From: Pycnococcus provasolii | Taxonomy: Eukaryota > Chlorophyta > Pseudoscourfieldiophyceae > Pseudoscourfieldiales > Pycnococcaceae | Assembly (NCBI GenBank): GCA_938743325.2 | Contig: OW568884.1 | Span: 434,001-498,000, forward strand | DNA: 64,000 bases | Direction of reading: 5' to 3' | Part shown: piece after piece, positions 1 through 64,000 of the stretch | How the letters are laid out: every line of letters begins with the position of its first letter | Numbering within the stretch: position 1 is the first letter of the stretch | The notes under the pieces: generated by a model | Told to the model about the DNA's origin: nothing | Seen by the model: only the letters and a program-made list of their open reading frames with translations | The model's database searches: none | Translations under genes and position numbers: made by a program

Positions 1-51
1 AGTCTTATCGAAAAACATAAACACAATAAAGCACCACATCGTGAAAACACA

Positions 52-1818
52 TCAGCTGTTGTTCTCACTGCTGTAGATGTGGCCCATCCTTCGCCGCTTC
101 GTCTCGAGGTACTTCTTATTGAACGGGTTCACAAGTGTAACCATAGGAACGCGGTCGCTCACCTCGATGCCGTAGCCGCTCAGCGCCGTCGTCTTCTCCG
201 GGTTGTTCGTCATCAGGCACACGGACGTCACGCCAAGATTTGCAAGCATCTGTGCACCCGCGCCGTAGTCGCGCGCGTCGGCGGGCAAGCCTTGGTGCAG
301 GTTGGCGTCGACCGTGTCCATGCCCTCGTCCTGGAGCTGGTAAGCCTTGATCTTTGCGCCGAGTCCAATCCCTCGCCCTTCGTGGCCGCGCAGGTAGATC
401 ACAACGCCACGACCAGTCTCTTGCAGACGCTCGAGAGCGAGGTCGAGCTGAGGACCACAGTCACAGCGCAGACTTCCGAAAATGTCGCCCGTCAGGCACT
501 CGCTGTGCACGCGGCAGAGCACGTCCGCGCCATTTTCGCTGGTGATGTCCCCCTTGACGATCGCAACGTGCTCGATGCCGTCGTTTTCGAGGTCGCGGAA
601 CGTGTGGCTGACAAACTCGCCAAACTTCGTGGGCAGGTTGGCGGTAGCGACGTGAGCGATGAGATTAGCGCGCTTGCGCTGGTACCGCACGAGGTCCGCG
701 ATCGTGCACACCTTGAGGTTATTTTCCTTGGCGAACGCGAGAAGTGCGTCGCGCTTCATGCACAGGCCCGTGTCGCGGTCGATGATCTCGCAGATGAGTC
801 CGGCTGCGGAACACTTCGCGAGCTTCGTGAGGTCCACAGCCGCCTCGGTGTGTCCAGGACGCTTCAGCACGCCGCCTCGCCTCGCACGTAGGGGAAGGAT
901 GTGCCCAGGCCTTGCAAAGTCCTCGGGAATGCTGTTGGGGTTCGCGAGTGCTCGCGTCGTGGCTGCGCGGTCCGACGCGGAGATTCCCGTCGTGGTTCCC
1001 TGCCGCAGGTCGACGGTGGTTGTGAACGCCGTGGACATGGACTCGTCGTTCTCCTGCGACGCCACCATGAGCGGCAGTCGCAGCCTGTCGCACTCGTCGG
1101 GGCACATCGCGACGCACGCCAGTCCGCTGGTGTTGTTAACAAGGAATGCCATCTGCTCGGTTGTGCACAGCTCTGCTGCCATGATGAGGTCCCCTTCGTT
1201 CTCCCGGTCCTCGTCGTCGAGCACGACGACGAACCGTCCATCGGCGATTTCGGCGATGCACTCCTCGATGGCGTCAAACCCTTCGGTGGGTTCGTCGAGG
1301 TTCCTCGTCTGGCTGAAAGCCGCCACCTCCTCTTCTTTTGAAGGTGACGTGGAAGGTGAAGACGATGACCCGTTTCCGTTGCTGAGTTCGTTCGTGTCTT
1401 CCTCTGAGGTGGTCTGCTGCGAGGCGGCGGTACGTGCGACCTGTGTTCTGCCGCGTCCTCTGACTGGTGTTGGTGTTGGGGAGGAGGACGTTGATTTCTT
1501 TCCCTTTGCTCCTGCTAATGATGAAGATGACGACGACGAAGATGGTGCGACTAATGAGGAAGAGCCTATAGATAACGAGCCAAACGTCGCTGCTTTTGAA
1601 AGAGCAGCACGAGAAGAAGATGAGAGATTTCCAGAGCGAGAAGAATGACGCCCATGAAATCCTGGGGTTGGTCTTCGCGACGCAGGTGGGGATCGCAGCG
1701 GACCACTGCAGACCCCAGCTGCACCCACAGAAGCCCCTAAAGTGAGACCACCACGCGTACACGACATTCCTGAGGTGGAGAAGGAAGAGAGAGGTCCACT
1801 TAGAGAGAAGAGTGCCAT
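52..1818 (-). CDS. RIBA: Bifunctional riboflavin biosynthesis protein RibBA, plastid-targeted
   Basis: The protein fuses 3,4-dihydroxy-2-butanone 4-phosphate synthase (ribulose 5-phosphate substrate) to GTP cyclohydrolase II, which supply the two precursors of riboflavin. I start it at the ATG at 1816-1818 (588 aa); the open frame continues upstream only through sequence without a good start. Residues 1 to about 170 are Ser/Ala/Arg-rich, as in a chloroplast transit peptide, with an acidic, Ser-rich linker before the enzyme. The RibB domain follows (about 180-380), with DDEDRENEGDL and RPGHTEAAVDL motifs. The RibA domain (about 390-580) has the zinc ligands in SECLTGD and RCDCG and the RGHEGRGIG motif. 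Domain order and length match plant and algal RibBA. It is divergent from UDP-glucose dehydrogenase. The family call is secure; exact transit cleavage is unknown. Confidence 0.95.
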   Translation of the reverse strand: MALFSLSGPLSSFSTSGMSCTRGGLTLGASVGAAGVCSGPLRSPPASRRPTPGFHGRHSSRSGNLSSSSRAALSKAATFGSLSIGSSSLVAPSSSSSSSSLAGAKGKKSTSSSPTPTPVRGRGRTQVARTAASQQTTSEEDTNELSNGNGSSSSPSTSPSKEEEVAAFSQTRNLDEPTEGFDAIEECIAEIADGRFVVVLDDEDRENEGDLIMAAELCTTEQMAFLVNNTSGLACVAMCPDECDRLRLPLMVASQENDESMSTAFTTTVDLRQGTTTGISASDRAATTRALANPNSIPEDFARPGHILPLRARRGGVLKRPGHTEAAVDLTKLAKCSAAGLICEIIDRDTGLCMKRDALLAFAKENNLKVCTIADLVRYQRKRANLIAHVATANLPTKFGEFVSHTFRDLENDGIEHVAIVKGDITSENGADVLCRVHSECLTGDIFGSLRCDCGPQLDLALERLQETGRGVVIYLRGHEGRGIGLGAKIKAYQLQDEGMDTVDANLHQGLPADARDYGAGAQMLANLGVTSVCLMTNNPEKTTALSGYGIEVSDRVPMVTLVNPFNKKYLETKRRRMGHIYSSENNS

Positions 1819-3059
1819 GGTCCGATGTATCACCGTTGAGGAGTGCACTTGGTGTTGAGGATGATTCCGAAGATGAGATGAAGTTGTGGTGAATGCGAGG
1901 AGGAGGGAGGCGGCGTGGCGTGAGGCGAGAACAGCGACCGTATCCAGGGGGGAGGGGGGGGGGCCACGGGGCCACCTCGAATGGCCTGGAGAGCAGTGTG
2001 AGGCTCCCGTTCGCTCTGGAGACTCGGGAGACTCGTGCCCTCGAAGGCTCGAACTCAGAAGCAGAGGTATTCTTACAGGCAGACAGGTGAGAGGAAGTTT
2101 ATAGCAGACAGGGCATCGACGAAGGCTTGCCTTGTTGGGATCCCGATCCCCTTGTTGGTCCCCTTGCAAGAGTGCTTTTCGTTAGTTGTGGCTGTTTCTT
2201 GTGGGTGGATTGGGTTTTGGGTGGGGTTGCCCAAGGGCATACATATTAACGTACATATTACGGCATATTACGTTAAAATATGCCCTTGGGTTGCCGTGGT
2301 TGGTGTGGTTGTGGTAGTGGTTGTTTTGGTCGTTTTTGATGAGAACTGATTGATCATTGATCATGTTGCAATCTTGGCAGGGGAATTGCGATCTACTTTT
2401 TACTTCATGTTGCCTTGTTTTCCACCCACTCAACTCTGGCAGTCTGTCTGGTGTCTGGCATCGGCAAACGCGTCTGACGCCACCCTCAGGCCTCCCTGAC
2501 AAACAACATCAAACTGAACAAAGCCGACTCCCGAGATCGCGATGACAGAACAGACAGCGATGCGGAGAAGCAAAACACAGCAAGCCTCCCGAGTCTCAGC
2601 GAGTTCAAGACAGCAAGAAGCACGAAGCACGAAGCACGAAGCACGAAGAGGAAGGTGCTCCCACTTCCCTCCAGGACCAAGGGTCAAGGGGCAAGACCCG
2701 TGGATAAGCTGAAGGAAGACTCTTTGAACGAATTGCTCGACAATGGGAAAGCTTGAGGAGGGAATGGGGAACCGTCCTAGTATATAATCCCCCCACTAGG
2801 GTAGGCGTGTTCTGTTCCCCGAAAAGAAAAGCGTCCTCCGAACCCCGCGTCCTCGGTCGTGTCCCCGGTCCGAGTTAAAACTCGCCTTCCTTCTAACGCT
2901 CCCACTGGGGCCTTTCCGCGCGATCTTGACAACACCCCATCGGCATCGGCCCCTGTGCTCGTGCTCGTGCTCGTGCGTGAACATTGTTGATATTGTTTGT
3001 GTCATTGTTATTTTTGTCTTCTATCTGATAGATTTAGGTTGTATTAGATAATAAATAGT
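1819..3059. other. Divergent intergenic region between RibBA and UDP-glucose dehydrogenase
   Basis: About 1.2 kb presumably holds both promoters and 5' UTRs. A TATA-like stretch (tatataat) lies near 2781. Four copies of a 9-bp unit, gcacgaaga/gcacgaagc, lie near 2617-2650, and G/T-rich low-complexity DNA lies at 2200-2340. I see no convincing gene or RNA here. Confidence 0.5.
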
Positions 3060-4778
3060 ATGAAGATCGCGTGCATAGGTGCCGGTTACGTCGGTGGACC
3101 GACGATGGCGATGATCGCGTACAAGGTACGATGATTTTGGTGATGTTATTTTGGTGATGATGGTTTGGTTTGGTTTGGTGGTTTTGGGTTTGGTGGGTTT
3201 GGGTTTGGTTGTTTTTTCTTGGTGATTTATTTTGGGTGGTGAGTGAAGTGTCGGTTTCACACAATACAATACAACACCTTCTCACACCTTCCATATCTTA
3301 ACGTCATCATCACACACACACACACACACAAAATGAATACAACAACAACAACAACAACAACAACGTCATAAAACTGTACAACTAAAATAATATGGTGGTA
3401 GTGCCCCGACATCGAGGTGGTTGTACTCGACATCGCTCAAGCACGCATCGACCAGTGGAACAGCGACAAACTGCCCATCTACGAACCGGGACTGGACGAG
3501 ATTGTCTTCGAGGCGCGCGGGCGCAACCTCTTCTTCAGCATCGATGTGGAAAAGCACGTCGGGGAGGCGGACATCATCTTCATCTCCGTCAACACACCTA
3601 CCAAGGTGCGCGGCGTCGGTGCAGGCGCCGCGGCTGATCTCACGTACTGGGAGTCTGCCGCGCGCACCATCGCCAAGGCGTGCACGTCGTCGAAGATCAT
3701 CGTTGAGAAGTCCACGGTCCCTGTCAAGACGGCCGAGGCTGTTGAGAAGGTGCTCGCCAGGAACTGCGTGGATAAGTCCATCCGGTTCGACATCCTGTCG
3801 AATCCCGAGTTCCTTGCCGAAGGTACCGCCATCGACGACCTCAAGAAGCCCGACCGCGTGCTCATCGGCGGACGGGAGACGGAGTCGGGCCTCAAGGCTG
3901 TTGCCACGCTCAAGGCTGTGTACGAGCGGTGGGTGCCGTCGGAGCGCGTCATCACGGCCAACCTGTGGTCCGCCGAGCTGTCCAAGCTCACGGCGAACGC
4001 CTTCCTCGCTCAGCGCATCTCGTCCATCAACGCCATCTCCGCGCTCTGCGAGGCGACGGGAGCAAACGTGAAGCAGGTCAGCTACGCGATCGGAACGGAC
4101 AGCCGCATTGGACCGAAGTTCCTCAACGCGTCCGTGGGATTCGGAGGAAGCTGCTTCCAGAAGGACATCCTTAACCTCGTGTACATCTGCGAATCCGTTG
4201 GACTTAAGGAGGTGGCGGACTACTGGCGCAGCGTCGTCACGATCAACGACTACCAGAAGGACCGCTTCGTCAACCGCATGCTCGAGGCGATGTTCAACAC
4301 CGTGTCCGGCAAGCGATGCGCCATCTTCGGGTTCGCCTTCAAGAAGGACACCGGGGACACGCGCGAGACGCCGGCAATTGACGTGTGCCACAAGCTGATG
4401 GCGGACAAGGCGAAGATTGCGTGCTACGACCCGCAGGTGACGGAGGACCAGATGATCCGCGACCTTTCTCTCGATCCGTACATGTGGGATCACCCCGCTG
4501 GCCAGGTTACGCCGAAGATGACGATGGTGAAACAGCAGTTCACGACATGCAAGACGGCGTACGAGGCTGCGGCGGGTGCGCACTGCATTGCCATCATGAC
4601 GGAGTGGGACGAGTTCAAGACGCTCGACTACCAGAAGCTGTACGACGGCATGGTGAAGCCTGCCTACATCTTCGACGGACGCAACATCGTGGATCCCGTA
4701 AAGCTTCGTGAGATTGGTTTCGTTGTGTACGGCATCGGCCAGCCGCTGGATCCGTTCGTGACGGAGAGCGCGTTTTAA
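3060..4778 (+). CDS. UGD: UDP-glucose 6-dehydrogenase (spliced, two exons)
   Basis: The enzyme oxidises UDP-glucose to UDP-glucuronate with two NAD+, feeding cell-wall and matrix polysaccharide synthesis. Exons are 3060-3125 and 3402-4778, joined in phase 0, giving 480 aa, the usual plant length. Exon 1 encodes only the start of the Rossmann fold (IGAGYVGGPT). Exon 2 begins CPDIEVVVLD and continues through NPEFLAEGTAI, the GFGGSCFQKD active site (catalytic Cys near residue 273) and the C-terminal domain GFAFKKDTGDTRE. Without exon 1 the protein would lack its NAD-binding loop, so splicing is required. A 491-residue open frame lies antisense but is only a codon-bias shadow. Confidence 0.95.
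3126..3401 (+). other. Intron 1 of UDP-glucose dehydrogenase
   Basis: The intron has GT (3126-3127) and AG (3400-3401) ends and is 276 bp. It is rich in simple repeats: G/T-rich near 3160-3215, (CA)n near 3312-3329 and (CAA)n near 3341-3363. Both splice sites are fixed by family-conserved residues on each side. Confidence 0.9.
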
Positions 4779-5189
4779 GGCAGGTACCATAGTATTCTTC
4801 CTTTTTCGAATCTTACTTTTCTTACGAAACGTTTTATACAAAGTAAAAAGACGACACCAAAAATGACATACCCATACCCTACATGTGTGTTGACTGTTGT
4901 ACTTTTTATTAAAAACTTACCCTGCTGCTGAGTTATACACGTATATGCATAGTACTACGTTGGTAGGGCTGTGTGTTGCATTAGGCCGGCTTTTGTGTCG
5001 ACGCCCACCACGGCCGCTGTCGACGTCGACCACTACCAACGCCCACCACGACGACAGCACGACGACACACGAATGTTTTGTTTGGGGGTTTGTGTTTGGG
5101 GGTTTGTGTTTGGGGGTTTGTGATTGGGGGTTTGCTCCCAGCGTTCGTTCTGCCCTTATCCAATTCCCCTTCTCTTTCAAGGCCCGAAG
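4779..5189. other. Intergenic region between UGD and the methyltransferase
   Basis: This contains the UGD 3' region and the upstream region of the next gene, including the G-run repeat at 5084-5130. No additional gene is supported. Confidence 0.5.
5084..5130 (+). repeat. Four-copy 14-bp G-run repeat, potential G-quadruplex
   Basis: Runs of five G start at 5084, 5098, 5112 and 5126, exactly 14 bp apart and separated by 9-nt T/G-rich loops. The array lies 60-106 bp upstream of the methyltransferase ATG on the coding strand. Four equal G5 tracts can form an intramolecular quadruplex, but no function is shown. Confidence 0.8.
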
Positions 5190-6080
5190 ATGTCTCCGCC
5201 GTCGTGCTCCGGCCGTGTTGGTGTTGGTGGTGGTGGTGCTCGTGTTGGTGGTGGTGGTGGTCCTCGAGGGCTGCTTTGTTCTCGTCGTCGTGCTCGCTGG
5301 TGGTGCTCGCCGTACTCGTATGATGTCGGCTCCACGCAGCAGGGTCCCAGGGTGGGCAACGGTGTGGGGTGGGCAAGGGGTCGAGTCGCCGCTGGGGTCG
5401 AGTCGCTGCTTGCGTCCGTCTACGACGCGCCGCCACCGTCTAAGCTGCAGAGACGTAACGACCTGTCCGCGGATGATAAGGCACGCATGCGCGAGACGTC
5501 AGGGCAGGGAGACAAGGCGTGGATTTACGGAGAGCTGACGTACGATGGGGCGTGTGCGTTGCGTGACTCACTGCGTCCGACACGCGACGACGCTTTTGTG
5601 GACCTCGGGTCCGGGTATGGCAGGCTGGTGTTCATGGCACACCTTGACTGGTCTGTTGGTTCGAGTGTAGGTGTCGAGCTAAGCTCATCAAGGCACGAAG
5701 CTGGCACGGGGGCGTTGCACGCGCTGGGCAGCTTGGGTGCGTTAGATGCTTCCAGGGAGGTGAGGCTTGTGCAGGGCGACATGCTCGCGTTGGACGTCTC
5801 GAAAGCGACGTTGGTGTACGTCGCGCTGACGATGTTCGACGACGCGTTCACGCAGCGTATTTTGGATAAGCTATCGTCGGAGGCGCCTCACCTGCGATAC
5901 GTGATAACTACGGAGGATGTGGAGAGGAGATTTGGTAGCCGTTTGCCTGACGGGTGGACGCTCGCGCAGTCGTTGGTAGTTTCTCAGAGCTGGGCAGATG
6001 ACTGTACGTTGAGCATTTACCAAGTTCGTCGACAGTCAGAGCCGGAGCCGGAGCCGAAGTGGATGTCGTATGTATTTTGA
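5190..6080 (+). CDS. DOT1-like class I SAM-dependent methyltransferase
   Basis: A 296-aa protein, taken from the first ATG of the frame. Residues 1 to about 75 are Gly/Arg/Ser-rich, possibly an organelle-targeting or disordered leader. The rest is a class I methyltransferase fold. Motif I is FVDLGSGYGRLVF, which resembles the SAM-binding loop of DOT1-type and related lysine methyltransferases. It is followed by an acidic VGVELS strand and VQGDMLALD. The protein is too short and lacks the other landmarks needed to call it a histone H3K79 enzyme. The substrate is unknown. It converges on SmF. Confidence 0.7.
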   Translation: MSPPSCSGRVGVGGGGARVGGGGGPRGLLCSRRRARWWCSPYSYDVGSTQQGPRVGNGVGWARGRVAAGVESLLASVYDAPPPSKLQRRNDLSADDKARMRETSGQGDKAWIYGELTYDGACALRDSLRPTRDDAFVDLGSGYGRLVFMAHLDWSVGSSVGVELSSSRHEAGTGALHALGSLGALDASREVRLVQGDMLALDVSKATLVYVALTMFDDAFTQRILDKLSSEAPHLRYVITTEDVERRFGSRLPDGWTLAQSLVVSQSWADDCTLSIYQVRRQSEPEPEPKWMSYVF

Positions 6081-6160
6081 TGTTGATGTTGAGAACAAAA
6101 ACAAAAGAGTAATTACACATTTGCATATATTTTTTTTTCCACCAAACATCGTGGTCAAAG

Positions 6161-6418
6161 TCAGTCGGCACCTCGTATGTACAGGACGTTATTGCATCTG
6201 ATGAGTACTTCGCCGAGCGTTCCGGTGGACTGACCGTCAACGAACTCTTCGGTAGACGCGAGCTGCAGGTTCATGTATGCGTCGTACGACACCAAATAGC
6301 CCTTGTACTCGCTTCCCCACTTGAGTCTAACGACGACCATGTTCCCCGTGAGATCTTTTAAGAACGGGCGCGGATTCACGGGGACTTGCACATTGGAGGC
6401 AGCAGCAGCGGTCGCCAT
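6161..6418 (-). CDS. SNRPF: Small nuclear ribonucleoprotein SmF
   Basis: An 85-aa Sm-fold protein, one of the seven core proteins ringing the Sm site of spliceosomal U snRNAs. The Sm1 motif ([32 protein letters not shown]) and Sm2 motif ([12 protein letters not shown]) match SmF closely, including the WG..YKG.L signature that separates SmF from other Sm and LSm proteins. Length equals the usual 80-90 aa. A TGTAA signal lies 44 nt beyond the stop (ttaca at 6113-6117 on the plus strand). It shares a telomere-like promoter region with the divergent small gene at 6816. Confidence 0.95.
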
Positions 6419-6545
6419 ACCAACGTGTGGGCTAGGATGGGATGGCGGCGGTGGTGGTGGAGAATGACACGCATAAACAGCGGGTTGAATGGGAAAGCTC
6501 GTACTGTACCCTAATAAGGGTAGAGAACAAAAAGCGGGACCGGAA

Positions 6546-6657
6546 CCCTAAACCCTAACCCTAACCCTAACCCTAATCCGAAACCCGAACCCTAACACAA
6601 GAGAACGACAGGGCCTATTAACCCTACCCAAGTTATTCTAACTCTAAAACCCTAACC
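6546..6657. repeat. Telomere-like CCCTAA tract between divergent genes
   Basis: Four perfect to near-perfect CCCTAA units at 6546-6575 are followed by degenerate copies (cccgaaccctaac, aaaaccctaaccc) to 6657. A further cctagggtttt lies near 6726. The tract sits between SmF (minus) and the 79-aa gene (plus), about 130 bp from one start codon and 160 bp from the other. Confidence 0.9.
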
Positions 6658-6815
6658 CGAGAGTGGAACACCCGCGGTGCAAATCCACGGGGCTTATCTC
6701 ACAGTTCGGGTTTTGCATTTTTTCCCCCTAGGGTTTTAGGCGACTCCTTCGTCCCTCGAGGCTCTCTTCCATTTCTGTCTCGCGTCCATTTCTTTCTCAC
6801 GACAGTCCTTGCGTC

Positions 6816-7055
6816 ATGCCGAACAGCGTGCTGTTCAGCACCTTGTGGGGAAGCTCGCTGGGATTCACAACAGTCATGTACGCCAACTGGCTGATGAAAG
6901 TGCCGCTCAGCCGACGCCCGTGGGAACACCTCCTCGCAGCAGGAGTGGGCGCGTACGCATCTCTCTCCTTCGACAGCTGGGCCGATAAGGCGGAGGTGGA
7001 GCTGGAGGAGAAGATTAAAATGAGGGTGGAAGCGAACAAAAATATTAAAGTGTAA
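6816..7055 (+). CDS. Small conserved-looking protein, 79 aa, function unknown
   Basis: I do not recognise this protein. It begins MPNSVLFSTLWGSSLG, then has a moderately hydrophobic stretch, and ends in a charged helix (ADKAEVELEEKIKMRVEANKN). The repeated pattern of small plus aromatic residues could be a short membrane-anchored or mitochondrial subunit. Reasons to accept it are its place beside a telomere-like divergent promoter, a clean ATG and a stop codon embedded in TGTAA (7051-7055), the polyadenylation signal used by neighbouring genes. A small respiratory-complex accessory subunit is possible but unproven. Confidence 0.6.
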   Translation: MPNSVLFSTLWGSSLGFTTVMYANWLMKVPLSRRPWEHLLAAGVGAYASLSFDSWADKAEVELEEKIKMRVEANKNIKV

Positions 7056-7431
7056 AAAGTTCAAACTTATGAAGAAGACACAACAAGGATACAACAGACA
7101 TCACGAACCGCTAATAGCGAAGTGTACGAACATGAACGGGAAAAGGAGCACCCGGTGGTGGCCATGGCCATGGGGGGGATTTTTCCACACAAAACCCCAA
7201 GCTTGAAAACCCGGTGAAAAATAAAATACATGTCCGATTTTGTTTGGTTCGGGGTTGGCGAGCAGGAGAGGTTCCGTAACGTAACAGAGTGTCATGTGAA
7301 GGGAAAAAACGCGCTCGGGCTGGGACCTTTTCTTTACGGCGAGGTCAAATGTGATAATAATGATAATTATATTACGTAACGTAAGTAAGTAGAAACAAGC
7401 TCATGCTGCAGTTCAATTCATTCATGCAACA
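7056..7431. other. Intergenic region with no gene seen
   Basis: This lies between the small gene and IQCH, which converge. It contains an AT-rich stretch with repeated acgtaacgtaa near 7373-7384. Nothing else is supported. Confidence 0.5.
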
Positions 7432-10400
7432 TTAGTCTTCGCTGGTGTCGCCAGAAACACGAGTGCTCAAGTATCTCACCGTGGCTAGCAGTGGAGCAAA
7501 CGTGTTCGGCGCCATCATCTCAGAGCTCGAGCCATCTGATGAACTGGCTAAACTGTGCCTTGACTCCATCTCAAGACTCTCAAGAGCACGCACAGTCAAC
7601 CTTAAGCTCTCACTCACATCTCGTCCAATTGCCAGGACACTTGCACATCCGCTCGCGAAGGTGTCAGGCAGCAGGAACAGGGCACCGGCATTCACGCTCG
7701 GCTCAAACACCACACCATCCATGCGGCACTGCGAAAACATGCGATCCAAATTCGCACCTCTCAATCTCGGATGGAAGCTGATGTCCGTCGTCACGAAGTT
7801 CCGCGTCGAAACCGACTCCACTCCTTGGTTGTCCTCAATCACCGTGTAGTCTCCTTCTGCACTACTCACCGCACCTCGGCACACGTGGTGCAACATTTCG
7901 AAATGGCTCTGCGCTGTTGACATGTGGCACTTGATGTCCACTGCCCACAGCTGCACCTTGCCCTCCATTGTCGTGAGTGCCACAAACTCAACGGAAACAT
8001 GTCCCACGGCACCAGCCTTGAATGCCGCACTTGCAATCGCCTGTGAAGCTTCCACAACGCTCTCGTGGGGAACCACCTGCTGCGGAAATGCGTAGCCAAC
8101 GGCCGAGTAGCTTGGGCAGAAGATCTGCTCGCACGTGCTAAGCAGATCCACACGACCACTTCCGGGATGTACAAACACGTTTGCAACGGGAGATCCCATC
8201 ACGTCGTTCGGAACCGCCTCAATCACACCGCCAACGCGAGCTAAACTGGCCAAGTAACCGGATAGTTTGCCGTGCCGTGACGCGCTCACAACCTCCGTCG
8301 CCGCGTCGAGAGAGCCTGAGATGAGCGGTGCCAGCACATCCACGGCACGCCCGAGCGCCTGCTCCTGAGGCGCGGCGGCACGCTGCAGCGCCAAAATAAC
8401 AGCCTGCGCCTTCTCGGGAAGCTTCGACAAGTCAACGTACGCCAAGCCGTGACCACTCAAGCACGCGTCAAGCTTTAGCAACCACCGCGGCGTGTGAGGG
8501 AATCGCACCATCAGGTCCGCGAGCACGTATCCGAGCTGAGCGCGATCGCTCAGCTGTCGAACGGCTGACGCCGACGTCGACGGCGCACTGTCTCCATCCG
8601 TGGGAGCTGGCGTAGGATCGTCCGTCGCGCGTTCGGAATCCGAAGCAGGCCACCACTCTCTCTCATCCAAAGGACTCAGCGCGACGCCAGGAGCGGTCAT
8701 CGCACCCGCCGTGGAGAAGAGGTGTCTTGCAACACTCTTCTGGTGAAGCACACTTGCCGCTAGCGGATGCGGACCTAGAACGGGAATGTTGAGCATAGTG
8801 CTGAGCCAGATGTCGTCCACATCAGCATGCCAAGGCACAAGCACCGCGGGCTTGTCGCCAATGAACGTCATGATGCGCTTCAGCGCCCGGGGAGAACTCA
8901 GCAACACCGAGGACAGGCTCGCGTGCGCCGGCATGCGGTGGCGATTCTCCGGAACCACCACGCGGTATCTCACGTGCGCACCATCCTCGGGCAGATTGAC
9001 CGCTCCGCTTCCCGTCGTATAGAGCTCGTCCTCCGAGCCGAACTCAAGCAGCTTGTGCATGTAACCCTCCACCGCGTCGCCAAGCTCGCAAGGCGATACG
9101 TAGATCACCTCAACGTTCGGGTCAGTGCAGCGCGCGAGACGGCCGATCTGAGCATTCTGCTTCGCGTGCAAGTCTCCCGCCTCGAATTCGCGGCTCGCGG
9201 CGGTGGAGAAGGATGGAACGTGCACCTCCACGCGCCGCGTCTCGCCGCTCGCCAGCTTCTCCCAGTTTTCGTGCAGATTATTCTGAAGCTCGACGAAGTG
9301 CCGCGCGCGTGCATTTCGCATCGCCGACATCGCCTGCAGGGCGCGGTTGCGCAGCATGAACAGTCTCCACCTCGCCTGGACATGTCGTGCCGCGGCATCC
9401 TTGAGCTGAAGTTCGCGGTAGAATCGCCGCGTTGTCACGCCACGCTGCCGTGCCTGGATTTGTGCGGCTGCCCTCTCACGTGCCTCCTGCTCCGCCATGA
9501 GTTCCTTGCGATGTTCGCTCGTTGACACCAGCGCACGCACCTGCGTGGCATTCGTTACGCACGCGAGCAGCTCGTCCAGGCTAGGTTCGCGCGGGATGTT
9601 CGCCGCAGTCTGGTCGCGGATGTACAGCGCGAGGTCTGCGAGAGACTTGCCGTCGACGACCGCAAGCGGAACTGCGGAGTCGAAGCAAACGTCCGCAAGG
9701 CGCTGAACGAGTGGCACGAGGAAGTCGGTCCAGATGTGCACGTACGCTCGTCGGAACGACTCGTACTCGGGAGTGGACGACAGCACCTTGCCTCTGCGGA
9801 TGAGAAACTCGTGCAGAGAGTGCTGATCCATGAGCTTGTGAAATGCCGACTGCGTCGGTGCCGCAGGAGCGGGTGCCGGCGCGACTGCCGCTTGTTCGTC
9901 GTCGAGAGACGGCGGCTTCTCAGGCCATGCCCACCGGTCGACGGGAGGCGTGGACATGAGCGCGCGCGGCGGCGGCTTCGCCACAGGACCAGCCGTAGCA
10001 GCAGCCTCCGCCGGATTCAGCGCCGGCGTTTTCGTGTCGAACTTGACGTGCGTCAGCGGGAAGCTCCACTTTTCAGTCCTTCCTCCCGCATCCTCGTCCC
10101 AGTCGCGTGTGGATGCCGACGCGGCTGCCGCGGCCATGTATCCGTTGTGTATTGCGGCGCGTCGCGTTCGGAACAGCTCGCCGTCTACCCTGGCTGCGCG
10201 CAGAAAGTCCTCGATCGCCGTTCCTCCGTACGGCAGCAGTCCACGCTGCGCAAGCTCGAGTGCGCCGAGGTCTGCCAAGTCGGCGTCGAGGGGTGGCGGT
10301 TCGTGCTCCGGGTCGTGTCTCAGTTCGTGGCTCGGCACGGCGACGGGCTTCGTCGTCTTGGCCGTCGCGACGGGTCCCTGCGGCTGCGGTCGGAACGTCA

Positions 10401-10914
10401 CGGCGACGCCTGCCGAGCGACCTCCCTTAGGCACGGGAGCCAGCGGCACTCCGTACCTGTCGTGAAGCATGCGCCGGCTGTCCGCCGCCTCGGGGTGGAG
10501 GAGCAGTCTTCTGAGGGAGTGGCTGACTGCGTCGTTTTGCGGATGCTGCCTTCCCGCGCCGAATCCAAAACCTGCGTGCGCTCTCGCGTATTCGGACGTC
10601 GTTCCGAGCCGGCCTCCGCCTTTCACCTGCACGCGTCTTCTGCCTCCTCCCCCAGCTCCCCCCGCGGTTGGCGGTGGCGAAGCCTGTTCCTCGATGAGCA
10701 CGCTCGCGAGTTCCTCCGCATTCGTTCGCAGCGCGAGTTCGGCGTCGTGCAGCGCGGCATCGAGTTGTAGCGACGCTTCGAGCGGGTCGACAACTTGACC
10801 CGTATCTTCCGCGGCTCCGAGTTGCGCGCGCACTTGCTTGAGGTCGGAGAGAGCGCGGAGCACGACGTGGCCCAGCTTCTCGCCGAGAGGGAGCGCACCT
10901 CCTGAAGACGCCAT
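7432..10914 (-). CDS. IQCH: IQ domain-containing protein H-like (IQCH), 1160 aa
   Basis: A large single-exon protein resembling animal and protist IQCH, a protein known from flagellated lineages and sperm. The first 400 residues are Ala/Pro-rich and poorly conserved. Two IQ-like calmodulin-binding segments (AAQIQARQRG, AARHVQARWR) lie at about residues 475-520. They are followed by RRVEVHVPSF and a long C-terminal region with an ATP-grasp-like look (LVPWHADVDDIW, WLLKLDACLSGHGLAYVD, VSVEFVAL). IQCH is thought to act in flagellum or sperm function, so the gene suggests this alga keeps, or recently had, a flagellate stage. The assignment rests on the IQ-plus-C-terminal architecture; no alignment was possible. 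Confidence 0.7.
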   Translation of the reverse strand: MASSGGALPLGEKLGHVVLRALSDLKQVRAQLGAAEDTGQVVDPLEASLQLDAALHDAELALRTNAEELASVLIEEQASPPPTAGGAGGGGRRRVQVKGGGRLGTTSEYARAHAGFGFGAGRQHPQNDAVSHSLRRLLLHPEAADSRRMLHDRYGVPLAPVPKGGRSAGVAVTFRPQPQGPVATAKTTKPVAVPSHELRHDPEHEPPPLDADLADLGALELAQRGLLPYGGTAIEDFLRAARVDGELFRTRRAAIHNGYMAAAAASASTRDWDEDAGGRTEKWSFPLTHVKFDTKTPALNPAEAAATAGPVAKPPPRALMSTPPVDRWAWPEKPPSLDDEQAAVAPAPAPAAPTQSAFHKLMDQHSLHEFLIRRGKVLSSTPEYESFRRAYVHIWTDFLVPLVQRLADVCFDSAVPLAVVDGKSLADLALYIRDQTAANIPREPSLDELLACVTNATQVRALVSTSEHRKELMAEQEARERAAAQIQARQRGVTTRRFYRELQLKDAAARHVQARWRLFMLRNRALQAMSAMRNARARHFVELQNNLHENWEKLASGETRRVEVHVPSFSTAASREFEAGDLHAKQNAQIGRLARCTDPNVEVIYVSPCELGDAVEGYMHKLLEFGSEDELYTTGSGAVNLPEDGAHVRYRVVVPENRHRMPAHASLSSVLLSSPRALKRIMTFIGDKPAVLVPWHADVDDIWLSTMLNIPVLGPHPLAASVLHQKSVARHLFSTAGAMTAPGVALSPLDEREWWPASDSERATDDPTPAPTDGDSAPSTSASAVRQLSDRAQLGYVLADLMVRFPHTPRWLLKLDACLSGHGLAYVDLSKLPEKAQAVILALQRAAAPQEQALGRAVDVLAPLISGSLDAATEVVSASRHGKLSGYLASLARVGGVIEAVPNDVMGSPVANVFVHPGSGRVDLLSTCEQIFCPSYSAVGYAFPQQVVPHESVVEASQAIASAAFKAGAVGHVSVEFVALTTMEGKVQLWAVDIKCHMSTAQSHFEMLHHVCRGAVSSAEGDYTVIEDNQGVESVSTRNFVTTDISFHPRLRGANLDRMFSQCRMDGVVFEPSVNAGALFLLPDTFASGCASVLAIGRDVSESLRLTVRALESLEMESRHSLASSSDGSSSEMMAPNTFAPLLATVRYLSTRVSGDTSED

Positions 10915-12068
10915 ACTTACTTACTAAGGTACCCAGAGCTCTACTACAGGCTCAGTACAGGCCAGGCAGTTAAGGCCAAGAGGGCAGGGCGTGCAAGGGC
11001 CGGCCGCACCCCTAGGGTAGGCCACAGGGTTAACCAGGTTGCGTGGAGAAGCAAACTAAAGGTATCGTAGCGCGGTGGGTGGGTGGGCCCCGTCAGTCCC
11101 TCGGGCTGTCGGGCTACCATATGCCTATGGTCGTCTAAATGAGTGCACGCTACATTTATTTACTCCCATTTCTCGACCTGTAGCGTCGACCAGAGACCTT
11201 TAGCAAAGTTTGCCGACCTGTAGCGGCGACCAGTTTTGCTTGAGTGGGTGGCCGTACTGTACACAACGGGATGGGCCCCCTGGCTGCCTGGGGGGCAGGA
11301 TTCCGCTGTCCGGCAACCATTTGGCGACGTTTGGTCGAGGCACACTACTTTTTAGTACCGTACGGTCCCTTGTTTTCGTCCATCGGAGGGGCCCCTCCGA
11401 TGGACGAAAGGGCCCCCTCAACAGTGAGGAGAGGTGGGAGGGATGGGTGGGAGGGTGGCTTTTAGATGCAAGAGGGAGCTCAGCCTGAGGAGGTCTGAAC
11501 TCTGAAGCGCCAAGTTTTGTGTAAGCCAGGGACGTAAACCTGTTTACATGACGTCATGAACCTAAGGCTTAGCATAGTCTAAAGTTAGAACTCTATCGTA
11601 GAGGAGGAGGCTTCGTAGAGGGGATCCTGACCGGCTTCTTCTTGGCCCTTCTTCGCAGTGGGCTTCGCTCACTGCTCTTGCGTGACGGACATATACACCG
11701 GGCCACGTCTTAACACAACCTTAACACACACATACGTACGGTACATGTACTGTGAGCATATGTTATGTACAGTAGCGCGTTCCTATTGGTAACCATATTA
11801 TTGGTGCACGGCGTCCACTGTGCACGTGTTGTATTAAGTCTGCTGTAACGAAAACAAGTCGCAACAACCGGAGACCTCACTACCCTACGCCAACGAAAGC
11901 GCCCTGATATAGTGACATCAAAATCATTTGCGCCATGTATAAAAACGCGCTGCTGAATGGCACCGCTAAATGGGCTGAATGGTGAAAGTGAGTGGTGTGA
12001 ATGAACGACCGTTGGACAAACTAAAGTACACTCCATTACTGAATGAGAGGGATCTCAGATTTATACAT
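10915..12068. other. Long intergenic region with palindrome and short repeats
   Basis: No gene is supported in about 1.15 kb. A perfect 36-bp palindrome lies at 11374-11409. A 20-bp motif cgacctgtagcgkcgaccag is repeated near 11174 and 11215. The rest is G-rich on the left and AT-richer on the right, and presumably holds the IQCH promoter and the 3' region of the oxygenase gene. Confidence 0.5.
11374..11409. repeat. Perfect 36-bp palindrome
   Basis: Each 18-nt arm (tttcgtccatcggagggg) is followed immediately by its exact reverse complement, with no spacer. It can extrude as a cruciform or form an RNA hairpin if transcribed. No ORF or known element surrounds it. Confidence 0.95.
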
Positions 12069-13130
12069 TCACGACTTATCGTCGAGCCACATCAGGCCGA
12101 GGCGCGACAACAAGTAGTGCCCGGCACTGCGGTACTCTCCGGAGCTCTTCCGCTCGACGGAGTCGCCAGCGTGCTCGTCAGGAATGTCCATACTCGCTTC
12201 GAAGTCAGGATTCATGAATACAACCAGACTGTGTCGAGCGTGTGAACCGTTCGTGACGCGGTGCAACGTGCTCTTCAGCTTCACACTCGCCTTTTCGGAC
12301 CAGTACGCGGCCATATCGCCAAGGTTCACGAGAAGGTGTCCCGGTTTCGAGGGTGCGCACACCCACTCGCCGCCGGTGAACACGTCGAGACCCTGAGAAT
12401 CTTGCGCCAGCAAAGTTAAAAAGCCACAGTCGGTGTGCGGACCGCATCCAAGCCACTTATCTTCGCTATTCGTTGCCACTTCGTGCAGAGCCTGATATCT
12501 GAGCATCACCATCTGCGCAACAGGTTCGCGTAGACGTTCCAAGAAGTAGTTTTCGGGCAAGTCGATCGCCATGGCGAGTCCGCGCGCGACTGCTCTTGCT
12601 GATTTTCTCACCGCCTCGAAGTACGGCTCTATGGCTGACTTCAGCTCGTCGTTCTCCTCGGGCCACTGGTTCGCGCCGTGCATGGGCGACGATCCGTGCT
12701 GTTCCGTCATTCCGATGACGAACGACTCTTTGGCGTCGCGATACCCTTCTGTGCGTTTGCAGTTGTGCTTTCCGTCTTCGATGGCGTTGTACCCTCTGTA
12801 AAGCGGCGACTGAGTCGCGTCCAGGCGCCTTTTTTCTTCTGTAGGCTGTGCGAAGAACTTTTTGATTGCGTCGAAAGCGTTTTGCATGACTGCATCAGAG
12901 ACGCCGTGGTCCTTGATGTAGAAGAATCCGACGGTAAGACACGCGTGTCTGATGGATGCGACAGCTTCATAAAGTAAGTTAGTTGACGACGACGACGACG
13001 ACTCTGAAGAGGCGTCAACGTCCATCTCCAAGGACCCAGGGTCAAGGAGACTATGCAGAGAAACGGTAGGTATCTCTGCAAAACCTGTGAGAGCCTGACC
13101 AGACATAGGATTCTTCATCTCCATGGCCAA
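12069..13130 (-). CDS. 2-oxoglutarate/Fe(II)-dependent oxygenase, isopenicillin-N-synthase-like
   Basis: A 353-aa member of the plant-type DOXC/IPNS-like family. The N-terminal half is the DIOX_N region (IRHACLTVGFFYIKDHGV). The C-terminal jelly roll has the iron triad HTDCGFLTLL (HxD) and a distal His in STLHRVTNG, plus the 2-oxoglutarate-binding RxS in ARHSLVVF. A Ser-rich insert follows the first 35 residues. The family hydroxylates or desaturates small molecules; sequence alone does not give the substrate. The first ATG is used, though an in-frame ATG two codons later is equally plausible. Confidence 0.9.
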   Translation of the reverse strand: MAMEMKNPMSGQALTGFAEIPTVSLHSLLDPGSLEMDVDASSESSSSSSTNLLYEAVASIRHACLTVGFFYIKDHGVSDAVMQNAFDAIKKFFAQPTEEKRRLDATQSPLYRGYNAIEDGKHNCKRTEGYRDAKESFVIGMTEQHGSSPMHGANQWPEENDELKSAIEPYFEAVRKSARAVARGLAMAIDLPENYFLERLREPVAQMVMLRYQALHEVATNSEDKWLGCGPHTDCGFLTLLAQDSQGLDVFTGGEWVCAPSKPGHLLVNLGDMAAYWSEKASVKLKSTLHRVTNGSHARHSLVVFMNPDFEASMDIPDEHAGDSVERKSSGEYRSAGHYLLSRLGLMWLDDKS

Positions 13131-13351
13131 GTGAAGTTATTGAGGAGCTTATCGATCGACGTTGATGTGAATTGTGATGTGAATTGTGATGTGATGGGAA
13201 CTTATTTCCCCGACCTACCAACCCCCTATAATCATTTTTTTTCTAAAATAAAATCTTTTTTTTTTTTTCGTTTGGAAAAAATCCTGTGGTGGAGATCACA
13301 CCCCCTCCCCTAAAACTTTATCCAGATCACACCTCCATAAGTGTTCTCTCC

Positions 13352-13469
13352 ATGAACATGTCCGTGCCTGTTCGTACTACGTTTAAGATGCGTCCGTATG
13401 TTTATGGGGGTCATGTTGGTTCATCCCTACCACACATTCATGCACATGCGCGATTCTCCATGGTCTCTT

Positions 13470-13501
<32 letters not shown>

Positions 13502-14848
13502 CGGTGCAGTGCTCATCGCATGACTTCCACGTCCCACGGTCATTTGCAGGCGACGTCACGCCTCGACGGTGTCACAAACGATTTCACGAGTGATGATGAT
13601 GGTGGTGATTTCAGTCCTAACCATGATGAAGACGGCCTTGGAAGCGTACTTCCTCGGCGCTCATTAGTTCTGCAAATCGCGTCAATCACGTCGGCGCTCG
13701 CTGCTGCACCGTTAGCCGCCGCGCAGGCGGCGGAAGATCGGACATTCTTCGCGTGCTGGCCGCCGTTCTACGACCCCATCTGCGGAATCGGAACGAGAAC
13801 GACCGTGCGCAACGAACTCGTTCCCAACAAGATATGGGACTTCACACAGGCGCAGACCATCGGGCCCATCAGCGCAACCATACGCAGTGTCGCGGTGAAA
13901 CTCAACGACGGATCCGTATGGCTGCAGAACCCAGTCGCGCCTACCGAGGAATTTTTCAAACTTCTTGACGAAATAGGACCCGTGAAGCACATCGTCATCT
14001 CCACATATGCGATCGAACACAAGGCATACGCAGCCGACGTGCACAAGAAATATCCAAGCGCTAAGGTGTACGTCACGCCCAAGCAGAAAACCGTGCCGCT
14101 CGACTTGCCCTTACCTCTGCTTGGAATTCCTGTCGACGGCATCTTAGACGAAGGCGAAACCTTGGTTGACGGAACCAAGGCACCATGGGCGAATGAACTC
14201 GACTGCGCGATCCTAGCGTATGATAACAAGGAAGCTGGCGCTGTGCCAATAGTTGAGGCAGCATTCTTTCACAAACAAAGCAAGTCTCTGATCGTCACAG
14301 ATGCTGTCGAGCGAATTCAGCGCCAACCACCTACGGATATCGTTAGGACGGATCTGCTGCTGGGACTCGCACCCGATATCCCCGGCGGACCGCCTGCGGA
14401 GAACACGCCTGAGAACCGCTTACGCGGTTGGGCAAAAATGTGCCTGCTCGTACAATTCTTCCAGCCATCGAAATCAAGTCCGAGTAAGGAAGGGTCTACA
14501 TTCGAATTGGAGTGGCGCGATGGCTATCTCGAGGACTTTGACAATCTTGCTGAGACAACATTTGTCGCACCAATCGTGAGATATCTCGTCTACTCGAAAA
14601 ACCCTTCCGCCGTGATTGATTGGGTGGATCGCATCACAACGCGGTACGACTTTGAGCAGGTGATTCCCGCGCACTACACGGCGCCCATTCCAATCAACCG
14701 CGAAGAGTTCAGTCGGTGCTTCGATTTTCTTCGTGAGGGTAAGACGCCACCACCACTTCCTGATGCGGATACTAAGTTGCTCCGCGACGGCAACGAGTTC
14801 CTCTCTAAAAACGGACAGCCAGATCTCCCGCTCGCTCGTTCGGCGTAA
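13352..14848 (+). CDS. DUF4336 protein, chloroplast thylakoid-lumen targeted
   Basis: A 498-aa protein of the DUF4336 family found in plants, algae and cyanobacteria, with a metallo-beta-lactamase-like layout but no confirmed activity. The N terminus is bipartite. A Ser/Ala/His-rich transit peptide is followed by a twin-arginine-type lumen signal (RRSLVLQIAS, a hydrophobic core, then AAAQAAED), suggesting Tat-dependent import and cleavage near residue 145. The mature domain begins TFFACWPPFYDPICGIG and contains VWLQNPVAPTEEF, a family hallmark. I use the first ATG in frame. The function in plastids is unknown. Confidence 0.85.
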
Positions 14849-14965
14849 AGCGCATCACTTGGTGTTACGATTGTTTGATTTTTTTCTTTGTGTCAATTCT
14901 GTGACTACCGTATAATTCATACAAGGGGGTCACATCATATAACGAGGATTTATTTACACAGTGAA

Positions 14966-16234
14966 CTACGACGCGACAAGCTCAGGCGCGTATTCTCTCA
15001 AGAGGCGCTGCGGATCATCCTCTTCTTCCAGCTCAGGCATCGGATAGCGGAGCACTGCCGCGACACCGCTCAGTTGCGCCAGCTGCTTGCCAGACTCGTG
15101 GCACGAGGAAAAGACGAGCGCCGCACCACCCGCCGCCTCGACGTCCGACACGGCACGGCTCCACCGCATTCGCGCGGCAATTCCCGCCTTGGCAGGACGC
15201 ACAACCTCGTCGAGAACGAGGAGTATTTCTACCGCGCCCGCCTCCACCGCCGCGAGCACGTGCCCAGGCCCGTAGAAAGCGCGTTCCGGGTTGTGCGACA
15301 GACATCGCTGAAACTTGGCCATAGCGGCAACATCCTGTGCCGCTTTCGTATCCGCGACACGCGGGGCCACGACGGGATCCTCGAGCAGGTCGCTGACGCA
15401 TCTCATGGCAACGCTGCTGGCGGTGGCAAGGATGCGGCGCGAGCGCAAGCACGTGACGAGTGGTGCTGGGAGCGCACCTCCTGCGGTACTGTCTTGACAT
15501 GCCGCGTCAAGCGCGGACGACACAGCCTCCTTGTGAAATCCTGGACCGGCAATCACGAGGCACCGTATGTCACTCCATCGCTCTGGCGGATCAAGCGCGC
15601 GCGCGAGTGATTCCACGCACCTTTCGTAGAACTTTGCCACCGCTCGCTCGTGTCCCGCCAAAGCACCCGCGCCTCGCTTGCGAGGCAGCGCAACCTCAAT
15701 GCGGCTTCGGCACGTGCTGACTGCGCCGCCGACGAGCGCGACGAGTGCCGTTCCCTCGCCGACAAGCAGCACGGCAACATCTGCATTTTTCGTCGGGTCG
15801 CACGCCTCCTCGAGTCGCCGCAGAAGAAGTGGGTCCCACTCATTCTTTTCGATGCGAAACTTGCGCTTCAGCTCCAGTTCAAGCGTGTGATACGAGCCAA
15901 CGCGCACGTGCTCGTTTTCTGCGCACACTTTTCCTCTGCACCTCATCTCGAGTGCATCCGGGTCAAACTCCGTCGCCTCAACTTTGACGCTGAGTGGGAG
16001 TGTGACGCGTTCCGTCGCCGTCGACTTTGCTCTCCCTGCTCCGTCCTGTCCACTCGATTTTCCGTTGTCCTTTTTGACGTTGCGCACGGTGAGTGTTCGC
16101 AGAACGTCCCCCGGCGCGACGAGCTGGTACACCTGCCACATATCCTCCGGCACGTCCGCGACGAGCTCGACCCACCCCCCTACGGGCACGCCGTCTGCGC
16201 GTGCTTGTTCGATATCCTTTTTGACGAGCTTCAT
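14966..16234 (-). CDS. PELO: Pelota / Dom34, ribosome-rescue factor
   Basis: A 422-aa eRF1 paralogue that, with Hbs1, splits stalled ribosomes during no-go and non-stop decay. The start is fixed by the family N terminus MKLVKKDIE; the frame extends two codons further but without ATG. Domain 1 is Sm-like (EDMWQVYQLVAPGD, LRTLTVRNV), and domains 2 and 3 are eRF1-like. As expected for Pelota, the GGQ motif of true release factors is absent. A TGTAA signal lies just past the stop (ttaca at 14954-14958). Length and domain order fit the family. Confidence 0.93.
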   Translation of the reverse strand: MKLVKKDIEQARADGVPVGGWVELVADVPEDMWQVYQLVAPGDVLRTLTVRNVKKDNGKSSGQDGAGRAKSTATERVTLPLSVKVEATEFDPDALEMRCRGKVCAENEHVRVGSYHTLELELKRKFRIEKNEWDPLLLRRLEEACDPTKNADVAVLLVGEGTALVALVGGAVSTCRSRIEVALPRKRGAGALAGHERAVAKFYERCVESLARALDPPERWSDIRCLVIAGPGFHKEAVSSALDAACQDSTAGGALPAPLVTCLRSRRILATASSVAMRCVSDLLEDPVVAPRVADTKAAQDVAAMAKFQRCLSHNPERAFYGPGHVLAAVEAGAVEILLVLDEVVRPAKAGIAARMRWSRAVSDVEAAGGAALVFSSCHESGKQLAQLSGVAAVLRYPMPELEEEDDPQRLLREYAPELVAS

Positions 16235-16337
16235 AGGCAACAGTTGTATTTTTCGCCGCTAAGTAGGGTACCTTGTTATGCTGTTTGTTTGTTCGTTCGT
16301 TCGTTCGTTCGTTCGTTTGTTTGTTTTATTGATTGAT

Positions 16338-16649
16338 TTATTTGGTAAACGTCGTCGCCGAGACGTCTCTGGTGAGCAGAGGTCGTGAGACGTATAAGGC
16401 AGCTGCCGCTAAAAGGAGAAGGATTCCAATCAAAGCCGACGCAAAGAAGATATCGGTACGCGTCAGATGTCCCCTAGTAGGTGCGACACGACCACGACCA
16501 CGACCACCTAATAACCCTGATTGTTTCTTTTCAATTTTTTTCTCACGAACGAACTGCGCGTGTTTTTCACGCTTGCCGTGAGCACGTCGAGCCTCTGACG
16601 CACGACTTAGCTTGACAGGCGCACGACCGGACGCATCCGACTTGCCCAT
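16338..16649 (-). CDS. Small basic single-pass membrane protein, 103 aa, unknown
   Basis: From the ATG at 16647-16649 the protein starts MGKSDASGR and has a strongly basic, helical N-terminal half rich in Lys, Arg and Gln. It then has one clear membrane segment (FFASALIGILLLLAAAALYV) near residues 70-90 and a short tail. This looks like a small ER or organelle tail-anchored protein, loosely recalling TRIQK-type proteins, but I cannot confirm homology. The stop is at 16338-16340, downstream of a Pelota start on the same strand. It may be a real short gene; the composition and the membrane segment are the only evidence. Confidence 0.5.
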   Translation of the reverse strand: MGKSDASGRAPVKLSRASEARRAHGKREKHAQFVREKKIEKKQSGLLGGRGRGRVAPTRGHLTRTDIFFASALIGILLLLAAAALYVSRPLLTRDVSATTFTK

Positions 16650-17670
16650 GCAACGTTCAAAAGGAGAGCCCACGTACTATTTTAAAAAGTGAAAGTGTTG
16701 TTAGACAAAAGATGCTCCGAGGACGCGTACAACAAGGCTGAGCTGTACCACACGCTCTAAGAGGACTGACTGCTACTCTTACGAGCTTCGCGACGACGAC
16801 CCTAGCTAGAGCCTCAGCGTTTTCGGAGCAAAGGGTCGAGATGAAATCGAAATGGCGATCCGATCCGATCCGTGTCAGCGTTGGTTTGGAAACAAACCCC
16901 GAAACAAGAAATAAGAAAAGAAGGGGGGATTTGATTTAGGGGTTGGATTTAGAGTAGTTCGGGGTTACCCTGGCTTGGGGCAAGCTAACCTTAAGGTTAG
17001 GTGGGCAAGCTTGCCTGGCCTACAAGGTGGGGAAGAATGCCTATTACCCGGCGGCCCGGCCGGTTTTTTATACCTTTCTAGTTGGTAAGACGTCGAGTAT
17101 GTAATAAGGTGATCAAGAATCCACTACCCGGCCGGTGGTTCTAAGACGTCGAGTATGTAATAAGGTGATCAAGAATCCACTACCCGGCCGGTGGTGCTAA
17201 GACGTCGAGTATGTAATAAGGTGATCAAGAATCCACTACCCGGCCGGTGGTTCTAAGACGTCGAGTATGTAATAAGGTGATCAAGAATCCACTACCCGGC
17301 CGGTGGTTCTAAGACGTCGAGTAATAAGGTGGTCAAGAATGTACTACCCGTCTTACCCGGCCGGTGGTTCTAAGACGTCGAGTAATAAGGTGGTCAAGAA
17401 TCCTACCCGGCCGGTGGTTCTAAGACGTCGAGTATGTAATAAGGTGGTCAAGAATACCTGTCAAGAATACTTGTGAATACGACGGGTCCCGAACGCGAAC
17501 CTGCAAGAAACATCCTGGCAAGCTGGGGAGTCTTTCCCAGGCTCACCGGAGGATTTTAGGACGGCTGACGACAACACATACACGCATTCCCATTGAGCGG
17601 CCTCATTGAGCGCCGGCAAGTGTCATCGTTCGTGTGCGTGTGTGTGTCAGAGTCCGTCCATTGTCATCTG
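16650..17670. other. Intergenic region with tandem array
   Basis: About 1 kb without a supported gene. It starts with unremarkable sequence containing a G-rich tract near 16920-17000, then the 56-bp tandem array at 17087-17459, then 200 bp leading into the LPMO-like gene. Confidence 0.6.
17087..17459 (+). repeat. 56-bp tandem repeat array, about 6.6 copies
   Basis: Units begin aagacgtcgagtatgtaata at 17087, 17143, 17199, 17255, 17311, 17372 and 17422. The first four periods are exactly 56 bp. The fifth unit is 61 bp and the sixth 50 bp because of small indels. Every unit carries an AatII-type palindrome (gacgtc) and the palindromic core ccggccgg. The left copies are nearly identical and the right ones degenerate. 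No ORF runs through it. Confidence 0.95.
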
Positions 17671-19293
17671 ATGTCATCAATGTTGTCTGTGGTGTTGATG
17701 GCATCAAGCTTACGTTCCGTCGTCGTCGTCGGCGTCGGCGTCGTCGTACTCTGTTTGTGCTGTGGACCACTTGGCGCTTATGGCCACGGCGCGATGCTCA
17801 CTCCAACGCCGCGCCAACCCGAGCCGCTGTACTGGTACCAGGTGGGGTGCATGACAGGATGCAAGTGCTCCGGAGGAGGGAAGGAACAGTACCCAACGGC
17901 AGAAAGCCTCGGATGCACGAACCCGACGGAGCCGACGCTCAAGCCGGCCGACCGAACGTGGAACGTCGTCGCCGAGTCGCCGCGAGGGGACTGGAACAAA
18001 TACGCACCGTGGCGCGCTCCTGGCACAGCCATCCCGCTCGACTCGTGCGGAATTGCGTCCGGGTTTCTCCCCACCGCGGCAGTGCAATTCCCTCACCAAT
18101 TCAAGACGTCGTACAACGTCACGCAGGGCGAACTAGGCAGCAAGCTCCCCAAGGGTAACGTCACTGAGTGGGAGGCTGGCGCAGTCGTCGAGGCTTCCTT
18201 CACGCTCATCGTCAACCACGGGGGCGGGTACCAATACCGGGTGTGCCCCGCAGGCAACGCCGTCAACGAGAACTGCTTCGCGGCAAACGTGCTCCCCTTC
18301 GCGGACAACAAGCACACAGTGCACTTCAAATCTGGGAAACCCGTCGAGATTAACGCCCTCGACGTCTCCGAGGGCGTCGCGCCCGCAGGCTCCACGTGGA
18401 GGCGCCTCCCCATCCCCGCCTGCAACTGCGACATTGGAGAGGGCTGCCAAGTTCGCTCGAAGGACGCGGACGCTGCCGACGGCAAGACGGGCCAGGTTTC
18501 ATACGTCGCGTACAACCAGGGCAAAGGTGTTGGGCATTGCGCGACGGGGCTGCAGTTTGAAGCCGAGCACCTCAGCAAAGTGTGGCCCGAGGGATACGGC
18601 TATTACACGGCACGTCTCGGTCGTCCCAAGTACGACTACGGATACAATAAAGTGAGCACGGAAACGAAACCCGCTGAAACTGGCAAGGACGACGGCAAGG
18701 ACCGCCCGTGCGATGCCTCGACCCAAGACGCGTGCGAGGGCATTGCAGGTTGCGAGTGGTACGCTCCGAAGAACATGTGTTACCTACCTAGCCCTGCGCA
18801 AAAGTGCCCGAATATGGAGAGCGAGGACACGTGCATCAAACAAAATGGCTGCGCGTGGGCTGCTAACAAGAAGGTCTGCTATTCGAGTGGCAGTATGGGC
18901 AAGGAGACCGGCAGCATGGACAAGGAGACCGGCAGCATGGGCAAGGAGACCGGCAGCATGGGCAAGGAGACCGGCAAAACGGCGCCGACGGACTTCAGCG
19001 GAACCAAGGGCGCTGCCGATTCCGAAGGAGAATCCTTCGACTGGTGGATCGTTGACAAGCTGAAGGCGCCGACGGAACCCGGGGAGTATATCCTGCAGTG
19101 GCGTTGGGATAACGAGCAGACTCCTCAGATATGGACAACGTGCGCGGACATCAAGGTGGTGGCGCCCGCGTCGCGGTCTGCCGAGACGCCGCCGCAGTCC
19201 ACTCCTAAAGCGCCATCGTCGGGCGCGCGGCTGGCCGGCGTGTCGTCGATGGCGCTGACGACCGCCTTTGCGATAATGGCTGCGCTCGTCTGA
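17671..19293 (+). CDS. Secreted LPMO-like copper oxidase with Cys-rich insert, GPI-type tail
   Basis: A 540-aa secretory protein. A hydrophobic signal peptide (residues 1-38) ends AYG, so cleavage would expose His39 in HGAMLTPTPRQ. That is the N-terminal histidine expected of the copper-binding histidine brace of lytic polysaccharide monooxygenases. A second candidate ligand is His183 in VNHGGGYQYR. The last catalytic strand appears as YILQWRWDNEQ and IWTTCADI near residues 470-495. Between these lie two Cys-rich modules (each ending in a GCxW motif) and a four-copy GSMGKET repeat, so the catalytic domain looks interrupted. The C terminus is hydrophobic, as for a GPI anchor. The family is likely; the substrate (cellulose, chitin or own wall) is unknown. 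Confidence 0.75.
   Translation: MSSMLSVVLMASSLRSVVVVGVGVVVLCLCCGPLGAYGHGAMLTPTPRQPEPLYWYQVGCMTGCKCSGGGKEQYPTAESLGCTNPTEPTLKPADRTWNVVAESPRGDWNKYAPWRAPGTAIPLDSCGIASGFLPTAAVQFPHQFKTSYNVTQGELGSKLPKGNVTEWEAGAVVEASFTLIVNHGGGYQYRVCPAGNAVNENCFAANVLPFADNKHTVHFKSGKPVEINALDVSEGVAPAGSTWRRLPIPACNCDIGEGCQVRSKDADAADGKTGQVSYVAYNQGKGVGHCATGLQFEAEHLSKVWPEGYGYYTARLGRPKYDYGYNKVSTETKPAETGKDDGKDRPCDASTQDACEGIAGCEWYAPKNMCYLPSPAQKCPNMESEDTCIKQNGCAWAANKKVCYSSGSMGKETGSMDKETGSMGKETGSMGKETGKTAPTDFSGTKGAADSEGESFDWWIVDKLKAPTEPGEYILQWRWDNEQTPQIWTTCADIKVVAPASRSAETPPQSTPKAPSSGARLAGVSSMALTTAFAIMAALV
18889..18972 (+). repeat. 21-bp coding repeat (GSMGKET x4)
   Basis: Four 21-bp units encode GSMGKET, GSMDKET, GSMGKET and GSMGKET within the LPMO-like gene. 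They form a short flexible linker between the Cys-rich modules and the final strand of the enzyme domain. Confidence 0.95.
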
Positions 19294-19992
19294 GGTGATC
19301 CTACTTTTTCAATTGAATAAATGATTTAAATTTAATAATAAATGATTTTCCGAAACAGAAACGTGTGTTAGAACAAAACGTCAGAACATGAAAACGTCAA
19401 AACGGCCTCAAAGAAACAGTTTGTATGTACTGAACGACTGTACAGGTACTGTACTGTACACGTGGCAGAATACGTACGGTACAGTACTGTACCGTAATTA
19501 AAAACGTTTCTATTCGAGACGTCTTCTCGATTTCGCGCGGCGGCGAAACCATAAGATGATGAACCAGCTGGTCAAAAAGTCACAAACGTGACGAAGGGAG
19601 TTTTGAATTAACGGACGATCTCGCCTTACTGCGCGGAGTAAAATTGGGAGGTTAACGAGAACCACCGTTGTACTAAGCGGAGTAAAATTGGGAGGTTAAC
19701 GAGAACCACCGTTGTAATAAGCGGAGTAAATTACATACACTCGGCTGTGCCATGCGCCTTAAACCTTTACCAGGTTGTATGTAGGTATGTTGTAAGGGTG
19801 CGTCCTGTTCTCCTGCGGCCGGCCGCCCACGAGCCTCGAGGTTGAGTGAGCCTCCCTCATCCCGCTCTCATCGGAAAGCTCGCTTAAGGTATCGCGCGTT
19901 TGTTTAAGCCGTTCCGCATCGCATCGCATCGCATCGAATTCTCTCCAAGTGAGTCATTTTCCAACTTTTCATCTCTCTTGAGTCTCCTGGCC
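19294..19992. other. Intergenic region with repeats
   Basis: No gene is seen. It contains imperfect inverted GTAC-rich DNA near 19445-19497 and the 44-bp direct repeat at 19633-19731. A gcatcgcatcgcatcg run lies just upstream of the RCC1 gene. Confidence 0.6.
19633..19731 (+). repeat. 44-bp direct repeat, 2.3 copies
   Basis: Units start gcggagtaaaattgggaggt at 19633, 19677 and (partial) 19721, with only one difference between the two full copies. The array is upstream of the RCC1 gene. Confidence 0.95.
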
Positions 19993-22458
19993 ATGTCTGC
20001 GTCTGTAGTCAGCTATCGTCGCCGCTCGTTTTTAAAGTGCTTACTAATAATAGTAGTACTTGCACTCTTCTTCCCTTTTGACCTCGGGCTTGCGGCGCGA
20101 GTTGATAGCTCGGCTGGGGGGAACGCGCACGCTCACGTCGAGCTTTTTTCGTGGGGACGCAACAACGCGGGCCAACTTGGCGTCGTAGACGAGAAAGATA
20201 GAACAAACCCAACGCTCGTGGAAGTGCTGAAACCAAAGACGTTCGCGTGGATCGCTAGCGGAGGATCGGACCAGGTGGACGGACACAGCGTGCTGCTCAC
20301 TGACGGAGGGAAGATGTACACAACGGGAGATAACTCGTACGGACAGCTCGGCTTTGGGGACGTGAGAGATCGCGACGCGCCGAGCCCGCTCGCGTCGCTC
20401 TTCGGGCACGAGTTCACACGTGCGGCAACCGGCGAATCGCACACGGTGGCGCTCGACAAGGATGGAAGGGTGTTTGTGTGGGGAGGCGGAATCAGAAGGC
20501 AGCTCGGGGGAGACGCCGCGCAGGCACAGATGCCCGAGCCGCGCGAACTCGACGTCACCGCAGGTTCAGGCGAACGCGTCGTTGGCATCTGCGCAGGACA
20601 CTGGTTCAACCTCGCGTGGACCAACCGCGGGTCCGTGCACGCTTGGGGAGATAACAGCTTCGGGGAGCTCGGAACTGGCGACAAGCGACAGCACGACGGC
20701 GTGGTGACTGTTGACCTGCCGACTGGGGGCAACGCCGTGAAAGACGCGGTGTGCGGAGGGCACCACGCGCTCGTCGTCATGCAAGACGGCGGCGTGTATG
20801 CGTGGGGAAAGAACGTGATGGGCCAGCTCGGCAACGGCGCCGCGTCGAACGAGCCAGTCACGAGCCCGATTCTGCTCGACACGCTACCCGACCTCGAGGA
20901 TGGCGAGAAGGTGGTTCGCGCATTTGCGGGATTTGGGCACTCCGCACTGCTAACGGCGCGCGGAAAGCTGTACGTCGCCGGTGACAATGCCCAAGGACAG
21001 CTAGGAATCGGCGCAGGATTGCCGCATAGTGCCAAGTTCAGCAAACCGACCGCTCTCGAGGGTATTCGTGTCATGGACGCCGCGCTTGGGCGAGCTCACA
21101 CCATGATTGTGATGGTGAACGGCGACATGTTCGCGTTCGGTGGAAACACGCACGGCCAGCTTGGCACCGGCGACACGTCGGGCCGTCCCACACCACACCG
21201 CGTGAATCCGGGAATTGCCAAAGATGGCGGCAACCTGCGCGCGAAGCGTGTTTTTGCAGGTCCGTACACAACCTTCGTCGCGGTGGAGGGCGGCGATCTC
21301 CTCGCGTGGGGACGCAACAACGCGGGACAGCTTGGATCCCGCGCGTCTAAGGCGCCTAAGCTTTCGCCCACTAGCGTGGGTGGGGCGGGCGCGGCGACGA
21401 GTATTGCGAGCATTGCCGCGGGCGGCTTTGCGTACCAGTACGAGGGGCACAGCGCGCTCGTTTCAGGCGACGGAGAAATGTTCACGTGGGGCGCGAATGC
21501 GTGGGGACAGTGCGGTACAGGCGAGAGCGGCGATGGCCACGGCATACCTGCCCGCAATCCGTGGGTTGGAAAGCACAAGATTGTGCGTGTGGCCGCTGGA
21601 CAGTTTAGCACGGCGGCCATTACAGATGCCGGTGAGGTGTACGTATTTGGCCTGAACGACTCGGGTCAGCTTGGCAAGGGCGACTTCTCGCCAGGCATGG
21701 TGGAGGTGCCGCAGCGAGTTCACATTGACGGCGAGGTTGTGGGTGTGAGCATCGGGTACGCTCACATGCTCGCGTGGACGAGTGACGGCAAGTTGCTGAG
21801 CTGGGGTCGAAATTTCTACGGCCAGCTAGGCGTTGGAGATCACCGGGACAAGTCGTCTCCCCAGGTGGTAAGCTACCTGCAGGAGGAGAAGGTTGTGAGT
21901 GCCGCGGCTGGCCAGTTTCACTCGGTCGTGGTGACAGAGCGAGGCGAGCTGTACGGTTTTGGCTACAACCGCGACTACGAGCTTGGCGTTGGCGACAATA
22001 TGGACCGCGTTCTCCCCCAGGTCGTGCCCACTCTAAGTGGGAAAAAGGTCGTGGCCGTGGCCGCTGGTGGGTACCACACGCTCGCGGTGACGGAGGACGG
22101 CTCGCTTTACACTTGGGGACTGAACAATCTGCACCAGCTAGGTCGCGCCGAGAAGAGCAGCGGAAAGGTGCCAAGTTTGGTGCCGCTGACGTCGGGTGGG
22201 ATTGTGGGTGGCCGACAGATTGGCAAGCGTCTCAAGGCTACGCAAGTGGCTGCTGGAACGTGGCACTCGCTCGCGGTAACGCAAGACGGCAGCCTCTTCG
22301 CTTGGGGGCGTTGCGAGCATGGCGCTCTCGGCGTGCCTTGTGATGGTGGCGAGAATGGTGCAATGTCTCAACCGCATCGCGTCGAATCTCTGAAGGACAA
22401 AAAGGTACTGATGGTAGCTGCCGGTGCCGCGCATTCGCACGCGGTGGTGGCTGCATGA
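19993..22458 (+). CDS. Secretory or membrane-anchored RCC1-repeat propeller protein
   Basis: An 821-aa protein made almost entirely of RCC1 repeats. I count fourteen copies of the core pattern (for example SWGRNNAGQLG, TWGANAWGQCG, SWGRNFYGQLG), enough for two seven-bladed propellers in tandem. The N terminus from the first ATG has a basic segment (SYRRRSFLKC) and a strong hydrophobic helix (LLIIVVLALFFPF). This suggests a signal peptide or type II anchor, which is unusual since RCC1 and UVR8 relatives are nuclear or cytosolic. No kinase, HECT or FYVE domain is fused. The binding partner is unknown. A TGTAA signal lies at 22498-22502. Confidence 0.85.
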   Translation: MSASVVSYRRRSFLKCLLIIVVLALFFPFDLGLAARVDSSAGGNAHAHVELFSWGRNNAGQLGVVDEKDRTNPTLVEVLKPKTFAWIASGGSDQVDGHSVLLTDGGKMYTTGDNSYGQLGFGDVRDRDAPSPLASLFGHEFTRAATGESHTVALDKDGRVFVWGGGIRRQLGGDAAQAQMPEPRELDVTAGSGERVVGICAGHWFNLAWTNRGSVHAWGDNSFGELGTGDKRQHDGVVTVDLPTGGNAVKDAVCGGHHALVVMQDGGVYAWGKNVMGQLGNGAASNEPVTSPILLDTLPDLEDGEKVVRAFAGFGHSALLTARGKLYVAGDNAQGQLGIGAGLPHSAKFSKPTALEGIRVMDAALGRAHTMIVMVNGDMFAFGGNTHGQLGTGDTSGRPTPHRVNPGIAKDGGNLRAKRVFAGPYTTFVAVEGGDLLAWGRNNAGQLGSRASKAPKLSPTSVGGAGAATSIASIAAGGFAYQYEGHSALVSGDGEMFTWGANAWGQCGTGESGDGHGIPARNPWVGKHKIVRVAAGQFSTAAITDAGEVYVFGLNDSGQLGKGDFSPGMVEVPQRVHIDGEVVGVSIGYAHMLAWTSDGKLLSWGRNFYGQLGVGDHRDKSSPQVVSYLQEEKVVSAAAGQFHSVVVTERGELYGFGYNRDYELGVGDNMDRVLPQVVPTLSGKKVVAVAAGGYHTLAVTEDGSLYTWGLNNLHQLGRAEKSSGKVPSLVPLTSGGIVGGRQIGKRLKATQVAAGTWHSLAVTQDGSLFAWGRCEHGALGVPCDGGENGAMSQPHRVESLKDKKVLMVAAGAAHSHAVVAA

Positions 22459-22730
22459 CGGTACGTATCCTAAATGAAGGCTAGCCAGCTTCAAGATTGT
22501 AACGAAAAACAGCAATTCCAAAAAAAGAGAGCTTTTTAGGTCTATTCCGAGAAGATTTCGACGCTACAAATTCCTCCCTTGGTCCCGATCACGGGACGTT
22601 AAATACACATAGTCCCACATAGTGCTCCGTGGGATGTTTTGACGTACGTGTGTCTATGTTCTTTTGCTCTTTGCTGTACATTTCATCACCACCGACGCGC
22701 ACTCAGCACCACCATTCATCACTCACCACT

Positions 22731-22767
<37 letters not shown>

Positions 22768-22807
22768 CAATCGTCATCAACAATCAATTCATCATCTACA
22801 TACTTGT
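22459..22807. other. Convergent 3' intergenic region with (CA)n microsatellite
   Basis: This lies between the RCC1 gene and the convergent gene at 22808. It holds the RCC1 TGTAA signal and a (CA)n run at about 22733-22766. No gene is seen. Confidence 0.7.
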
Positions 22808-23917
22808 CTAGCCTGGCCCGCCACCGGGTCCACGCACGACACGCGTCGGCTCGTCCGCCTCGAGACGTTTGGCAATGTCACGCGCTTTGGCGAGATCTCC
22901 AGTGCGGTAGGCGAGGTCCATGGCACGTCGCAGTTCCTCCTGGTTCTTCATGTCCTCCGCCTTGCCGGTGTATCTCATTTCAAATCGCAGTCGGTCCACC
23001 TCATTGCGGCGGCTCGCTTCCTCGTCCGCGCGTCGTTGGAGACGCAGAGCGTCCTCGTCCGCACGGCCTCCAAAGGCTGCTGTAGGGTTTGGTTCCTCGT
23101 CGCTATCGTCGGATACTTGCTCTCCGCGCGCACGTCGTCGTGCACGCCTCTCCCTTCTCGTTTGCTTTTCTTCCTTCTCTCGCCTTGCGTGCGCCTCGAG
23201 GTCGTAGTACTTGACGTGCGCGAGCGTAGCGGTGTTGTAGTCCTCGACGTACTCCTTGAAGAGTTCCTTCCATTCCCAGCGTGAAAGGTTTTCGACGTTG
23301 ACTTCCTTGATTTCCGTCGCCCACACGCTGAACTCCGTGCGTTTGTTGTCCGCGTCGCGCTCGGCGTGTATGACACCGTATTTTCCGTACTGTCCTGTGA
23401 GCGCGTTATTGGTTCCTGTTCCTGCGCCTGCGTGTTGGTTCGTCGGCGACGGCGATCTGCTTCTTTTTCCTGAAGAGTGGTGTCTTCTATGGTGGTGTCT
23501 TCGTCGTTTGTGCGACCTGCCTCCACCACCATGATCGTCGTGCGCGTCAGAGTTCTCCCGAGCGCGACTACTTCTCTGCTCCTCAAGTTCTCTTCCCAAG
23601 TCTACCTTATCATCTTCATCATCGTTCTTTTGCAACCCCGCGGCAGTCAACTGTTGTTTCAAACGATCTCTCTCAGCAAAGAACGCTTTTAATAAAGACG
23701 AAGCTTCCAGAATCGCTTTCTCGTCCATGGATTGTCCCCCCGTGATATCAAAGGTGGAGTATCCTAGCAGTGACAACGCCATGGAGAGCGTGGAAGTGCG
23801 CCGAGAAGGGAATTGACGAGATAACTCACTAACAAGACTATCAAATCTTAGAAACTGTTGTTTCAAGGCGTGCTGCTCCACCATAGAAAGACTGCGAGGT
23901 TGTTGAGAAGACGCCAT
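22808..23917 (-). CDS. Nuclear RS/RE-rich protein, probably splicing-associated, 369 aa
   Basis: The N-terminal 90 residues are helical, followed by a low-complexity basic block (HKRRRHHHRRHH, then KRSRSPSP) typical of nuclear-speckle proteins. A central conserved block then runs YGKYGVIHAERD, EFSVWATEIKEV, ELFKEYVEDYNTATL and KYYDLEAHAR. I recognise this block as belonging to a conserved eukaryotic family in which the KYG, EF.W and DYNTAT motifs recur, but I cannot name it with certainty. The C terminus is a long charged helix. It starts at the first ATG, 70-180 bp from a telomere-like tract shared with the divergent RRM-like gene. Confidence 0.65.
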   Translation of the reverse strand: MASSQQPRSLSMVEQHALKQQFLRFDSLVSELSRQFPSRRTSTLSMALSLLGYSTFDITGGQSMDEKAILEASSLLKAFFAERDRLKQQLTAAGLQKNDDEDDKVDLGRELEEQRSSRARENSDAHDDHGGGGRSHKRRRHHHRRHHSSGKRSRSPSPTNQHAGAGTGTNNALTGQYGKYGVIHAERDADNKRTEFSVWATEIKEVNVENLSRWEWKELFKEYVEDYNTATLAHVKYYDLEAHARREKEEKQTRRERRARRRARGEQVSDDSDEEPNPTAAFGGRADEDALRLQRRADEEASRRNEVDRLRFEMRYTGKAEDMKNQEELRRAMDLAYRTGDLAKARDIAKRLEADEPTRVVRGPGGGPG

Positions 23918-23982
23918 GGTGATTCGCGATGCAGATTCAGTATGGCGGCGACGAAGAAAAGGACGTCACAAAAAAAGCCCGT

Positions 23983-24094
23983 CCCGAACCCTTCTAACCC
24001 TAACCCTAACCCTCGAAACCCTAACCTTATAACCCTAACCCTGTAAACCCGAACCCTGTAACCCTAAGTGCCCTCTAGCCCTCGAAACCCTAAC
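23983..24094. repeat. Telomere-like CCCTAA tract between divergent genes
   Basis: About ten CCCTAA or near-CCCTAA units, interrupted by tcgaa, tataa, gtaaa and similar spacers. The tract lies between start codons at 23917 (minus) and 24172 (plus). Confidence 0.9.
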
Positions 24095-24171
24095 CAGCTG
24101 GTCCCATTTCCTTCTACTCATAGGGGGGGCGAAATTCGAAGCTTCCAAAAACAGAACTAATCGGAACATCC

Positions 24172-24669
24172 ATGGCGTCCATGTTCGAGCCTCCTCGTTT
24201 TCGGGACGGGGATAACACACCATTGAAGTCGTCCAGTAGTGTGGTGATTGTGAACCTGCCTCCTGCTGCCTCTACCTCCATGATTGCATCTATGGCTTCA
24301 TCCTTTGGACCCGTCGCACACGTCAACCGACCGGAAGGATACGCGTTTTGTTTTGTGCACTTCAAACACGACACACTTGACACACAAGGACACGCAGATA
24401 CGTGCGTACCACGCGCACTGAGAGCGCGATTCATTGATGTTCAAGTACCTGTAAGTGGTGGTGCAAACGAACTTGCGGGTGACGACTTTCATGATGAGGA
24501 TGGTGCTCATGCAGACACCAAGAATACTGATACAGAAGTCTGTGAGCACACCACTACTACTACTACTACTGTACGGTGCCCAATCAAACCAGCAAACCAC
24601 AGCGACGCGAACATCGTGCGCTGGCGCAGAAATGTGGCGAAAAAAGCAATCAGTAGTAACACCTTGTAA
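24172..24669 (+). CDS. Divergent RRM-like protein, 165 aa
   Basis: The N-terminal half has the two signature strands of an RNA-recognition motif: VVIVNLPPA (RNP2-like) near residue 24 and GYAFCFVHF (RNP1-like) near residue 60. They are separated by a helix with SSFGPVAHV, as in canonical RRMs. The rest is acidic and Thr-rich; the run of seven Thr is encoded by an (ACT)n microsatellite, and a basic tail follows. The domain is shorter than a full RRM at its C-terminal end. The stop codon overlaps TGTAA (24665-24669). It probably binds RNA; no target is known. Confidence 0.6.
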   Translation: MASMFEPPRFRDGDNTPLKSSSSVVIVNLPPAASTSMIASMASSFGPVAHVNRPEGYAFCFVHFKHDTLDTQGHADTCVPRALRARFIDVQVPVSGGANELAGDDFHDEDGAHADTKNTDTEVCEHTTTTTTTVRCPIKPANHSDANIVRWRRNVAKKAISSNTL

Positions 24670-24816
24670 CATTCTTTCACTCTCTCCAACGGCGTCGCAT
24701 GTTTGGTCGGCAGGGAACGAGGCGGTGTATATAAACCGTTTGCTTTGTTTTGTTACTTAATCTCAACTTGCGAATATTGCATCTCTCCCTGCTGTCATTC
24801 CTTGCAAACCTCACCT

Positions 24817-26442
24817 TCACGCAACCTCCACCTCCGGCATCGCGCACGCGCGCTCCGCCGCCACCTTAAGCGCAGGCGCGCCAAATCCGGCATTGCACAG
24901 GTTGGCGAACACACGCGAGTGCTTCATCCAGTACTGTGAGTGCTCCGGCTTCGACGAAGAAACGCATGTGTCGTGGAAGGCGTGCAGAGCTGCGCCGAAG
25001 CAATCCCAGTCCTTCGTGAGCGGCTCCTTCTCGTCGCCAATCAGGCTCACGAGCCTGTTCGCCTCCTCGGCCGCCTTCTCGGCGCTCACGCCGGCACCGG
25101 CGCGAACCGCCGCGATGGCAACCTGCACCACCGCACCGTCGACGGACGCGCGGTGCTTCGACTCCGCCTCGAACGCCGCACGCGCAGACTCCTTCATGTC
25201 GCCGTCATCGGCATGCATGTACGCCATCCAGAGGTGGTGCAGGTCCGCATCGCGCTGCGGGATCGCGTCCATCGGTTCATTCGAAGCGCCGCCGAGCACG
25301 CCGTTGTATCCTGCGCCGCTGCGTCCGTCACCAACAAATTCGTCCACGGGCTCGTCGACAAACGTGTTGGATCCGAACTGCGTAACGTGCGATCCCTGCG
25401 TGTACGTTCCGCCGTGCGACGTGCGCTGCTTCACCTTCGTGTACTGCTCCTCGAGCGTCTCTGTTCCGAGGTTGGACGCGTCGCTGTCCTCGAGCCAGCT
25501 GACGGAGAAGAGGTCGCCAAGGCACGTGTTGTATCCCGCGGGCGGCGCAGGCTGCATGCCCGGGCAGTAGCATCCCCAGCTCGACTCCTGCGCGTTCGCG
25601 GCGGTCATGACCTGGTTTCATTTTCATTTTGAGGCGTATTTATTGGGTTAGTTGACTTTTGTTTTGATTTTTATGCAACACGTGCAGGCGAGTTCGAGGT
25701 CTAGAATATGTACGTAGATGTTAAGGTCGGTTGGCATCAAGTTCTGGAAGATGGATCCGCTCTCGCACGCCTCGACGTAGAACACGAGCTTCTTGAATCC
25801 GTTCGCGGCCGCCTTGGCCTTGAGCGTGTCGATAAGGTCGTTCGCCTGGAGGAACGGCATGTTGGGCATGCCGAGGATACCCGGCCCACCGTGGTCGGCG
25901 AAGTACACGAACACCACGTCGTCTGGGCCGCTCGCGATGACCTTACCAGTTGAGTCTGGGGCATTTTTCGTCGCGCCTTCGGAGTCGCCGGCGAGCACGC
26001 TGAGGAACGACTTTGCGTTGACGTTCTTTCCGGTGTAGTCCTTGGGCACACCCTTGTACACGTCCGGTCCCCCTGGCTTGTTGATGATGGTTCCCTTGTG
26101 CGGGTTTGAGTACGAGTTGGCGATATCGTCCGCCATCATGACGACAATATTTTCGTCTGGGATGCCCCACTTCGACACGACTTGGTAGCTGTGCGCGATA
26201 TCAGCCTGGTGGCGGTAGTTTCCCCATCCGGCGGATCCGGCAATTAAAAGCGCCCAGTGTTTTCCTGACGACGATGACGACCTCTTTTCTTGCATCTTCA
26301 ATGACGACTTCAAGGTAGACATGAATAGAGGCCTACCAGAACTAGAGGCCGACACACAATAAGGAAAGAAGCTGGCCGACATCATCACCACCATCAAGAC
26401 AGAGAGCCTTAAGAGAACCTTATTCAAGGCCGCCGGCATCAT
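24817..26442 (-). CDS. Legumain / vacuolar processing enzyme (C13 peptidase), two exons
   Basis: An asparaginyl endopeptidase of vacuole or lysosome that matures and degrades proteins. Exon 1 is 26442-25714 and exon 2 is 25611-24817; together they give 507 aa. Exon 1 has a signal peptide, the RHQAD motif, catalytic His184 in YFADHGGPG and Cys226 in VEACESGS. Exon 2 continues the family sequence (VMTAANAQESSWG, CLGDLFSVSW) through the C-terminal prodomain. Reading the two frames separately would give two partial proteins; the splice restores the conserved NIYVMTAANAQ. The C-terminal helical region is complete, so the zymogen should be functional. Confidence 0.92.
25612..25713 (-). other. Intron of legumain gene
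   Basis: A 102-bp intron in phase 0, with GT at 25713-25712 and AG at 25613-25612 (minus-strand reading). Both junctions are pinned by the conserved NIY and VMTAANA residues. Confidence 0.88.
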
Positions 26443-27506
26443 GGGGAAGGGGTGGAATGAAAAACTAAATTGACTGATGTAACCGACGTGGCCAGAGTTC
26501 TTTTTGGTTTTTGGCCTTACGGTTCGCGAGCCTCAAATACCACCTTCGCATGGCATCGCATTGCACGAGGAGCACCTTGGGCATACACCTTGACCTTGGG
26601 AGGCATTCTTTGGAAGAATTGCCACTTTTTAAAGGTGTTCACGCATCGCAAAGACGCAAAGGAGCCGCTTGCCTACATATTATTGTCCAATCCATCCCGA
26701 TGCTACTATCGTTTTGACGAGGGCCATCGTTTTGGGCCTTCTTTGGGGCCTTGTGTGCAAGCAACCCACATTGCAAGGACCAATTAACGCGCACGCACAG
26801 AACGCACGCACCGACCTAGCTAAGTTTAGGGGTTTTATGTTTTATTTTTTAGTCTAGTGAGGCTGCCCCCTCCACCTGGGGGGTCTCCCACCAACCCCTA
26901 ATTAAAGTTTACTGGATTCCTCCTGTCCTGTCCTGGGAACCCAACCCCGATTATGATTCCGCGCCCTTTCGTTTCCCGGTTTCCGCCTGTTCTGTTCACT
27001 GATGAGGTACATTTTCAAACTTCCCTCTGACAGATATTTCGACTTATTTTTAACACACGGTTCATCATTCCCAAGAGGCACTCACTCTCACTGTACTGTG
27101 TTTGTTGTATCACTTGTGTCACTTGTATCGTGTCACTTGTGTCACGGGCGAGCAACGGCTTAAGCATCCGGGCGAGTCTTGTTGAAATTACACTCGGGCG
27201 AGAACGGCTTAAGCATCCGGGCGAGTCTTGTTGGATTAAGTATATTCGAGACACACTCAGCTCGTGTATCAGTACTGGGCGTGCTGAGCGAGCGAGCGAG
27301 CTTTAGCAGCCAATATCTTTATTAGCAGCAGCAGTGCGACGACAGGTCGTGTGGAGTCACTTGTCTTCTTACAGGAGACAGTTGTCTTCTTGTCTTGTCA
27401 TTCTCGTTATTGGCATACAGTTTGAACAGTTGGTTACCAGGGACCCTTACGATACGTTCATTGGCATATCCTAGTTCAGGGATAATATCATACGTTAGCC
27501 CTATCT
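26443..27506. other. Divergent intergenic region with short repeats
   Basis: About 1.06 kb between legumain (minus) and the SET gene (plus). Near 27144-27236 a unit of roughly 46 bp containing acggcttaagcatccgggcg is repeated twice, preceded by repeats of tcacttgtgtcac. No gene or tRNA is seen. Confidence 0.55.
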
Positions 27507-29579
27507 ATGATGATGGATCCAGGTCCTTCTTCTGATGTTGTTGAACAAGTGGCAGCACCTGTTTCTTTGAGGAAACGCGTGTTGTTGCTGGAAGAAAAGG
27601 AGCCTGTCATGCAGCAGGCTCATCCTGTGGGGGAGGATCATAACGGTATGCAGGATGATAGTGATGTTGGTCCTTCTGCTGTTCTCGATGAGGAGGAGAA
27701 GAATCTCAACAACTTCGTGACGACGCCTCATGCATCCAAGCCTCATGTTTCTGAGAATTCTGATAAGATGGAGATGCACGTGCCTGAGCATGCACACGCT
27801 CTTGCACCCGCTGCCGGCATCAACAACGAAACCGATGGAAACGACGACGACACTGCTCTCGCTCTGAATTCTCATCAAACAAACGCAGAGCAGCAGTGCG
27901 ATGATGACCGTGAACAACAGCCCTCTCCCTCTCCCCCTCCCCCTCCTCCCCCGCCAAAGCGCCCGTACCCGGGCACGCCGCCGGACGAGTGGATGCCGCG
28001 GCTGATCGCACGCGCCAACGCAGAAGGATGCGTCTGGCACAAAGTCAAGGGATATCCGTACTGGCCGTGCCAACGCGTACCCAACACAGCCGTCGAAGAA
28101 ACGCCTGAGAAGTTTGCACACGTGCCCAAACGCTACGCAAAACAAGACACGCTCATCCAGTACTTTGGAACGCACGAATATCTCTGGGTGCCGGGAAAGG
28201 AACTCACGCCGTTCAGCGACGGAGTTGCCAAGAAGTTTCACAGCAAATGCAAACTGAAGAGCTTTCGCATGGGTCTGCGCGAGATTGAGAGATACCTCGG
28301 CGTGGAGATTGGCGTGGATGATGCAGACGCGGACGCCGACACGCCGACAGGCGAGATTGTCGACCGCATACACCCGTACGCCTGGTTCGATGCTCCTCCT
28401 GAGCCCGAGTCTGAGAGCGAAGACGAAGAGGAGGAGGAGAAGGACGACACGAAGTCAGCACGACGACCTGCAAAGCTCGCACGGTACACCGGGCCTATTT
28501 GGTTTGACCACTGGAAGCCAAACTGCGATGACGCGGCGCAAGATTTCGAACTGCCATACTACATCCTGAACGCTCGCCAGCCTAGGTACGATCACCTACG
28601 ACGCAACATGTACATGCCAGACATCGCGCCCTTTCGGCTGCCCCGCGACGAAGTCAACGTCTGTTCTTGTTGTTTACCGAAAGCTGCGGCGCGGCAGGAG
28701 CAGGCAAGGCGGGCGATCTCAGCGCCGACGCCGAAAAATGTCGTGATCCCAGCTCTTCCAACCGCGAGGCAATCCGCGCGCAATGCCGCCGCGGCAGCGG
28801 CGGCGGCGGCGGACGAGGTGGCGGAATGCAGCATGGATGCTTGCGTTGAAATTCAGAACAACGCAGTGGATGGCGCCTCCGCCGCCGCCGCCGCCGCCGC
28901 CGGGCAAAAGCGCCTGCGTCTCTGTTGCTCCAACACGTGCGAGAATTACGCGCTTCGCATGTTCTGCGACCCGAGACGGTGTCCGGCAGGACGCTTCTGC
29001 GCAAACCTTCCGTTCAGCATGCGCGTGAGCAGTCGCGGTGGCGGCAACAATGGCGGCGAGGGTGGCAGCGTTGGGAGCGTGGAGGAGTTCGTGCCTGATT
29101 TACCGCCGGCGCCAAAGCTTCGGCCGTTCCTGACGGAGCGCCGAGGCTGGGGCTTGAAGACGATGGCGCCAATCGCGAAGGGATCCTTCGTGATCGAGTA
29201 CGTGGGAGAAGTGATCACGGATAGAGAGTGCGAGAGCCGCCTGTGGGCATGCAAGGCGTCGGGTGAGACCAACTACTACCTCATGCAGCTCGGTGCCGGC
29301 CGGATCATTGATGCTCGGCTCAAGGGCAACTTCAGTCGTCTCATCAACAGCAGTTGCGATCCGAACTGCGAGACGCAAAAGTGGACAGACGCGGCATCAA
29401 CGGAGACGCGCGTGGGCATATTTGCGCTGCGCGACATCGCCGCGAATGAAGAGCTGTCGTACGACTACTGCTTTCAGCATTTCGGTACAACGGCGAGCCA
29501 CAGCTTTCGCTGCGAATGCGGCGCGGCGAATTGTCGTGGTGCGCTCGATGCGAGCAAAGCGACAGCAAAGTTCAAATAA
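27507..29579 (+). CDS. PWWP-AWS-SET histone lysine methyltransferase (NSD/ASH1-like)
   Basis: A 690-aa chromatin enzyme, probably an H3K36-type methyltransferase. The N terminus is disordered. A PWWP domain (CVWHKVKGYPYWPCQRV) lies at about residues 170-260. An acidic linker and an Ala-rich stretch follow. A Cys-rich AWS segment (LRLCCSNTCENYALRMFCDPRRC) leads into the SET domain at about 535-665, with RGWGLKTMAPIAKGSFVIEYVGEVI and ELSYDY, and a post-SET CECGAANCRG. The NHSC motif reads NSSC: the His is replaced by Ser in an otherwise canonical NSSCDPNCETQKW. This may weaken SAM binding. It starts with ATGATGATG at 27507. Confidence 0.88.
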   Translation: MMMDPGPSSDVVEQVAAPVSLRKRVLLLEEKEPVMQQAHPVGEDHNGMQDDSDVGPSAVLDEEEKNLNNFVTTPHASKPHVSENSDKMEMHVPEHAHALAPAAGINNETDGNDDDTALALNSHQTNAEQQCDDDREQQPSPSPPPPPPPPKRPYPGTPPDEWMPRLIARANAEGCVWHKVKGYPYWPCQRVPNTAVEETPEKFAHVPKRYAKQDTLIQYFGTHEYLWVPGKELTPFSDGVAKKFHSKCKLKSFRMGLREIERYLGVEIGVDDADADADTPTGEIVDRIHPYAWFDAPPEPESESEDEEEEEKDDTKSARRPAKLARYTGPIWFDHWKPNCDDAAQDFELPYYILNARQPRYDHLRRNMYMPDIAPFRLPRDEVNVCSCCLPKAAARQEQARRAISAPTPKNVVIPALPTARQSARNAAAAAAAAADEVAECSMDACVEIQNNAVDGASAAAAAAAGQKRLRLCCSNTCENYALRMFCDPRRCPAGRFCANLPFSMRVSSRGGGNNGGEGGSVGSVEEFVPDLPPAPKLRPFLTERRGWGLKTMAPIAKGSFVIEYVGEVITDRECESRLWACKASGETNYYLMQLGAGRIIDARLKGNFSRLINSSCDPNCETQKWTDAASTETRVGIFALRDIAANEELSYDYCFQHFGTTASHSFRCECGAANCRGALDASKATAKFK

Positions 29580-29626
29580 AAAAGTTCAAATTCAGTGTTA
29601 CCTTGTTTCTTTACAAAATTTGCACA

Positions 29627-30886
29627 TCATCGTGGTCCAAAGACAGCGAGCACGTTATGCGGTAGCACCGCAAGGTACCTTCTGCGCGGCACGGGTGAAG
29701 GGAAGATCGCGCATCTTCTGAGTACGACGGCTGCTCCGACGTCGAGGTCCGCTTGATCGTCCAGCACGGCGGCGCTGATGGCTGCACACGCTTCCCCCGT
29801 CGGATCGCGAAGCACAGCCCACGCGCCTCCTGGTGCACCTTGCGGCAGCAGCGTGTGCACGATGGCAACGGTTGTGCCAGCACGCACTGGTAATTTCGCC
29901 ATGCTCTCCGCCGTCGTGCTGTCTGCGATGAAAGACGGGTGCATGGGCGTGGGTATCTGTGTTGACTTGATGCATTCGCATGTGCCATCGGCAAGAAGCG
30001 CGTGTTTGTTGTCGAACGCTTCAAGGTCAAGCATACCGAGTGCGTCGAGGTATTGCGTGGAAGCAAACGGGTCGTTTACCTCGACTGCGGCGGCAGTGGC
30101 AAATGTGCCGGCGTCGTTGGTCGTTTGTGGCTGTTGGATGTGCGCAGCTGGTCCGGCAAGCTCGTTCTTCTTTATTGTCTCTTGAATTTGCGGTGTCATC
30201 ATCATGCGTTGTGTTTTCGTATGCTCGTGCTGTTTATGCTCAGCCTGTTCGTTTGTGTGGTTATGGCAAGCTGGCGGTAGGTTCTCCTGCTGCAGCACAG
30301 TGTCGTCAAGCGTGAGGTCTAGGTTATCTTCAAGTTCATCGTCGTCAAGCTCGAGCGCGTCGACGCCGTCGTTGTCATTCTGCACGCCACTGTCGGCGTA
30401 TTGTTGCGGGACACTTGCCTGCTGTGGAATGCTGTGTGTTGGCTGGGGGCACAAGCTCGCCGCTGCCCACGTGCCGTATCCCGTGGAATGAATCTGCTGT
30501 GGAACCTCAATGACCCTGCCGGTGGGTTGAGCCTCACGTTCCCCATGAATCTCTACAGGCGTCCCAAGATTCGAATGTGGTGTAGTTGCTGGATTCGAGC
30601 TCCCTGCTAGCTGACGAGGGTGCTGCCACCTTTCCCCTTCGCAGATGAGCAGATGAGGAGGAGACTGACCTCCTAGCAGCTGCAGCTCCTCCGGCTGCGC
30701 TCCAGCCGCAGCCTCTGGCTGACCCAGTGGCTGAACATCAACTGGCACTCGCAACGAAGTAGGAGGAGGAGGGACAGAAGGAGGAGGGACAGCACCACCA
30801 GCATCGGAGTAAGGAGCGGAGTCAGGAGAATCATCAGCATCATCAGCGTCGGAGTCGAGTTCGAGCGCGTCGACATTGTCGTCCAT
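29627..30886 (-). CDS. HROB: HROB-like homologous recombination OB-fold protein
   Basis: A 419-aa protein with a long disordered, acidic and Gln-rich N-terminal region. The motif VDALELD occurs twice there, in the same acidic context. The C-terminal 110 residues form an OB-like domain (KLPVRAGTTVAIVHTLL, WAVLRDPTGEACAAIS, VVLRRCAIFPSP, YLAVLPHNVLAVFG). This matches the DUF4539 domain of HROB/MCM8IP, which in animals recruits the MCM8-MCM9 helicase to repair DNA. The assignment rests on this domain only. TGTAA is present as ttaca at 29611-29615. Retroelement copy A lies 128 bp upstream of its ATG. Confidence 0.65.
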   Translation of the reverse strand: MDDNVDALELDSDADDADDSPDSAPYSDAGGAVPPPSVPPPPTSLRVPVDVQPLGQPEAAAGAQPEELQLLGGQSPPHLLICEGERWQHPRQLAGSSNPATTPHSNLGTPVEIHGEREAQPTGRVIEVPQQIHSTGYGTWAAASLCPQPTHSIPQQASVPQQYADSGVQNDNDGVDALELDDDELEDNLDLTLDDTVLQQENLPPACHNHTNEQAEHKQHEHTKTQRMMMTPQIQETIKKNELAGPAAHIQQPQTTNDAGTFATAAAVEVNDPFASTQYLDALGMLDLEAFDNKHALLADGTCECIKSTQIPTPMHPSFIADSTTAESMAKLPVRAGTTVAIVHTLLPQGAPGGAWAVLRDPTGEACAAISAAVLDDQADLDVGAAVVLRRCAIFPSPVPRRRYLAVLPHNVLAVFGPR

Positions 30887-30963
30887 GGCGTCGTGGAAGG
30901 ATATATATGCGGATGCGCAAAAAAATCTGTCGTTGGGGAAGGTGGGGGGGCGCGAAACTCCCT

Positions 30964-31014
30964 CAACCCTAACCCTAACCCTAACCCTAACCCTAACTCA
31001 ACCGGATTAGGGTT
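30964..31014. repeat. Telomere-like CCCTAA tract, interrupted by retroelement copy A
   Basis: Five CCCTAA units upstream of the HROB-like start. The tract continues on the far side of the element at 32616-32674, so the element inserted into it. Confidence 0.85.
31005..31014. repeat. Left target-site duplication of retroelement copy A
   Basis: The 10-bp sequence gattagggtt at 31005-31014 recurs exactly at 32616-32625, immediately flanking the element. Confidence 0.8.
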
Positions 31015-31128
31015 TTAGGGGGGGCCAGTATTGCCAATGAAGGTCATCTTTTACACAAACCGAAATTAAACCAAAAGTAGGTCTCCTGCTCCAGTAACCA
31101 ACTATAGTCAACAGGGAGGGAGGGTGGG

Positions 31129-31307
31129 AGGTTGTTTGCGAAGCAAGCAACCAACAGCAAGAGTGGATACGCGCGCGCAGCCCTAAGGGAGAGGCCACTC
31201 GAGGGTCTCGAGAGGGGCCGTGACCCTCCTGGCGGCCGCCCAGAACCAGCAGCGCGAGCGACTCCCCCCAATCAAAAACCCCAATTAAACAAGTAGAACT
31301 GAAGATT
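31129..31307 (-). repeat. 179-bp repeat, left copy, element A
   Basis: Appears identical to 32441-32619. It includes a hairpin-forming sequence (ggttgtttgcgaagcaagcaacc, one mismatch between the arms) and NotI- and XhoI-like palindromes. Confidence 0.92.
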
Positions 31308-31367
31308 TTAGGGGGGGCCAGTATTGCCATCATAGTCACGTATCTCCACGAAGAGGAGAGACGAGTG

Positions 31368-32276
31368 TCACCAATCGTGACGCCAAATTGGCCAGCGGCG
31401 AGCTCCAAGGCGCGACAGGCGCGACAGGCACCTCCACAGGAGGCGGCGGCAAGCCGATGAGATGGCCAAAAAGGAAGCGGGCGGCGTCGTCAACGACGAC
31501 ACTGTTGTCGACGTAGTGAGTGCCGACCGCATGTTAGAGCGGATCTCTTTCTGGATGCGGGTGGTTCGCTTCGAGCGCGGCGGGTAGGCGGTCGTCTCCT
31601 CCAGCAGCTGTGCCACTGTGGCGTCGGCCGTCTCCTTCGTAATGACGGTACGCGGCCCCTTGTTGGCGACGAAGAAGTCCTCGAGCTCAGCGGCGAGCTC
31701 CAGGACGCTTGTGAGCGTGTTGCGCGTGCGCTCCAGAACGGAGTCGATCTCCGCGATCTTCTTGTTCAGCTCGTTGAAGTGAACCAGGGCGTCTCCGTCT
31801 GGATCTAACGGTTTCCCGTCGTCTCCTCGCTCGACGTCCAGCTCTCCTTCGACGTAAGTCGCTAAATCCTCCACTCGGTCGTCGGTCTCTTGTTGCAGAC
31901 TCAACACTCCGAGTTCCAGGTATGCGCTGACACTCACAATCGATCGGAAAATCCACGCGTTGTGGGACGACGCGTGTCCCTGTTTAACCGATTCAGCCTC
32001 TAGGTGCTGAAGGACAGGGTTCGACGGCAAAGAAAGCAGGGTTGGCTTGCCGCGACGCAGAATCCCAGCCGTAGGTAGCGACTCCGCGTGGCGAGCGTCC
32101 GGGTAGATGGCAGGCACCACGTAATCTAACGTGGGCTCGCCTCCTTCGTCGACAGCCTTCTTGCCTTTCTGCTCAGCTTCTGCAGCTGCGCGGCGCTCCT
32201 GTGCAAGCGTAATCTCCAGCTGCAATATTTCGCGACGAGCTTCCAGAACCTCGAGTTCGTTCGGCGCGTCAGCCAT
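31368..32276 (-). CDS. Retroelement gag-like protein, copy A, 302 aa
   Basis: Begins MADAPNELEVLEARREILQL with a coiled-coil-like helix, followed by an alpha-helical, acidic body with no recognised domain. A second copy (60365 downward) differs by about seven residues over roughly 208, mostly conservative, which suggests coding constraint. The C terminus here, after EIRSN, differs from copy B, whose version ends in a Lys-rich tail, so one of the two is rearranged. A capsid/Gag role is inferred only from being the sole ORF of a mobile element with this composition; I see no zinc knuckle in it. Confidence 0.6.
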   Translation of the reverse strand: MADAPNELEVLEARREILQLEITLAQERRAAAEAEQKGKKAVDEGGEPTLDYVVPAIYPDARHAESLPTAGILRRGKPTLLSLPSNPVLQHLEAESVKQGHASSHNAWIFRSIVSVSAYLELGVLSLQQETDDRVEDLATYVEGELDVERGDDGKPLDPDGDALVHFNELNKKIAEIDSVLERTRNTLTSVLELAAELEDFFVANKGPRTVITKETADATVAQLLEETTAYPPRSKRTTRIQKEIRSNMRSALTTSTTVSSLTTPPASFLAISSACRRLLWRCLSRLSRLGARRWPIWRHDW

Positions 32277-32440
32277 TAATCAATCGATTAAGGATCTGCA
32301 CAGTAAACTTCCAATCGAAGATTGCTGATGCCTAGATCTAAGCGTAGATACTTAGACCGTTTCGGTGTACAAACTACGTCCCTCGAAGACGCGTCCGACG
32401 TGTGTTCGACCTCCCACTACTCGTGTGTAGTGCGGCTGTT

Positions 32441-32619
32441 AGGTTGTTTGCGAAGCAAGCAACCAACAGCAAGAGTGGATACGCGCGCGCAGCCCTAAGG
32501 GAGAGGCCACTCGAGGGTCTCGAGAGGGGCCGTGACCCTCCTGGCGGCCGCCCAGAACCAGCAGCGCGAGCGACTCCCCCCAATCAAAAACCCCAATTAA
32601 ACAAGTAGAACTGAAGATT
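32441..32619 (-). repeat. 179-bp repeat, right (5') copy, element A
   Basis: Partner of 31129-31307. The element 5' end (minus strand) lies at its right border, next to the right target duplication. Confidence 0.92.
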
Positions 32620-32674
32620 AGGGTTAGGGATCGGGTTTCGGGTTTAAAAAGAGTATAGGGTTCCTTCCTACGAT
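32616..32674. repeat. Telomere-like tract right of element A, with right target duplication
   Basis: Begins with the duplication gattagggtt (32616-32625), then continues gggttagggatcgggtttcggg and tatagggtt. It was contiguous with the tract at 30964-31014 before insertion. Confidence 0.8.
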
Positions 32675-34391
32675 AGGGGGTTGGGTTTTCTACTTTTATG
32701 CCAGGCTGGGTGTCTGCGTGCGTGTGTGCGTGTGCATGGCGGCCGTCTTTGGTTTTCTTTCCCACACAGACACCAGAGGAGATCCGTACAGTATCCGTGT
32801 GGATAGGCTTGTTGGCTTTCTATCATTTTTGACGCAAAAGCGCGTCAAACCCACAAAACGTGTAGGATCCTCCTCTCAAGAAGCGTGTTAAAGCATGTTG
32901 GCCATGCGTCAAACCACGGGTCCACATCCGATGCATCGTCCGAGGAACCAGGCTGCTTTTGCGTGTTTCCACTTTCCAGAGCAGAAGACAGTGTCTTGAG
33001 GAGCACCGTGCGTCGCTCGCGTCCGTGAAGAAAACACGACTGGCAGACTGGAGAGAGAGAGGTGAAAACCTACAAAAAAGAGGAGAAAAGAGCCTTGGGA
33101 GGCACTTAAATTTTAGCGTGTGCCGAGTGTACACGATTTCTTGAAGCGATTTTTAGCGAATCACCGCATTCATGGGAGTGACTCACCGTCACCGTGTCGA
33201 AACCGTGCGCGAAATTGTGAGATGCAAGTTGGCGACTCCTCGAGAACTCGACGTTCGTGAAGACGTCTCCACAGAGTCGCGCTTTGAGCTTTGAGCATTT
33301 TTGAGCCTTTTCAGGAGCTCTTTTGGGACCCAGCTTCCATCCGCTCTCCTGTGTGTACACGGCTGGCTCTACACGGTGCTCTCCACGGATCCACACGGAT
33401 CCACACGGCACGGTTCCCAACGCCTCGAGGCCAAGTCCCAACTCCCAAGGAGAGTCCTGAGAGTCTGGAGAGGAAGCAGCGTGTTGGAGCAGCGTGTTGA
33501 GCGAAGTCCAGTCCCTCTCCGCTCGAGAAGACGAAGAGGAGGAGGACGCACAACACACACTCGTTTTTCAGCGGCCATCTTGAGCACACACGCACACACA
33601 TTCCCACACACTTCTTTTGTAGTGCACTTGTACCTCTTCACGGCTGCTTAAGTACCTTCGTCTTCGTAAAGGTTTACAGGACGCGCTTCGTCGCTGGGTG
33701 TCTCTTTATAGTTTTCATAAGCTTTGCTCTTTACAGATACATAAGTGTGGTGTATACGTGCAGTACGCTGTGTACGTGAATCCATTTATTTTAGGTGAAG
33801 TGAAGGGAAGTGAAGCGAAGCGAAGTGCAGGGAGAGTAACAGTTAAGCTGCTGGGTGGTTGGTTGAGATACATACATCTACAGATTTTGACAGCAGCAAG
33901 CAAGATGGCGACATACAGGACGTACCAGAAGAGAGAACACGTTGAGAGCAAGGCGGAGTGGCTCGTGACGGTGGTTGCCTGACAGCGGGTTGCTTCACGA
34001 ACACACGTCGCATACGATTAAGCGCGTTCTGCGAGCTTTTGGACAGGGCTGATTCGCTCCTCCTCCTTGTGCACCTGTGCTCTGCTGGTTTCGCACCGAA
34101 GTCTTCGTTTTTTTAAACGTCGTCGTGGTTTTCTTCCAACTGCCTGAAGGAATCACCGCGCCGTCTTGAGGAGCGAGCGTCAGAGGTTACTGTGAAACTA
34201 CTGCAGCACCAGAGGTACTTGGAAAAAGAGGCTGGGAAGAAAACCCACCAAGGCTTGGCTTGCGCGTGCGTTTTCGTGTGTGCTCGTGTGAAATACAACG
34301 GGTGAAGTACAACGACGTACTGGATACGCCACAGGTGATAAATAGATACATAGATTAGGATACATACATAATACAATACAGCACAAGAAAG
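32675..34391. other. Long intergenic region upstream of the CCCH gene
   Basis: About 1.7 kb without a supported protein. Short open frames around 33100-33650 on both strands overlap each other and show no domain. A ggatccacac repeat lies near 33390-33410. A 25-codon ORF at 33905-33982 could be an upstream ORF of the CCCH transcript. Parts may be 5' UTR. Confidence 0.45.
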
Positions 34392-36026
34392 ATGTCAGCA
34401 CACGCGCCACTTCCGCTGGGACTGACTTCGAGCCTGTCGCCCATCGCGGGCGCGCAGGGATCTTCGCCGTGGGACGGTTCGCCGCTCGTCACCACGCCGT
34501 CGGACGCCTTCTCGCCCAGCACGGCACTGCGCTCGTCGCAGGTGACTGACCTCGAGGTGGACCAGGCTCTCCGCAACTTCTTCGGTTCGCAGAGCCTTTC
34601 CAACGAAGTCAACAAGGACGACCTCAAGACGATGGACACCGAGGAGGCTGTGCAGCACAAGCTCGCCGAGGCTCTCCTCGACGAGGCGGAGGACTCGGGC
34701 GACCTCAATCTGGCGCTCAACTCCGTGCTTGCGCGCCTTGACGAGCTTGTGCTCGATGCGCCGGACCAGACGGTGAACGCCGTCGTGAAGTCCCTGCAAG
34801 GGGGCGTTGAGCAGCAGTCGGAGCAGCAAAATGCGCTCCTGCCTCAGCGTCTCGGCGCGCGAGACTGCGCGTACTACATGCGCACGGGAACGTGCGCCTT
34901 TGGCGGGCGTTGCCGCTTCCACCACCCGCGCGAGCGCGAGCTCAGGGCCCGCGCCACCAGGAACTTGGCTGGTGGCGCAAGCGGCGGCCCTGGCACCAGC
35001 CTGCCGCAGCGCCCTGGCGAGCCTCCGTGCCACTACTTCGTGCGCACGGGAAGCTGCCGCTTTGGCGCCGGGTGCAAGTTCGACCACCCGCCGCTCCCCA
35101 TGGGTGCCAACTCATCCGCCACTCCCGCGGTGCCCGTCGTTGGTGCCCCCGCGGCGAGCAGCGACTCGGGAAACGGCAGCGATGCCAGCGGCAGCAGCCC
35201 GCCGTCCGGACCGCCGTCGATGAACGGGCGCAATAGCTTGGATGGCTCGTCGAGCCCAACTCCCGCGGCGGCTCTGAACAGCATAGGCCTGCCTCTGCGC
35301 CCCGGCGTTTCGGGATGTGCCTTCTACCTGCGCCACGGCACGTGCAAGTACGGAGCTACATGCCGCTACCACCACCCAGAGCGCAGTGTCTCGGAGTCGT
35401 GCCTGCCGTGCGCGCCTGGAGGAAGCGGGCAGTGGGCATCCACGGATGAAGCTGGCGGCGCGCTTGCGGGCTCGATGGATGCCGCCAAAGGGACGGCGGA
35501 AACCAGCTCTTCTGCTCTTTCCTTTGCAGCTAACGGCGCGAGCGCTAAGGATGGGGATGTGAATGGTTTGGCGCATCGCCCCGGTGCATCCCCGTGCCCC
35601 TTCTACCTGCGCACTGGCCAGTGCAAGTTCGGAACGACTTGCCGTTTCGATCATCCGGAGGACCGCGTGACGATTGCTGCGCAGCATGGCGTACTGGTTA
35701 CACGCCTCGGCCCTCTCGGACTTCCTCTTCGTCCTGGCGCTGCGCCATGTCCGTTTTACCTCAAGACGGGCAGGTGCAAGTTCTCGGTCACCTGCAAGTT
35801 TGACCACCCCGTGTGGGATGGCGTTGGCGCGATGGCGGCAGCTGTAAGCGCCGGCGCGGCACCGATATCCCCTGGGCTTCCCACTCCGGTGGGTTCCTCC
35901 GGCAGCGAGACCAGTCTTTCTTCAGCTTCGTCGTCGTGGAATGCGCCTGCAGATGCCCAAGAGGCTGCCCGTCGTCAGGCTGAGGACAACCTGGATCGTT
36001 TTTTGTCGGAGATGTTTGCAAACTAG
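34392..36026 (+). CDS. Plant-type CCCH zinc-finger protein with five fingers
   Basis: A 544-aa RNA- or DNA-binding protein with five CX8CX5CX3H zinc fingers (for example CAYYMRTGTCAFGGRCRFHH and CPFYLKTGRCKFSVTCKFDH), each preceded by an R/Q-P-G or similar lead-in. Fingers 1-2 lie at about residues 157-230, finger 3 near 305 and fingers 4-5 near 400-475. This spacing of five fingers is characteristic of plant ZFN-type proteins. Linkers are Ser/Gly/Ala-rich and disordered. The C-terminal helix (AARRQAEDNLDRFLSEMF) is conserved-looking. Its likely role is post-transcriptional regulation; targets are unknown. Confidence 0.9.
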   Translation: MSAHAPLPLGLTSSLSPIAGAQGSSPWDGSPLVTTPSDAFSPSTALRSSQVTDLEVDQALRNFFGSQSLSNEVNKDDLKTMDTEEAVQHKLAEALLDEAEDSGDLNLALNSVLARLDELVLDAPDQTVNAVVKSLQGGVEQQSEQQNALLPQRLGARDCAYYMRTGTCAFGGRCRFHHPRERELRARATRNLAGGASGGPGTSLPQRPGEPPCHYFVRTGSCRFGAGCKFDHPPLPMGANSSATPAVPVVGAPAASSDSGNGSDASGSSPPSGPPSMNGRNSLDGSSSPTPAAALNSIGLPLRPGVSGCAFYLRHGTCKYGATCRYHHPERSVSESCLPCAPGGSGQWASTDEAGGALAGSMDAAKGTAETSSSALSFAANGASAKDGDVNGLAHRPGASPCPFYLRTGQCKFGTTCRFDHPEDRVTIAAQHGVLVTRLGPLGLPLRPGAAPCPFYLKTGRCKFSVTCKFDHPVWDGVGAMAAAVSAGAAPISPGLPTPVGSSGSETSLSSASSSWNAPADAQEAARRQAEDNLDRFLSEMFAN

Positions 36027-36694
36027 TGCATTCGTGAAGCGCAGGCACATGCAAACTGTTCGCTCCATTTCACCTCATCATCTCATTTCGCCTTCATCAT
36101 AATAACTTTTTTCGCTACCCCACGTAGAAATCCACCAATTCCATTCAGCAACCATCATAACATCATCACCACTCTGAACATAACATCATCATCAACATCA
36201 ACATCATTTTCGATCATCATCATCACATGAACATAATTAGGACATAGAATTCAGGGGCGTTCGGTATTCGATTTACTTATGGGAAGTAGGGTAAGAACGG
36301 AAATCTTGAATCAATAGCGGTAACTAAACATAGAAGAATTGAATTGTTAAGAAAAGAAAAAAAACAGAACGACCAACGAACGACCTTGAGCATCATTTCT
36401 TCATGATACACGGCGATAAAGCTTGACGCCCGCCTATCTATTGTCTACCCTACTGTCTTGTCTCTTGACGAAGCAAGCTGCTGCTGTCCGGTGCGTCCGG
36501 TGGTGGCCCCTTCCTACGGCCGCAAGAACCCATTGACGCGCCATGCCGCTATTGTTTTGACTCCAAAGGAGGAGCGCGCGCTCCCCCCCCTAAACAAGAT
36601 AAACCCCGAACTCCTCCCCCCCCCCGGACAGTCCGTTCCGATTTCTCCAATTAACCCAACCCGCTATTTTATTTCCGGAAACCTGCTTTTGGCC
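36027..36694. other. Intergenic region with (CAT)n-rich 3' sequence
   Basis: Holds imperfect cat/atc repeats near 36100-36235 after the CCCH gene, then the upstream region of the GTPase. No gene is seen. The frame upstream of 36695 stays open to 36458 but has no ATG. Confidence 0.55.
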
Positions 36695-37981
36695 ATGCCG
36701 CCGCCTTCGTGCTCTTACTCTCGCTCTTGCTCTCGTCGTTGTGGTGTGCGTGGTTGGGGTGGTGTGCCTTCCTATAAGTCTTCTTCCACTCGTCGTCGTC
36801 TTGCTAATTCTTCTTCGGGGTCAAGAGCATCAGCACGTTCGTCAGCTTCATTATCAGCAGCTTCTTCTTCGTCGTTATCGTCGTCGTCGGATTCTTCGTC
36901 TTCGGGGGGTCTTCAGACGGGTGAAATGCCACTAGGACCCAGCTCAGGCACAAACGACGGTGCCGTGCTCGCTCGACCGCCTGTCGCGTGGTACCCAGGA
37001 CACATCGCCGCGGCGGAGAGACGACTGCGCGAACAACTCGGTGCTGTTGACGTGGTATTCGAAGTGCGCGACGCACGTGCGCCATTTGCAACGGCACATC
37101 CCAAGCTCGCGGAATGGGCGCGCGGAAAACCAGTGGTGGTCGTCATGAATCGCGTCGACATGGTGTCGAACGCCGACAGGGAGAAGTGGGCAAAGCACTT
37201 CGCGGCGGAGAGGAACTTGGCGAAGGAGGCGATGAAGAAAAGAAAGGCTGGTGATATGACGGTTGCGGAACCGTCTCGAACAATTTCGGCAACGCCTGTC
37301 ACTTGGACGTGCGGGAAAGACGGGCTGGGCGTCGCAGTACTCGCCAAGGCGGCGCGCAAGCTTGCGAAGCACGTCAACGAGCGACGTGAGAGGCGTGGGC
37401 TCTTGCCTCGTCCAGTGCGCTGCGCGGTCGTTGGTTTCCCGAACACGGGCAAGTCGGCGCTCGTCAACCGCCTCGTCGGTCGGCGCGCGTGCGACTCCGC
37501 GCCGCGACCAGGCGTGACGCGCCAGCTGCGTTGGGTGCGTGTCAAGTCTGGTTCCAAGAAGGCTGCCGCTGCCGCTGCAAGTAACGCCGCGCATCAGCTC
37601 GACATGCTCGACAGCCCCGGGATTATGCCAATGCGCATGGACAACCAGCGCGCGGCTGTTCTCCTCGCGGCTGTCGACGACGTGGGCGAGGCGAGCTACA
37701 CGCCAAGCGCGGTGGCGGCGGAGCTCGTGGAGACGCTGCGTGCGTTGTCACGCGACGAACAGTACTACGGCGGCATGACGGAGGCGACGGACGCTCTGGA
37801 TAAGCTTGCGTCCACGTACGGAATGGCTAGTGCGTGGCAGGGCACCGGTGAGGATGTCGTGGTGTGGCTTGCGAATGAGACGTACCAGGGCGACATTGAA
37901 AGCGCCGCACGCCGTATTCTGAAGGACTTCAGGAGAGGCGCACTCGGCTGGCTCGCGTTGGAGCGGCCTGAATATAACTGA
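36695..37981 (+). CDS. Circularly permuted GTPase, DAR GTPase 3 / RbgA-like, plastid-targeted
   Basis: A 428-aa ribosome-biogenesis GTPase of the YlqF/RbgA family. Residues 1 to about 85 are Ser/Arg-rich, typical of a chloroplast transit peptide. The mature part begins WYPGHIAAAERRLRE. The GTPase motifs are permuted: G4 MNRVD comes first, then G1 GFPNTGKSALVN, G2 PGVTR and G3 DSPGIM. The C-terminal domain (ETLRALSRDEQYYGG, AARRILKDFRRGALG) matches the family. It should help assemble the plastid 50S subunit. I chose the first ATG in frame. Confidence 0.9.
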   Translation: MPPPSCSYSRSCSRRCGVRGWGGVPSYKSSSTRRRLANSSSGSRASARSSASLSAASSSSLSSSSDSSSSGGLQTGEMPLGPSSGTNDGAVLARPPVAWYPGHIAAAERRLREQLGAVDVVFEVRDARAPFATAHPKLAEWARGKPVVVVMNRVDMVSNADREKWAKHFAAERNLAKEAMKKRKAGDMTVAEPSRTISATPVTWTCGKDGLGVAVLAKAARKLAKHVNERRERRGLLPRPVRCAVVGFPNTGKSALVNRLVGRRACDSAPRPGVTRQLRWVRVKSGSKKAAAAAASNAAHQLDMLDSPGIMPMRMDNQRAAVLLAAVDDVGEASYTPSAVAAELVETLRALSRDEQYYGGMTEATDALDKLASTYGMASAWQGTGEDVVVWLANETYQGDIESAARRILKDFRRGALGWLALERPEYN

Positions 37982-38039
37982 GTTGAGTATCTTAGTTTAT
38001 TAGTTACTTTGTGTTACTAAAAGAAGAAGAAGTTCGTCA

Positions 38040-38303
38040 CTATCCCTTTGTGAACTTCGCCATGACCACCTGACTTGAGTCAAGGAATCGCGCGGCGCAG
38101 TTGGAGAGACACGACTGTTCTGATCCGGAGAGGCGCGTCGACGGCGTTCCGACGCACTTGTCCCAGCAAATGTCTGTGAGTTTGCTAACAAGTTCGTTGA
38201 AGACCGCCTTGTGGCGCTCCTGCTCGATGAACTGCGCGAGCTGCGGGTCCATCGGCTGCTGACCTGCCTGACCGGGTCCAGCGCCGCCACCTCGTGCGGA
38301 CAT
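38040..38303 (-). CDS. TIM8: Mitochondrial intermembrane-space chaperone TIM8
   Basis: An 87-aa small TIM protein with twin CX3C motifs (CWDKC and CLSNC) that would form two disulfides after import by the MIA pathway. Flanking residues (AQFIEQERHKAVFNELVSKLTDICWDKC, ARFLDSSQ) match TIM8 rather than TIM9, 10 or 13. The N terminus is a short Gly/Gln-rich extension. With a TIM13 partner it would chaperone hydrophobic precursors across the intermembrane space. Confidence 0.92.
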   Translation of the reverse strand: MSARGGGAGPGQAGQQPMDPQLAQFIEQERHKAVFNELVSKLTDICWDKCVGTPSTRLSGSEQSCLSNCAARFLDSSQVVMAKFTKG

Positions 38304-38643
38304 GACGAACAGAATGAACCTGGGAAAATCCTAACCGGGTCTCGAATCCTAGGGCATCTGGGGGGTAGTGCGTGCTAGGGTTACAGAGAAACCCTAACAT
38401 AGTTCTAGTTCTACCACGGGTACATACTGTAGGATCCGAACTACAAATGTGCGATCGAAGTCTCAGTTGGGTTTGGGGATTGCGATGCTTCTGTTTCCAG
38501 GACCTGCGCATGTCTGTGCCTCTGTGGTGACGAGACATTCATGCGCGGTGAGTGACGGCGTCGAGTTGACGCGGACATGCCAAACTCTGCTTGCACCACC
38601 TTAAACATACACTCTTACAATTCAACTCAGGTACCGTAGAATC
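38304..38643. other. TIM8 promoter and SulP 3' region
   Basis: Contains degenerate telomere-like motifs near 38328-38400 (including ctagggtt and aaaccctaac). It also has the SulP polyadenylation signal TGTAA as ttaca at 38625-38629. Confidence 0.6.
38328..38400. repeat. Degenerate telomere-like motifs upstream of TIM8
   Basis: Scattered rather than tandem copies: atcctaaccggg, ctagggttac and gaaaccctaac within 75 bp of each other, 25-100 bp upstream of the TIM8 ATG. Confidence 0.5.
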
Positions 38644-41463
38644 CTACACAGAATTAAAATTGGGTGCGGGCTCGCTCTGCGTGCTGATGATACTTGGGTC
38701 AGGAGTGGGACCCAAGCCGTACTTGCGTACGTACTCGCGGTTCACTTTGCGAGACGATGTCGTGTGCGAAAAATGCATATCAGCCTTCTTCACGCGATCC
38801 TTCATGCCGCGGAAAAATCGCTGAATCGTCGTCGCCGCCTCGTGCACTTCCAGCTGGTCAATGTCAGGCAGCGTCTCCCAGTCAATCTCACGGCCTTGCA
38901 CGTCCGCGATGGCAGACATGAATCGTGACTTGGAGCGCGCTCGCGCGCAATATTTCACCGCGCTGTGAACGTCCATGAAAAAGTTTGACTTTCCCACGAA
39001 TTCCACGAGGCCACTCAAGAAGAAAATGCGGCGAATATGACCCATCAACCCCACAAAAATGATCTTCATGCCATCTTTCCTGTATTGTGACACGAATTCG
39101 CGAAGCATGGTGATACCCGTCGAGTCAACATCCGTCACGGCGGTGAAGGAGACGATCAGGTACTGCAGCTCACCTTCCTCTTTTAGCGATGAATCGCCCT
39201 CATCGGCACTCTTGGGTGTCCAGTGCGGCGTACGCGGCTGTTCCACCTTCACGGCAAACTGCGAGTGCATTCCAGTCCTGTGAAGCTCCTTGGCGTTGTT
39301 CACGATGTTGCGCACTCGGTCGTAGAAGTACTCGGTATTTGCGAAGAAGATGGGCGCGTCGAAGCGGATTATCACCACGCCGGGAGTACGTAGCGCGTAC
39401 TCGTAGCGGTGCGTGGCTCGGTACGTCTGCGTGCCCGGCAGCCGCGCAATCTCAACGACGTTTGGCATTGCCGCACGCTGGATGACCATCGCAAGGCTGC
39501 ATGAGATACCAAGAAGGACACCAGGAAGTATGCCAAGCACCATGGTGGCGAGAGAGCTCAGACAGAAGATGCTCAGCTCGAGGTACATGTGATTATGGTA
39601 AAGCTCCTTTGCCGCTGACAGGTCGAGCAGTTCTTGGCATGCAAGCATAATGATAGCCGCAAGGCACGCCTTGGGCAGGTAGTATGCCACCTCGGTCAGC
39701 ACCACGAGCGCCACTGCGACCACGCATCCGGTAATGATACTTGCAAGCTGCGTCTTGGCGTTCTGCGCATTGACCGCGGTGCGGCTGAGGCTTCCCTGAA
39801 CGGGGAAGGCGCCAAAGAACGAACCGCAGAAGTTGGCTAATCCTAGCGCCATCAGTTCCTGGCTTGAGTACAACGGGTACTCAAATTTGTTGGCAAACTT
39901 CTTCGCCACCACGATGGAAGAGAGGAACGCGACTAGCCCAATCAGCATGCCGTCGACGACGACGTCTGCTAAGCTCTCCTGTCTTTCCCAGCCCAAGGGC
40001 ATTTCGAACGACGGCAAACCCTTGGGGATCGGACCGACGATCGGGAATCGCCACGACTCCTTCTCTTCGTCGGCGTGATACGCGATGCCTGTCGCGACGA
40101 TGACGACCCACAGCACGCCAAAGTCCGAAAACGTCTTGGCGTACGGTGCCCACGAATGCTTCTTCTGGAACTCCTTGTCCGCAAACTTCTGCTTCGCCGT
40201 GCGAAATGCCTGCAGAGATGCCGCGCTTGCAAATCCGAACGCAAGGGTGGAAATCGACGTCGTCGGAAGCGCGTACAGCCAGCTTAGGATGGTGACGTAC
40301 GCGCGCGGCGTCGAGCAGCTGAACGAGTCCTCGCCAAACATCTTTCCGCACGCGTCTCGCGCCTCGATGGCATCTTCGCCGAAGAGGTGCTTCAGCTGGC
40401 CGCTGAAGATGGAGATGCCACCGGCGAACGTGAAACCGGCGAGCAAGGGCCCACTGAAGAAGTTGACGATGTACCCAAAGTTGAGTATGCCCAGGATGGT
40501 GAGCGTGGCCCCTGCGCACACGGACAGCTGCAGCGCGCGCTCCCATCTCAGGTTCTCAAGGCACCTGTCGACGCATGCTTTGTATGGCACGTCTTCTCCA
40601 GTATATGTGAAGCCGAGGCTCTGCGTCTCGTGTTTGAAGTGCACATCCTGCGGATTGCTCACGAAGCAGTAGTCTGCGCAAGTCTGGCACACTGGCGAAA
40701 ACTCTTCGAAGTACTGGTCGCAGATTTTCGTCGTACTTCCGTCTTTACTGCGTCTGCACTTGTAGCTGAAAGTTTTCGTATTCACCGGCAAAGCCGACGA
40801 CACGGTAGTCGCAGCATCTTCTATTAGGGAGCTTCCAGTTTCCGCTGCGACACTGCTCATGAGCGCCATGAGCCCAGAGCTGGAATCTTGCGTGGTGCTG
40901 AACTCGCATGCGACACCCTGAGAGAAGAGTGGTACGGGTACCTTGTCCACGGACGCGGCGATCATGAGCGCCACAAGCGCGCCTGATCCTGGTGCAAGGT
41001 GTCTGCTCGAGCCGAGGCAAGCGTACACGAAGACGGGCACGAGTGCTGCGTACAGTCCCATGACCGGGTTGCTGCTTGCGATGGCGGCGTGCGCCATTCC
41101 CTGCGGCACGAGCATGATTCCCACGGACAGGCCGCTGATTACGTCGCCGCGCAGGTTGGCCGCTCTGTCATACTTGGGCAGCCACTGCACGATGGTTTCC
41201 TTGAGCGGCTGGATGGCGACGAGTATGTTCCATATGCTTCTGAGCAGTTCTTCCACGGTGATGGTCGCTATGCTGAGCGAGTCGAGCAGTCGACGCGAAA
41301 GGCCAGACTTGATAGAATCTTTTCCTTTTCCAACTTCTAAAGGCAGTTTCGCGGTAAACTCACCCCTGATGGCCTGAGCGTCAACAACTTCATTACTCTT
41401 ATTATTACCACCACCACCACCACCACCACCACGTACATTAACTTGAGAAGAGTCCATGGCCAT
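38644..41463 (-). CDS. SulP/SLC26 anion transporter with STAS domain, Cys-rich loop and IQ motif
   Basis: A 939-aa membrane protein for sulfate or another anion. The SulP core starts at about residue 85 (RGDVISGLSVGIMLVPQGMAHA, the family signature) and ends near 640. A STAS domain follows (about 690-855, with VDSTGITMLREFV). Two features are unusual. An insertion of roughly 130 residues (about 175-308) with eight Cys lies between early membrane segments, probably a disulfide-rich external loop. An IQ motif (ATTIQRFFRGMKDRVKKA) near residue 880 after STAS suggests calmodulin binding. A poly-Gly run near the N terminus is encoded by (CCA)n. A TGTAA signal lies 15 nt after the stop. Confidence 0.92.
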   Translation of the reverse strand: MAMDSSQVNVRGGGGGGGGNNKSNEVVDAQAIRGEFTAKLPLEVGKGKDSIKSGLSRRLLDSLSIATITVEELLRSIWNILVAIQPLKETIVQWLPKYDRAANLRGDVISGLSVGIMLVPQGMAHAAIASSNPVMGLYAALVPVFVYACLGSSRHLAPGSGALVALMIAASVDKVPVPLFSQGVACEFSTTQDSSSGLMALMSSVAAETGSSLIEDAATTVSSALPVNTKTFSYKCRRSKDGSTTKICDQYFEEFSPVCQTCADYCFVSNPQDVHFKHETQSLGFTYTGEDVPYKACVDRCLENLRWERALQLSVCAGATLTILGILNFGYIVNFFSGPLLAGFTFAGGISIFSGQLKHLFGEDAIEARDACGKMFGEDSFSCSTPRAYVTILSWLYALPTTSISTLAFGFASAASLQAFRTAKQKFADKEFQKKHSWAPYAKTFSDFGVLWVVIVATGIAYHADEEKESWRFPIVGPIPKGLPSFEMPLGWERQESLADVVVDGMLIGLVAFLSSIVVAKKFANKFEYPLYSSQELMALGLANFCGSFFGAFPVQGSLSRTAVNAQNAKTQLASIITGCVVAVALVVLTEVAYYLPKACLAAIIMLACQELLDLSAAKELYHNHMYLELSIFCLSSLATMVLGILPGVLLGISCSLAMVIQRAAMPNVVEIARLPGTQTYRATHRYEYALRTPGVVIIRFDAPIFFANTEYFYDRVRNIVNNAKELHRTGMHSQFAVKVEQPRTPHWTPKSADEGDSSLKEEGELQYLIVSFTAVTDVDSTGITMLREFVSQYRKDGMKIIFVGLMGHIRRIFFLSGLVEFVGKSNFFMDVHSAVKYCARARSKSRFMSAIADVQGREIDWETLPDIDQLEVHEAATTIQRFFRGMKDRVKKADMHFSHTTSSRKVNREYVRKYGLGPTPDPSIISTQSEPAPNFNSV

Positions 41464-41833
41464 TACAAGTATGTAAGCACAAGGCAGCCTTAACTTATTA
41501 ACTGCAAGGACTTATATACACGGACTGAAGGACGTCGCCAAGCAAGCAACAGGCAGCCCACTTTTTTAAATGGAAAAAAAGAATACGAAGCCGGTACCCG
41601 TAGCTAATAAAAAGTTTTTAAAAAGTAGTCCCCGGAGTGATGAGGTGAGGTGTTCGCCCGCCTACTAATAACCTTAAGGTAGGCGCACGGAAAACCAACT
41701 CACCTTAAGTTTGAATTTTATTTTAAAACCCCCAATTTTAAAATCTGTCGCTGACCTCTGTTTTGGTACAGGTTGGTTAGGACCCATTTGTAGATATACA
41801 GTATTCGTGAGCTTCTTAAATTTCGCTCTCTCG
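41464..41833. other. Divergent promoter region between SulP and NTF2-like gene
   Basis: AT-rich, with several A or T runs. The frame upstream of 41834 stays open but has no ATG. Confidence 0.5.
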
Positions 41834-42712
41834 ATGCCTCCCTCCTCTGATAATGAAGACGACAATGTCAGCGGCGTCTTAAGGACGACAGCGTTGCGGT
41901 ATCTCACCTTAGCTCACTTAAGCTTAGCTCACTCACAACCTCCTCGGCCAACTCGAACTGAGGCTGAGGCTGAGGCTGGTGATGAACTTGTCCATCCGTG
42001 TTCCGTGCGCCTTCATTTGACGAATGATGGAACGTCCATAGTAACCTCCTCCTCCTCAGAAGAAGAAGAAGAAGAAGAAGAAGAACGTGTCGGCAAAGGC
42101 CAGGGCCGTCATTCTGTCTCGCACGTCACGCAGCTTGATCAACGCACCGCTTGCGTTGCGTTGAAAACTTGCGGTGAAAATGGGACGATGAAACGTGCGG
42201 TGATACTCACGCTTCTGCGATCCGACGACGACGGCTGGCGTGTGATTGCCGATGTGTCCACCTCGTGCGCACGCGACTGCAAGCTCGCATCACCTGACGA
42301 CTTCGCGTCAGTCACCTCTATGTGCTGGGACGGATACGTGGCTGCCAACCGCGCGTGCGACGGCACGGCGATGGCAAAGGTGTTTCACCCGCTGTGTAGG
42401 CTTACGTTTGCCGTTGAGGCGAAAGCGGGTGCGGTGACGGCCGTTGACGCGGACACGTTCTGCCGCTGCTTCGTCGCGAAGAGAATGGACAATCCAACCT
42501 TCTCACCGTACAAGGATCAGCAAGAATTCTCCGCAAGTCGCGACAGCCTCCTCGGCGTGTACTTTGCAGCACCTAACCTAGCACTTGTGCAACTGCGTGT
42601 TGGGTTCGCGCCGCTCCTGTACACGGACTTGCTCACGTGCATGCGCCTGAACAATGGGCGATGGTGGATCGTCGCAAAGAGCTCGATCAACGAACCGCAC
42701 GTACCAACGTGA
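41834..42712 (+). CDS. NTF2-like (lumazine-binding-2 type) protein, possibly two domains
   Basis: A 292-aa protein. The C-terminal 150 residues have a SnoaL/NTF2-like pattern: CWDGYVAANRACDGTAMAKVFHPLCRLTF, then VQLRVGFAPLLYTDLLTCMRLNNGRWWIVAKSS. This resembles the Lumazine_bd_2 family, whose members are often of unknown function. An earlier half-domain (TACVALKTCGENG, LLRSDDDGWRVIADVS) looks like the second half of another, degenerate copy, interrupted by an acidic (GAA)n-encoded run. The substrate is unknown. Confidence 0.6.
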   Translation: MPPSSDNEDDNVSGVLRTTALRYLTLAHLSLAHSQPPRPTRTEAEAEAGDELVHPCSVRLHLTNDGTSIVTSSSSEEEEEEEEERVGKGQGRHSVSHVTQLDQRTACVALKTCGENGTMKRAVILTLLRSDDDGWRVIADVSTSCARDCKLASPDDFASVTSMCWDGYVAANRACDGTAMAKVFHPLCRLTFAVEAKAGAVTAVDADTFCRCFVAKRMDNPTFSPYKDQQEFSASRDSLLGVYFAAPNLALVQLRVGFAPLLYTDLLTCMRLNNGRWWIVAKSSINEPHVPT

Positions 42713-42872
42713 GAACATGGCAAAGAGCTCGACCATCTCTCCCGGCACGGCGGACGACGCGTGGAGTGCCGCCGCCGCCGACGTGAACGTACCATAAGAA
42801 CAAGCTCATTGTACGAAGTGTATCTGAGAAGTATTGAACCTTTTTACATTCGTCTTCTTAAAGTACTCACGC

Positions 42873-43514
42873 TTACTTGTACGTGTCGCTGAGGCTTGCG
42901 TTGTGACTCCAGCCGTAGTGGAGTGCGCCGAACTTGTCGACGACGTCTTGCACGCCCTCCGCCTTCCACTCAACGAGCTTGTTCTTCTTCATGTCCGTCT
43001 CCACGCGTCCCGCGTCGTACGTCACCTTTGCGCACTCAGCGGGGTTGCCGTACACCTTCATCTCGCCAAAGTTCTGGCGGAACATGAGCGAGATGGCAGA
43101 GCACAGTATCGTGTTGCCCATGATGTGGTGGTGGTACGCGTCCACCGCCTTGGCGTTGCGAAAGATCTCCGTCGCGCGAAATCCTTTCCTGCCGTTGAAC
43201 TCCATCTTCTCGAACTTGTAGCTGAGGAGCATCTTCTCCGGTCCGAAGAACCCTCCGTCTTTCGTGTAGTGCGCTGTTGCTTCCAGCGTCGGATCCGGGT
43301 GCGCGCAGCAGCAGAGCGGACAGCAGCAGTATCCGCAGTATGCCGCGCGGTCGAGGTAGCACGCTTCGGAGCCACAGCAGTATGTGTACTCGTCCGTGAA
43401 TGCGATGGGCGCAAAGTCACCTGAAGTCGCCTCATCACTTGCGGCCCATGCGGACGAGGGCATCGACTCCGACGGAGGTGGTTGCAGTTCACTTTGCACT
43501 TGATTCGACGACAT
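42873..43514 (-). CDS. Cys-rich orphan protein, 213 aa
   Basis: I do not recognise this protein. It has a Pro/Ser-rich N terminus and then a dense Cys cluster (YCCGSEACYLDRAAYCGYCCCPLCCCAH would be too long to be chance) at about residues 45-75, with twelve Cys in 27 residues. A soluble-looking C-terminal domain follows (MLLSYKFEKMEFNGRKGF, AYHHHIMGNTILCSAISLMF). The cluster could bind metals or be palmitoylated. The gene has a clean ATG and a TGTAA signal (ttaca at 42844-42848) past its stop, which supports expression. Confidence 0.65.
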   Translation of the reverse strand: MSSNQVQSELQPPPSESMPSSAWAASDEATSGDFAPIAFTDEYTYCCGSEACYLDRAAYCGYCCCPLCCCAHPDPTLEATAHYTKDGGFFGPEKMLLSYKFEKMEFNGRKGFRATEIFRNAKAVDAYHHHIMGNTILCSAISLMFRQNFGEMKVYGNPAECAKVTYDAGRVETDMKKNKLVEWKAEGVQDVVDKFGALHYGWSHNASLSDTYK

Positions 43515-44039
43515 TATGAAGAAGTGAAGACGTGAGCCTTAACTGGACAGTAGGAAGGACGTTGGCGCACGCGTGCTGCCACCAACAAACGATCTTCAAA
43601 TGCGAAACAAATGACAAGCCGAGGAGATATGCGCGGCGCCAAAAAGAAAGGAAGAGCGGAGAAAGGAGCGCGTGTACAAAGGTAAAAAGTGCTTTGTAGT
43701 TCGTGTTGTTGACCATGTCGACGAACGTGCTTTTACATCGAGGATCGTGTTGATGACCATGTCGACGAACGTCGAGGAACAACCAGCGGATGTGTGGACT
43801 GTGGACGTACCGGATCGGCAAACACGGCGGCGGCGGCGTGTGAAGTAAACTTTATCAGGTGGTAAAACTAAAACGAAAGCTGGAGCAAGCAAGCTACTAC
43901 AACAACGCCAACTATTAACAACGTCTGCTGTATTTGGTAAAATTTACAAGTTCTTTTTTCTAGAAATATATGTACATAATCACATCACGAAATATCGAGA
44001 AACGTTTCACCATCGCATCGCATCGCATTCGTCATGACG
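43515..44039. other. Intergenic region with a two-copy 20-bp repeat
   Basis: The motif gaccatgtcgacgaacgt occurs at about 43711 and 43756. The kinesin TGTAA signal is at 43944-43948. No gene is seen. Confidence 0.55.
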
Positions 44040-47000
44040 TCATGGTGTTGTAGTTGAGAGGCCTCCTTTCGCCACAGCAGTCATGACATCAGCGGGGCAT
44101 CGCGCTCCGTCCGCAAGGCGGTAAATGGCATCAAGATGCTCCTGCAATTGCCTCGCCTCGCTGAGCACTGATGTCATGTCCTGAGGTTCGGAAGGTTCGG
44201 TAGGTGTAGCACGTGCAGCAATAAGTGCCCAGTCGGGACTCGATCTTCCAACGGCGGCGGGAAGTGCCGTCATAAACCCTGGCGATGGCACTTGCTCAAA
44301 GCCGCTTGAGCCTACTGTCGTCAATGGCGCAGCTGCTGCTCGTGGCGATTCGAATGGCGCAGCTGCTGCTCGTGGCGATTCGAATGGCGCTGGTACGAGA
44401 GGTGCTACTGTTGGTGCAGGTAGTGGTGGCTGTGGCTCAGAATTCAGCCGATTTTGCAGCCACGTCATGTTGCTGCTGCCACCGGCTGCTCCCACCGCAT
44501 CTGCCACCTTGTGCAGTCTCTCATGAAGGCCTAGTGCCTCGTCCGCCGCCGCGGTGGCGGTCGCCTCCGCTGCCGACAGTCGCACACGGAGCCTTGCCTT
44601 CTCCTCCTCCGCTGCAAAAGCTGCGGCGATACGTGCTGATCGCTCTTCCTCAACAGCAATGCGGCGCTTCACATTCTCTTCCTCCAAATGAAGCGCTAAT
44701 CTCGCCCGCGTCGCAATCTCAGTCGCCGCCATGCCCTCTGCCTTGGATGCACGTTCTATCGCGGCCGCTTCTCCAGCACGCGCTGCATTGATCTCCTCTT
44801 TCGTCAACGCAAGAGCAGCCTCGAGCTCACCTACTCGTGCTAGTGGCGCGTTCGCCGCCGCCGCCGCGCGTGCTGACTGTGATCTAGCATCTGCAAGCTC
44901 TCGCTCACGATCACGCAGTGCATCTAAGGCGCTCTTCGCCCGCGCCTCGGCACTTTCGGCGCGAACACGCGAGGCAGAAAGTTCGATGGCATCACCCTCC
45001 GCCTGGCGACGTGCCGATGCAAGTGCCTCCTCCGCGGCTGTGGTAGCTGCATTTGCCGCCGCTAGCTCCTCGGTGCGAGCCTCGGCATCTGACCCCGCAC
45101 AGGCGAGCGCAGCGCGTAGCGTCGCGCGCTCTCGTTCGCCTTCCTCCGCCGCCGCCGCGGCAGCGCGCTGAAGCTTTGCCAGCTCATCCTTAGCCATTTG
45201 CAAACCCGACTGTAGGCCGACCCGCGCATCTTCTAGGCCTTCGGCTAAGTTTCTCTGCTCGTGCTGCGCCTCCAGGAGCTGCGCCTGCAGCCTCTGCACC
45301 TCCTCCTCTGCAGACTCGCATCTGGATTTCCACTGCTCCATGCTCGACGTGGTATTTTGCAGGCCGGAGTGCGCATTCGCTAAGCCTTCGGCCAAGTTGC
45401 TCTGCTCGCGCTGCGCCTCCAGGAGCTGCGCCTGCAGCCTCTGCACCTCCTCCTCTGTCGACTCGCATCTGGATTTCCACTGTTCCGTGCTTGCCGTGGC
45501 GTTGGCCATGGCCATCTCCGCCTCTCGTCGCACGCTTGTAATCTCTGCCATTGCAGTATTACGCATGTGCTCCATGTCCGCCTTATTTGCTTCTATTGTG
45601 TCGGCGCTTCGCATTGCTCTTCCTTCCATCTCAGCCAAGCGCTTGCCAAGCTCCTCGAGCTCCGTCTCCGCGCGTTCCCACTCGGACTCGGCGTTCTTGG
45701 CACGGGATTCCGCCTTAGCACGCAATCCTGACTCGCGGCTCAGAGCATCTGCCGCCTTGCGCGCCTCATCTCCGTGTGACGATTCTAGAACTTTCGCGCG
45801 TGCATTCGTATCGTGTAGCTCTGCGTTCAGGTCGCCACACCGCGATGATGCCTCCGCCGCCGCCGATTCCGCCGATTCTATCTTGTTCCTCGCGCTCCGC
45901 TCCAACTCCTCGTACGCCTCCATGGTTGCCTGCAGTTTCTTCGCGAGTGCAGTGCGCTCGGCTTCCACCTCGGCAAATTTCGTCGCGAGCTTCGCACGCT
46001 CGCGCTCTTCTTCCGCGAGCTTGCCCTCGGTCCTTCGCATCTTTCCCGAAATATCCTCCGCGAGCTTCTCCGCCGCCTCACGTAAGCTGACCGCATCTCG
46101 AATACGTTGCGCTTCCGCAGCGGAAGCTGCCGCAGCCTCAACCTCGCGCTGCGCCCACGCCGAGCGCGCGCTATCGAGTTCCGCCGCGGCACGTCTCAAA
46201 GCTTCGTCCTTCTTCTCCGCCTGATTGCGAGCTATACGCTCCTGCTTCACCGCCTGCGAGGCAACCTCAGCCAGGCGCGCCGCTGCGTCTTTATGCCTTT
46301 CAGACTGCACAGCAGTAAGCGCCACGCGCCATCTCGATTTGGCTCGAGCGTGCTTTGCGCTTTCGCGTAGTCTGGCGACCATCGTGTTGGTGAAGGAAGG
46401 TGAGACTGGCGAAGCGGGAACGTCGTCCTCCTGCTGCGTATGGTGATTGTAAGGCTTCTGCGCCATCAAGATGTCCTGCTTGCGTCGCGAGTCGAGAATG
46501 TCCTGCCGCATACGCGTCACCTCACGCTCCACCTGCGAGCGCGCAGCTACCGTGGCTGCGGACGTGGCAAGTCTCCACCGAATCCTGGCAATCTCGCTCG
46601 TCTTCTGCTGCAGCAACACCTTGCCTGTGCTCACCGTCTCGTTAACGCGAGCGAAGTTCTTCACCTTCTTGGCACGCGCGGCGAAACGAAGGGTGGAGAG
46701 CGTCTCTGCAAAGTGCCTCGTCGCAGGCGCGACGTTGCAGATCACGGTAGTCTTGGCATTCCCGCCCAGGCTCGGTGCGAGGATGCGTGTCAGCCTGGAG
46801 TCGCGAAACGGTATGTGCGTCGCCGGCGTTCCCTCCGTGAGCTTGTTGATGACAGTCCCGAGCGTGAGAAGCGACTTGTTGATGGACGCACCCTCCTTAA
46901 GCCTGTCCCCGCTCGTCTGCGCCTTGCGCACGCGCTCGCTTCCTGCGAGGTCGACGAGCGTGAGCACTCCAAATCGCGTTCCCCCACGCGCATTCCCGCT

Positions 47001-47765
47001 CTTGGCGCTGGACGCGCGTATCTGCGACTCAACCACCATGCGAAAGATGCTGTGGCTTCTGCTTGACTGTTTGTTCATTGCCGTCTCGCCCGTGGCTCTG
47101 AACTTGCTTCCTCTGTCCATGAGAGCGAGCGCGGCGTCGGCGTCGTTGACGATCTGTTCGCGCAGGCCGGCAACGTACACGCCTCTTTCCGCCTCCTCTC
47201 TGATATTGAGCTTGTGTTTCGCGGTTGGGTCGAGCAGGTCGCGCAGTTCCTCGTCGTAGATTTCGAAGTAGCTGACCCGCACGAGCACCTCTCGCAGCGA
47301 CTCGTCTGCCAATTGGTGTGACTTGTCGAAGACGTCGCGCACAGCGCGCGGTATGATGCCTGGGTCCTGCGCGTTTCCCGTCATGGTGTGCGTTTTCCCC
47401 GACGACGTTTGTCCGTACGCGAACACGGTCCCGTTGAATCCCAGAACGACGGATTCGGCGACATGTTTCGCACGAACGCGGTACACGTCGTCGTTTGATG
47501 ACGAGGGTGGGAAGACGCACTCGAACGCAAAGTCATGTTTATCTTGTGGCGACAACAGAGAAGACACCTCATGAGGCTGAGGCTCATGGGCCGGAAGCAC
47601 GCGGTGGTCAGCAGTCGCAAGCCATGCTAATTTCTCAGAATCGTAATTAAAATCCGGGCTTAAATACTGTGATGATTCTCCATGAAACTCCGCCGACGAG
47701 GGAGGCGGACGCAGACGAACACTCACCCATAGAGACTCACAAGACGCTTCCACGGATGACGCCAT
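44040..47765 (-). CDS. Kinesin-7-like motor with long coiled coil
   Basis: A 1241-aa N-terminal-motor kinesin. The motor domain (about residues 10-375) has the P-loop GQTSSGKTHTM, switch I NKQSSRSH, switch II LVDLAGSE and neck region KKVKNFARVNE. The overall sequence, including the FAYGQTSSGKT and KLNIREE segments, is closest to kinesin-7/CENP-E relatives. Residues 420-1100 are a nearly continuous Ala/Glu-rich coiled coil. It contains a 49-aa tandem duplication around QWKSRCESTEEEVQRLQAQLL. Near the C terminus a 10-aa unit, PFESPRAAAA, is repeated twice. I start at the first ATG. It likely acts in mitosis or organelle transport. Confidence 0.9.
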   Translation of the reverse strand: MASSVEASCESLWVSVRLRPPPSSAEFHGESSQYLSPDFNYDSEKLAWLATADHRVLPAHEPQPHEVSSLLSPQDKHDFAFECVFPPSSSNDDVYRVRAKHVAESVVLGFNGTVFAYGQTSSGKTHTMTGNAQDPGIIPRAVRDVFDKSHQLADESLREVLVRVSYFEIYDEELRDLLDPTAKHKLNIREEAERGVYVAGLREQIVNDADAALALMDRGSKFRATGETAMNKQSSRSHSIFRMVVESQIRASSAKSGNARGGTRFGVLTLVDLAGSERVRKAQTSGDRLKEGASINKSLLTLGTVINKLTEGTPATHIPFRDSRLTRILAPSLGGNAKTTVICNVAPATRHFAETLSTLRFAARAKKVKNFARVNETVSTGKVLLQQKTSEIARIRWRLATSAATVAARSQVEREVTRMRQDILDSRRKQDILMAQKPYNHHTQQEDDVPASPVSPSFTNTMVARLRESAKHARAKSRWRVALTAVQSERHKDAAARLAEVASQAVKQERIARNQAEKKDEALRRAAAELDSARSAWAQREVEAAAASAAEAQRIRDAVSLREAAEKLAEDISGKMRRTEGKLAEEERERAKLATKFAEVEAERTALAKKLQATMEAYEELERSARNKIESAESAAAEASSRCGDLNAELHDTNARAKVLESSHGDEARKAADALSRESGLRAKAESRAKNAESEWERAETELEELGKRLAEMEGRAMRSADTIEANKADMEHMRNTAMAEITSVRREAEMAMANATASTEQWKSRCESTEEEVQRLQAQLLEAQREQSNLAEGLANAHSGLQNTTSSMEQWKSRCESAEEEVQRLQAQLLEAQHEQRNLAEGLEDARVGLQSGLQMAKDELAKLQRAAAAAAEEGERERATLRAALACAGSDAEARTEELAAANAATTAAEEALASARRQAEGDAIELSASRVRAESAEARAKSALDALRDRERELADARSQSARAAAAANAPLARVGELEAALALTKEEINAARAGEAAAIERASKAEGMAATEIATRARLALHLEEENVKRRIAVEEERSARIAAAFAAEEEKARLRVRLSAAEATATAAADEALGLHERLHKVADAVGAAGGSSNMTWLQNRLNSEPQPPLPAPTVAPLVPAPFESPRAAAAPFESPRAAAAPLTTVGSSGFEQVPSPGFMTALPAAVGRSSPDWALIAARATPTEPSEPQDMTSVLSEARQLQEHLDAIYRLADGARCPADVMTAVAKGGLSTTTP
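45241..45482 (-). repeat. 147-bp duplication in kinesin coiled coil
   Basis: The segments starting near 45241 and 45388 are about 90% identical over roughly 95 bp and sit exactly 147 bp (49 codons) apart, keeping both the reading frame and the heptad phase. Confidence 0.85.
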
Positions 47766-48138
47766 ATCCACCTTTTAGAAAGTTGTGTGGATGAAGAATG
47801 ACGCGAGAAACGAAAGTATACTTGAATTAAAAAAAGTGAGTCCGACGTGGTGACTGGTGAGGTGAGGTGGCTCTCATGGAGGTGGCCAGGTGAAAAAGTG
47901 ACTTCAGGAAGTACGGCGCCCATTTATAAAGGCTTGCGTGCTCACTCATCGCTCATCGACGTGGTCAAGACTCCGCGTCTCCGCCGGACTTGCGTGCTCG
48001 CTCATCGACGTGGTCAAGAGTTAAGACTCGGTCGGACTTGCACGCCGGACGTCGCATCAGTCGCATCATCAGCATCGCATCATCAGCATCGCCGCATCGC
48101 TCCAGTTAATTGTAAGCTCGGCGTGGTCGTGTCTGCCA
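47766..48138. other. Divergent region between kinesin and EF-hand/TIR-like/TPR genes
   Basis: Near 47933-48040 a unit of about 50 bp with cttgcgtgctc and atcgacgtggtcaagact is repeated twice. It is followed by catcagcatcgcatcatcagcatcg repeats before the TPR gene. Confidence 0.55.
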
Positions 48139-50124
48139 ATGTCCTTGGCGAGTTCGGATACAGCACGCTTGCTCTTTGAGCAAGTCGACACGAACGGCGA
48201 CGGCGTTCTATCCGCATACGAAGTACGTGCGTGGCTTGAGCTGAACGGGGAAGAGTCGCTCGGAAACTCGCTCTTCTCTGCTTTGGATACGGATGGCGAC
48301 GGTGTCGTGTCACTGAAGGAATTCTCAGACGGGTTCGATAAGGTGATGAAGCATAACAAGAAAGATTTGCCTCCGCCTTCAAACGACCAAGGATTCCCGC
48401 GAAGCGGTGTACGACTTGCGTGGCTGAGACGATTTGTGGACTCATGCAAGGGCAAGAAGTACACGTGGTCTGCGAAGGACTTTCTCAAGGCGGAGCATGG
48501 AGGAGGGGGAGATGCCGTCGTGCACGTGTCGACTGACAACTTGCAGGAGCACCGCGCGCGAATGAACGCTGCAGGCAAAGACGGCGACGGTAAGCAAACC
48601 ACTGTACAGTACGCGGATATCCCGTTCGACCTAATGACGACGAACGACGTGTGCTTTGGTATCGTCAAGCCTGCAACCGAACACGTCAAAACGTCTTACG
48701 CCGAAATGCTCAGCAACACAACAGAACCTGGTGAAGTAAACGACGCGACTGTGTTCGTGTCGCACGCCTGGAAGTACACATTCGTGAACGTCGTCGACGC
48801 ACTCAGCAGTCTCTCCGAGAATGCGTTCGTGTGGTTCGACGTGTTCACCGTCAACCAACACGCGAGCTTGCAAGTGCCGCCCGACTGGTGGTTCACGACG
48901 TTCAAGGAGGCTGTCGCGAGTATCGGACACACCGTGCTGGTATTGATGCCTTGGGACGACCCCATCCCGCTGACGCGCGCGTGGTGCATTTGGGAGATTC
49001 TGAGTACGATTGATGACGGCAAGGCGAAACTCGAGATTTGCTTGCCGGCGGTGGAGCAGAAGGCGTTCGCCGACTTCTTGGTAGAGAAGGGATCAGATAA
49101 GGTGATTGTGAAGATGGTCGGCATGGACGTGCAGCGTGCCGAGGCGTGGAAGAAGGAGGACCGTGACGCCATTCTCAATGCGGTAAAAGTGTATCCAGGT
49201 GGTGCATCAGAGGTGAACAAACGCATCAAAGATCAGATGCGAAGCTGGGTCGTTGAGAGTGCGAAACGTGCGTTGGATACGCTGGATGCGAAGACACGAG
49301 CGACATCTAAGCTGTTGATGGACGTCGCGAGCTTGCTCCATCAGCAAGGCAAGTACGCCGACGCCGAGGCACTGTACCGCGAGGCGCTCGATGGTAAACG
49401 CCGCGAGCTCGGCGATGCGCATCCGAGTACGCTGGACTCCATCGGCAACCTCGCGGAGAGTCTTCGTGAACAAGGCAAGTACGCCGACGCGGAGCCGCTG
49501 TACCGCGAGGCGCTCGACGGGTATCGTCGCGAGCTGGGCGATGCGCATCCAAATACGCTTATGTCCATCAACAACCTCGCGATCTTGCTCCAGAATCAAG
49601 GCAAGTACGCCGACGCGGAGCCGCTGTACCGCGAGTCGCTCGATGGTAAGCGTCGCGAGCTCGGCGATGCGCATCCGAGTACGCTCGCGTCCATCAACAA
49701 CCTCGCGAACTTGCTCAATAAGCAAGGCAAGCACGCCGAGGCGGAGCCGCTGTACCGTGAGGCGCTCGACGGTATGCGTCGCGAGCTCGGCGATGCGCAT
49801 CCAGACACGCTCACGTCCATCAACAACCTCGCGATCTTGCTCCAGAATCAAGGCAAGCACGCCGACGCCGAGCCGCTGTACCGCGAGGCGCTCGACGGTC
49901 GTCGTCGCGAGCTCGGCGATGCACATCCACAGTACGGCGATACGTGCTACAATTACGCAGGATTTCTCTTGAAGCAAGAGAAGTTCAGCGAGGCTGCTTC
50001 TTACTACGACCAAGCGGCGCATGCATACGAGCAAAGCTACGGCGCAGACCACGAGGAGACGCGTAAAGCACGTGCAATAGCTGATGCGTGCCGCAGCGTC
50101 GGCAGCGAGGCCGCAGACGCCTGA
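48139..50124 (+). CDS. EF-hand pair / TIR-like domain / tandem TPR protein
   Basis: A 661-aa soluble protein with three modules. Two canonical EF-hand loops, DTNGDGVLSAYE (17-28) and DTDGDGVVSLKE (50-61), should bind calcium. A central domain (about 200-330) has the layout of a TIR fold: VFVSHAW (205-211), a strand NAFVWFDVFTVNQ, then IGHTVLVLMP and RAWCIWEIL. Here E286 in WCxxE matches the catalytic Glu of TIR NADases. From residue about 400 there are five nearly identical 42-aa kinesin-light-chain-type TPRs (ADAEPLYREALDGKRRELGD) plus a sixth, degenerate one. This order, calcium sensor then effector-like domain then TPR, resembles signalling or immune receptors. The TIR assignment is by pattern, not alignment. 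A TGTAA signal is at 50139-50143. Confidence 0.8.
   Translation: MSLASSDTARLLFEQVDTNGDGVLSAYEVRAWLELNGEESLGNSLFSALDTDGDGVVSLKEFSDGFDKVMKHNKKDLPPPSNDQGFPRSGVRLAWLRRFVDSCKGKKYTWSAKDFLKAEHGGGGDAVVHVSTDNLQEHRARMNAAGKDGDGKQTTVQYADIPFDLMTTNDVCFGIVKPATEHVKTSYAEMLSNTTEPGEVNDATVFVSHAWKYTFVNVVDALSSLSENAFVWFDVFTVNQHASLQVPPDWWFTTFKEAVASIGHTVLVLMPWDDPIPLTRAWCIWEILSTIDDGKAKLEICLPAVEQKAFADFLVEKGSDKVIVKMVGMDVQRAEAWKKEDRDAILNAVKVYPGGASEVNKRIKDQMRSWVVESAKRALDTLDAKTRATSKLLMDVASLLHQQGKYADAEALYREALDGKRRELGDAHPSTLDSIGNLAESLREQGKYADAEPLYREALDGYRRELGDAHPNTLMSINNLAILLQNQGKYADAEPLYRESLDGKRRELGDAHPSTLASINNLANLLNKQGKHAEAEPLYREALDGMRRELGDAHPDTLTSINNLAILLQNQGKHADAEPLYREALDGRRRELGDAHPQYGDTCYNYAGFLLKQEKFSEAASYYDQAAHAYEQSYGADHEETRKARAIADACRSVGSEAADA
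49348..49977 (+). repeat. Five 126-bp TPR-coding tandem repeats
   Basis: Units begin ggcaagtacgcc at 49348, 49474, 49600, 49726 and 49852, exactly 126 bp apart (42 codons). They differ mainly at a few positions on the TPR surfaces, so they are recently duplicated or homogenised. Confidence 0.95.
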
Positions 50125-50560
50125 CGTAATCAACATTATGTAAAATACACCCGTGACTGTATATTGGAATGTTTTCTGTGAAAAAAGCTCACAAACTAAC
50201 CTTTCGGGGTTAGGGGTTTATCGAGCTTGCCCCGAAATAGAAATCTGAGATCATCGTGTTCCCCGAACTCTCGAAAAAATCCGATCTCTGGAGTCGTCGA
50301 GTCTGAGCCTTTGAGCCTTGAAATCCCCGGTTGGAATTTCAATTTATTTCAGATTTCAGGGTGTTCCGGAATTTCCGAAACGCAAAAAAATCTATCGACA
50401 ATTTCTCGGACTTATTACTACGCCGCGGACGTCTACAAGTCTCTGCCATTATTATTAGTCGTCGCGCCATCATCGCAATTGTTTTTATTCTTTGTTTTGT
50501 TTTAAATCCGCCATTCTTCCTCCTCATTCCTCATCGCATATTTGCATTTATCATTGAACA
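50125..50560. other. Intergenic AT-rich region
   Basis: Contains the TGTAA signal of the upstream gene and a small ggggttaggggttt telomere-like motif near 50207. No gene is seen. Confidence 0.5.
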
Positions 50561-51307
50561 ATGTTGTTGATGCGGCAGCGGCACAATTCAATCATGATGA
50601 TGATGATCATGGTCGTCATCACGATCCTCATCAACTACGCTGCGTCTTCTTCAGCGGCGCGCGACTACACAGCGAGGGGACCATATGCAACATCAATCAT
50701 CTCGAACGAGCAGTTTGATGGGCACTCCATCGTCACAATCCAGCCGTCTTCCAACGACGAGTCGTGGCCAGTCAGCTTATTTGTGCCTGGGGTGACGATG
50801 CCGTGTATCGGAAAGGGAGGATACAAAGACACCATGCGCCACATCGCATCGCACGGCGTGAAGGTTGTTTGCACAACCGCAGGACGGAATGTGTTCCCCG
50901 ACTCGGATGCTGAGGACTTCCTTAAGTGGTTCGAGCATGTCGAAAAACTCGCCTCCTTCATTCAACCATCGTCCGACGCCGCAAACAACAAACTCTCGTG
51001 TGCAGGACATTCGGTCGGCGCGGGAATGTGCCACGCACTCGCAGCATACCGAGCGAAAAGGCACGCGCAGGGTGTTGATGAATACAAGAAGAGCATCGAT
51101 GCGATTGTTTTGATGGGACCTGTGTGCGGGTCGCTCACCGACTGCTGCTATGCTGGCGGCGAATCGACAAATGAATTTTTGCCAGAACAAGGCTTCGCAT
51201 GCAGTGGAACCTTCGAACCAACAGCTCTGACTACCGACGACGGTATTTTAATAATAATAATAATAAAAACTTATCATCAAGTAGTAAGTTGCACATTCAG
51301 AAAATAA
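50561..51307 (+). pseudogene. Truncated secreted alpha/beta hydrolase (chlorophyllase-like)
   Basis: The ORF starts with a His/Met-rich segment and a hydrophobic signal peptide. It then has a typical N-terminal half of a chlorophyllase/PET-hydrolase-like fold: VSLFVPGVTMPCIGKGGY, GVKVVCTTAG and the nucleophile elbow CAGHSVGAGM. After about residue 225 the sequence runs into an (AAT)n microsatellite encoding ILIIIIIK and ends. The second half, with the catalytic Asp and His, is absent. It may be a broken gene, or an exon whose downstream part I could not find before the next gene. No TGTAA signal follows. Confidence 0.55.
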
Positions 51308-51839
51308 ATAATCATTCATTCTTGAAAGATTGAACATTATTATTACACACATGTACTAAGCGAAGTCCAGACCAACGCACTACTAAGCCTTAATAACACA
51401 CATCCCTATAGGTGGTAGCTGCAAGAATCGATGGACGATGAGTCGATGATTATTGATCGACATCATCTGCTGAACCAAGGCACCACCATTTATAATTGTA
51501 GTACGGACTGCATATGTAGTCTGGATCTGTTTTATCATAGATGTATGTATGTTGTGGGCCCGCGCCTGGCTCGTCGGTGGCGAGGGGCCGGCGAGGGCGC
51601 CTGGCTCGTCGGTGGCGAGGGCGCCACGGCCACGCCGCTCGGCGCCTAGGAAGTAGTGGCAGCCCTGGCTCATGAAAACAAAATAAATCCTTAAGCCCGA
51701 GTTAGTTCGGTAGGGTACTGTAACCCTAACCCTAATCCTAAGTAGTTCTCTCCCCCTCCTCCTCCTCCTCCCCTTGGGCCTTGTTGTTTGGTACTTCTTT
51801 TTGAGATTTCTGCATATCCACCTCGAGGGAGCGTGCTCC
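51308..51839. other. Intergenic region with a direct repeat and telomere-like tract
   Basis: A 24-bp unit, ctggctcgtcggtggcgagg, is repeated near 51566 and 51600. Telomere-like CCCTAA units are at 51721-51741. No gene is supported. Confidence 0.6.
51721..51741. repeat. Telomere-like CCCTAA tract upstream of MoaE
   Basis: Three units (taaccctaaccctaatccta) about 100 bp upstream of the MoaE ATG. Confidence 0.85.
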
Positions 51840-52445
51840 ATGGCGGCGGAGCCTGCTGCTGAGGCTGCTGGTGGTGCGTCGTCGGAATGTTGTGAGATGT
51901 CTTCGTCGGACCTTGTCTCCTTTGTCGCAATCACGGGCGACGCTGTCTTGGACTGCGCCACGTATAGAAGCAAACTCGACGAACCGCCGAACCGACCGGG
52001 ACTCTGTGGGGCGGTCGCGACATTCGAAGGACTCACGCGAGACGACTTTCAAGGGAAGAAGGTGCTCAGGCTCGAATACGAAGCGTACGCACCCATGGCG
52101 GCGCGCGTCATGCTGCGCATATGCGAACAGGCGAGGGAAAAGTGGCCATCCTTGAAAAAACTCGTCGCCGCGCATCGAACGGGACACGTGCCGTCAGGAT
52201 CAGCTTCCATATTCATTGGAGCGATGTCGCCGCACAGAGGAGACGCCATGGACGCCGTGCGATACCTCATCGACACGATGAAGGAGGATGTTCCCGTGTG
52301 GAAAAAGGAGAGGTACGACGACGGCAGCGGCGCGTGGAAGGAGAACCCGGACTGCAAGGCGCCTGGAAAACGTTGGGCAGCCTCGAGCGCCGCCGCTGAC
52401 GACGACAATCGCGATGGCAGAGAAGTCAGGTTGCGGAAGGAATAA
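51840..52445 (+). CDS. MOCS2B: Molybdopterin synthase catalytic subunit MoaE
   Basis: A 201-aa protein that, with thiocarboxylated MoaD, inserts sulfur into precursor Z to form molybdopterin, needed by nitrate reductase and xanthine dehydrogenase. Family motifs are present: GAVATFEGLTRDDFQGKKVLRLEYEAY, AAHRTGHVPSGSASIFIG, MSPHRGDAMDAVRYLID and the catalytic Lys region VPVWKKERYDDG. The N terminus is Ala/Ser-rich, the C-terminal tail acidic then basic. I start at the first in-frame ATG. TGTAA lies at 52468-52472. The small subunit MoaD is not in this window. Confidence 0.94.
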   Translation: MAAEPAAEAAGGASSECCEMSSSDLVSFVAITGDAVLDCATYRSKLDEPPNRPGLCGAVATFEGLTRDDFQGKKVLRLEYEAYAPMAARVMLRICEQAREKWPSLKKLVAAHRTGHVPSGSASIFIGAMSPHRGDAMDAVRYLIDTMKEDVPVWKKERYDDGSGAWKENPDCKAPGKRWAASSAAADDDNRDGREVRLRKE

Positions 52446-52508
52446 TAGCTGCGTCGATAGCTGAAAATGTAAATTTATAAATCAATATTAAGATAAGTCG
52501 TGTATGCG

Positions 52509-52700
52509 TCACGTCTTATGTTGCTTCTTGGCCTGGCCTTCGTACAGCTTCTCGTCAAGCAGGAAGTTGGCACATGATACGAGCGCGTCGCCGGCGTCAG
52601 CGTGCTTCACTGCCTTTGACGTGGCGCAGATGTGGCGAGCGTACACCCACAGCAACGCGAGCGCGCCGAGCGGCGAGTAGCCGTAGAACAACGCGTGCAC
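52509..52700 (-). pseudogene. Short membrane-protein fragment, possibly a gene remnant
   Basis: A 63-codon open frame with no ATG, coding for ALLWVYARHI and a downstream charged part ending QAKKQHKT. The composition is plausible for a protein, and a telomere-like tract lies just upstream, as in other promoters here. But the lack of a start and the broken neighbour at 52758-53215 argue for a remnant. An exon joined to something unseen is also possible. Confidence 0.3.
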
Positions 52701-52739
52701 ACAAGGACGTTGAGCCGTTACCCGGGTTCCCGGCCGGTT

Positions 52740-52759
52740 CCCTAACCCTAACCCTAATC
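52740..52759. repeat. Telomere-like CCCTAA tract
   Basis: Three consecutive ccctaa units, 40-60 bp upstream of the minus-strand fragment. Confidence 0.85.
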
Positions 52760-53215
52760 AAGCGTCAAGCAGGGTTGGTTGGACCTTTCCCTTTCTTTCC
52801 AGTCGCAGACAGACGATAGGGGTCGTTTGGCAATCGAATCCATGTAATGCGCATATGAGCACTGCCGTCCTTTTTGCGCTCGAACTTTGGGTCGCCGTGT
52901 TGATCACTAGACGATAGCCTCGCAGCATGCACCAGAATAGCACGCATGTCACGTCGAACTTATTCCGATTAATGCGAGGGAAAGCTGCTTGGAGCATGTC
53001 GTATGTGGACTCTCGACGTATGATTGATTGATTTCTTCGAGTGCGGCGAACTGATGCGGTAAAAGCGCACGCAAGCAAATGTCGTACTCTTGTGAACGCG
53101 ACCTGACCTTGTCGGTGACTTCGTCGATCGTTAACTCGCATCCGTACGTCCCAAACGGCGACCCGGCGCCGGTGGCGTGGAACAAGAAGAATGCTGCGAT
53201 GATGTCAACCTCCAC
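52758..53215 (-). pseudogene. Frameshifted protein-coding remnant
   Basis: Three minus-strand stretches in different frames look as if they were once one protein. The first (53215 to about 53000) includes LLPHQFAALEEINQ. The next contains STYDMLQAAFPRINRNKF, then a final part near 52758-52940 contains RITWIRLPNDPYRL. Each ends or begins within a few bases of the next, as expected after two frameshifts. I do not recognise the family; it may be of transposon origin. Splicing is an alternative, but I see no convincing splice sites. Confidence 0.4.
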
Positions 53216-53657
53216 AATGGTATCGATTCTTCCGATCCATGAGTACTACTACTCGATTCCGGTGAAGCTGGGCGGAAGGGAGCGGGGAGGTCCCGGAGGT
53301 CCCCTGCCATGGCGATACCGCGGCGATACCATAGATAGATAGATAGCCGATAAGATAGACTAACATCGTTATTGGACCTCTAGAACCCACATGGACGCCG
53401 TAGTCACCGAGTGCGCGACCGGTATCCCAAAAGTCACCTGAACCGTTGAATGGTTCTACAGCGGGTCCCCGTAAGTGCTGGCTGGTAGGTCCAAGGGGAG
53501 GTACGAGGAAAATCGACGAGGCATTTTCATTCAGAATTCAGATGACGGAGAATCGTGAGATCACGATTTCAGTTGAAGTTACCCCGCCCCGTCCTGCTCA
53601 CCCCTCACCCCTCCCAGGCAAAAAACAACCCTCACAAATACAAAATTGGTCGGTGCC
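53216..53657. other. Intergenic region with no gene seen
   Basis: Contains a short gatagatagata run near 53333. Nothing else is supported. Confidence 0.5.
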
Positions 53658-54431
53658 ATGGCGTCGTCGCAGGGTTTCACCTCATGTGTGCCGTCTTTGG
53701 TAGTAGCGACCTCCGTCATGATGATGATGATGACCGTGACATCCGTCCATGATGCACAAGCGCAGTATGCTGGTGGTAGTAGTAGTGGTGGTGGTGCCGA
53801 AGCACGTGGCGTCGTCTTCCAACCTGGTGGTGGAAATAATAGACCCGCAGCAGGAGGGGCAGGCTCGCTGTACAGTAGTAGCTCGTACTACTACGGCGAT
53901 GACGACCAGTCCAACAACATCAACCCGGCGGTGGATAATCAACGACGCCGTCGAAGGCGCCAGAATGGCAACAACAACAACAACATCGGCAACTTCAACT
54001 TCCAACAGCAAAACAACAAACGGCAAATAACAAACACCGCAGGTAGTCAATACACCGATCCGCGCGTGCGTCCGAATCCGGCAGCTGTGATCACACCGCG
54101 ACCCAACGAACCGGTGACAGCGCCTTTGGTGCAGTCGTCACCGCCGGCGGTTGCCAGTGGGAGCGTCGTCGTCTCGGCAGCAGCAGCAACAACATCGTCA
54201 GCGCAGGATACTGCTGCGTTAATCGAACGCCTAAGAGTGTGGCGCAAACTCTACGACGAGAGACTTCGACGCGAACAACTAGGAGGGGAGGTGGAAGCCG
54301 CATTCGTTCAAAAATCTTCCAGCACGCCCACGTCGCTGGTGCAGCGCCTTCGCGATGTGCTCACTCGCGTGCGGGAAATTCAGGCTCGTCGTCAACAGCA
54401 ATTGCCCGTCGCGAATACGGCAGGAGGATGA
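53658..54431 (+). CDS. Secreted low-complexity orphan protein, 257 aa
   Basis: A predicted signal peptide (Met-rich core, cleavage after AQA near residue 35) precedes a disordered Gly/Asn/Gln/Ser-rich region. It is followed by an (R)6 basic block and an Asn/Gln-rich stretch. The last 80 residues form a likely amphipathic helical region (ALIERLRVWRKLYDERLRREQL, LVQRLRDVLTRVREIQARRQQQL). No family is recognised. TGTAA lies at 54494-54498, 65 bp past the stop. It could be a matrix or wall protein. Confidence 0.6.
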   Translation: MASSQGFTSCVPSLVVATSVMMMMMTVTSVHDAQAQYAGGSSSGGGAEARGVVFQPGGGNNRPAAGGAGSLYSSSSYYYGDDDQSNNINPAVDNQRRRRRRQNGNNNNNIGNFNFQQQNNKRQITNTAGSQYTDPRVRPNPAAVITPRPNEPVTAPLVQSSPPAVASGSVVVSAAAATTSSAQDTAALIERLRVWRKLYDERLRREQLGGEVEAAFVQKSSSTPTSLVQRLRDVLTRVREIQARRQQQLPVANTAGG

Positions 54432-54589
54432 CAATAATAAGAAGAATTACCAGCTAGCTCGCGTCTGAGTACAACTTGTTGCACAACGTTTTTTGTAACT
54501 AGTTTGGTGACGTTTGGTTTCAACAAAATCAATCGCGTTTTTTTTACAAAGTGAGCCCGCCTGAGCCTCCATCTTCTTCATTCACCCTA

Positions 54590-54823
54590 TTATTTGTTGT
54601 TACGACGACTATTCTTCACCGACGACCGAGTTTGCATGCGAGGGCTTCGGCGGACTGCTGCGGGCTTCGGCTTGTTCTTCTTCGACGGTGGCGAAACGAC
54701 GCCGCCACTCCCGCCAGCACCTAGTGCTGCACCTGAAGATTGGTTTGCGTCTTCGATGAGGTCCACCATCATGCCCGATCGATGCCTCAGCCGCCTTGCG
54801 CTTCCTCTCCTGCACCTCGTCAA
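54590..54823 (-). CDS. Small basic C-terminal fragment, coding status uncertain
   Basis: A 77-codon frame ending in a Lys/Arg/Pro-rich tail (KKNKPKPAAVRRSPR). A second minus-strand frame (54609-54845) overlaps it and contains FDEVQERKRKAAEAS. The two might be parts of one protein joined by a frameshift or an unseen splice. A TGTAA signal (ttaca at 54544-54548) sits downstream, supporting transcription. No family is recognised and the start is unclear. Confidence 0.35.
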   Translation of the reverse strand: MTRCRRGSARRLRHRSGMMVDLIEDANQSSGAALGAGGSGGVVSPPSKKNKPKPAAVRRSPRMQTRSSVKNSRRNNK

Positions 54824-54845
54824 ACGAGAGCACCTCCGCCCCCAC

Positions 54846-55155
54846 GCAGTCGCCTACTACTCTATGTTGCTATTGATCAGGCTTGTGGTCGTCAACAACA
54901 ATTGTATAATACACGTCAAGCGGGGCGTGTGATTTTGATAAATAGCTTTGGGTACATGTTGACATGTTGTAATGATTCATCATTTGTTACTTGTTTTCTG
55001 TGAGATCTGCAACGCACCGACGCTGAAGTGCTGATGAACACACAGCCCACAGGCAGGCCCGCCAAAACATGCCATCACAAGCAAGCAACTTGGTTTTGAC
55101 TTTTCGATGGTGGTCAGTAGAATTTTATTTGAGGTCAAACAAAATCGGAAAATCC
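54846..55155. other. Intergenic region with no gene seen
   Basis: AT-rich DNA upstream of the uncertain gene at 54590 and downstream of the secreted protein at 55156. Confidence 0.45.
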
Positions 55156-55464
55156 TCAGCCCGAGCCTGAGGTCAAACCTCCTCGTCGTGCTGCCGCATA
55201 ATACGAGGCCGCGGCAGCACGCCTATTCGCCGCCGCCGCCGCCGCGGCACTGGCGGCAGCAGGAGCACCGCCCGCGCCACCCCCGCCTCCCGAATATCCG
55301 CCCCAGCCAAACCAGAGCATTTTGCGTGAATGCTGCACACTCTGCACCACACTTTCACCAGACTGATGAGTTACCGCATCCGCGTCGGCGCAACTAGCTG
55401 TGACACCACCACGAAAGAACGCGAGCACCGTCACCACGACAAGCACGAAGAAGAGCCTGAGCAT
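55156..55464 (-). CDS. Secreted small Gly/Ala-rich orphan protein, 102 aa
   Basis: A clear signal peptide (LRLFFVLVVVTVLAFF, then GVTA) is followed by a short acidic part, WFGWGGYSGGGGG and an Ala-rich tail (AAASAAAAAAANRRAAAAS). This looks like a secreted or wall-associated low-complexity peptide. The ATG is at 55462-55464, 200 bp from a telomere-like tract shared with the divergent gene at 55769. The family is unknown. Confidence 0.5.
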   Translation of the reverse strand: MLRLFFVLVVVTVLAFFRGGVTASCADADAVTHQSGESVVQSVQHSRKMLWFGWGGYSGGGGGAGGAPAAASAAAAAAANRRAAAASYYAAARRGGLTSGSG

Positions 55465-55658
55465 CTCAGAGGCCAGAGCACTTACTTAAATCAAGAATGT
55501 GAAGAGTGAAGAGTGACGTGCACGAATTATTCGCCTGTGAAAACGAACCACAAAACAAGAAACAAACAAGGGGAAAAAAGGGAGGAAACGTGTTGTTGTC
55601 ACAGAGGCACTCATCACACCACCCAAGAATAAATTTTCATAAAATGAAGGCTGGTATG

Positions 55659-55701
55659 TAACCCTAACCAAAACCCTAACCCCCCCCCCCCCCCCCCCCC
55701 C
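55659..55701. repeat. Telomere-like units next to a poly-C run
   Basis: Two imperfect CCCTAAC units run straight into a homopolymer of about 22 C (55680-55701). The tract lies between divergent start codons at 55464 and 55769. The exact length of the homopolymer may be affected by sequencing. Confidence 0.8.
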
Positions 55702-55768
55702 TCCCCTTCCCCGCCCTGCGCCAAATCGCCATTCTCCGTTCACTCTTTCCTTGCACGCATGCTCAATA

Positions 55769-56659
55769 ATGGATCGCCGTCGTTTCCTGCGCGCTCTGGG
55801 TAGCGAGCTGTTTCTATTCCCTCTGCACTCTGCTCACAATCCACCACAGCTTTTTTCTGTGTGTGAGGAAACGTCGCTGTTAGCGGTTGGTGCTCCTGGT
55901 GCTGGTGCTCCTGGTGGGTGTGCTCCTATCAGGTGCGCCGCGACGTTCCACGTATCTCCCGACGAGCAGTGGGGTGGCGCATCCAAAGCATCTCATGCCG
56001 ACGTGCGTGGGCCGTACGCGGAAGATGCCATGCACATATGCTTCGCGACCACGGACCCTGGCACTGGGGACGGCGGCGCGCCCAACCCAAACGCACGCCA
56101 GCTTGACAAGTCTGTGCTGGACGTCGAGGGTATACAGGCGAACGACGGACGAACGCTGCATTGGCGATTTGATAGCCTTCCCTGTGGTGCGCTGAACGTC
56201 GCCAACGCCGTCGCGGTGACTGCGACGGACGCCGAAGGTGCACGTTGCGTCGCGCGTCGAAATGCGCGAACTGGTGCGTGTTGGTCGGAGTCGGCGCTCA
56301 GCTGGACCGTGCCAGCAAGCTCCCATAATCAGTCCGTCGTCGTCGCTCACATTTCTATTATATTTGCTCAAGTGACACTAAATTTGTTCGCTCGCGATCA
56401 GTACGCGTTCGACGTGCGTGGTGTTATGGATCAGTTGAGCGAACAGGCGAAATCGGACATGATTAATGTTGCATCGGCACATGCAAACAACAGCAGCAGC
56501 ATGGATGTGCGATGTGACCAGACTTCTCAGATGGAAAAGTGGTTGGACAAATTCGAAGACAACTCATTTAGAGGAGACAGACTTCCAGAGACTCTGGATG
56601 AGTTGGCGAACGCCGTGTGCGCGCTGACACGAAGTGCTACCCAAACCGGCCATACGTGA
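55769..56659 (+). CDS. Orphan protein, 296 aa, function unknown
   Basis: From the ATG at 55769 (MDRRRFLRALGSEL), the protein has an N-terminal basic/amphipathic segment. A soluble alpha/beta-looking body follows (FHVSPDEQWGGASKASHADVRG, TLHWRFDSLPCGALNVANAVAVTATDAEG). A membrane-like stretch (VVVAHISIIFAQVTLNLF) lies near residue 195, then an acidic helical C terminus. I do not recognise a family. TGTAA at 56678-56682 supports a transcript. Confidence 0.55.
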   Translation: MDRRRFLRALGSELFLFPLHSAHNPPQLFSVCEETSLLAVGAPGAGAPGGCAPIRCAATFHVSPDEQWGGASKASHADVRGPYAEDAMHICFATTDPGTGDGGAPNPNARQLDKSVLDVEGIQANDGRTLHWRFDSLPCGALNVANAVAVTATDAEGARCVARRNARTGACWSESALSWTVPASSHNQSVVVAHISIIFAQVTLNLFARDQYAFDVRGVMDQLSEQAKSDMINVASAHANNSSSMDVRCDQTSQMEKWLDKFEDNSFRGDRLPETLDELANAVCALTRSATQTGHT

Positions 56660-56733
56660 CGGTTTCTTAAAAGATTTTGTAAAACAAACAACTGAAACTT
56701 TAACAAATCAACATCAACGAGAATGCGAGGCAC

Positions 56734-58488
56734 TCACCCGCCATGCCGGCCGTAGAAAGCAAGCACTTTCGCGTGTGCCTTGACGGCGGACTGGTTGACG
56801 CCGGCGCCCGCGATCCATAAACCTGCGAGCGACACGCAGCGGGACAACGCGACGTAAGCCTGGCCCGCCGCAAAGGCGTCCGCAACTTGGATTTCACAAC
56901 GCGATAGTGTCATCCCTTGCGCCTTGTGAACGGTGAGTGCCCAAGCAAGCTTCAAAGGAATCTGCGTGCGCGTGCCGGCGCCACCTCCTCCGTACGCCAC
57001 GCCGAAAAACGAAGCAGGTGTGATTGCGCGGACCACACCGTCGTCAAAACGCACAAGCGGCACCGTGTATTCGCCAGGCGTGATTCCATACGACAAGTGA
57101 GAGGAGCTTGGGTCCACGGCTCTCTTCTCAAAGCCTGCGACAATGCCGCGGCTCCCGTTCACAAGCTTCTGCTGCGGCCAATTCTTCACTAGGAGAACTT
57201 GAGCGCCAACCTTCAGTGCAAGTTCCATTGGCGCCTTCTTGTCGAGCGCTTGTGTGAGTCCCGCCAGTGTGGCGTCGTCGTACGTCCCCTTAGGCACGTC
57301 TTTTGCCATGAATGCCGCCTCCTCTCCTGGCAATTTGCCGAGTTGCGTCGCATTCTCGGCATCGACATTTGCATTTTTGCAGTAGAGCCTGGTTGGCAGG
57401 ATGCCATCAGTAGGCCGCGCTTTGCGCGAGACATGACACGCCGCCAGAGCAGCCTCTGTTGCAGGAGTACAAACGCCGATGCGGATCTCTTTGAGGATGG
57501 ATGCAAAATTCGAGTCGTCGCCCTGGCGCATTTGCTCTCGGAGTATGCAAACCTCTATGCCGCACGCATCCCACGCGCTCGATTCAAAGGCGAAGCCGGC
57601 GTAGCCGAGGCTAACGGGCGGCAGTTGGAAGAAGTCGCCGACGAGGATGAGCTGGAGTCCTCCAAAGGGGCGGCTAGCAGAGGCACGCGCGGCGCGCGCA
57701 ATGACATCGAGCGCTCCGAAGAGCTTGCCGTCCAGCATCGAAACCTCATCCAACACGAGAGCAGAAGCGCTTTGCCAACGCTTGATGGCTGCGGCGTTGC
57801 CTAAAACTTTCTCGAGCAATTTTTCCTGATTTCCTTTGCCGAGGCCAATACCAGCCCACGAGTGAATTGTTTGCCCTCCGATGTGCGACGCTGCGATGCC
57901 CGTTGACGCTGTCACCGCCACGGTGCCGCGCGTCTCGAGCGCCTCGACGATGTTGCGGAGCAAGAAGCTCTTCCCCGTACCAGCGTCGCCTGTGATGAAC
58001 ACATTCTTGCCGTCAACAACGCGCGCAAGTGCTGCACTTTGACTCGTTGTGAGCTTTTGCGTTTTGCTCGTACTGGTTGCTGTTTGCATCGGTGCTTTAC
58101 TCCAGAGCATCGACGGTGTCGGCGGCGCATAGTTGTATGTCTGCGACCCACCTGCACCGGGTGCACAGACCACCCGAGCCGCCTTGGCCGGCGGCGTGAG
58201 GTCGACCGTATTCGTCTGCGAAAGTCGTTTGTTTGCTGTTCCTCCTGTTGCCATACATTTAGTGTTGTGCTCTCGCACGATGCGGAGTACGTCGTCCCCG
58301 TATTCCCGAAGTTTTTGGGGGCCGACCCCGCTGACGCGTGCAAGGTCAGAAATATGCGTTGGCTTAGCTGTTGCTATATTGACAAGAACAGCGTTGGAGA
58401 AGACGACGAACGCCGGTTTTTGTATGGATTGCGCGCGTTGAAGTCGCCACGACTTGAGCGAATCGTAAAGAGCCCCGGAGACATTCAT
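56734..58488 (-). CDS. HRDC-PIF1 helicase fusion
   Basis: A 584-aa superfamily 1B DNA helicase. Residues 1 to about 75 are an HRDC-type nucleic-acid-binding domain (PAFVVFSNAVLVNIA, LARVSGVGPQKLREYG), the module usually found on RecQ helicases and RNase D. The PIF1 helicase core follows: Walker A GDAGTGKSFLL, Walker B LDEVSML, then LVGDFFQLPP, VHKAQGMTLSRCEI and YVALSRC. PIF1 enzymes unwind G-quadruplexes and limit telomerase. Telomere-like DNA lies just upstream (58661-58710). The start is the first ATG. Confidence 0.88.
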   Translation of the reverse strand: MNVSGALYDSLKSWRLQRAQSIQKPAFVVFSNAVLVNIATAKPTHISDLARVSGVGPQKLREYGDDVLRIVREHNTKCMATGGTANKRLSQTNTVDLTPPAKAARVVCAPGAGGSQTYNYAPPTPSMLWSKAPMQTATSTSKTQKLTTSQSAALARVVDGKNVFITGDAGTGKSFLLRNIVEALETRGTVAVTASTGIAASHIGGQTIHSWAGIGLGKGNQEKLLEKVLGNAAAIKRWQSASALVLDEVSMLDGKLFGALDVIARAARASASRPFGGLQLILVGDFFQLPPVSLGYAGFAFESSAWDACGIEVCILREQMRQGDDSNFASILKEIRIGVCTPATEAALAACHVSRKARPTDGILPTRLYCKNANVDAENATQLGKLPGEEAAFMAKDVPKGTYDDATLAGLTQALDKKAPMELALKVGAQVLLVKNWPQQKLVNGSRGIVAGFEKRAVDPSSSHLSYGITPGEYTVPLVRFDDGVVRAITPASFFGVAYGGGGAGTRTQIPLKLAWALTVHKAQGMTLSRCEIQVADAFAAGQAYVALSRCVSLAGLWIAGAGVNQSAVKAHAKVLAFYGRHGG

Positions 58489-58660
58489 GAGGGAAGTCAA
58501 AAGCGAATTTGGAACGGGCGCACAAGACGTGTGACAAAAAAGGCAGTCGTCCCCGTAGTCTACATATGTCAGTTGCTTTCCTGGGAAGAGGTTTCGAAAC
58601 TACGTCCGGCGAGGGCAGATCAAAGGCAAAGGCGACGCGAATAACCCAGGTGAATAAGTA

Positions 58661-58710
58661 ATAACCCTAAAGGAATCCCAAACCCTAATTTAATTTAAGG
58701 GTTTGAGATT
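58661..58710. repeat. Telomere-like motifs beside element B
   Basis: Two CCCTAA-type units and one inverted unit (aagggtttg) lie 60-120 bp from the insertion site of element B. Confidence 0.6.
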
Positions 58711-58766
58711 TTTTTGATTTTTTCTCCCTCTGCCTCTGCCTTCTGCCCTCCTCCTCAAATTTCAAA

Positions 58767-58786
58767 GATTTTGTGATATCAGATTT
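58767..58786. repeat. Left target-site duplication of element B
   Basis: The 20-bp sequence gattttgtgatatcagattt at 58767-58786 recurs with one mismatch at 60694-60713. Confidence 0.85.
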
Positions 58787-58996
58787 TAGGGGGGGCCAGT
58801 ATTGCCAATGAAGGTCATCTTTTACACAAACCGAAATTAAAACCAAAAGTAGGTCTCCTGCTCCAGTAACCAACCATAGTCAACAGGGAGGGAGGGTGGG
58901 AGGTTGTTTGCGAAGCAAGCAACCAACAGCAAGAGTGGATACGCGCGAGCAGCCTTAAGGGAGAGGCCGCCGGAGGGTCTCGAGACCCATGCGCCG

Positions 58997-59185
58997 CTAA
59001 GGTTTGCCCGACTTTTTGTCGGAAGCCACCGACTTAGCTGCCGCTTGCTTGGCAATCTGCGTGGCTCTGTTAGAGCGTATCTCTCTCTGGATGCGGGTGG
59101 TTCGCTTCGAGCGCGGCGGGTAGGCGGTTGTCTCTTCCAACAGCTGTGCCACCGTGGCGTCGGCCGTCTCCTTTGTGATGACGGT
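58997..59185 (-). pseudogene. C-terminal part of the copy B gag-like protein
   Basis: Continues TVITKETADATVAQLLEE in the same phase as copy A, then ends in a Lys-rich tail (SVASDKKSGKP). The tail differs from copy A. Confidence 0.7.
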
Positions 59186-59748
59186 GCTGACGAGAGTCAT
59201 AACTCATACCTGGATCTGGGATCCATTATTGGATCACTGGATATGTTGGAGTTTATGGTTTGGGGGTTAGTAGTTAGGACTACTTGAAACGAATCAACCA
59301 TGACCAAATCCAGCAAGTCTTAGCCACACTCGAGCGCAAAGGCACATGCTGGGGCTGCATGGAAAAGGGACACTTCTTCCTTGACAAAGATGAAAAAGGG
59401 GAATATGTGTGCAAAGTGGCCAGACAGAGAGCTGCCAATGGTGATCTCCCATCGCCCGGCACCCCTGGCAAAACTCAACCGTCTCATAAATCTAGACACA
59501 AAACGCGTCGAGCTTACGTGACACTGGATACTGAGAAACACCATACCGAAGCCTCATCATCAGAAGACGAAGACAACGTCAATGCACCTCCCGCAGGCGC
59601 CACGGACGATGGTACTGCCCCATCGGAGGGATCCCGCTCCTCCGACTCAGAAGACGAAGATCAGCATCTATTCCAATCAATTCAATACACATTTCATACA
59701 AGCTGGAGCCATCTCTATCATGGTTCTCCAATTCAACTAGATGTACCA
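59186..59748 (+). mobile_element. Insertion in element B with a zinc-knuckle-like ORF
   Basis: A sequence without counterpart in copy A carries a plus-strand open frame from about 59284, which runs to 59871 in the flanking element DNA. It has CWGCMEKGHFF (CX2CX4H) with a further Cys downstream, a Lys/Arg-rich stretch and a Ser/Asp/Glu-rich end. This recalls the nucleocapsid region of a different retroelement. I see no target duplication and no ATG at the start, so it is probably a fragment. Confidence 0.45.
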
Positions 59749-60365
59749 TTGTTCGCGACAAAGAAATCCTCAAGCTCCGCGGCGAGCTCCAGGACGCTTG
59801 TGAGCGTGTTGCGCGTGCGCTCCAGAACGGAGTCAATCTTCGCAATCTTCTTGTTCAGCTCGTTGAAGTGAACCAGGGCGTCTCCGTCTGGATCTAACGG
59901 TTTCCCGTCGTCTCCGCGCTCGACGTCCAGCTCTCCTTCGACGTAAGTCGCTAAATCCTCCACCCGGTCGTCTGTTTCCTGTTGCAGGCTCAAGACTCCG
60001 AGCTCGAGGTACGCGCTAACGCTCACGATCGATCGGAAGATCCAAGCGTTGTGCGAGGACGTATGTCCCTGTTTAACCGATTCAGCCTCTAGGTGCTGAA
60101 GAACAGGGTTCGACGGCAAGGAGAGCAGGGTTGGCTTGCCACGACGCAGAATCCCAGCCGTAGGTAGCGACTCCGCGTGGCGAGCGTCCGGATAGCTGGC
60201 CGGCACCACGTAATCTAACGTGGGCTCGCCTCCTTCGTCGGCCGCTTTCTTGCCCTTCTGCTCTGCTTCTGCAGCTGCGCGGCGCTCCTGCGCTAGCGCA
60301 ATCTCCAGCTGCAATATTTCGCGACGAGCTTCCAGAACCTCGAGTTCGTTCGGCGCGTCACCCAT
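59749..60365 (-). pseudogene. N-terminal part of the copy B gag-like protein
   Basis: Begins MGDAPNELEVLEARREILQL. About 97% identical to copy A up to FVAN, where the insertion breaks the frame. Confidence 0.75.
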
Positions 60366-60528
60366 TAATCAATCGATTAAGAATCCAACAGTAAACTTCC
60401 AATCGAAGGTTGCTGATGTTTAGATCTAAGCGTAGATACTCAGACCGTTTCGGTACACGAACTACGTCCCTCGAAGACGCGTCCGGCGTGTGTTCGACCT
60501 CCCACTACTCGCGTGTAGTGCGGCTGTT

Positions 60529-60697
60529 AGGTTGTTTGCGAAGCAAGCAACCAACAGCAAGAGTGGATACGCGCGAGCAGCCTTAAGGGAGAGGCCGCCG
60601 GAGGGTCTCGAGACCCACCGGGCGGCCGCCCAGAACCAGCTGCGCGAGCGACTCCCCCCAATCAAAAACCCCAATTAAACAAGTAGAACTGAAGATT
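60529..60697 (-). repeat. 5' repeat of element B
   Basis: Counterpart of the 179-bp repeats of copy A, about 10 bp shorter because of an internal deletion around the gggtctcgagaccc palindrome. Confidence 0.85.
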
Positions 60698-60713
60698 TTG
60701 AGATATCAGATTT
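60694..60713. repeat. Right target-site duplication of element B
   Basis: Partner of 58767-58786, with one mismatch in 20 bp. Confidence 0.85.
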
Positions 60714-60823
60714 GCTCTTGCTTTCGAACCTGGTGGTGCTTTTGAACCCGCAACTCTTGACGTGTTTTGTTTTTTCGCTTCCTCCCCTCCATCTTCGAAG
60801 CCCTGTTCTTCGAAGAGAGAAAC

Positions 60824-62734
60824 ATGTCCTCCGTCTCCCATGTGTCCATGAAGGCTCCTCGTGCTGCTCGTGCTGGTCTTGGTGCTCGTGGTCGTGCTTG
60901 TCGTGCTTGTCGTCGTCAGTCGGTTTTGGTCAGTGCTTCATCTTCGTCTGAGACCGCTGAGACTGGTGGTGCTGGGGGAGATGATCCTTCTTCTTCTTCT
61001 TCGTCGTCGTCTTCAGCAGGAGGAGGAGGAGGGAATCCGTCGGATGACGCGAAGAAGATCTTTGCGGCGATGGACCTTGCGGCGAAAGAACTCGTGGAAA
61101 GTGCTAACAACTCGAAGAAAGTCACAGAGGCGGGAAACGGGTCGTCAACTAGGGGCATGATTCTGCCAGACGGAGAAATCATCAAAAAGACGTCGGAACG
61201 TCTGAAAGATGAGGAAACCTCGGAGTCAAACGAAGATGAAGAAGCAGCAGATAAAACAACCTCCAAAAAAAAGGATGATGACAAATCAGACGATAACACC
61301 GCCTCCTCCTCCTCCTCCTCCTCGTCGTCGTCGTCGTCGTCGGACGATGAAGCAAAGTCAGCCTCCTCAGAAGCAAAAGACACCAAAGAGAAAGCATCCA
61401 CAAATTCCTCCTCCTCCTCCTCCTCCTCCTCCTCAGAAAAGAAAGGCGAATCTGCTTCTGCTTCTGAAATACCCCAACCACAAACTCCTCTGCCAACGTT
61501 CGAGACGGTGTCTACGGCAGCTTTTCGCATACGCAACGGCATTCGAAGGACGCGCACATCAAGATCCGAGGCGCTCTCTGAGCTTGCGGAATGCAACCTC
61601 TTTCTGAAGCACGAGCACGACCTGCCAACGGGAAGCTTCAAGGAACGCGGTGCGCGAAATGCGCTCCTGTGTCTCACCGACGAGCAGAGAGCCAAGGGTG
61701 TCACTTGCGCCTCGGCTGGAAATCACGCGCTTGCCGTGGCAAAGCATGCCGTGGATCTTGGAATCACCGCAAATGTCGTGATGCCCACCACGGCACCGCT
61801 CACGAAGTCATCGCGATGTGCACAGAAGGGCGCGAATGTCGTGCTGCACGGAGAAACCATTGCAGATGCTGCCCTGTACGCGAAGGAGCACTATGTCGAA
61901 GGGAAGGGCATGACGTACATCAACGGCTTTGACGACCCAGCAATCATTGCAGGTGCTGGCACCGTGGGTCTCGAGCTTGTGGAGGATGTCGAAAACCTCG
62001 ACGTCATCGTCGTGCCAACCGGAGGTGGCGGCTTGCTCGCGGGCATTTGCCTCGCCGCGAAAACAATCAAGCCTTCGATCCGAATCATTGCCGTGGAAGC
62101 TGAGCGCATGCCGTCGTTCTCCGAGGCGATGAAAGCAGGGCATCCCGTCAAGTTGAAGCTCACGGGTGCGACGTTAGCCGACGGACTTGCCGTTCCTTGC
62201 GTCGGTCCGACCAGCCTCGCTGTGGCTGCGCCTCTCGTTGACGAGTGCGTCACGGTGACCGAGAACGACATTGCCATAGCCGTGCTTCGTCTCATGGAAA
62301 CTGAACACGTCGTTCAGGAAGGTGCCGGTGCCGTTGGCGTGGCTGCTGTGCTCGCGGGCGTCATTTCCGACATAAAGGGCAAGAACGTCGCCGTTCCTCT
62401 GTGCGGCGGCAACATCGACACGACGGTGCTCGGTCGCGTCATCGATCGCGCTCTCGTGAGCGACGAACGGCTCGCACGCTTCAGCGTCGTGGTGAGCGAT
62501 CGTCCCGGCGGTATCGCTCGGCTGACGCGTATTGTCGCGGATGCGGGTGCAAGTATCAAGGAGATTGAGCACGAGCGCGCATGGCAGCAGGAGGACTTGT
62601 ACGCGGTTGAGGTGATTCTCACGGTGGAAGTGCGTGGCGGCGACCACCTGCGCGAGCTGCGCGATACGTTCAATGAGATCATCGCGAACAACGACGGGAC
62701 GATCATCAGCTGGGGCTCGTACCGCGTCGAATGA
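60824..62734 (+). CDS. Threonine dehydratase, plastid-targeted, single ACT domain
   Basis: A 636-aa PLP enzyme that deaminates threonine to 2-oxobutanoate, the first step of isoleucine synthesis. A Ser/Arg-rich transit peptide ends near a VSA-type cleavage motif. About 180 residues of acidic, poly-Ser low-complexity sequence then follow, encoded by TCC/TCG/CTC microsatellites. The PLP fold starts near residue 230, with the Schiff-base Lys in TGSFKERGARN and the phosphate loop PTGGGGLLAG. A single C-terminal ACT-like domain (VVVSDRPGGIARLTRIVADAG) resembles the bacterial medium form; plant IlvA has two regulatory modules. Isoleucine feedback is therefore uncertain. The poly-Ser stretch is the oddity. 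Confidence 0.9.
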   Translation: MSSVSHVSMKAPRAARAGLGARGRACRACRRQSVLVSASSSSETAETGGAGGDDPSSSSSSSSSAGGGGGNPSDDAKKIFAAMDLAAKELVESANNSKKVTEAGNGSSTRGMILPDGEIIKKTSERLKDEETSESNEDEEAADKTTSKKKDDDKSDDNTASSSSSSSSSSSSSDDEAKSASSEAKDTKEKASTNSSSSSSSSSSEKKGESASASEIPQPQTPLPTFETVSTAAFRIRNGIRRTRTSRSEALSELAECNLFLKHEHDLPTGSFKERGARNALLCLTDEQRAKGVTCASAGNHALAVAKHAVDLGITANVVMPTTAPLTKSSRCAQKGANVVLHGETIADAALYAKEHYVEGKGMTYINGFDDPAIIAGAGTVGLELVEDVENLDVIVVPTGGGGLLAGICLAAKTIKPSIRIIAVEAERMPSFSEAMKAGHPVKLKLTGATLADGLAVPCVGPTSLAVAAPLVDECVTVTENDIAIAVLRLMETEHVVQEGAGAVGVAAVLAGVISDIKGKNVAVPLCGGNIDTTVLGRVIDRALVSDERLARFSVVVSDRPGGIARLTRIVADAGASIKEIEHERAWQQEDLYAVEVILTVEVRGGDHLRELRDTFNEIIANNDGTIISWGSYRVE

Positions 62735-62828
62735 AACGAAACGTAACGGCGAAAACTAATTCATTCTTTCTTATTCATGTTTTTACAAAGTGGCAATAAA
62801 ATCCGTCACAAAATACTGCGGTTGTTGC

Positions 62829-63500
62829 TTACACTAGGGGAACACGGCGACGTTTGCGCCCATCCGTGGTGACTTTGACGTCGTTTTGCTCTTTCCAGCT
62901 ACTGACAACCGCGTCAACATTTCGCGCATCGGCGAAGTGTTTGCGCGTGAGCTGCTCCGTGGCGCCGACAGTGAATTTGACGCGCTCGTCGTTCAGTACA
63001 GAGACTTCGACATCGACGTCGCCATCGATTTCGTTTTGTTTGTTCGTGACTGCCTCGGCGAGTGCGTTTGCCATGGAGTCGCCGACGACGAGCGTGAGCG
63101 TGAGCGCACGGTTATCGTTTCTGACAATCCAGTCACCGTCCAATCTTTTTCTCTGTATGTCAATTTCTGCGAGCGTCAGTGGTTCGAGTACAGATTCGTC
63201 ACAAGAGAGCGCGCCGTCTTGTACTAAACGAGAAAGCGACGAGCGTGCCTCGAGGGAGACTTGCGACGCTTTCAGGTTACTTTTCCGATATGCCGCTTCC
63301 CGACGGCAGTTAGCGGCATCCCGTATTTCCGCCTCACTAAAGTCTCGCCGCAAAGACGCGAGAGACTCCTCATTCTTCTTATTTTGTGCTCGCAAAGTCA
63401 AAGAACCCAGAGATTTCCGGAAACCAGGTGAAGAAACACGCCAAGAAACACGAACATGGGACGAACATGAACGTGAACGTAAATTGACGACTGGGTTCAT
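62829..63500 (-). CDS. Organelle-targeted orphan protein, 223 aa
   Basis: From the internal ATG (MNPVVNLRSRS) the protein has an Arg/Ser-rich targeting-like N terminus, then a charged helical body (SLASLRRDFSEAEIRDAANCR), IQRKRLDGDWIV, and a C-terminal region ending in a basic KRRRV. Upstream of this ATG the open frame reads a translated minisatellite (FESISQWRH repeats) and is unlikely to be coding. I do not recognise a family. TGTAA is at ttaca 62783-62787. Confidence 0.55.
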   Translation of the reverse strand: MNPVVNLRSRSCSSHVRVSWRVSSPGFRKSLGSLTLRAQNKKNEESLASLRRDFSEAEIRDAANCRREAAYRKSNLKASQVSLEARSSLSRLVQDGALSCDESVLEPLTLAEIDIQRKRLDGDWIVRNDNRALTLTLVVGDSMANALAEAVTNKQNEIDGDVDVEVSVLNDERVKFTVGATEQLTRKHFADARNVDAVVSSWKEQNDVKVTTDGRKRRRVPLV

Positions 63501-63524
63501 CCTGAAGATCTTCCTTGGGCCAAA

Positions 63525-63645
63525 TAAATGACGCCACTGCGAAATGGATTCAAATGACGCCACTGCCAAATGACGCCACTGCGAAATGGATTCAAATGAC
63601 GCCACTGCCAAATGACGCCACTGCCAAATGACGACGCCGATGCAG
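63525..63645. repeat. Minisatellite with aaatgacgccactgc units
   Basis: About six copies of a 15-16-bp core (aaatgacgccactgcc/g) alternate with a longer variant containing gaaatggattc. It lies just upstream of the orphan gene at 62829-63500. Confidence 0.9.
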
Positions 63646-63719
63646 CGGGAGAGAAAGAAGAGGAGACGAAATAATAATGAAGGGAAGGGAGGAGCCCCCA
63701 GGGGCGGAATCCGGATCGG

Positions 63720-63789
63720 TTAGGGTAGTAGGGTATTCGGGTTAGGGTTAGGGTTAGAACTAGGGTTAGGGTGTTAGGGTTAGGGTTAT
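63720..63789. repeat. Telomere-like TTAGGG tract between divergent genes
   Basis: About eight TTAGGG units, some interrupted, in TTAGGG orientation on the plus strand. The tract lies about 90 bp upstream of the partial gene at 63881 and 220 bp upstream of the divergent orphan at 63500. Confidence 0.9.
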
Positions 63790-63880
63790 TATCATAGGGG
63801 CGGCGGCGCATCCACATGGGGTGGTGTGGCGTGCGGGGCTTTAGACGTTTTCTCGCCTAAGCTACTTTAACAAGTTTAGG

Positions 63881-64000
63881 ATGGTGGCTGATGAGCCGCT
63901 CTATGCTAACATGCAAGTGGAGGCCACTGAGAGTCGTGGTGCCTTACCCTCCTCTCAGAAGCTTAAGAAGAAGAGAAAACGCTCATCATCATCTTCATCT
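63881..64000 (+). CDS. Start of a gene that leaves the window
   Basis: A 40-codon open frame starts with ATG at 63881 (MVADEPLYANMQVEAT) and continues to the edge with a Lys/Arg-then-Ser-rich stretch (KLKKKRKRSSSSSS). That looks like a nuclear-localisation-type segment. The upstream TTAGGG tract matches promoters elsewhere here. Too short to classify. Confidence 0.4.
   Translation, partial: MVADEPLYANMQVEATESRGALPSSQKLKKKRKRSSSSSS

Follow-up and report, generated by a model that had tools for sequence, protein, structure and literature searches.

The open reading frame of 661 aa at positions 48139..50124 (+) of the window, as the whole 64,000-nucleotide stretch of algal DNA analysed here is called, was found to be one member of a paralogous repertoire rather than a one-off architecture, a point that the original prediction had missed. 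At slightly better than even confidence, the gene is considered to belong to a diversified set of immune-type recognition receptors in the alga, of a kind known from fungi, with TPRs as the sensor and a conserved TIR/HET-like domain as the output.

The frame had been predicted from its letters to join two canonical EF-hands, a domain with TIR-like motif order and a stack of TPRs, and all these parts were recovered in it. Both EF-hand loops, established by Pfam and by sequence, comprise 12 residues with calcium ligands at positions 1, 3, 5 and 12. The TPRs are of the TPR_10/TPR_12 type, and the strings FVSHAW, WFDVFTVNQ and RAWCIWE, as well as the glutamate at residue 286, lie where they had been claimed. 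The parts of the gene are as follows:

48139..50124 (+): open reading frame of 661 aa with an EF-hand pair, a conserved N-domain, a TIR/HET-like domain and a TPR array
48160..48348 (+): EF-hand pair, aa 8-70, Pfam EF-hand_6 at 1.7e-10; this module also fronts other family members
48187-48222 and 48286-48321 (+): EF-hand calcium loops, DTNGDGVLSAYE (aa 17-28) and DTDGDGVVSLKE (aa 50-61)
48391..48732 (+): family-specific N-domain, aa 85-198, upstream of the effector domain; alignment A1, pN/pS 0.25
48736..49119 (+): TIR/HET-like core, aa 200-327; hhalign probability of the family profile against canonical TIRs 94.9 %, pN/pS 0.13
48754..48771 (+): FVSHAW motif, aa 206-211, aligned with the TIR motif FISH
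48832..48858 (+): WFDVFTVNQ motif, aa 232-240, aligned with TIR VWLDV
48976..48996 (+): RAWCIWE motif, aa 280-286, aligned with R-YCLKE of canonical TIRs
48994-48996 (+): codon of E286, the candidate catalytic Glu; Glu in 14/14 rows of A1 and 10/10 rows of A4
49306..49935 (+): five KLC-type TPRs of 42 aa each, with hypervariable groove positions
49936..50061 (+): sixth, divergent TPR, recognized by sequence; Pfam TPR_12 covers six stretches (1.8e-76)

No TIR model was present among the matches listed for the whole window protein (25 of 35 families), and no Pfam family matched aa 169-374 at E up to 10 or aa 85-374 at E up to 1. Since the Pfam TIR models gave no match, the TIR call had rightly been labelled pattern-based, and the TIR profile search that was expected to support it returned nothing from Pfam for either segment. 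The listed families and the same two segments contained no NTPase (NACHT or NB-ARC) between the effector domain and the repeats, and the PADLOC defence-system models did not match aa 1-387. The translation of the neighbouring frame 44040-47771 (-), judged by eye, is that of a kinesin motor protein.

Paralogous genes in the same genome

The host is marked as an alga by 51 matches to the chlorophyll a/b-binding family in its genome of 32.3 Mb (46 contigs). This genome was searched with aa 169-374 of the window protein, and 43 matches were obtained at E up to 0.01, the self-match, fragments and degenerate copies being counted. Twelve TPR-type genes were recognized, L032-L042 and the window gene. 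Eleven of them, the window gene included, show 82-100 % identity over the full length of the query, and L042 is 59 % identical. A more distant TPR member, L045, has an altered front of the domain and an intact R-x-WC-x-x-E motif; L046 has the domain, though Pfam does not match it, and two copies of it are present in L051. Degenerate copies comprise a fragment on contig C4 and a copy on C41 with three TGA codons.

A second branch (B), searched with its own domain as the query, gave 52 matches, and in 15 of them the match spans 176 or more of the 215 residues, with 88-100 % identity. These 15 comprise eleven in open frames of 1431-1593 aa, a single one in a 913-aa frame and three truncated partners adjoining a complete gene. 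A NACHT match was found in all 11 long frames and in the 913-aa frame, at E from 1e-5 to 0.002, with three above the curated cut-off. The domain precedes NACHT in the 11 long genes, and WD40 segments end every one of the nine WD40-type genes that were read (L047-L050 and L054-L058, with L054 and L058 cut). Full scans of two of them, L047 and L049, returned 14 WD40 stretches each and NPHP3_N at 1.2e-15 and 1.5e-15. Branches A and B have the N-domain in common as well as the core (alignment A1).

A third sensor type was met in L069 on contig C7, a frame of at least 2076 aa that combines an EF-hand pair, a TIR/HET-like domain 59 % identical to that of branch B, NPHP3_N (5.8e-8) and 24 ankyrin stretches. 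Only 8 ankyrin repeats, as against the 24 Pfam stretches, fitted the pattern used to look for hypervariability, so no claim is made for the ankyrin array. An NTPase between effector and repeats is thus present in the sisters L047, L049 and L069; with the same N-domain and effector placed before NACHT-WD40 or NACHT-ANK, these genes have the layout of an NLR. The single frame of L039 on C44 holds a canonical TIR_2, helicase-like matches (ResIII 1.1e-8), the TIR/HET-like domain and TPRs.

The N-termini differ among the paralogues. An EF-hand pair stands in four of the 12 TPR-type genes (window, L035, L036, L041), an MGC or MGG-type sequence in another four (L033, L037, L040, L042; in the frames of L033 and L037 it lies elsewhere than at the first Met), and neither in the remaining four (L032, L034, L038, L039). 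Seven of the nine WD40-type genes read have an MGC-type Met and two have an EF-hand pair (L049, and L058 on C44). When the EF-hand pair of the window protein was used as the query, ten of its 12 best matches fell in family genes or beside fragments of them, and the other two lie on C33 and C15. MGC is a mark of N-myristoylation and palmitoylation. As read from these N-termini, the EF-hands are an exchangeable module that alternates with a putative lipid-anchor motif of the MGC type.

The TIR/HET-like domain and its conserved glutamate

Fourteen copies of the domain were aligned (A1), the other 13 being 24-91 % identical to that of the window. The residues F, S, Q, R, W, C and E show no variation among these 14 copies, the frames of which were first chosen by a pattern that had the [WY]C-x-x-E-type motif as one of its three alternatives. 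The motifs are not due to chance, because the domain has 43 matches in the same genome and these residues are invariant over the 14 copies.

For profile comparison, ten of 18 TIR_2 matches from the same genome were fetched, and nine canonical TIRs were aligned as A3 after omission of L063, the most divergent one, which has RTWVQMEV in place of the xC-x-x-EL motif of the others. Alignment A4 was made of ten TIR/HET-like cores including L052, a relative found outside the algal genome (see below), and L045 and L046 were omitted. In hhalign, A4 and A3 matched over about 96 columns with a probability of 94.9 % and a score of 51.7, in comparison to 22.7 for the best of 100 column shuffles, 12.1 for reversed A3 and 11.1 for a NACHT decoy. 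With L063, L045 and L046 restored (10 TIRs), the probability was 95.96 % and the score 57.5. The subsets gave uneven results: 94.6 % (score 50.5) for all members minus the TPR type, 39.8 % (29.4) for the WD40 type, 77.8 % (37.4) across 20 columns only for L051 alone, and 3.9 % (21.3, inside the shuffle range) for the TPR type alone with L052. Since the TPR-type subset is not significant, it is the clear kinship of the window domain to the WD40-type and two-domain members, rather than its own score, that makes it TIR-like. The TIR-likeness that had been claimed thus stood at the level of the family profile and failed for the window protein by Pfam and for the TPR-type subset alone.

The hhalign alignment pairs FVSHAW with FISH, VWFDV with VWLDV and R-A-WCIWE with R-P-YCLKE. 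E286 therefore lies on the TIR Glu column, in agreement with the place assigned to it in the original prediction, and falls on the Glu of the canonical YCLKEL motif. The Glu of this motif is catalytic in TIR NADases. The canonical TIRs of A3 match solved TIRs, NAD+ hydrolases among them (25 PDB sequences at 1e-3 or below, at least one of another name). When A4 was run against 177,635 PDB sequences the top match was a TIR, 3h16 (E 0.03), which we take to be the TIR of Paracoccus; the longer profile A1 placed a TFIID subunit first (E 0.24) and 3h16 second (E 0.33). In Dyrka 2014, HHpred searches with the fungal HET domain placed the Paracoccus TIR among the two best hits (PMC4986451).

The relation to HET was weighed separately. 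The motif order resembles that of HET. The Pfam model (PF06985) matched only one of 14 members, L051, at E 0.013 as a domain and 0.048 over the whole protein, with 14.4 bits against a curated cut-off of 22.5. In this match, positions 30-64 of the HET profile are aligned with the second of the two domains of L051. Unrelated families reached chance-like E-values of 0.0052 and 0.0073 in the same scan, and since the L051 match is no better than these, HET membership is not established. A search of the genome with the Pfam HET model gave no match, but its controls were silent too, so this is no sign that HET domains are absent. Compared with canonical TIRs (PF13676/PF01582), NADases included, the algal family has the same motif order and the Glu in [WY]C-x-x-E, but it has family-specific segments before and after the core and no direct Pfam match. 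Structure prediction added little: two AlphaFold models built from only two input sequences reached a mean pLDDT of 41.9 and 45.6. The beta-alpha order of the former would suit the five-strand flavodoxin-like TIR fold, the model being too uncertain to count, and a fold search with the latter, a poor model, gave no match at 0.001 and no TIR among the 50 listed of 1191 rows. On the profile evidence, a TIR/HET-like effector domain is the best reading of the middle part, and the label HET-like may suit it no less well than TIR-like.

As to what the domain does, homology and the conserved polar residues suggest that the output would most likely act on NAD+, with signalling or cell death as the outcome; output by NAD+ cleavage is put forward tentatively, at somewhat less than an even chance. 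The alternative output would be homotypic assembly, the domain being a non-enzymatic adaptor and E286 a structural residue. This is held to be rather unlikely, but it draws on the literature, in which HET enzymatic activity was still to be established as of 2023 (PMC10197012) and HET-HET recruitment was proposed (Dyrka 2014, PMC4986451). The ten rows of A4, L052 included, show no change at S, D, N, Q, R, W, C and E, and invariance of S, D, N, Q, R and E would exceed what a docking surface usually needs. The argument is weakened by the two members outside A4, as N is altered in both L045 and L046, and H, W and D in L045 as well.

Variation in the TPR and WD40 arrays

With a pattern for the GKYADAE segment, 74 TPRs were extracted from 13 genes, repeats devoid of this segment being missed. 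After exclusion of the 13 first-of-array repeats, including the only one of L042, 61 internal TPRs from 12 genes remained, and all 61 are distinct. Positions 2, 12, 9 and 13 hold 9-13 amino acids each (entropy 2.6-3.0 bits) against a framework that is mostly near-invariant in these 61 repeats. Position 31 holds 11 amino acids and positions 41 and 24 are less variable (2.2 and 1.7 bits); these three are outside the groove set defined a priori. According to PMC1261162, the variable, concave, ligand-facing positions of TPRs in general are 2, 5, 9, 12, 13, 33 and 34. The place of the variation is thus expected for any ligand-binding TPR set, and the unusual feature is groove variation against a near-frozen framework.

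This feature bears on another reading, that the protein is a KLC-like cargo or scaffold protein with calcium regulation and no recognition receptor. The repeats had indeed been termed KLC-type in the original prediction (Pfam TPR_10/TPR_12), and the adjoining frame at 44040-47771 (-) is kinesin-like by eye. A scaffold role is nevertheless regarded as very unlikely, given 61 internal TPRs that all differ, chiefly at the groove, on a nearly fixed framework, repeat counts that differ among the paralogues, and the joining of the same effector to NACHT-WD40 and NACHT-ANK.

In 30 disjoint nearest pairs of TPRs, pN/pS was 0.98 at positions 2, 9, 12, 13 and 31, which were picked post hoc, versus 0.35 elsewhere, and for the a priori set 2, 5, 9, 12 and 13 it was 0.78 versus 0.41. 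A ratio above 1 was not reached at the groove codons of these pairs (about 1), a result that means release or diversification and is no proof of positive selection. Among the 11 closest TPR-type genes pN/pS was 0.25 in the N-domain, 0.13 in the core and 0.25 in the segment between core and TPRs, and the effector and N-domain are under purifying selection.

For the WD40 branch a first count (89 of 107 SASYS segments) was set aside, as the pattern itself fixed many framework positions. The set used instead comprised 104 repeats, taken from 8 genes with no anchor other than the WD motif; four of them, which lack H at position 2, were dropped to leave 100. In these 100 repeats, whose positions 29-34 are still constrained by the anchor, the most variable positions are 5, 23, 4, 7 and 25 (2.3-3.4 bits), with V6 retained in 99 and D24 in all 100. 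In 45 disjoint pairs pN/pS was 1.57 at positions 4, 5, 7, 23 and 25 and 1.42 at 5, 7, 23 and 25, with 0.28 and 0.37 elsewhere.

In the HNWD genes of Podospora anserina the strongest sites are codons 7, 9, 25 and 27 around the conserved 8 and 26, as given in PMC1805685, and in a later numbering they are sites 10, 11, 12, 14, 30, 32 and 39 (PMC12222747). The algal positions 5, 7, 23 and 25 around 6 and 24 have the same spacing (+2, +16, +2). Were positions random, the chance that the top five of 42 all fall within the fungal seven would be about 2.5e-5 (21/850,668), the register being set from the conserved V and D. The WD40 branch therefore has conserved repeats with hypervariable, diversifying positions, as HNWD repeats do; the TPR type has the hypervariability and not the pN/pS above 1.

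These ratios also bear on the possibility that neutral tandem-repeat turnover and gene duplication, with relaxed exposed positions, produced the arrays without any recognition function. A TPR groove pN/pS near 1, the general tendency of TPR families to vary most at the groove (PMC1261162) and the existence of degenerate and truncated copies all fit such turnover. It is judged unlikely in view of the WD40 ratios of 1.42-1.57 at the same positions as in fungal HNWD and of the purifying selection on effector and N-domain.

A proposed receptor repertoire and its relation to known systems

In the receptor reading preferred here, the TPR array would be the sensor, its groove predicted to bind variable ligands; because the groove varies from repeat to repeat on a nearly fixed framework, each paralogue probably binds a different one. 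The ligands could be pathogen-derived or self, as in allorecognition, and their binding or clustering would activate the TIR/HET-like domain. The EF-hand pair may be an input or localization module, for calcium-dependent docking or as a trigger. Docking instead of constitutive anchoring seems likeliest, since paralogues bear the MGC-type acylation motif in its place. Put together, the genes suggest a multi-branch algal repertoire that pairs a single TIR/HET-like effector, probably a consumer of NAD+, with three sensor arrays (hypervariable TPR, hypervariable NACHT-WD40 and NACHT-ANK) and two inputs (EF-hands or lipid anchor), with the WD40 positions of fungal incompatibility receptors and a TPR branch that has no NTPase switch and possibly uses calcium as the trigger; for this picture as a whole we would give rather less than even chances.

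The closest known design is that of the HNWD genes het-d, het-e and het-r of P. anserina, which are HET-NACHT-WD40 NLRs (PMC1805685, PMC12222747). The sister genes share with them the order TIR/HET-like, NACHT (NPHP3_N), WD40, the highly similar repeats and the hypervariable positions. They differ in their algal instead of fungal host, in the N-terminal EF-hands or MGC motif and the extra N-domain, and in an effector on which the Pfam HET model fails, a single member with a chance-like match excepted; the gene of the window is devoid of NACHT and uses TPRs. Fungal NB-ARC/NACHT-TPR NLRs, described in PMC4986451, likewise have highly similar TPRs that vary on the concave face, but in the window gene effector and TPRs are not separated by an NTPase, and EF-hands are present. 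The same paper already presents hypervariable WD40, TPR and ANK repeats in fungal NLRs and the kinship of HET and TIR, with HET as a remote TIR homologue whose own homologues occur in several groups, among them stramenopiles, haptophytes and green algae. For brown algae, exon shuffling in candidate receptors is reported in PMC11378527.

Relatives were also looked for in other collections. Three pattern-based scans of viral contigs confirmed no viral relative. Three phage records matched, the best listed place of each being in the TPR region, and plasmids queried with the canonical TIR of C13 only gave no match. In a pattern-based scan of a prokaryote genome collection one of 47 stretches was confirmed, L052, 40 % identical, from a pond MAG labelled Verrucomicrobiaceae. 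A bacterial origin was not adopted for it: the contig is taken to be a protist contaminant, because the neighbouring frame looks eukaryotic (cysteine-rich and zinc-finger-like, by eye).

In the literature searched, which covered subscription papers and preprints incompletely, no description of an EF-hand/TIR-like/TPR architecture in an alga was found. As far as that literature shows, the algal repertoire, the alternation of EF-hands with a lipid anchor, the TPR branch that lacks an NTPase and the WD40 specificity positions shared with the fungal receptors appear to be new.

Most work on rapidly diversifying intracellular receptors with TIR/HET-type outputs has been done in fungi, plants and animals. 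Were their design, the HNWD WD40 positions and a calcium module combined in a compact algal genome, direct tests would come within reach of how such repertoires arose and of defence or self-recognition in algae. Mutation of the conserved Glu would in addition be a clean way to ask if HET-like domains are NADases.

The neighbouring ORF and light-harvesting matches

The ORF adjoining the EF-hand/TPR gene in the window (44040-47771, minus strand, 1243 aa) reads by eye as a kinesin motor protein. Elsewhere in the genome of the same alga, contig C31 carries 12 equal-scoring light-harvesting matches in two stretches, at 133-143 kb and 360-367 kb.

Domain combinations among TIR-containing and TPR-type proteins

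The genome contains 18 matches to the canonical TIR domain TIR_2 (E up to 4.6e-4), 16 of them above the curated cut-off, and several of the 18 lie in frames of more than 1000 aa. At L039/L065 (C44:31000-39250) the TIR/HET-like domain and TPRs share a single frame with a canonical TIR_2 domain and helicase-like matches. In L001 (C13:738390-741500) a segment resembling a P-loop GTPase (GNTGAGKST), recognized by eye, comes after a canonical TIR in the same frame. The distant TPR-type member L045 (C41:36500-44000) has 13 TPR_10 stretches and ends C-terminally in a SUMO-like/ubiquitin-like domain (Rad60-SLD, 9.8e-19).

A further TIR/HET-like and TPR protein, L052, is encoded on a contig of a Verrucomicrobiaceae MAG (JAIYDP010000031.1). 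The neighbouring gene is eukaryote-like by eye, and the contig is probably a contamination of that bin.

Degenerate and inverted copies of the WD40 branch

The TIR/HET-like domain of the NACHT-WD40 genes is also present in the genome as seven degenerate copies, near-identical to one another:

C2:427679, degenerate domain copy
C3:90647, degenerate domain copy
C4:540166, degenerate domain copy
C5:564283, degenerate domain copy
C13:175197, degenerate domain copy
C15:10115, degenerate domain copy
C31:246928, degenerate domain copy

All seven are broken at domain residue 64/65, and most also have a TAG in common. They could stem from amplification of one pseudogene, or the break could mark an intron common to all.

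At three WD40-type loci a second copy, comprising the 5' part only, lies in the opposite orientation:

C3:1024000-1033999, L049
C23:429500-439499, L050
C23:394433-399738, third locus

The inverted arms, measured in L049 (2.1 kb) and L050 (2.8 kb), are approximately 99.8 % identical. Arm-to-arm recombination could flip the NACHT-WD40 part of these loci; the inverted copies may also be an assembly error.
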